DNA of 21,165 nucleotides from a virus, in IMG/VR virus record IMGVR_UViG_3300011252_000161, positions 1 to 21,165 of that record; one strand, written 5' to 3'. Numbering within the stretch: the stretch's first letter is position 1; every line of letters starts with the position of its first letter. Of this stretch, positions 1 to 21,165 are shown in pieces. The notes under the pieces were generated by a model. The model was given only the letters and a program-made list of their open reading frames with translations. It was not told the DNA's origin and made no database searches. A program made the translations under genes and the position numbers.

Positions 1-795
1 CCAACAGATCATATTGCTACATTTAAAGGTGGTACGTTCACTTGGTCTTTTAGTGACTATGCAGTAGAAAATGAAGCAGCTTTGCAACTTTTATTACGAT
101 TAGTAACTGAAGATACTGATCCGGATGTATCTGCTGCAATGACAGGAAATCAAGCAACAGTTGCTTATGAAGAAGGTGCAACAACAGGGCAGTATGCTTG
201 TGTTGTTATATCTTCCCCAGATGCAGATGAAGATAAATTAATGTTTTCTTCAGTATTGCAAGAATTAACACTAACAATGGACCCGACAGTAAATGGCGGA
301 CGACTTACTGCTTCTGGTACGTTTTTTAGCGGTTATCAACCGGTTGTTGGAACAGAAGGTACTTCTGCTAATGCAACTGCTGTTGATTACACAAAAGGAT
401 TTTTTGATTGTACTACAATGAGTATTGGCGGTGACGATGTGGTTCTAAATAACTTTAGTGTTACAATCTCGAATCCGGCACAGCGTGTAGGCTATTCTAC
501 TGTTAATTCAATAAGTCACGAGCCTTCTGCTTATATGCGTGGGGGAATGATTGAGGTTACAGGAAGCGTATCGGCAAAATTAGATGACAACGTAACAGAT
601 ACAATTGACGACTTTAGGGATGGAACTTCTGTAAATATTAGCATAGGCGATGGATCAGCAATTGACTTTGATATTCCAACTGCTAAATACACAGGATATA
701 CTCATACCAATACTGATAGTGGAGTGTTTATTGATTTGCCGTTTAAAGCGACAGCAGACGGCTCAAACGCTCTAATTACAATAATAGCAACTTAA
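1..795 (+). CDS. Tail tube (major tail) protein, 5' end missing
   Basis: The reading frame is open from the first base of the window with no stop before 795, so the gene begins upstream and at least 264 residues are visible. An internal TTG at 82 is not needed as a start. The protein is rich in Thr, Ser, Asp and Gly with alternating beta-type hydrophobics, and has no membrane segment. This fits the beta-sandwich tail tube proteins of siphoviruses, which stack in hexameric rings along the tape measure. The family call rests mainly on composition and on position: a chaperone pair with a frameshift and then the tape measure follow directly, the standard siphovirus order. A GGGAGG Shine-Dalgarno for the next gene lies just after its stop. 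It could also be another beta-rich tail protein, but the neighbourhood makes tail tube most likely. Confidence 0.72.
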   Translation, partial: PTDHIATFKGGTFTWSFSDYAVENEAALQLLLRLVTEDTDPDVSAAMTGNQATVAYEEGATTGQYACVVISSPDADEDKLMFSSVLQELTLTMDPTVNGGRLTASGTFFSGYQPVVGTEGTSANATAVDYTKGFFDCTTMSIGGDDVVLNNFSVTISNPAQRVGYSTVNSISHEPSAYMRGGMIEVTGSVSAKLDDNVTDTIDDFRDGTSVNISIGDGSAIDFDIPTAKYTGYTHTNTDSGVFIDLPFKATADGSNALITIIAT

Positions 796-811
796 TAAAT
801 CGGGAGGCGAA

Positions 812-1084
812 ATGATTATTGAGATAAACAAAAAAGAGTGGGACGTAAATGATTGCACGTATGCACAAAGACGTGAATTGCATAAATTAAATGCAAAAGT
901 CTGGTGGAATGGCAAGATGGATGTGGAAGCATATTACGAAGTTTTAGAAAAGGTTGGTGATATTGCGGGAGTTGGTGAAAATGACTTTAAAGATATGGGA
1001 ATGGCAAAAGTTGATGAAGTCTTACAAGCGATATTTTTAGAATACTTAGGTATTGAACCGGCAAAAAAAGATTCCGGGGGTTAA
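812..1084 (+). CDS. Tail assembly chaperone, short (unshifted) product
   Basis: A 90-residue, mixed-charge, probably helical protein with a strong Shine-Dalgarno (GGGAGG, about 802-807) before its ATG. It lies between the tail tube and tape measure genes, exactly where siphoviruses encode the lambda gpG-type chaperone that binds the tape measure during tail assembly. Sequence similarity to known chaperones is not obvious to me, so the call depends on position, size and the frameshift architecture. Near its 3' end there is an in-frame A AAA AAA heptamer (1063-1069), and the -1 frame is then open through 1488. The unshifted product ends KKDSGG and stops at 1082-1084. Confidence 0.7.
   Translation: MIIEINKKEWDVNDCTYAQRRELHKLNAKVWWNGKMDVEAYYEVLEKVGDIAGVGENDFKDMGMAKVDEVLQAIFLEYLGIEPAKKDSGG
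1063..1069 (+). other. Probable programmed -1 ribosomal frameshift site
   Basis: Seven consecutive A residues are phased as A AAA AAA relative to the chaperone frame, the classical X XXY YYZ slippery form. In the -1 frame the nearest upstream stop is the TGA at 1054-1056, and the zero-frame stop is the TAA at 1082-1084. Any productive slip must therefore occur between 1057 and about 1081, and this heptamer sits inside that interval. A G5 run at 1076-1080 is a weaker second candidate. Frameshifting at this gene position is conserved across siphoviruses. The exact slip position is inferred. Confidence 0.72.
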
Positions 1085-1488
1085 GCCTAGCGGTTTGGTG
1101 TTGGCATTTTGGAACACCAGAACCACGTGATATATATAGAAGCCTCCCCTATACTGTGGCGAAGCTCCCGGTTACTTACAAGCACGAGCCTGTGAGAGTG
1201 CAAACGATTGAAGATGTTTGGGACATAATAGATGAAGTATGTAAATCAAATACAGAATTTACCGATGGTCAAATACTTTTTTATTCTGTTCCCTTCTTTG
1301 CAGATTGCAGTTTATTAGTTGAAAAGTGGATGGTAGATATGATTAATGAATACACATACACTACAAGATTTAACATTTCTCTTGGCGAACTTGACAACAT
1401 TTCTGCTCACAGACTTGATTGTTTCTCAATTATAGATAAAGAAGTAAACGCTTGTATGCAAGAAAAGGCAAAAAAAGATAATGGCTGA
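1069..1488 (+). CDS. Tail assembly chaperone, -1 frameshift extension (gpT-like part of a gpG-T fusion)
   Basis: This is the -1 frame downstream of the slippery run, open from 1057 to the stop at 1486-1488. Slipping at 1069 would join 86 residues of the upstream chaperone to about 139 residues here, giving a fusion of about 225 residues. A stand-alone reading could start at GTG 1156 (110 residues), but no convincing ribosome binding site precedes that codon. The stretch 1085-1155 would also be unexplained non-coding DNA in an otherwise gap-free operon, although it stays open in this frame. The extension is expected to recruit tape measure and tail tube subunits, as lambda gpGT does. The 3' end overlaps the tape measure start by 8 bases. 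Confidence 0.7.
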   Translation, partial: RFRGLSLAVWCWHFGTPEPRDIYRSLPYTVAKLPVTYKHEPVRVQTIEDVWDIIDEVCKSNTEFTDGQILFYSVPFFADCSLLVEKWMVDMINEYTYTTRFNISLGELDNISAHRLDCFSIIDKEVNACMQEKAKKDNG

Positions 1489-2872
1489 TAAGAAATTAAA
1501 TATTAAAGTTCGTACCGATGGAGCAAGACGAGCAAAAAAGGAGCTTGGCGGTGTTGAAAGCACAATGTCTAAGTTGGGTAAAACCGCTGCTATTGCGGGT
1601 TCTGTATTTTTTGCAGCAAGAGGACTAATTTCTGGTTTACAAAAATCAATTGAATTAGGATCAAAGTTTGGTCCGGTGTCAAAAGGTTTTGATAATTTAG
1701 CTAAAAGTGCCGGATTTTCAGCAAATACTTTAGATAAACTTACTAAAGCAACAGATGGCACAATGAACTCAATTGAGTTAATGACTGAAGCAAACAATGC
1801 AATGCTTCTTGGTATCGTTGATTCAGATGACCAAATGGCTCAAATGTTTGATACAGCACAACGACTTGCAGAAGCTTTAGGTAAAGATACCGCTTTTGGT
1901 ATCCAATCAATCGTAACCGGTCTTGGAAGGCAGTCAAAGTTGATGCTTGACAATCTTGGTATTATGGTTGATGTTGAAAAAGCTAATTCTGATTATGCAG
2001 CTTCTTTAAATAAATCAGCTTCGGCTTTAACTGATAATGAAAGAAAACAAGCTTTTGTAAATGCTGCAATGAACTCTGCAAATAAATTAGTTAGTCAATT
2101 AGGTGCAGAAACAACTACCGCACAAAAAGAAATGTCAAAATTAAATGCAACTATGGATGCTGTTGCAATAGAAATTGGTCAAGATTTAGAACCCGCTTTA
2201 ATTCTTGGTGCTAGAGCAATGAATAATTTTGTCGAAAAAACAAAAGGTGTTGATTGGTCTGGAATGATGCAAGGTATGTTGGTTGCAATGGCGGCGGGTA
2301 CAGGTCCGGTTTCTGCATTAGCAAGACAATTAATGGGTGATTTAGCTTCAATAACAGCAGAGCAAACAGCAGCAGCAAATAATCCAGCAAAAAAAATTGA
2401 AGAAAGTCAAAAAAATATTTTTCTTACTCAAGAAAAAATTAAAACTGTTGCTGCTGAATATTTATCAGTTCAAGAACAAATTGCAACACAAGCAAATAAA
2501 GCGGCACAATTTACAGCACAAACAGCAACTTCTTTATTTACTTCAGCGGTAATGGGTGACGATGTAGCAGATTCGTTAAAACGTGCAGTAATACAATTAG
2601 CTCTTATGGTTGCACAAGCTAAAATATATAGTGCCGTAATGTCTGCGGGTAGCGTTTTTAGCGGTGGCGGTTTTCTTGGTTCTGCTGTAAACTTTCTTTT
2701 CGGTGCATCACCAACACGAACTGCACCAAGTGCAATGGGAGCTTCTAACGCAAAAATTACAATTAATCAAAGCTTTGGCGGTATGGGTGTTATTGATCAT
2801 AACTTCGCAGCTAACAGTATTATACCCGCTATAAATAAAGCAATAAGCACGGGACAGGCGAGGATAAATTAA
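1481..2872 (+). CDS. Tail tape measure protein
   Basis: 463 residues, rich in Ala, Lys and Gln, largely helical. It has an early hydrophobic stretch (about residues 34-52) and a second long Ala/Gly/Val-rich hydrophobic zone near residues 365-410. These are typical of the tape measure protein that fills the tail tube, fixes tail length and helps DNA entry. A lysine-rich N-terminus (IKVRTDGARRAKKELGG) followed by a helical region resembles other phage tape measures. At about 1.5 angstrom per residue the length predicts a short tail of roughly 70 nm (inference). The ATG overlaps the end of the frameshift extension by 8 bases. Its position after the chaperones and before tail tip genes supports the call. 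No lysozyme or peptidase domain is visible. Confidence 0.88.
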   Translation: MADKKLNIKVRTDGARRAKKELGGVESTMSKLGKTAAIAGSVFFAARGLISGLQKSIELGSKFGPVSKGFDNLAKSAGFSANTLDKLTKATDGTMNSIELMTEANNAMLLGIVDSDDQMAQMFDTAQRLAEALGKDTAFGIQSIVTGLGRQSKLMLDNLGIMVDVEKANSDYAASLNKSASALTDNERKQAFVNAAMNSANKLVSQLGAETTTAQKEMSKLNATMDAVAIEIGQDLEPALILGARAMNNFVEKTKGVDWSGMMQGMLVAMAAGTGPVSALARQLMGDLASITAEQTAAANNPAKKIEESQKNIFLTQEKIKTVAAEYLSVQEQIATQANKAAQFTAQTATSLFTSAVMGDDVADSLKRAVIQLALMVAQAKIYSAVMSAGSVFSGGGFLGSAVNFLFGASPTRTAPSAMGASNAKITINQSFGGMGVIDHNFAANSIIPAINKAISTGQARIN

Positions 2873-5353
2873 TTGTTATCATTCGATACAGCTTTAACGA
2901 GTGGACTAGCTAGTGCAAATACTACTGCGTTTTGGGTTCTTAAATTATATTATAATGACGAATCTGATTTTATTGGTGTAAGTGATAGACATAGACAAGA
3001 TGGCACAGATATATATTATGGTATTGTTGCAAGTTTTGGAACATATACGCAATCATTAGACTTTTTTAATTTTAGTACATCAATTGGCAATATGAATGTT
3101 AATTTGATAAATACTGCTAAGTCTATAAAAGGCGGTAGGTTCTCAGATTTAATTGCTAGTAATAATTTTGCTAATCGTAAATGGGAATTGTTTCTTAATA
3201 CAAACAACACTACAACATTAGACACAGCAGCAAGAAGAATTGGCGTTGGTGTAATTTCTGGTGAAGTATCTTATGATCAAAATAATTTTAAATTAACATT
3301 GCTTGATAATTCTTCAATACTTCATAAAAGAATACCCGCAAATATAGTTGATTCAACAAATTATCCTAATGCTCCAAGCAATAATATCGGCAAACCCATT
3401 CCTTTGTCTTATGGTGACTTTTATGAAAAAACAGACATAGGGACAATACCAACTTCGCATTTTGATAGATATTCAAATTTTTACAAAGGTGCTTTTCCGG
3501 CAATTATTACTGACAAGTGGGACGTTGGTGAATCTGCTTCAGAAGCAAAGCCAGACAGTCAAGCTTTAAATACATTAGATAGTGAAAACCTATACTTTTA
3601 CAAAGATGGATATTACCCAACATTTACCGGAACTTGTGATGCAACAACAAACAATCCTGTTATGGAATTTTCTGGCGGTACTGCAAGTGTGTATATACCT
3701 TTAAGTTCTTCTGGTCAAGGTAGTGGTACAATTACAAATTCTGGTAGTGTAACAAATCCGCTCAATGCAGTTGATGGAAGCTTTTCAACTTTAACAACTA
3801 TTGCAGCAAATGGTGCTACAACTTCTGATTCTCGGGCATCAATAAGTTATGCAATTCCAAAAGTAAATAAGTTAGGTGATTTTACAGGAATTTCTTCATT
3901 AGTAAAGTGGGGTACAGTTACAAGTTTAACTGATACAGCAGATGACTTTTTTCAATTAGCGGGTGTAGTAACTTTACCTTCTATAACAAGTGATTCAGAA
4001 GTTAAATATAATATCGAAGGAATGTTTACGGCTGCGGAAGAAGAATCTTTTGATTTTGAAAAGAATATAAGCTTCAAGCTATTTACCGGTAATACAAACG
4101 AGTCTGTACAAATAGAAGAAACAGGAGTGGTTATTGATTTTAATATTGAAAGCATTGATTCTCATAGCATAGAAGAATTTTTTGAAAAAACATATACAGG
4201 CGGATATGGTGTCACAACACAATTTGAAACTGAATCTGAAAAAATGGAAGAAACTGTTACGCTGTCTAGGACTGTTAATTTATTAACACCAAATAAACTA
4301 GACTATATTTATTACTCTGGTAAAGGTCGTCAGTATGGAGCATATATTGATGCTGATTCAAGAGATCAAGGTTATGCAGTAAACGCAGTAATTGAAAACC
4401 CTATATTTATTATAGAAAGTATTCTGCGATCTGAATTAGGTCCTATATACACCGGCTCTGGTACAAGTACAACTTCAAATAAGTTAGTTGATTCTAATGC
4501 TTCGTTTGCAACTTCAGTTGTAGGTCAAACTGTTTATAACATTAAAGACAAAACAAGTGCAATGGTTACTGCTAGAGATAGTGCAACAACATTAAGTATT
4601 AGTGCGAACATTATGGCAAGTGGAGAAGGCTATATTGTTAGTGGATTAACTTCATCGCAAATTGATTATGAACTTTTTGATGCTTCTGGCGATACAAGTT
4701 CTGGATTACTTGGCGATATATATGAAGATGCTGTTAGTGATGTCAAATTTGCATTTTCACAATATAAATTTATTAATTCAAAAGATATGATTGAAAGACT
4801 TGGGCGATTGTGTTTTTCATATATTTTTTTAAGTAGTGACGGAAGATTTAAAATTAAAACATTAAGAAGAACTGATGACTATTCATCTTCAGATCAAACA
4901 GTTGATTATTCTGATGTTGAATTAAATAAAGTAGGTAAGACTTCATTAAGTGCAGTAAAAAATTCTGTATTAGTTAAATACAATCATAGTTACGGAGCAA
5001 ATCAAAATTTATCGGAAGCTACTGCAACAGATTCGACCTCACAAGGCACAACAGTTAATGGCTTTAATCAAACTATGGAATTTCAAATTGATGCAAATGA
5101 AATACTTGATTCAACAACTGCAACTAAATTAGCTGAAGCATATATAAATATAATGAAAAGCAGAAAAGATGTAATTGAATTTAATTGTATTAGACCAAAG
5201 TACAATCACCTTGAAATTGGTGACATAATAGATTTTAGCAATTGGGACAGTCAAGTTGAAATATATGGTGCTGCAATGTCTGGATATTTTATTGTAGCAA
5301 GTATAACTAAATCAATCACAGGCTGTCAAATCAAAGCAATAAAGGTATCATAA
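2873..5353 (+). CDS. Large tail hub/tip protein
   Basis: 826 residues starting at a TTG directly after the tape measure stop (TAATTG), with no gap. It is beta-rich with aromatic patches. The first 160 residues (WVLKLYYNDE, YYGIVASFG, NVNLINTAK) and the last 150 (KNSVLVKYNHSYG, IRPKYNHLEIGDIIDFSNW) look like a tail hub scaffold in which a C-terminal segment defines curve-like domains. Residues of about 525-590 (TSNKLVDSNASF through SGEGYIVSG) form a Ser/Thr-rich beta module of a kind I recognise as a shuffled insert in environmental phage structural proteins. Its likely role is to close the distal end of the tail and connect to receptor-binding parts. The exact family is not certain. The TTG start is supported by lack of intergenic space rather than by a strong ribosome binding site. 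Confidence 0.62.
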   Translation: MLSFDTALTSGLASANTTAFWVLKLYYNDESDFIGVSDRHRQDGTDIYYGIVASFGTYTQSLDFFNFSTSIGNMNVNLINTAKSIKGGRFSDLIASNNFANRKWELFLNTNNTTTLDTAARRIGVGVISGEVSYDQNNFKLTLLDNSSILHKRIPANIVDSTNYPNAPSNNIGKPIPLSYGDFYEKTDIGTIPTSHFDRYSNFYKGAFPAIITDKWDVGESASEAKPDSQALNTLDSENLYFYKDGYYPTFTGTCDATTNNPVMEFSGGTASVYIPLSSSGQGSGTITNSGSVTNPLNAVDGSFSTLTTIAANGATTSDSRASISYAIPKVNKLGDFTGISSLVKWGTVTSLTDTADDFFQLAGVVTLPSITSDSEVKYNIEGMFTAAEEESFDFEKNISFKLFTGNTNESVQIEETGVVIDFNIESIDSHSIEEFFEKTYTGGYGVTTQFETESEKMEETVTLSRTVNLLTPNKLDYIYYSGKGRQYGAYIDADSRDQGYAVNAVIENPIFIIESILRSELGPIYTGSGTSTTSNKLVDSNASFATSVVGQTVYNIKDKTSAMVTARDSATTLSISANIMASGEGYIVSGLTSSQIDYELFDASGDTSSGLLGDIYEDAVSDVKFAFSQYKFINSKDMIERLGRLCFSYIFLSSDGRFKIKTLRRTDDYSSSDQTVDYSDVELNKVGKTSLSAVKNSVLVKYNHSYGANQNLSEATATDSTSQGTTVNGFNQTMEFQIDANEILDSTTATKLAEAYINIMKSRKDVIEFNCIRPKYNHLEIGDIIDFSNWDSQVEIYGAAMSGYFIVASITKSITGCQIKAIKVS

Positions 5354-5354
5354 G

Positions 5355-6440
5355 ATGGCAAATATGAACATAGGGACACCACGTTTCTATGTGGACGAAA
5401 TAAGTTATTTAATGTCAAGGGGTGTTGCTGCATCAGAGTTTGCAGTTACGGCATCAAATACAGGCAATAAGTTTATGGGAACATTTACAACAGGATCAGC
5501 AGCAGAGTTGTTTGATTTAAGACCATTAAACAAAGTGACTTTTGACACTAGTGCAGACACAGATGCACACGTACTCATTACAATAGATACACAAAGTACG
5601 TCTAAGAAAAATTATATTGCTTTATTAAATCACAATCTTGTTAGTGCTGTTGGTAAAATAAGAATATTTGCGGGTGATGCAGCAAGTGACGTTACAGCGG
5701 TTGATGGTGCAAACGCAGACACGGCAGATATTACTTGGGCAAATGATACTGTAATTGAAGTAGTGAATGGTGACACGACAACAGCAGCTTCAAACGATAA
5801 AAGTGTTGTAGTTGAACCGGCAACAGATGGAAGCACAATTGTAAGATTCGCAGAGCAAACAAATAGGTATTGGGGCATACAGCTCGAAGGAAACACCACT
5901 AATACAGGAGTTGCAACAAATGGAACTTGGGGTAGTACAGATGCCTTTGTTGGTTGTGTAATGATTGGAGAATATTTTGAAATGCCACATTCACCAGACC
6001 TTGATCTTACACGAATGATTTCATACAACAGATTAAACGACTTACAAGAATCGCACGGCGGTCAGAGATTTAGCAATTTAAAGACAATAGGTAGAACAGC
6101 AACAAGTACGTCTAAATCGCCATTTACCACAGCTTCTAACCAATATGATATGTATGGTGGACGTATTATATATGATATGAAATACAGCTTTTTAAGCAAT
6201 ACAGAATTAATGCCAGATGAATACGACATCATTGCAGACGATGACAACTTTATTTCAGACGTATGGAATAAAACAAATGGTAACCACTTGCCGTTTATCT
6301 TTTCTATTGACAAATCTTCTGAAGGTGACAATGCAGAGTCAGAACATATATTTGGTCGATTTGCAAACAACTCTTTAGATATGACACAAGTTGCACCAGA
6401 AATTTATAATATATCTTTAACAGTAGAGGAAGAATTTTAA
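5355..6440 (+). CDS. Virion (probably tail tip) structural protein
   Basis: 361 residues starting at ATG one base after the preceding stop. The N-terminal half is Thr/Asp/Ala/Asn-rich and beta-like (TFTTGSAAELFDLRPLNKV, VIEVVNGDTTTAASNDKS). It contains RYWGIQLEG, reminiscent of carbohydrate-binding jelly-roll modules. The C-terminal third has a mixed motif block (LPFIFSIDKSSEG, EHIFGRFANN, YNISLTVEEEF) that looks like a structural domain closing the protein. I do not recognise a named family. Position in the tail operon after the hub protein suggests a tail tip, baseplate or receptor-contact protein. It is followed by a TAATG junction to a small membrane protein, so the tail operon continues without a break. 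Confidence 0.5.
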   Translation: MANMNIGTPRFYVDEISYLMSRGVAASEFAVTASNTGNKFMGTFTTGSAAELFDLRPLNKVTFDTSADTDAHVLITIDTQSTSKKNYIALLNHNLVSAVGKIRIFAGDAASDVTAVDGANADTADITWANDTVIEVVNGDTTTAASNDKSVVVEPATDGSTIVRFAEQTNRYWGIQLEGNTTNTGVATNGTWGSTDAFVGCVMIGEYFEMPHSPDLDLTRMISYNRLNDLQESHGGQRFSNLKTIGRTATSTSKSPFTTASNQYDMYGGRIIYDMKYSFLSNTELMPDEYDIIADDDNFISDVWNKTNGNHLPFIFSIDKSSEGDNAESEHIFGRFANNSLDMTQVAPEIYNISLTVEEEF

Positions 6441-6754
6441 TGGGTAAAAATTTTATGTGGACGTTTGTCGGATTTTGTTTAGGCTTGGCAGTTGTTGAAT
6501 TAACAGATGGTAAACCCGCTGTGAAAGTTGATTATAATAGAATGTATTTTAATACAAGGACTATTTATAGAGAATTTCCAAATCAACATTATTACAACTA
6601 TCGTGTATATCCAGACACGTTTAACAATCAAAGACCGCAAAACAATAGCGGTGGATACAATAGAAATACAGGCGAAAACAGAAGTAATACACAGACTCAA
6701 ACTTTTAATCATACACCACAGCAAAGAACAGAATCGTGGGGAACTAAAAATTGA
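6440..6754 (+). CDS. Small Asn/Tyr-rich protein with N-terminal membrane or signal segment
   Basis: 104 residues. Residues 5-19 (FMWTFVGFCLGLAVV) are hydrophobic and would act as a signal anchor. The rest is unusually rich in Asn, Tyr, Gln, Thr and Arg and is probably disordered. The start is in a TAATG overlap with the preceding gene. The function is unknown. The position at the start of a block of small membrane proteins suggests an envelope-related job late in infection. Other frames over this span also look open, but only this one joins the preceding stop and has a plausible N-terminus. Confidence 0.6.
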   Translation: MGKNFMWTFVGFCLGLAVVELTDGKPAVKVDYNRMYFNTRTIYREFPNQHYYNYRVYPDTFNNQRPQNNSGGYNRNTGENRSNTQTQTFNHTPQQRTESWGTKN

Positions 6755-6843
6755 ATCAAAGATTTGGAAATCTATATGCGAGGTTTTTAGTCGTATTTGC
6801 AATCTGGACAACCATTGCATTTATGTTTGAGATAGGACACTAA
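6751..6843 (+). CDS. Very small single-pass membrane protein
   Basis: A 30-residue frame starts at TTG 6751, overlapping the previous stop (TTGA), and stops at the TAA that overlaps the next ATG (TAATG). It has a basic N-terminus (MNQRFGNLYAR) followed by one hydrophobic segment (FLVVFAIWTTIAFMF). It exactly fills the space between its neighbours, and both overlaps are the kind used throughout this operon, which supports it as a real gene despite its size. The function is unknown; a holin-like or accessory membrane peptide is possible. Confidence 0.45.
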   Translation: MNQRFGNLYARFLVVFAIWTTIAFMFEIGH

Positions 6844-7034
6844 TGAAATACTTACCCTTATTATTTTTAATGTCTTGTGTTCCTAATACTATGAATAATT
6901 ATATTTTAGATAATCAAGATCAAGCTCATTACTATTTATCAGAAGATATAAAGAATGGCAGTACGCATTGGTGTTTAAAGCATACTCAAATGGAAAAAAT
7001 AGAAATTAAAAATCCAAGCGTATCAAGCAAATGA
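6843..7034 (+). CDS. Small putative lipoprotein
   Basis: 63 residues beginning MKYLPLLFLMSCVPN. A short basic n-region, a Leu/Phe-rich h-region and a lipobox-like LMSC with Cys at residue 12 are the features of a bacterial lipoprotein signal peptide, implying attachment to the inner or outer membrane. The mature part is about 50 residues, contains one further Cys (in HWCLKH), and has no recognised domain. The gene overlaps its downstream neighbour by ATGA. Given the setting it could be an outer-membrane spanin subunit or a superinfection-blocking lipoprotein. Neither can be shown from sequence alone. Confidence 0.55.
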   Translation: MKYLPLLFLMSCVPNTMNNYILDNQDQAHYYLSEDIKNGSTHWCLKHTQMEKIEIKNPSVSSK

Positions 7035-7255
7035 AAGAAGATAGAATAGAAAAATTTTTAAAAACTTTATTAAACCTTACGGGTGTAGTTGCTATTGTAT
7101 ATATTTTTATGATTGTATCTTCTTGTGATGACAATATTTATATAGGTGGATACAATAAAGATTTTGAAGAAATAAGTCAATTAATATTTGAAACTGATTC
7201 ATTAATAATGACAATACAGAAAGATTTGGATTCGTTAAATGCAAAAGGCTATTGA
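7031..7255 (+). CDS. Small membrane protein or lipoprotein
   Basis: 74 residues. A charged N-terminus (MKEDRIEKFLK) is followed by a hydrophobic stretch at about residues 13-31 ending IVSSC, with Cys32 where a lipobox cysteine would be. The remaining 42 residues are polar, acidic and probably helical (FEEISQLIFETDSL). It may be a second lipoprotein, or an anchored protein with a periplasmic tail. The ATG overlaps the preceding stop (ATGA) and the 3' end overlaps the next gene by 17 bases. No family is recognised. A spanin-type role is conceivable because the pair with the next gene resembles a membrane subunit plus lipoprotein arrangement. Confidence 0.55.
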   Translation: MKEDRIEKFLKTLLNLTGVVAIVYIFMIVSSCDDNIYIGGYNKDFEEISQLIFETDSLIMTIQKDLDSLNAKGY

Positions 7256-7508
7256 TTCTAATAGCCAAATTCATATCTCCGTTGCTTTTTTAATTAAAGG
7301 AATTGCTCTGGTCGTAATTGTTTTGAGCAGTTGGTATCAAGCACAAATGAGATTTCAAGAGATAAGCATTAGGCTTAATGATATAGAAGATCGAGTGACA
7401 GTTTTGACTTCTGCTGTGCAAGGTATGGAACAAGAACATTTAAAAGAATTAGAAGAAGAAGTAAAAGAACAAAGAAGTTTATTACAAAAAATGGGATTAA
7501 AAAAGTGA
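7239..7508 (+). CDS. Membrane-anchored coiled-coil protein
   Basis: 89 residues with one clear transmembrane segment (about 14-32, VAFLIKGIALVVIVLSSW). A long charged heptad-like helix follows to the C-terminus (ISIRLNDIEDRV, HLKELEEEVKEQRSLL). This is the layout of inner-membrane spanin or holin-accessory proteins, and also of some tail-associated membrane proteins. It overlaps the gene before it by 17 bases and the gene after it by GTGA, so translation of the set is likely coupled. The exact function is unknown. Confidence 0.6.
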   Translation: MQKAIDSNSQIHISVAFLIKGIALVVIVLSSWYQAQMRFQEISIRLNDIEDRVTVLTSAVQGMEQEHLKELEEEVKEQRSLLQKMGLKK

Positions 7509-7858
7509 CAACAGAAATAAGCGAAGAAAAGATATTAGGATCAAAGTTTACCCTTAGTTTGCAAAGTATAATTTTTCTTGTATCGGGACTAGTAAGCTTG
7601 GTCGGAATGTGGTATGCTCTCCAGAAAGATATACAAGAAGCCAAAGAATTGCCTGTACCTGTGTCTTTATTTTCTCAAGAATATCCGAGTAAAGGAATTA
7701 GTGATTATAATTGGTCGCCTTCGTACGAACAATACAAGCAACAGATTTCACAATTACAAAACGATAATGACGAGATATTTGAGACAATGGAAGAACTGCA
7801 ACAGGAAATAGGTATATTAAAACAACAAGTAATCGATTTAAGGATTAAAGTCAGATGA
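7505..7858 (+). CDS. Membrane-anchored coiled-coil protein
   Basis: 117 residues starting at a GTG that overlaps the previous stop (GTGA). A hydrophobic segment spans about residues 18-38 (LQSIIFLVSGLVSLVGMWY). A proline-containing linker follows and then a C-terminal heptad-rich helix (about 72-115, ISQLQNDND through LKQQVIDLRIKV). The topology matches its upstream neighbour and the gene at 8247, so this window holds three related one-pass coiled-coil proteins without obvious sequence identity. Spanin-like or holin-like roles are plausible. It joins the next gene by an ATGA overlap. Confidence 0.6.
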   Translation: MTTEISEEKILGSKFTLSLQSIIFLVSGLVSLVGMWYALQKDIQEAKELPVPVSLFSQEYPSKGISDYNWSPSYEQYKQQISQLQNDNDEIFETMEELQQEIGILKQQVIDLRIKVR

Positions 7859-8232
7859 GATTATTATTATTATTATCTCTAGTTTTTAGTCAGCAGAAGG
7901 TTACAGACTCAAATTTTTACGGAGCAATATACAAAGGTATGCACCTAGTAAGGTTTACGGCTGAATGGTCAGAAGATAGTAAACAAAACTTTTATCAAGG
8001 CAAGTTTATTGTAGATGGTGATAGTGCTTACTATGGGACAATAATGACTATACTACCAAGTAAAAACGTACCGGAAACTGTAAGAAAACTAAGATTAAGA
8101 AACTTTCCTAGTGTAGTTTTATTTAAGGATGGTAAAAAAGTAAAAGTTTGGAAGGCAAATTTTGATGGTAAACTTGAATTAAGTACAGATGACGTGAAAA
8201 AATCCATTGAATGGTATTCACGAGGAAAATAA
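7855..8232 (+). CDS. Secreted thioredoxin-fold protein lacking the CXXC cysteines
   Basis: 125 residues. The N-terminus (MRLLLLLSLVFSQ) is a signal peptide, so the protein should reach the periplasm. The segment VRFTAEWSEDS (32-42) lines up with the thioredoxin active-site strand and helix (typically VxFWAxWCGPC), but the two cysteines are replaced by Ser39 and Ser42. The later block RNFPSVVLFKDGK matches the conserved cis-proline region of thioredoxins (Pro85). The length, about 110 mature residues, is normal for one thioredoxin domain. It should be redox-inactive, so a binding or chaperone role is more likely than disulfide exchange. It starts in an ATGA overlap with the coiled-coil gene and precedes another membrane protein. 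The fold call is from motif recognition and is fairly secure. Confidence 0.65.
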   Translation: MRLLLLLSLVFSQQKVTDSNFYGAIYKGMHLVRFTAEWSEDSKQNFYQGKFIVDGDSAYYGTIMTILPSKNVPETVRKLRLRNFPSVVLFKDGKKVKVWKANFDGKLELSTDDVKKSIEWYSRGK

Positions 8233-8246
8233 TTGAAAGAAAATAA

Positions 8247-8558
8247 ATGAGTCCGATGGTTAAAATTTATGCTGAATATGGTGCGATTGGATTGGTATGT
8301 GCTTTATTTGCTTATATGATTATGAACTTAATTAAAAGCCAAAATTCACAGAATGAAGATTTGGACCAGATACGTCAAGCCATATCAAAGATGGAAGGAA
8401 ATGTGCGTTCTACTTTTGATATAACAGTTAAATTAATAGATAGATGGAATAGATCAGACGAAACCACACAAAAATACAGAAACGATATTGTTAAAGAACT
8501 TAATGATGTTACAGACGATTTAAATTATTTAAAAGGACGTATCAACGGCAAAAGCTAA
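8247..8558 (+). CDS. Holin-like small membrane protein with coiled coil
   Basis: 103 residues with a single hydrophobic segment near the N-terminus (about 8-28, YAEYGAIGLVCALFAYMIM), then a long charged helical tail (DLDQIRQAISKMEGNV, DIVKELNDVTDDLNYLKG). Small phage proteins with this plan are often annotated as holin-like. It is the last gene before a strong terminator and follows the secreted thioredoxin-like gene by 14 bases. This is a common position for a lysis gene at the end of the late operon. No endolysin lies next to it, which weakens the specific call. Confidence 0.5.
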   Translation: MSPMVKIYAEYGAIGLVCALFAYMIMNLIKSQNSQNEDLDQIRQAISKMEGNVRSTFDITVKLIDRWNRSDETTQKYRNDIVKELNDVTDDLNYLKGRINGKS

Positions 8559-8580
8559 GTACAAGCACAAACATACTTCT

Positions 8581-8616
8581 AAAAGCCTTATATTCAAGCG
8601 ATATGAGGCTTTTTTG
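8581..8616 (+). terminator. Rho-independent terminator at the end of the tail/envelope operon
   Basis: A 13-bp stem (8581-8593 with 8601-8613; one T-G wobble, otherwise perfect) with a 7-base loop TCAAGCG is followed by a T run (8609-8615 TTTTTT-type). It lies 23 bases after the last tail-side gene and before the early genes, so it should separate the two transcription units. The stem is strong enough for a confident call on the + strand. Confidence 0.9.
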
Positions 8617-8707
8617 TTTATTTTAAGTATATGTATGCTTAGAAATTATAAGGCTGTATATGATAAATAAAAATAATTTGCATTTAATATATCCGCATCG
8701 TTATACT

Positions 8708-8805
8708 TGGGTATGCTTAAACCGATTAAATCAAATAATTCACCGGGACATACCCACAATGGACTTACGTCTGTGGTCGGTTTAAGCACCAATTTTTGTC
8801 CCGGT
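8708..8805 (+). other. Overlapping long inverted repeats with pseudoknot topology (candidate structured RNA)
   Basis: Three stems can form together. P1 is GCTTAAACCGA (8715-8725) with TCGGTTTAAGC (8777-8787), 11 bp perfect. P2 is CCACA (8754-8758) with TGTGG (8772-8776), stacked directly on P1 and capped by GAC/GTC around a TTAC loop. P3 is ACCGGGACA (8742-8750) with TGTCCCGGT (8797-8805), 9 bp perfect. The 5' strand of P3 lies in the loop of P1 and its 3' strand lies 9 bases beyond P1, which is an H-type pseudoknot. An alternative 8-bp pairing, TGGGTATG (8708-8715) with CATACCCA (8749-8756), excludes parts of P1, P2 and P3, so a two-state switch is possible. The repeats could instead be protein-binding or origin DNA elements. 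I cannot match it to a known RNA class. Confidence 0.6.
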
Positions 8806-8811
8806 TATAAT
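8806..8811 (+). promoter_or_regulatory. Possible -10 box of the early promoter
   Basis: A perfect TATAAT lies directly after the last inverted-repeat arm and 8 bases before the parS site. No good -35 is seen at 17 bases (TAAGCA at 8783-8788 is weak), so the call is tentative. If it is used, the transcription start would fall at or inside the parS sequence, and a protein bound there could control the early operon. Confidence 0.35.
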
Positions 8812-8818
8812 TTAAAAC

Positions 8819-8834
8819 TGTTTCACGTGAAACA
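8819..8834 (+). promoter_or_regulatory. parS: parS centromere site (ParB/Spo0J-type), full consensus
   Basis: The 16 bases TGTTTCACGTGAAACA form a perfect palindrome and are identical to the widely conserved bacterial chromosomal parS consensus (TGTTNCACGTGAAACA). In bacteria ParB binds this site, loads as a CTP-dependent clamp and spreads, and the complex is moved by ParA. The chance of this exact 16-mer in a window of this size is roughly 5 in a million under equal base composition. It sits 15 bases upstream of the first early gene. I see no parA or parB homologue in the window, so a host ParB is the likely binder (inference). Confidence 0.85.
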
Positions 8835-8848
8835 TAACTAGGTTAAAA

Positions 8849-9268
8849 ATGGATAAATTAATAGAACAACAAGGAATAGATGCTTATATAGAAACAGAAT
8901 TTCCCTTGACTGTATTTAAATCTTGGGATGTTGTTTTAGGGTTTTTTAGCGAAGTAAAAAGCAAAGCAGATAAAGACTCACAAGAAATATATGACAAATT
9001 ACCAGAAATGGTTAAAGTTTATCGTGGTATTCTTGTTAAAGATAATCACAAAAGTAGTATAGGAGTTTCTTGGACAATAGATGTCAAGGTTGCTTATATG
9101 TTTGCTTTACGATTTCAGCCACTAGGCGGAGATGCTATTGTTTATGAAGGAGAAATATACAAGAAAGATATTTTATTTTTCACAAATGCGAGAGAAGAAT
9201 CAGAAGTAATATTAAATCCCGATGATATGATTTGGGTTGAAGAAAAAGAAATAAAAGAGGACAAATAA
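8849..9268 (+). CDS. Putative ADP-ribosyltransferase-fold protein
   Basis: 139 residues, the first gene after the control region. Three blocks match the R-S-E signature of ADP-ribosyltransferases in the right order. They are VYRGIL with Arg59, VSWTIDVKVAYMFALRF with the Ser-Trp-Thr at 74-76, and REESEVIL with a Glu-x-Glu at 117-119. The expected beta-strand IVYEGEIYK lies between the last two. Such enzymes transfer ADP-ribose from NAD+ to a target. Phage versions such as T4 Alt and ModA modify host RNA polymerase and other proteins early in infection, and position at the head of the early operon fits that. The target is unknown, and the first 50 residues match nothing I recognise. The fold call is from motifs only. 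Confidence 0.6.
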   Translation: MDKLIEQQGIDAYIETEFPLTVFKSWDVVLGFFSEVKSKADKDSQEIYDKLPEMVKVYRGILVKDNHKSSIGVSWTIDVKVAYMFALRFQPLGGDAIVYEGEIYKKDILFFTNAREESEVILNPDDMIWVEEKEIKEDK

Positions 9269-9402
9269 TGAAAGTAGAATGGAAGCCACAGCCTTATGCT
9301 AAAGAATTAAAAGCTAAAGCAAGTAACGAAAGAATAAAAGAAGCTTTATGCTTATTATTTATGTTTGGAGTGTTCACATTTATATTATTGTTTTTTAGTT
9401 AA
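9268..9402 (+). CDS. Small single-pass membrane protein
   Basis: A 44-residue frame starts at the ATG overlapping the previous stop (TAATG) and ends at TAA 9400-9402. The N-terminal half is polar and basic (KVEWKPQPYAKELKAKA). The C-terminal third is a strong hydrophobic segment (ALCLLFMFGVFTFILLFF), giving a tail-anchored layout. The overlap and the tight fit between neighbours support it. The function is unknown. Confidence 0.5.
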   Translation: MKVEWKPQPYAKELKAKASNERIKEALCLLFMFGVFTFILLFFS

Positions 9403-9408
9403 GTAATT

Positions 9409-9537
9409 ATGATAGAGTTTTTCAAACATATATTAGGACTTTGCGGAGAGCCACACGGCTTGATTCATATTATTTTAACTTTTGGTGGTATATCAGCAAT
9501 AATAAAATATATAAAACTAAAAACATTTAAAAAATAA
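9409..9537 (+). CDS. Small single-pass membrane protein
   Basis: A 42-residue frame from ATG 9409 to TAA 9535-9537, sharing TAATG with the next gene. It begins MIEFFKHILGLCGEPHGLIH, continues with a hydrophobic segment (IILTFGGISAIIKYI) and ends in a lysine cluster. It is coupled to both neighbours by position and lies in a pair of tiny early membrane proteins. No function is known. Confidence 0.5.
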   Translation: MIEFFKHILGLCGEPHGLIHIILTFGGISAIIKYIKLKTFKK

Positions 9538-9815
9538 TGAAGGGTATTGAATATAGAGCAATGATTGAATGTGGTACACCTAGAGGTAATAAAGGTCGTT
9601 CAATCGTTACTAATACTATTGATGAACTAATAGATAAGATCGTAAAAAGTGGCGACAGTTGGGTTTTGAATTACGCTCATAGATGCCACTTACCAATGAG
9701 ATTTAACAAAAGAAAAAAACAATACAAATACAAATCAGTAGATAGTATAACCGATATTATACAATCTAGCGTTGATTTGATTAGATTAACTAGGGAGCAA
9801 AAGAAATGTCTATAA
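9537..9815 (+). CDS. Conserved-looking early protein, function unknown
   Basis: 92 residues with a basic middle (LPMRFNKRKKQYKYKS) and an N-terminal part that may be beta-rich (YRAMIECGTPRGN). It overlaps the downstream annealing protein gene by 10 bases, so it is probably co-translated with recombination genes. It contains two Cys, but not in a zinc-binding arrangement, and has no membrane segment. I do not recognise a family. The basic centre would suit nucleic acid binding, but this is a guess. Confidence 0.5.
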   Translation: MKGIEYRAMIECGTPRGNKGRSIVTNTIDELIDKIVKSGDSWVLNYAHRCHLPMRFNKRKKQYKYKSVDSITDIIQSSVDLIRLTREQKKCL

Positions 9816-10393
9816 TAAAAGAAAGTTTATTTGAAAGATTAAGTCAAATAAACGTATCTAATTACACCGAGAAAAAGGGAAATTTTTCATATTTATCTTG
9901 GTCTTGGGCGGTAGCTGAATTAAAAAAAGTATCACCAGAAGCTTATTGGATCATACACGAATGGGGTACAGAAGGAAATGAAAGACCATATCAACAAACT
10001 GAATCCGGTTGTTTTGTAAAAGTAACTGTAATCGCTGATGGTGTTGAAATGACACAAATACATCCTGTTTTAGATAATAGAAATCAAACAATTAAGAAGC
10101 CTAATGCTTTTGAAATTAACACGTCAATACAAAGATGTTTGGTCAAAGCGATAGCTTTGCACGGATTAGGTTTGTACATATATGCCGGTGAAGATTTGCC
10201 AACTGCTGTAATTACAAAAGAGCAATCAAAGCAAATATTAAATCTAAGAGACCACGAAGCTATTGATGGCGATACACTAGACAGATTAAATGATTGGATT
10301 GATTCAAAAAAAGAGCGTTCGTTTTGGGATGCTGAAAAAGTTATTAATGGTCTAGTTAAAATAATAGATGAATATAATGGATTGGAGAAGTGA
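9806..10393 (+). CDS. Single-strand annealing protein of the DUF1071 type
   Basis: 195 residues. The stretch YLSWSWAVAELKKV (29-42), the beta block FVKVTVIADGVEMTQIHPVL, and IQRCLVKAIALHGLGLYIYA (108-127) followed by GEDLP are the hallmarks of the DUF1071/Sak-like annealing proteins. These bind single-stranded DNA and promote strand annealing in phage recombination. The ATG has an AGGGAG sequence about 10 bases upstream. In this operon it lies with a NinG-like nuclease, an SSB-like protein and a DnaQ-like exonuclease. Together they look like a lambda Red-like recombination and replication set. The C-terminal 60 residues are charged and may contact partners. The identification is quite secure. 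Confidence 0.85.
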   Translation: MSIIKESLFERLSQINVSNYTEKKGNFSYLSWSWAVAELKKVSPEAYWIIHEWGTEGNERPYQQTESGCFVKVTVIADGVEMTQIHPVLDNRNQTIKKPNAFEINTSIQRCLVKAIALHGLGLYIYAGEDLPTAVITKEQSKQILNLRDHEAIDGDTLDRLNDWIDSKKERSFWDAEKVINGLVKIIDEYNGLEK

Positions 10394-10396
10394 TAA

Positions 10397-10672
10397 ATGG
10401 TACGTCCTAATAAAACAAGTGGCAAAGGCACAAAGGTTGATGGGATGGAAGAAAACCTTAAAGGTGAAACAGAGACTTTTCGGGGATACACCGAAGCTGA
10501 ATCATTTATCGGTTCAACAACTAAATCGACTGTTGTTTGCCTTGCGGAAAGAATGGAACGACAGTCAAAAGCCTTAAAAGCTAATTCTGAAAAAATACTT
10601 CATACTTTATCTAAAATGGAGTATAATAGAAAAGCCTTAGATAAAGAAATTGATAAAATAAGGGGTTTATAA
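10397..10672 (+). CDS. Small charged protein with C-terminal helix
   Basis: 91 residues starting at ATG three bases after the annealing protein stop. The N-terminus is Lys/Gly/Thr-rich (NKTSGKGTKVDGMEEN) and probably disordered. The C-terminal half is helical and basic (AERMERQSKALKAN, MEYNRKALDKEIDKI), perhaps a short coiled coil. The next gene starts immediately after its stop, so it fits the operon. An alternative frame from about 10368 is an overlap artefact. The function is unknown; an accessory to the annealing protein is possible from position only. Confidence 0.55.
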   Translation: MVRPNKTSGKGTKVDGMEENLKGETETFRGYTEAESFIGSTTKSTVVCLAERMERQSKALKANSEKILHTLSKMEYNRKALDKEIDKIRGL

Positions 10673-10939
10673 ATGGATTCCACAAGTCAAGAAACCAAGC
10701 CAACGACTTACAGAACATTTTATTTTTATCCACCAGACAAAAGCCAACCAATGGTAATTCTTGTCACGCAATCACAAACACGTGATCCAGAGGGCGAGTT
10801 CCAACAAACTTATAGACACTATGAAGCCAGAAATTGGACCATTAACGAACGTAAGAAAGAGGAGACTGTCAATGAACCGCAACAAATACATCCGCAAACA
10901 GGAGAGCCAATTGGACAAGATAATGATGACAGTATGTAA
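10673..10939 (+). CDS. Small early protein, function unknown
   Basis: 88 residues starting directly at the end of the previous gene (TAAATG). The middle contains a compact beta-like stretch (YRTFYFYPPDK, MVILVTQSQ). The tail is acidic and Gln/Asn/Pro-rich, probably disordered. I recognise no family. Its last 68 bases overlap, in another frame, a separate small membrane protein gene with a strong ribosome binding site. Confidence 0.5.
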   Translation: MDSTSQETKPTTYRTFYFYPPDKSQPMVILVTQSQTRDPEGEFQQTYRHYEARNWTINERKKEETVNEPQQIHPQTGEPIGQDNDDSM

Positions 10940-11009
10940 AGTGTTCGCTTGGTATATGCTTTTTCAGATTTTAAGAGCCGTCATAAATAATGGATTAATT
11001 CGTGGCTAA
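10872..11009 (+). CDS. Small membrane protein in an overlapping frame
   Basis: A 45-residue frame from ATG 10872 to TAA 11007-11009. A strong Shine-Dalgarno (AGAGGAG, 10858-10864) lies 7 bases before the ATG, much better than most starts here. It begins with a basic segment (MNRNKYIRKQESQLDK) and continues with one hydrophobic segment (MMTVCKVFAWYMLFQILRAV). It overlaps the upstream gene by 68 bases out of frame and ends in an 8-base overlap (GTGGCTAA) with the replication gene. It accounts for the stretch 10940-11001 that would otherwise be empty. The function is unknown. Confidence 0.6.
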   Translation: MNRNKYIRKQESQLDKIMMTVCKVFAWYMLFQILRAVINNGLIRG

Positions 11010-11790
11010 ACGTTTCGTCGATACAAGTATTTTCCGGAAGCGTTGGATTAGAAAACTTGATCCGAATATGAAGTTGTTTTGGGTATATTTATTAACAGAT
11101 TGTGACCACGCTGGTATTTGGGAAGTAGATATTGAACGTGCAGCATTTCAGCTTGGTGTAAAGCTTGATGAACAAACTATACTAAAAACCTTTAATCGTA
11201 AGATAGTGCCATTTAAAGATGGTAAGTGGTTTTTGCCTAAATTCATTGAATATCAGTATGGTGAACTAAATGAAAAAGTAAATGCACACAAATCTGTAAT
11301 AAAGTTATTAACAAAATATGGATTAAATGTGGAAAACCAACAGTTGCCCAACAGTTGCCCAACTGTTAAATCAACTCATTTAACTGTTATGGATATAGAT
11401 AAGGATAAGGATAAAGATAAAGACAATAAGAAAAAAGGCAAAAAAGAACAATTAGAAGAAATAAAACTAAACTTACCTAAGTATTCAAAAGATTTTCCAC
11501 ATTTAAATATTAAATGGTATTACGATTCGTTTGTTGATTACTTGGATTCTAATGATAAACGATATAAAAATTACGCTTCAGCATTTAAAAACTGTTGCAG
11601 ACAAGAATGGTACAAAGACCGACCAAATTCAACTAAAGCCGGTAAATCTAAATCAAGTACAATTGTGATTGCTTGTCCTTCTGGTCACGTACAAAGAGAA
11701 GCAAGTAAAGGTGTTCGAGCCGTATGTCCAGAATGTCACGAACAGTTGAAGCCAATAGAAGAAATACAGATAAACAGGGCGATTGCCTAG
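11002..11790 (+). CDS. Replication initiator / replisome-organizer-like protein
   Basis: 262 residues from GTG 11002, within the GTGGCTAA overlap. The N-terminal 110 residues (KLFWVYLLTDCDHAGIWEVD, FLPKFIEYQYGEL, KSVIKLLTKYGL) resemble the winged-helix N-terminal domain of phage replisome organizers. A linker of Asp-Lys repeats (about 131-142) follows, then a helical domain of DnaD or helicase-loader type (WYYDSFVDYLDSNDKRYKN, FKNCCRQEWYKDR). The C-terminus carries a Cys/His cluster (CPSGH and CPECHEQ) that could bind zinc. The gene contains iteron-like DNA repeats at 11338-11389. The expected role is to bind the origin and recruit the host helicase. No phage polymerase or helicase gene is seen in the window, consistent with use of host machinery. 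Confidence 0.68.
   Translation: MAKRFVDTSIFRKRWIRKLDPNMKLFWVYLLTDCDHAGIWEVDIERAAFQLGVKLDEQTILKTFNRKIVPFKDGKWFLPKFIEYQYGELNEKVNAHKSVIKLLTKYGLNVENQQLPNSCPTVKSTHLTVMDIDKDKDKDKDNKKKGKKEQLEEIKLNLPKYSKDFPHLNIKWYYDSFVDYLDSNDKRYKNYASAFKNCCRQEWYKDRPNSTKAGKSKSSTIVIACPSGHVQREASKGVRAVCPECHEQLKPIEEIQINRAIA
11338..11389 (+). repeat. Iteron-like repeats inside the initiator gene: candidate replication origin
   Basis: Four near-dyad 9-mers occur: CAACAGTTG (11338), CAACAGTTG (11349), CAACTGTTA (11360) and TAACTGTTA (11381). They are spaced 11, 11 and 21 bases apart, about one or two helical turns, with a degenerate CAACTCATT (11372) between the last two. Because 11 is not a multiple of 3, the repeats are read in different frames (QQLP, then NSCP, then PTV). 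They are therefore conserved as DNA and not as protein. A purine-rich asymmetric stretch (11390-11460) follows. This is the layout of the lambda origin, where iterons and an AT-rich arm lie within gene O. Confidence 0.6.
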
Positions 11791-11800
11791 ATGAGATATT

Positions 11801-12175
11801 ATGCCAAGAAAACCAAGCCGAAAAACCCTCGTAAAGAACCTTGATAAAGCCGTTTCAATATACATTAGACAACGAGACAAGTTCTGTGTACAATGCGGAA
11901 CTTCCGAGAATCTCACGAATGGTCATATCTTCACACGGAAAAACTATTCAACCCGGTTTGACATATCGAATGATGGTAATTGTCATTGCCAATGTTGGTC
12001 TTGCAACTTTAAACACGGCTACGACCAATGGGATTACTTCAAATGGTACATCGACAAGTTCGGACAAGAGAAGTTTGACGAATTACGAAGGCGGCATAAG
12101 ACTGTGCAAAAATACAAAGACTATGATTTGGAAGAATTGTTGAATGAAATTAAAAGCACATCAAAGAATAATTAG
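11801..12175 (+). CDS. NinG-like recombination nuclease
   Basis: 124 residues, basic N-terminus (MPRKPSRKTLVKNLDKAV), then RQRDKFCVQCGTSENLTNGH, DISNDGNCHCQCWSCNFKHG and KWYIDKFGQEKFDELRRR. The CxxC pair, the GH motif, the later C-x-C-x2-C cluster and the final KFGxxxFxEL helix match the phage NinG (lambda Rap-related) family. These are HNH-like zinc proteins linked to recombination and Holliday junction processing. NinG proteins usually have a longer N-terminal part, so this is a compact version. Its neighbours, a single-strand annealing protein and a replication initiator, support the role. It overlaps the Mom-like gene by 32 bases if that gene uses its first ATG. Confidence 0.72.
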   Translation: MPRKPSRKTLVKNLDKAVSIYIRQRDKFCVQCGTSENLTNGHIFTRKNYSTRFDISNDGNCHCQCWSCNFKHGYDQWDYFKWYIDKFGQEKFDELRRRHKTVQKYKDYDLEELLNEIKSTSKNN

Positions 12176-12986
12176 AGAACGTATGGCAATTGAAGAAGAA
12201 CATAATCTATTTGGAAATTGGTGGAAAAACATAGACACAACAAAAAAAAACGCTATCGTTAAAGAAATAACGAGACAAACCGCTTTGCCTGTTATTGAAA
12301 AATATGAATGGCTTGGTACTCTGCCTGTTAATTATAAAAAATTTGCGGGTATTTATTTTAATACTGCATTAGCGGGTGTTGTTTGTTTTGTTGATGTAAA
12401 GTTTGGCGGAAAGTTTACTTTGTTTAATTATCCAGCAATATGTCTTGGTAGAGGTGCGTGTGTACATTGGTGTCCGGACTATGGTGGCTCGTTTTTAATT
12501 CAAAAAAGCATAAAATTACTTTTTGGCAAAGAAGAACCAAAATATTTAGTTGCTTTTACAGACTCAAAAGCCGGAGAAATTGGAACAATTTATCAAGCTT
12601 GTGGTTGGGTATATTTGGGTAGTAAAAAAACCAAAGAATGGATTGACTCGAATGGTAAGAGATATGATATAAACACACCTTCTGTTCGTGCCGTTTCTGG
12701 TTTTGCGAGAAAAAACAACAAAGATTTAAAGGCGACAAAAGAACAAAGGCAAAAACAAATAGAAAAAATGTTAAATGAAGGTTATAAATTGGCTGAAGGT
12801 CCAATTAGAGGAAAATACGCAACAGTTATTGGTTCAAAAAATAAAATTTACAGACAAATGCTAAAAAAAATATTAAAAAAATCAAAACCATATCCAAAAA
12901 GAACAGATGCGGTGGAAGTATCAAGAGAGATACACACTAATACCATTGGTGAGGGCAAGGGGCAGTTCCTTGACACCGCTCAATAA
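12144..12986 (+). CDS. Mom-like DNA adenine modification protein
   Basis: 280 residues with the blocks I associate with the phage Mu Mom family, which has an acetyltransferase-type fold. They are AGIYFNTALAGVVCFVD (68-84), LGRGACVHWCPDYGGSFLI (101-119), FTDSKAGEIGTIYQACGWVY (138-157), and near the C-terminus YATVIGSKNK with PYPKR (249-253). Mu Mom converts adenine to N6-carbamoylmethyladenine in phage DNA, which blocks many host restriction enzymes. Nothing here proves the same chemical product. The first ATG overlaps the NinG-like gene by 32 bases; ATG 12183 is an alternative start with no overlap. Mu mom is expressed only late and under tight control, whereas here the gene sits inside the early/replication operon. 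No Mu-like com gene precedes it. Confidence 0.75.
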   Translation: MKLKAHQRIIRERMAIEEEHNLFGNWWKNIDTTKKNAIVKEITRQTALPVIEKYEWLGTLPVNYKKFAGIYFNTALAGVVCFVDVKFGGKFTLFNYPAICLGRGACVHWCPDYGGSFLIQKSIKLLFGKEEPKYLVAFTDSKAGEIGTIYQACGWVYLGSKKTKEWIDSNGKRYDINTPSVRAVSGFARKNNKDLKATKEQRQKQIEKMLNEGYKLAEGPIRGKYATVIGSKNKIYRQMLKKILKKSKPYPKRTDAVEVSREIHTNTIGEGKGQFLDTAQ

Positions 12987-12988
12987 TT

Positions 12989-13297
12989 ATGTCTTATTAT
13001 AACACAAATAAATTAAAAGGTTGTGACCTTAAAGAAGCTAATCGAAAAGCCAATACACAAGAAGATCGGATTCTTGGATTTTTTGAAAAGAACAAAAACA
13101 AACAATATTCCCCAGAAGAAATACAAACTTACTGTCAGATGGTAACCAAGCCATTAACATCTGTCAGACGTGCAATGTCTAATCTTACAAGAGAAGGACA
13201 TTTGCGAAAAACTAAGTATATGAAACAGGGTAATTATGGGAAGCAAGTTCATACGTGGGAATATAGAGGGCAAATGAATCAAGAGAAATTATGGTAA
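12989..13297 (+). CDS. Winged-helix-like DNA-binding protein
   Basis: 102 residues. The segment TQEDRILGFFEKNKNKQYSP, then EEIQTYC, LTSVRRAMSNLTREGHLRK and a basic beta-hairpin-like tail (YMKQGNYGKQVHTWEYRG) read as a winged helix: helix 1, a short helix, a recognition helix and a wing. Phages use such domains in regulators and host-takeover proteins. It starts two bases after the Mom-like gene. Its own regulatory target is unknown. The SVRRAMSNLTREGHL helix is the clearest part and is similar to MarR- or DprA-type winged helices. Confidence 0.6.
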   Translation: MSYYNTNKLKGCDLKEANRKANTQEDRILGFFEKNKNKQYSPEEIQTYCQMVTKPLTSVRRAMSNLTREGHLRKTKYMKQGNYGKQVHTWEYRGQMNQEKLW

Positions 13298-13318
13298 CCA
13301 CATACCAAAGGAGAAACT

Positions 13319-14254
13319 ATGAGAGCGATATGTCCGAAATGTAATTCAACACATATTCAGAAAAAAGGTGTTGTTTATTCCAAAGGTTTTGAATGCAATG
13401 TACAAAGATATAAGTGTGTTGGTTGTTGTAAGCAATTTCAAGTTCCAAGAGATTCACCAAAAGTTGATTTACCTAAAATTTTATTGTTCGATATAGAGAC
13501 TGCACCAATGGAAGTATATGTCTGGGGATTATATAAGCAGTTTATTCCACATACTAATATTATTAAAGATAGTGACGGCGAAGAAAAGTCTTGGTATGTA
13601 TTATCGTGGGCGGCAAAGTGGTTGTATGACGAGAATGTTGTATCTGACATAGTTACACCAGAAGAAACAAAAAAACGTGACGATAAGCGTGTATTAGAAT
13701 CTATCTGGAAGCTATTAGACGAAGCAGATATTGTTATAGGGCATAATGGCGATAGGTTTGATCTAAGAAAGTTAAATGCACGATTTATTGATAACAATAT
13801 TAAACCACCTTCACCATTTAGGACCATAGATACGTTAAAAGTAGCACGTAGGGAATTTGCTTTTGTTTCATATAAACAAGACTACTTGACAAAACACTTT
13901 AAGTTAGAGCAAAAACTTTCAACAGAGTTTCAATTATGGGTAGATTGTATTCACGGAAATCAAAAAAGATTAGACGAAATGGAAGAGTATAACCGCCACG
14001 ATGTTATGGGATTGGAAGAAGTTTACTTAAAACTTAGACCATACATAAAGAATCACCCGAACTTAGGTGTATTAATGGATCAAGATGTTTGTCCTAATTG
14101 TGGTTGTGAGTTTTTAGATGAAACAGATACAAGTTATTTTACATCAGCAAACAAGTTTCCTGTGTATAGATGTCAAGGTTGCAAAACACCATATATTAGA
14201 CACAAGAAAAATTCTAATTATGTGCAAACTAACTTGAGAAGTGTACCAAAATGA
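13319..14254 (+). CDS. DnaQ-like 3'-5' exonuclease flanked by two zinc ribbons
   Basis: 311 residues with a good Shine-Dalgarno (AGGAGA, about 13310). Residues 1-45 form a zinc ribbon (C5-x2-C8 and C33-x2-C36) of the kind found in transposase-associated ribbons. A DEDD exonuclease follows. ExoI is LLFDIETAP with Asp58 and Glu60, ExoII is GHNGDRFDL with Asp148, and ExoIII is YNRHDV with Tyr224 and Asp228. The spacing suits the RNase H-like exonuclease family. Residues 258-288 form a second ribbon (CPNC and CQGC). The protein may proofread, trim ends for annealing, or process RNA; no polymerase domain is present. It overlaps the next small gene by ATGA. Confidence 0.75.
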   Translation: MRAICPKCNSTHIQKKGVVYSKGFECNVQRYKCVGCCKQFQVPRDSPKVDLPKILLFDIETAPMEVYVWGLYKQFIPHTNIIKDSDGEEKSWYVLSWAAKWLYDENVVSDIVTPEETKKRDDKRVLESIWKLLDEADIVIGHNGDRFDLRKLNARFIDNNIKPPSPFRTIDTLKVARREFAFVSYKQDYLTKHFKLEQKLSTEFQLWVDCIHGNQKRLDEMEEYNRHDVMGLEEVYLKLRPYIKNHPNLGVLMDQDVCPNCGCEFLDETDTSYFTSANKFPVYRCQGCKTPYIRHKKNSNYVQTNLRSVPK

Positions 14255-14427
14255 TACAAGTTAATAAAGTAATACCAAATATATGTAAACAAGGCTCGTG
14301 TTTGAGCAAGGGAGTGTATGAGTTTACAGATTATAAAGATGGCGAGACAATTACGTTGGCTTATTCTTGTAATAAGCACGTTGATAGTGTTAATAAACTT
14401 TTAAAAAAGATATATAAAGGAAAATAA
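14251..14427 (+). CDS. Small probable zinc-binding protein
   Basis: A 58-residue frame from ATG 14251, overlapping the exonuclease stop (ATGA), to TAA 14425-14427. It contains C12-x4-C17 and later C40-x2-H43, which could make one zinc site. The C-terminus is basic (KLLKKIYKGK). The function is unknown. It may work with the exonuclease to which it is translationally coupled. Confidence 0.5.
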   Translation: MIQVNKVIPNICKQGSCLSKGVYEFTDYKDGETITLAYSCNKHVDSVNKLLKKIYKGK

Positions 14428-14429
14428 AA

Positions 14430-14639
14430 ATGGCTAAAAAAAAGGAACAAATACTATCTTGTAAATCTATTAGTTCAAAAATAAAATTTTATGAAGGTCT
14501 TTTGCAAAAAGGTACTATAAAATTTGGCGGTAGTGCTTGGAAAAGAATGGAGTCTTTAAAAGATAAAAAGCTTTTATCAAAATTAAGTCAAAGTTCTGAT
14601 TTTGTAAAAAATAAAATAAAACAAGCTAATTCTTTATAA
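14430..14639 (+). CDS. Small basic protein, function unknown
   Basis: 69 residues, very lysine- and serine-rich (MAKKKEQILSCKSISSKIKF, LSKLSQSSDFVKNKIKQ), probably helical. It starts two bases after the previous gene with an AAAGGA-type ribosome binding site (about 14417). No family is recognised. The charge would suit nucleic acid binding. Confidence 0.45.
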   Translation: MAKKKEQILSCKSISSKIKFYEGLLQKGTIKFGGSAWKRMESLKDKKLLSKLSQSSDFVKNKIKQANSL

Positions 14640-14646
14640 TAATTAA

Positions 14647-15006
14647 ATGATACGCAAAATACATAGTGCTTGGCATATCCACAGCTTATTAAAACCAGAT
14701 TTATTTTGCAAAGTTTGCAGTAATAGTTTGTCGCATAAGCGTTTATCAGTAAAAATAAACAGATGTTCTATGTGTGGTTTAGATGTTAATAAGCATAAAT
14801 GGAATGGTGGTTGTTATTGTATAAGCTTAAATGCGGATGGTTTAAAAGAACAAGAAAGTCCATACGCTCACAAACCAAGCTGCGGCAAAAGTAGTGAGTC
14901 AAAATCTAATTATACTCTTGATTATATAGATGAATACTATGATGGATATGGTTATTACGATGCAATAAGAAGGAATATAGATCACGAGGAATTTTATGCC
15001 AAATAA
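14647..15006 (+). CDS. Cysteine-rich putative zinc protein
   Basis: 119 residues with CKVC (21-24), CSMC (40-43) and a CYC near residue 57, plus several His. This suggests one or two zinc sites in the first 60 residues. The C-terminal part is acidic and Tyr-rich (YIDEYYDGYGYYDAIRRNID). The function is unknown. Its 3' end overlaps the next lysine-rich gene by 11 bases, in an operon with several zinc proteins. Confidence 0.5.
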   Translation: MIRKIHSAWHIHSLLKPDLFCKVCSNSLSHKRLSVKINRCSMCGLDVNKHKWNGGCYCISLNADGLKEQESPYAHKPSCGKSSESKSNYTLDYIDEYYDGYGYYDAIRRNIDHEEFYAK

Positions 15007-15118
15007 AGATGCAAAACGTAAAAAACAATTGAAGGCTAAGAAGCGTAAAGCTATTGCCGAATATAAAGCAAAGAAACGAAGGGAGAAGAAAGATGCAAGA
15101 AAAAAAGAACTATCTTAA
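14996..15118 (+). CDS. Very small lysine-rich protein
   Basis: A 40-residue frame from ATG 14996 to TAA 15116-15118, with a strong Shine-Dalgarno GAGGA (14986-14990) 5 bases before the ATG. It is almost entirely Lys, Arg, Ala and Glu (KRKKQLKAKKRKAI, AKKRREKKDARKKEL), so it should be a single basic helix able to bind DNA or RNA. It overlaps both neighbours. The ribosome binding site and clean fit support a real gene, although composition alone could mislead. Confidence 0.45.
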   Translation: MPNKDAKRKKQLKAKKRKAIAEYKAKKRREKKDARKKELS

Positions 15119-15374
15119 TGGTGCAGTAATAAAAGAACACGCTTTTGATAATGGTGGTAAAATATTAAAAATGTGGATAAAAGTAGATGAATTTATTGCA
15201 GAATTAAAAAAGATTGAAAAGAAAGGATCGGTCAATCTTGTCATATCAAAAAGATTAGAAGTATCTAAAAAAGGTATAACTCACAGTATGTATGAAGATA
15301 CTTACAAACCAAAAGAAATAGATCGACAAGTAAACAATGACGATGAAGATGACGATGACGATTACCCATTTTGA
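15093..15374 (+). CDS. Putative single-stranded DNA-binding protein with SSB-type acidic tail
   Basis: 93 residues from ATG 15093, chosen because GGGAG (15081-15085) lies 7 bases before it; a longer frame from TTG 15054 lacks such a site. The N-terminal 75 residues are beta-like and basic (YLNGAVIKEHAFDNGGKIL, GSVNLVISKRLEVSKKG), compatible with a small OB-like fold. The C-terminus is NNDDEDDDDDYPF (81-93). It ends in Pro-Phe after an acidic run, just as bacterial SSB ends in DDDIPF and T7 gp2.5 ends in an acidic aromatic tail. Those tails recruit replication and repair proteins. The neighbouring annealing protein, exonuclease and initiator support this role. No sequence similarity to a named SSB family was recognised. 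Confidence 0.55.
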   Translation: MQEKKNYLNGAVIKEHAFDNGGKILKMWIKVDEFIAELKKIEKKGSVNLVISKRLEVSKKGITHSMYEDTYKPKEIDRQVNNDDEDDDDDYPF

Positions 15375-15499
15375 TTGACATAATAGTAAAAATAGCCGGA
15401 TCAATATTTTGTTTAGGTGTGGGTTTAGCCTTATTAGTATTTGGTTTAGTTGTTTTATGTTCTTTTGTTGTTGAAATATACCAAAGATATTTTAAATGA
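15371..15499 (+). CDS. Small single-pass membrane protein
   Basis: A 42-residue frame from TTG 15371 (overlapping the previous stop, TTGA) to TGA 15497-15499 (overlapping the next ATG, ATGA). Nearly all of it is hydrophobic (SIFCLGVGLALLVFGLVVL), ending in a short polar tail. It is coupled to both neighbours. The function is unknown, and the TTG start makes it a moderate call. Confidence 0.45.
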   Translation: MIDIIVKIAGSIFCLGVGLALLVFGLVVLCSFVVEIYQRYFK

Positions 15500-15798
15500 A
15501 CGAACCAAGCCACGAACCTTGTCCAATGTGCGGACATTCTGAACAAGAACAACGTATTACAGATGTAAACGAACTAGCAGATAAAGCTATAAACAATTTA
15601 AAGTTTCTTAATCTAGGCTTTACACTTGGTTATTTTATGACCGATTTAGAGCGATTAGTGTATTTTCATCACCAAATTAGAAAAGATACCTTTAAAGAAA
15701 TCTCTAATATTACAAGAAAGTCTGAAGGCTCGATTAAGATGGCGTGGAAACGCTGTAAAGTCAAGGGTGATAAGGCTTTAGCAGAATCCCAAATCTAA
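15496..15798 (+). CDS. Zinc-knuckle plus helix-turn-helix regulator-like protein
   Basis: 100 residues. It begins with CPMCGHSEQEQ (residues 9-19), a likely half zinc site. It ends with a sigma-70 region 4-like helix-turn-helix (MTDLERLVYFHHQIRKDTFK, EISNITRKSEGSIKMAWKRC), where the last helix would read DNA. Phage proteins of this plan (ArpU-like, sigma-like) often switch on late genes. It is the last gene before the 116-base gap that precedes the packaging genes, an ideal position for a late-gene activator. It could instead be a terminase-associated DNA-binding protein. The regulator idea is from motif shape and position. Confidence 0.5.
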   Translation: MNEPSHEPCPMCGHSEQEQRITDVNELADKAINNLKFLNLGFTLGYFMTDLERLVYFHHQIRKDTFKEISNITRKSEGSIKMAWKRCKVKGDKALAESQI

Positions 15799-15914
15799 AA
15801 AGTTTACCTTTTACCATATAAGTAAGAGGGTATTTGTTGCCCTACCCGTGTTTCTGGTAATCAGATGGTAGTATATGCGGCAGACAGGAAAACAAACGTA
15901 CTCTTACCGGTAAG
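15799..15914 (+). promoter_or_regulatory. Control region before the packaging operon, with dyads
   Basis: A 116-base gap with no credible gene; only a 12-codon frame at 15875-15913 is seen. It holds GTAAGAG (15822-15828) and CTCTTAC (15901-15907), TACCAT (15812-15817) and ATGGTA (15865-15870), and GGGTA (15828-15832) with TACCC (15843-15847). A perfect 12-base palindrome CTTACCGGTAAG (15903-15914) touches the next start codon. A weak TATAAG (15817-15822) may be a -10 box. I expect a late promoter or operator here. A tRNA was looked for and not found. Confidence 0.4.
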
Positions 15915-16109
15915 ATGATACGATACGACTACAAATGCAACAATTGTTTGTGGGTTTGGGAGACTATTCGCACAATGGACGACAATTCGTCCGAACAATG
16001 TCCTAAATGTGACTCTTGCAGAACACGCAAAGTCATATCACCAATATCATTTATACTGAAGGGATCGGGATTCCACGACACAGACTACAATAAACGTGGA
16101 CCTAAATAG
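15915..16109 (+). CDS. FmdB-type zinc ribbon protein
   Basis: 64 residues: MIRYDYKCNNCLWVWETI, then CPKCDSCRTRKVISPISFIL and KGSGFHDTDY. The N-terminal CxxC, the later CPKC and the conserved ISPxSFILKGSGFxxTDY end are typical of the FmdB/CxxC_CxxC_SSSS zinc ribbon family. This family is common in bacteria and in phages, where its role is unknown. It is often found next to terminase genes in environmental phages. The ATG follows directly on a 12-base palindrome. The stop overlaps the next GTG (TAGTG). Confidence 0.75.
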   Translation: MIRYDYKCNNCLWVWETIRTMDDNSSEQCPKCDSCRTRKVISPISFILKGSGFHDTDYNKRGPK

Positions 16110-16432
16110 TGCCGATACCACCAAAAGCAGTACAGAACGCTGCTCGTGTTGCTTTAGAGAGAAGAAGAAGCGTGTCACCTTCAAATAGGGGCGGAACATT
16201 GGTTGGAGTAGCTAGGGCAAGAGATTTATCGGGCGGAAAAAACATTAGTTTAGATACAATTAGAAGAATGAGAAGTTTTTTTGCTAGACACAACACACCG
16301 GCAGAAAGACGAAACAGAAGGAATGATGTAAAGGGGAAGGCATCAGTTGCTTGGGGACTATGGGGTGGCAATGCGGGAAGAACTTGGGCAAACTCTGTTA
16401 TTGAAAGAGAGGAACGAAGTGCCAAAAGGTAA
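16109..16432 (+). CDS. Conserved phage protein of the packaging region
   Basis: 107 residues from GTG 16109 (TAGTG overlap). It is basic, with blocks AVQNAARVALERRRSVSPSN, VGVARARDLSGGKNISLDTI, RMRSFFARHN and VAWGLWGGNAGRTWANSV. I recognise this pattern from phage proteins encoded near the terminase and portal, and from the start of some head-protease-like proteins. The exact role is not established. It may be a structural or DNA-associated protein. The Arg-rich N-terminal half and the W-G-G repeat near the end are the distinguishing features. Confidence 0.55.
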   Translation: MPIPPKAVQNAARVALERRRSVSPSNRGGTLVGVARARDLSGGKNISLDTIRRMRSFFARHNTPAERRNRRNDVKGKASVAWGLWGGNAGRTWANSVIEREERSAKR

Positions 16433-16520
16433 AGGATCATACGGAAGAAAAGTAGGCAGACCGGCAAAGAAGTCCGGTGGTAAACGTAAACGCAGAAAGA
16501 AAACATCTTATGGCTACTAA
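16419..16520 (+). CDS. Very small basic protein (MPKGKGSYG type)
   Basis: A 33-residue frame from GTG 16419 to TAA 16518-16520 reading MPKGKGSYGRKVGRPAKKSG, then a Lys/Arg-rich end. The motif MPKGKGxYGxKVGRPxKK occurs as a tiny stand-alone gene in many phages, so despite its size it is probably real. It overlaps the upstream gene by 14 bases and the downstream gene by 11. Its function is unknown; it should bind nucleic acid. Confidence 0.55.
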   Translation: MPKGKGSYGRKVGRPAKKSGGKRKRRKKTSYGY

Positions 16521-16689
16521 TTTAAAAGGCATAAGTCTTAAAGGTTTAAGTCGTACACAGAAATCACAGATGCAAACACATAAAGTGCATCATACTAAAA
16601 GACACTTATCAAAGATGGCTACTGAAATGCGTAGAGGCAAGACGTTTGCACAAAGTCATTCAATAGCACAAAGGCTTGTTGGCAAGTAA
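16510..16689 (+). CDS. Small basic protein, function unknown
   Basis: 59 residues from ATG 16510: MATNLKGISLKGLSRTQKSQ, then a His/Lys-rich middle (HKVHHTKRHLSKMATEMRRG). A longer frame from GTG 16477 exists, but the ATG fits the 11-base overlap with the previous gene and gives a cleaner protein. The stop overlaps the next ATG by one base (TAATG). It resembles short basic phage proteins found with the packaging genes. The role is unknown. Confidence 0.5.
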   Translation: MATNLKGISLKGLSRTQKSQMQTHKVHHTKRHLSKMATEMRRGKTFAQSHSIAQRLVGK

Positions 16690-16889
16690 TGGCTAAGTGG
16701 GAAGGCGATATTACTAAGTCAAAAGATATTGCATTGAATGTAGAGTTGGTAGGCATAAAGAATTTAAAGATGACTCATACGTGGCGATTAGAGTTTGATG
16801 TGTACGAGATTGATTCGCACAAAGTAAAAGATTTAATGGATAAGATAGATAAGCCTTCAGTAATGGCTTTAGTTGATAACGATGGATAA
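16689..16889 (+). CDS. Small protein, function unknown
   Basis: 66 residues, mixed charge, with a beta-like middle (MTHTWRLEFDVYEIDSHKVK) and a short helix after it. It starts in a one-base TAATG overlap and ends 8 bases inside the putative small terminase gene. There is no recognised domain and no membrane segment. It sits among small packaging-region genes in a tightly overlapping array. Confidence 0.45.
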   Translation: MAKWEGDITKSKDIALNVELVGIKNLKMTHTWRLEFDVYEIDSHKVKDLMDKIDKPSVMALVDNDG

Positions 16890-17196
16890 ACAGGCGGTAA
16901 AACGGCGGTCAAACGGGCAGTTTACCAAAGGAAATTCGGAAGGTGTCAAGTTTAAGCCTAATAACATCGCTAATCCTAACGGACGTAATGGTGCAATGGC
17001 AGATGTATTTAAGGAACTTGCAAGTACAGTAGATGACAAAGGCAAGACACGCAAAGAAAAGATATTAGATAAGATACTAAAGATGGCAGAGAATGGATCA
17101 TTAAAAGCTGCCGAGATTTATATGAACAGGGTAGAGGGGAAACCCAGAGAATATGTGGAGCAACGTATTAGAAAAGATAAAATCGTAATTGAGTGA
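16882..17196 (+). CDS. Putative small terminase subunit
   Basis: 104 residues from ATG 16882 (a TTG at 16873 would add three residues). The N-terminus SNGQFTKGNSEGVKFKPNNI with NPNGRNGAMADV resembles the FKPGxSGNPxGRPKG motif of DUF5681-type phage proteins. A helical region follows (KEKILDKILKMAENGSLKAA, EIYMNRVEGKPREYVEQ). Genes of this kind lie directly upstream of the large terminase and are taken as small terminase subunits that recognise phage DNA. The large terminase GTG overlaps its stop (GTGA). It is shorter than many small terminases (about 140-180), so the call is moderately secure. Confidence 0.6.
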   Translation: MDKQAVKRRSNGQFTKGNSEGVKFKPNNIANPNGRNGAMADVFKELASTVDDKGKTRKEKILDKILKMAENGSLKAAEIYMNRVEGKPREYVEQRIRKDKIVIE

Positions 17197-18410
17197 ATTT
17201 CACAATAAAGAAAGACAGTATGCTCAAGCATCAGCGGCAATTTTGGGATATGCAAAACCGAATTGTCCTATTGATTGGCGGATATGGAAGTGGAAAGACT
17301 TATATCGGAGCATTGAAATCTCTTTATATGAGCTATTTGAACAGTCCTGTACCGGGAATGTACATATCACCTTCACATCAGTTAGCGACCAAGACGATTA
17401 TAGTGACACTAAAAGAGTTATGCGAACGTGCTGAAATCGATTACACATATAATCAACAGAGGTCAGAGTTTACTTTTCATAATTGGGGCGGTACAATATG
17501 GCTTGGCTCTGGCGACAAACCGGATTCATTACGTGGTCCGAACATTGGTTGGGCGGTTATTGACGAGCCGTTTATACAAAAGCGTGAGGTCTTTGAACAA
17601 ATGATAGCACGTGTAAGACACCCAGAGGCTAAGAAGTCACAGATATTTCTTACAGGGACACCAGAGCAGTTGAATTGGGGATTTACATTAGCTAATGATC
17701 CAAAGCTTGACTTAGGTACAATACAAGCATCAACGCTAGACAATCCACATTTACCAGACGATTATAAAGAAAGTTTATTACAAGCATATTCAGAAGAACA
17801 GATTGATGCGTATGTACACGGCAAGTTTGTTAATCTAACGCAAGGGAGAGTATATAAAGACTTTGATAGAGATAAGCACGTTGTTGAACGTCCCGATCTA
17901 AAGAACGAAGGGTTGCCGATTGGTATTGGTATGGACTTTAATGTTGATGCTATGAGTTCAGAGATATTTTATATAGGACCTAATTGGATACACGTATTTG
18001 ATGAAGTAAGATTAAAGAACGCAACAACGTATGATATGGTTGAAGAATTAGTAAAGAGATATCCAGAAGCTAAAATCTTTCCGGATGCAAGTGGTAGTGC
18101 GAGAAAATCGTCCGCAGTAAATAGTGACCATTATATTATTAAATCTAATCCGGGATATAGTATATCAGTACCTAAAGCTAATCCGCCTGTACGTGAGCGT
18201 GTTAATTCAGTAAATAAGTTAATACGTGATGGCAACTTCTCTTGTGAGAACTGCCCAAATCTTATTATGGACTTTGAAAGAAACGTCTGGTCTGGAAATG
18301 ATATAGATAAAAGAGACAGTACACAGTCACACGCATCAGATGCAATGGGTTATGCGATTAATCGTCTGCATCCGGCGACTAGAAAGATTATGGAAAGTGT
18401 AAGATGGTAG
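17193..18410 (+). CDS. terL: Large terminase subunit
   Basis: 405 residues from GTG 17193 (GTGA overlap); ATG 17220 would be nine residues shorter. The ATPase half has the Walker A GGYGSGKT (29-36), the Walker B AVIDEP (121-126, catalytic Asp124-Glu125) and the coupling motif LTGTPE (153-158). The nuclease half shows the acidic residues of the RNase H-like fold: GMDFNVDA with Asp248, FPDASG with Asp298 and HASDAMGYA with Asp383. This motor translocates DNA into the prohead and cuts it. The protein is slightly shorter than usual (about 420-600) but all key motifs are present. It is encoded between a small terminase candidate and the portal, the standard order. Confidence 0.95.
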   Translation: MNFTIKKDSMLKHQRQFWDMQNRIVLLIGGYGSGKTYIGALKSLYMSYLNSPVPGMYISPSHQLATKTIIVTLKELCERAEIDYTYNQQRSEFTFHNWGGTIWLGSGDKPDSLRGPNIGWAVIDEPFIQKREVFEQMIARVRHPEAKKSQIFLTGTPEQLNWGFTLANDPKLDLGTIQASTLDNPHLPDDYKESLLQAYSEEQIDAYVHGKFVNLTQGRVYKDFDRDKHVVERPDLKNEGLPIGIGMDFNVDAMSSEIFYIGPNWIHVFDEVRLKNATTYDMVEELVKRYPEAKIFPDASGSARKSSAVNSDHYIIKSNPGYSISVPKANPPVRERVNSVNKLIRDGNFSCENCPNLIMDFERNVWSGNDIDKRDSTQSHASDAMGYAINRLHPATRKIMESVRW

Positions 18411-18571
18411 CATTTATCTTAGGGATGTCAATAGCGATTAACTGTGTATTTATAGCATTGTGGATATATGGGATACGAATGGATAAAAAGATTAAAAGGG
18501 AAGCACAAGACTTAATTAATAACGCTCAAATTATGAGTTTCAATATGGACAAGAATTGGATGTATGAATGA
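18404..18571 (+). CDS. Small single-pass membrane protein between terminase and portal
   Basis: A 55-residue frame from ATG 18404, overlapping the terminase end by 7 bases, to TGA 18569-18571, overlapping the portal start. A hydrophobic segment covers the N-terminal 24 residues (MVAFILGMSIAINCVFIALW), followed by a polar basic helix (RMDKKIKREAQDLINNAQIM). It fills an otherwise empty gap. Its role is unknown. A membrane peptide between terminase and portal is unusual. Confidence 0.5.
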   Translation: MVAFILGMSIAINCVFIALWIYGIRMDKKIKREAQDLINNAQIMSFNMDKNWMYE

Positions 18572-19908
18572 TGACAGTTAATGATGTAGTGTTGCCCGAT
18601 CTATCGCAGCAGATAGTTCTTGAATCTATACGCACAGCACAAAAGAATTTAGAGGACCAAGAGAACGCAGAACGTGATACAGCTTTAGACTTTTATTATC
18701 ACAGGCACGTGGATCAACATATAGAACAATGGTTCTCCCCCTCTACATTAGAGCAGATACCGGCTTTTCCACAGAAGATTGTGCCACGTTTTGCACGTGC
18801 AAGGAATATGATCTATAAGAATCCACCTAAACGTATGATAAACGGAGAGTCAGCAGATGAGTATATGGAGTTGGCACATCATTTAGATACAGCAGCACGT
18901 GAGTATAACGAAACAGCGTGGCTCACAGGCTCTATGGCTTTTCGTACTAAGTACGTTGGTGACAAGTTAGATTATGATATTATTCCACATTACAAAAGAT
19001 ATTATGTTGAAGGTGATTCGCGTCCCTTTGGTGTATCGTATGAGGTTGGTAGGGATGCAAAGAACAATCGTGTATTTGTATTCTGGTCAGAAGCAAGGGA
19101 TGGAGTCCCCGGTATTCATTTAAAGTTTGACCAAGCGGGTAGGACAATACAAGTCAATGAAGATAACATTAATCCGTACTCAATTATGCCTGTGACCTTT
19201 ATGGATTACAAGCAGAGTGCATCAGACGTAGTAAGAGCAGCCATTCAAATAGGCATTGCTAACACAGAGATAGCATTGGCAACACGCTTTGCGTTTGGTC
19301 AGCCTGTGGCAACAGGGATAGAAGAAGCTACACGTATGAAGCTTGGTATTGATCGTGTCCTTCTAATGCCACAAGATAGTTCATTTTCTTTTGTATCAAG
19401 TCCGGCTAATCTTGCACAAATGATTGATGTGGCTAAGTCTTTTGCTAATCAGACTGCTATTAATAATCACTTACGTATTAAGTGGGACGAGTCGGGCAAT
19501 GCACCTAGTGGTGCTGCGTTGCGTTTAATGGAAATGGAGAACCTTGAATCAAGAATATCAGACCTACCTAAATGGAGAGATTGGGAACACGAACGATATG
19601 AAGTTGATAGAGAAGTATTGCGTGTACATACAGGCAAAGATATGGGCGAGAATTATTCGGTGGATTTCGCAGAAATAGAATTTCCAACGGATCAGAAGCA
19701 AGAGTTTGAACGATTAGAATTTATGATGGCTAAAGGCTTAATGGATAGAACAGACCTTATCAAGCATTTTAATCCAGACATAACAGATGAGGATTTAAAG
19801 AAGCTTATGGATAGAGTAGATGAGAATAAGAAGCTTGAAGCGGAGGCACAGACACCAGAGCAACCAATATTTGAAGGATTAAAGAGACTTGGCACAGTTA
19901 GTTCTTAA
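18568..19908 (+). CDS. Portal protein
   Basis: 446 residues starting at one of two adjacent ATG codons. Features of the SPP1-type portal family are the helical N-terminus, the MIYKNPPKRMINGES region, a central beta block (YYVEGDSRPFGVSYEVG, VFVFWSEARDG), and the stem region NPYSIMPVTFMDYK followed by DVVRAAIQIGIANTEIALA. SGNAPSGAALRLMEMENLES (about residues 310-330) is the clearest motif. The portal forms the 12-subunit ring through which DNA enters and to which tail connectors attach. It lies just after the terminase and before a gpG-like gene and a MuF-type gene. The C-terminus is acidic and charged. Length is near normal for the family. Confidence 0.85.
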   Translation: MMTVNDVVLPDLSQQIVLESIRTAQKNLEDQENAERDTALDFYYHRHVDQHIEQWFSPSTLEQIPAFPQKIVPRFARARNMIYKNPPKRMINGESADEYMELAHHLDTAAREYNETAWLTGSMAFRTKYVGDKLDYDIIPHYKRYYVEGDSRPFGVSYEVGRDAKNNRVFVFWSEARDGVPGIHLKFDQAGRTIQVNEDNINPYSIMPVTFMDYKQSASDVVRAAIQIGIANTEIALATRFAFGQPVATGIEEATRMKLGIDRVLLMPQDSSFSFVSSPANLAQMIDVAKSFANQTAINNHLRIKWDESGNAPSGAALRLMEMENLESRISDLPKWRDWEHERYEVDREVLRVHTGKDMGENYSVDFAEIEFPTDQKQEFERLEFMMAKGLMDRTDLIKHFNPDITDEDLKKLMDRVDENKKLEAEAQTPEQPIFEGLKRLGTVSS

Positions 19909-20122
19909 TCATATTGCTAAGATAGATGAATTGCAAGACGAAGTAATTCAGAACGCAGATAACATCTTACCGGCAATAGACATAGATGAAATGCTCAAGG
20001 ATACCGAAGGATATTTGTTAGGTCTTAGTCTATCGTTCTTAAATGAACACGTGGACGAGATAGAGAAGGGTGCGAAGCAAGGCGATAAGTTTGCAACAGA
20101 GGTATTAAAGAATAGTGGCTAA
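19889..20122 (+). CDS. Small acidic protein between portal and gpG-like gene
   Basis: 77 residues from TTG 19889, overlapping the portal end by 20 bases and ending 8 bases inside the next gene (GTGGCTAA). It is acidic and helical (DELQDEVIQNADNILPAIDI, LSFLNEHVDEIEKGAKQGDK) with no membrane segment or known domain. It might be a small head scaffold-like or connector-associated factor. That is a guess from position. Confidence 0.5.
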   Translation: MAQLVLNHIAKIDELQDEVIQNADNILPAIDIDEMLKDTEGYLLGLSLSFLNEHVDEIEKGAKQGDKFATEVLKNSG

Positions 20123-20549
20123 AACAGCAATAACAGTAACAAAAAACTTTGATTTAAATAGAATCAACCTAGACTTGACTAAAGAATTAAATACTGCGGG
20201 GCAGATTGTACGCAAAGACCATTTTCAAAGATTAGAGCAAGGTTTAGGTATTAAGGGTGCTTTAACACCTTCAAAGAAAGCCACAGGCAAGACATTAGTT
20301 AGAACAGGCAAGATGCGTAACCTAGTGGTTGATAAGGCGACTAAGGTAAAGCAAGAAGTAAATATACATCCGGGAGAAAAGCAGACATATCCAAACTCTA
20401 AGGTAACGATGTCGGATGTTGGCAGCTTTCATCAAGAAGGTGCGGGTAATCTTCCAAAAAGAGAATGGTTCGGTATTACTGTTAAAGCAGAAAAAGATAT
20501 TATGAAGATGGTTGAATTGGAAATCGAAAGACAAATAAAACGTGCCTAA
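20115..20549 (+). CDS. gpG-like virion morphogenesis (tail completion) protein
   Basis: 144 residues from GTG 20115. The C-terminal half has the diagnostic block SDVGSFHQEGAGNLPKREWF followed by GITVKAEKDI, as in phage virion morphogenesis proteins of the Mu gpG / P2 gpS type (His-Gln near a Gly, then LPxRxxxG). The central LVRTGKMRNLV also fits (TGxLRxS-type). These proteins act at head-tail joining. In Mu the order is MuF then gpG; here the gpG-like gene comes before the MuF gene and just after the portal. It is somewhat short but contains the core. Confidence 0.65.
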   Translation: MAKTAITVTKNFDLNRINLDLTKELNTAGQIVRKDHFQRLEQGLGIKGALTPSKKATGKTLVRTGKMRNLVVDKATKVKQEVNIHPGEKQTYPNSKVTMSDVGSFHQEGAGNLPKREWFGITVKAEKDIMKMVELEIERQIKRA

Positions 20550-21165
20550 CCTTCAAGCGACTATATCAAATCAATTAACTGCAACGGCTGCACAGACTAC
20601 ATTGTCTATACAAGAATTAGTTACAACAATGAAAGCACAGGGTATGGCGGATCAAGCTATACGTCAAACATTATTAAATGATCTTAATTCTGGCGGACAG
20701 TTGTTTGGTTCGTTTAAAAACAAGCTAAAGAACACAGTAAAGAATGGTGTAGAGTTAAACGCAAAAGATGCTGTTAATAATAAATACAAAGATTCTGGTG
20801 TTCAAAACTTCCAATGGATTTCAGTTGGCGATAAAAGTGTGTGCGTTGATTGTGAGGGGAGACATAGAGAGACAGGCACGTATGAGTTCTTTGAAACAAT
20901 AGGACTTCCGGCTTCTGGTTTTAGTATATGCCAAACAAATTGCAGATGTCAATTAGTACCAGAGGATTATGAAGGCGAGAATCTTGACAAGCCATTGATT
21001 AAAGAAAAGAAAGTGCCGTTAAAAGTAACAGATTTCAAGATGGCGGGTAAACACAAGACAGCAAAAGATTCTTTAGCTTGGATGAAGTCTAATATTGCTG
21101 ATAAAGTGCAGTTAAATCAGATTAAAGATGTTGCTGTGCTGAATGAAATAACAATATCATTAAAA
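20542..21165 (+). CDS. MuF-type head protein, 3' end outside the window
   Basis: 208 residues are visible from GTG 20542 (8-base overlap with the previous gene) with no stop before the window edge. The segment FQWISVGDKSVCVDCEGRHR (90-109), then FFETIGLPASGF and CQTNCRCQLVPEDY (130-143), has the Trp, Asp, CxxC and CxxNCRC spacing of the Mu gpF C-terminal (MuF) domain. MuF proteins are minor head components injected or bound near the portal. After residue 160 there is a further segment (HKTAKDSLAWMKSNIADKVQ, then LNQIKDVAVLNEITISLK). It resembles the linker that precedes fused enzyme or toxin domains in larger MuF proteins, so the full gene may carry a C-terminal effector (inference). Confidence 0.75.
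   Translation, partial: MPNLQATISNQLTATAAQTTLSIQELVTTMKAQGMADQAIRQTLLNDLNSGGQLFGSFKNKLKNTVKNGVELNAKDAVNNKYKDSGVQNFQWISVGDKSVCVDCEGRHRETGTYEFFETIGLPASGFSICQTNCRCQLVPEDYEGENLDKPLIKEKKVPLKVTDFKMAGKHKTAKDSLAWMKSNIADKVQLNQIKDVAVLNEITISLK

Follow-up and report, generated by a model that had tools for sequence, protein, structure and literature searches.

The DNA analyzed here (the window, 21,165 bases) is a virus record in which all listed open reading frames (ORFs) of at least 140 aa lie on the plus strand. At positions 15093..15374 (+), it carries a gene, denoted mini-SSB, that runs from ATG to TGA and encodes a protein of 93 aa plus stop (P0001) whose C-terminus consists of NNDDE followed by the last eight residues, DDDDDYPF. 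A ribosome-binding-site-like hexamer read from the sequence, AGGGAG (15080..15085, +), is located seven bases before the ATG. Three parts of the protein can be distinguished: a folded core (residues 5-73; 15105..15311, +), defined by the invariant columns of 82 members of the family described below and by AlphaFold2 modeling; a variable disordered linker (residues 74-88; 15312..15356, +), defined by pLDDT and a mean column entropy of 2.87 bits; and the tip DDYPF (residues 89-93; 15357..15371, +), of the SSB-Ct type, defined by a mean column entropy of 0.68 bits and by profile comparison. The start of the gene is overlapped by 26 nt by a Lys/Arg-rich ORF of 40 aa (14996..15118, +). A similar overlapping ORF precedes mini-SSB in 8 of 12 loci (L136, L212, L210, L239, L135, L133, L142, and L146), which suggests translational coupling.

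Upstream of mini-SSB, the window encodes a Sak-type single-strand annealing protein that is a possible partner of P0001 (9806..10393, +; PF06378, E = 1.2e-48; phrog_659, E = 6.4e-56), a NinG/Rap-type junction endonuclease (11801..12175, +; PF05766, E = 2.6e-12; phrog_5034, E = 1.6e-21), a Mom-like DNA modification protein (12144-12986, +; PF25680, E = 6.5e-17), and a DnaQ-like DNA polymerase exonuclease subunit (13319..14254, +; phrog_403, E = 1.5e-84). The presence of the Mom-like protein implies that the phage may modify its own DNA. A replication-organizer-like protein, labeled by eye and assigned no function by Pfam or PHROGs, is encoded at 11002..11790 (+). A further ORF of 139 aa (8849-9268, +) shows the pattern VYRG...SWT...A..FA and, by eye, is a putative ADP-ribosyltransferase.

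P0001 itself matched 0 families of Pfam, PHROGs, and NCBIfam at E ≤ 10, and its one match among PDB sequences, to a non-SSB protein, was at chance level (E = 1.4). A tblastn search with P0001, the A1 consensus, and the L209, L131, and L211 proteins retrieved nothing at E ≤ 1 from 50,697 deposited phage records, and a tblastn search with P0001 retrieved nothing from 72,556 plasmids. As a full-length scan query, P0001 found no relatives among viral contigs, probably for lack of conservation in the selected 8-mers. The contigs were scanned with a 55-residue piece of the core, then with a consensus, and then with alignments. The core piece, which lacks the tip, yielded 7 closely similar loci, with all 6 intact ORFs ending in DDLPF and the seventh cut off; successive, overlapping scans yielded 121, 259, 327, and 381 confirmed stretches. 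The family compiled from these matches comprises at least 140 distinct proteins, that of the window included, encoded on viral contigs and in four genomes of Marinimicrobia; this count is a lower bound, the proteins being drawn from at most 80 loci per scan, fewer than all matches. Duplicates, ORFs running off the contig, a copy of the window (L001), and two ORFs without a start Met (L140 and L154) were left out before counting. Both L140 and L154 end in PF. Among the matches kept, the nearest to P0001 are L212, L210, and L239 (61-63% identity), and much of the gene content of the window is common to L210 and L239.

The best PHROG matches of 82 family members were to two families of unknown function, phrog_3251 (one member, E = 1.1e-4) and phrog_24909 (three members, best E = 2.6e-4). 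Among the PHROG SSB families, phrog_378 matched six of the 82 members (best E = 0.011), phrog_18154 two (0.0081), and phrog_4932 one (0.11), and phrog_44 matched two relatives at E of 0.71-1.3; P0001 gave no significant profile match to any of these four families. PF08804 (gp32 DNA binding protein like) showed weak matches in 3 of the 82 (best E = 0.02). No paper describing such a family was found among open-license PMC papers searched by title and the start of the abstract. The SSB function that we propose below is already known, whereas the core is not: the libraries that were searched yielded no named family for the protein.

Conservation is highest in the tip of these proteins, lowest in the linker, and intermediate in the core, with mean column entropies across 82 representatives of 0.68 bits for the last five positions, 1.24 for the core, and 2.87 for the linker. 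The protein ends in PF in 134 of the 140 distinct family members, compared with 2 of 1,713 further ORFs of the same loci, and in [DE]-hydrophobic-PF in 119 of the 140, compared with none of the 1,713; this background consists of Met-started ORFs of at least 100 aa, some of which are perhaps not genes, and excludes family matches, loci numbered L240 and above, ORFs that lack Met, and proteins shorter than 100 aa. At least two acidic residues occur within the last ten in 135 of the 140 proteins, and the last four residues are DLPF in 110 of the 139 relatives. A profile restricted to the core recruited 148 distinct closed ORFs, 142 of which end in PF. The codons of the tip vary synonymously (CCA 68, CCG 27, CCT 25, and CCC 13 for Pro; TTC 74 and TTT 59 for Phe), so that what is preserved is the protein sequence of the tip. 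Judged by these comparisons of sequences, the tip is of the bacterial SSB type and is under strong purifying selection. A sequence-only reading of the window, which had given the coordinates of the ORF and the DDDDDYPF tail exactly, had likened this tail to the bacterial SSB tip and had recognized no SSB family in the body of the protein; the conservation of the tip across the family bears out the former observation, and the library searches with P0001 agree with the latter.

The PF end is missing from six of the 140 proteins, of which three end in MPWDD or MPWDE, two in DDFF, and one in DEVW. The MPWDD/MPWDE proteins (L187:5892-6155, L192:9084-9356, and L208:9992-10264) carry Trp instead of Phe, with two acidic residues after it; such ends, in which the aromatic residue is no longer last, may mark a different partner pocket. 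The Tyr in the tip of P0001 (DYPF) is the sole case among the 140. Tail length varies between 5 and 32 residues, which leaves some members with hardly any linker.

In the alignment of 82 members (A6), G45, G61, T63, and H64 are invariant, and Y7, G22, L38, W46, I51, R54, E56, S58, K60, Y65, A66, P73, P92, and F93 are conserved in at least 90% of the sequences. Conserved basic and aromatic positions include K5 (73 of 82), Y7 (81), W46 (77), R54 (81), K60 (79), H64 (82), and Y65 (80). P0001 retains the four invariant residues together with P92 and F93, and thus both the core and the tip by which family members are recognized. It has Ser at positions 46 and 65, which are occupied by Trp in 77 and by Tyr in 80 of the 82 members, respectively, and Met at position 66; L210, L212, and L239 share the Ser at position 46 and retain the Tyr at position 65. 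W46 and Y65, both missing from P0001, are aromatic residues that might naturally be expected to stack on bases. The net charge of the core has a median of +1 and ranges from -4 to +6 among the 82 representatives, with P0001 at +6.

AlphaFold2 modeling based on A6 predicted a β-β-α-β-β core (mean pLDDT 79.7, pTM 0.58) with strands at residues 11-17, 23-29, 49-53, and 64-68 and a helix at 31-41; the ten-residue blocks from 11 to 70 have mean pLDDT values of 88-94, and residues 77-91 fall below 50. A model built on a narrow alignment (A2; mean pLDDT 61.1) was set aside. A Foldseek search of the PDB with the A6-based model retrieved no match at E ≤ 0.001 (best E = 1.1) and no SSB among the first 50 matches. 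With VIA-align, 4 of 999 aligned PDB chains reached a Z-score of 2, and the two listed, within the stated noise of the tool, are SmpB (2czj_C, Z-score = 2.5, rmsd 3.7 over 68 residues; 1wjx, Z-score = 2.4), which we take to be an OB-like barrel; that list contains no canonical SSB chain, an absence that excludes nothing. Among predicted viral proteins in BFVD, five share the fold at E ≤ 0.001, all with uninformative names: A0A516M1M0 (51% identity, E = 1.2e-9, TM 0.82) and four others with 17-27% identity; the entries sharing the fold include A0A6J5N3M3 and A0A6J5R471. A protein of 79 aa from Cellulophaga phage phi17:2, gp007 (L278:2743-2982), shows a similar pattern by eye, without the tip, and its gene adjoins that of uracil-DNA glycosylase, close to the genes for DNA polymerase I and primase. 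It is probably the BFVD entry R9ZYI3 (E = 0.13), the two being tied by length only; the A6 profile gave no match to gp007. From the Marinimicrobia and Cellulophaga links, the habitat of the viral contigs is probably marine.

The predicted fold bears on the origin of the core. One possibility is that the family is an extremely divergent true canonical SSB that descends, tip included, from a bacterial or phage SSB, its OB fold having shrunk to four strands and one helix. By eye, the elements after the first strand, in the order strand-helix-strand-strand, look like the latter half of the OB domain of SSB, and the SmpB matches and the weak PF08804 matches point in the same direction. Against this origin, an hhalign comparison of the core with nine canonical Marinimicrobia SSBs gave a probability of 0.2% over seven columns, the Z-score of 2.5 is within noise, and SSBs are missing from the first 50 Foldseek matches; we consider it unlikely, if still a serious candidate. 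When full-length profiles were compared with canonical SSB by hhalign, only eight columns of the tip aligned. By sequence, the core is outside PF00436, and because it has no detectable relationship to canonical SSB, the likeness of the family to SSB may be convergent.

Gene neighborhoods were compared across 80 distinct loci (the window included, two cellular loci left out), considering same-strand ORFs of at least 70 aa within 6 kb, with each cluster of neighbors named from one member. The replication-organizer-like cluster is present in 57 of the 80 loci, at a median of 0.4 kb downstream of mini-SSB, the copy in the window being 4 kb upstream. A protein with a DnaA C-terminal domain (PF08299, E = 9.8e-12) is encoded in 40 loci, a DNA repair exonuclease (phrog_704, E = 2.4e-71) in 32, a VRR-NUC-type protein in 18 (PF08774 at E = 2.5e-4, just under the cut-off; phrog_5702, Holliday junction resolvase, E = 3.9e-13), a DnaQ-like protein in 17, and NinG in 14. 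In 67 of the 80 loci, at least one of these six clusters of replication or recombination genes lies on the strand of mini-SSB and no more than 6 kb away; the 13 loci that contain none include some short contigs and four of 19-20 kb. A gene for a protein of about 127-160 aa (L209:606-998 and relatives) is present in 47 loci, at a median of 1.5 kb upstream of mini-SSB. Its 127-aa product resembles an annealase by eye, but we assign it no function: it had nothing significant in Pfam or among PDB sequences, and its best PHROG match, phrog_22961 (E = 5.1e-4), is to a family of no known function. A search for PF00436 was positive in 10 of 14 control genomes and in 0 of 20 viral records, which count the window among them and may be fragments.

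SSB-coated DNA is a hub of replication and repair, with the tip as the docking peptide. We consider it probable that mini-SSB is a small, non-canonical phage SSB that recruits SSB partners via its bacterial-type tip, and we propose that it works like bacterial SSB, yet lies outside the canonical SSB family by sequence. The core of about 70 residues would bind ssDNA arising from phage replication and recombination, and the disordered linker, variable in length, would carry the tip, usually D-D-L-P-F-COOH (DDYPF here). By analogy with the bacterial SSB tip and with the SSB of phage HK620, the tip would dock in the SSB pockets of partner proteins, bringing host replication and repair enzymes to phage ssDNA, and might also recruit the Sak annealase and the nucleases of the phage itself. 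We infer ssDNA binding by the core with less support than docking of the tip. The proposal of the sequence-only reading, a divergent phage SSB that recruits host factors, is partly supported, namely by the tip, the linker, the core, the gene setting, and the lack of PF00436 in the 20 viral records, but not in its implied relationship to SSB (0.2% in the profile comparison). As for an OB fold, which that reading had named as a check, structure prediction yielded a confident β-β-α-β-β core whose matches to known structures are weak on both counts (best E of 1.1 in the PDB; Z-scores of 2.4-2.5 to SmpB).

The docking step has published counterparts. In the E. coli work, partner proteins receive the C-terminal Phe of SSB in a hydrophobic pocket, where a basic lip and a basic ridge accommodate the carboxylate and the Asp residues, respectively; deletion of the terminal Phe or of the whole tip eliminates interactions with partners in vitro; and the minimal linker is 11-20 residues (PMC10164576). 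For phage HK620, the last six residues of its SSB, NDYPPF, are reported to be strongly involved in stimulating the annealase Sak4 (PMC5928155).

Several observations count against the SSB reading: P0001 departs from the family at W46, Y65, and the Tyr of the tip; the net charge of the core is only slightly positive, the PDB search returned no OB-fold match, and six family members have non-PF ends; 13 of the 80 loci lack the replication clusters, and tails can be as short as 5 residues, below the 11-20 residues of the minimal E. coli SSB linker. Some of these observations would fit a different function, namely that of a decoy or adaptor bearing an SSB tip, in which the core binds a phage protein, RNA, or dsDNA rather than ssDNA and the tip recruits or titrates SSB-binding proteins (for example, RecO, RecQ, RecG, exonuclease I, or primase), hijacking or blocking host defense or repair. 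The tip as the most conserved part, the near-neutral charge of many cores, the almost linkerless members, the lack of a match to any known ssDNA-binding fold, and the absence of W46 and Y65 from P0001 would all be in keeping with such a role. Yet the core itself is conserved, with basic and aromatic positions, the gene is mostly found among replication and recombination genes, and the common chromosomal gene order in three Marinimicrobia genomes (see below) would be disfavored for a host inhibitor; we regard the decoy or adaptor role as rather improbable. It concerns function, whereas the divergent OB origin discussed above concerns ancestry and is compatible with an SSB function; the likelihoods that we attach to these readings are not exclusive shares.

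The four cellular homologs (L125-L128) were recovered in a single scan of genomes of bacteria and archaea; L127 belongs to Marinimicrobia AG-390-N21, and L125, L126, and L128 are from the phylum and genus of L127. Among 245 genomes of this phylum searched with a profile, these four, out of seven from their genus, were the only ones with the small protein. L125, L126, and L127 share a common gene order that is not phage-like: with genes named by eye, these three copies are preceded by transporter, nth, amine-oxidase-like, and DNA-glycosylase-like genes and followed by a TPR gene and others. All four proteins have a Q/P-rich linker and end in IEDDDLPF; the nine canonical Marinimicrobia SSBs examined all have a PF end, as part of DDLPF in five. 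Three chromosomal relatives that were scanned against the libraries gave weak, sub-threshold C-terminal matches to TIGR00621, phrog_378, and phrog_18154, with TIGR00621 covering the C-terminal half only at 13.2-14.6 bits versus a cut-off of 53.95.

The possibility that the small protein replaced the canonical chromosomal SSB in this genus is raised by the fact that all four carrier genomes lack PF00436, which is present in 193 of the 245 genomes of the phylum, and that the sole genus member with PF00436, G161, lacks the small protein. However, G160 and G162 lack both proteins, the contrast within the genus (PF00436 in 0 of 4 carriers versus 1 of 3 non-carriers) is meaningless, and the gene order around ssb fits a break in the assembly beside a recurring domain. 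In G161, the order, with names assigned by eye, is a giant T9SS-type gene, ssb, plsC, and an M20 peptidase gene. In G001, contig C9 (2-904) ends inside a relative of the giant gene (47% identity, perhaps not an orthologue), and contig C44 (8-718) carries plsC (80% identity) a few bases from its start, so that ssb would fall in the gap between them. G002-G004, G160, and G162 yielded no close orthologue of plsC or M20, and the SSB of G161 as a query retrieved nothing at E ≤ 10 from the six remaining genus members, a result equally compatible with a gap and with a loss. A canonical ssb gene is located beside a giant gene in this Marinimicrobia genus (L252:2531-2956, -). The C-terminal part of the giant gene has 25 to 63 matches per genome in the seven genomes of the genus; this recurring domain may break assemblies at ssb, which makes profile-based calls of ssb absence unsafe there. 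The lack of PF00436 in the four carriers is probably due to an assembly gap, and replacement of the canonical SSB appears very improbable. Still less credible, to the point of being negligible, is that the tail is ordinary low-complexity sequence with a PF end owed to chance or functionless inheritance: the Asp-rich tail of P0001, taken alone, is of low complexity, but the PF end is found in 134 of the 140 family members against 2 of the 1,713 background ORFs, the entropy of the tip is lower than that of the core, and its codons change synonymously.

Understood as a phage SSB, mini-SSB resembles canonical SSB (PF00436 and TIGR00621), which usually binds ssDNA as a tetramer, in its layout of a conserved core, an unconserved disordered linker between core and tip, and an acidic, PF-ending tip that is present family-wide. 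It differs in the size of the core (about 70 versus about 110 residues), in a linker that is often much shorter, and in the lack of a detectable sequence relationship of the core. The HK620 SSB is likewise phage-encoded, has an SSB-type tip, and works with a phage annealase, which is Sak4 in HK620, compared with a Sak family protein (PF06378) in the window; it is described as a bona fide SSB, whereas the core of mini-SSB belongs to no SSB family found (PMC5928155). The atypical SSBs of the Bam35/phi29 group provide an earlier case of phage SSBs whose fold was termed novel; compared here by description alone, they are presented in the available portion of the source without mention of a tip of the SSB-Ct type (PMC8276246). 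ThermoDBP of Thermoproteales, again compared by description alone, is a precedent for a non-OB protein in the place of canonical SSB, and differs in being archaeal and dimeric with a leucine zipper (PMC8998557).

More tentatively, and with somewhat less than even confidence, we suggest that mini-SSB is a second, independently invented SSB of bacterial viruses: a β-β-α-β-β core unrelated to the OB fold, with a tip acquired by convergence or capture, would have plugged into the network of host SSB partners, spread widely in phages, probably marine, and become a chromosomal gene in one or more genera of Marinimicrobia.

If the SSB reading is correct, a large phage family has kept the docking peptide of SSB without the recognized core, which would show which part of SSB is fixed by evolution. 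The protein, of about 70 residues plus the tip, would also be a short test object for the entry of viruses into the host SSB network, and hundreds of phage genes now labeled "hypothetical" would gain a function.
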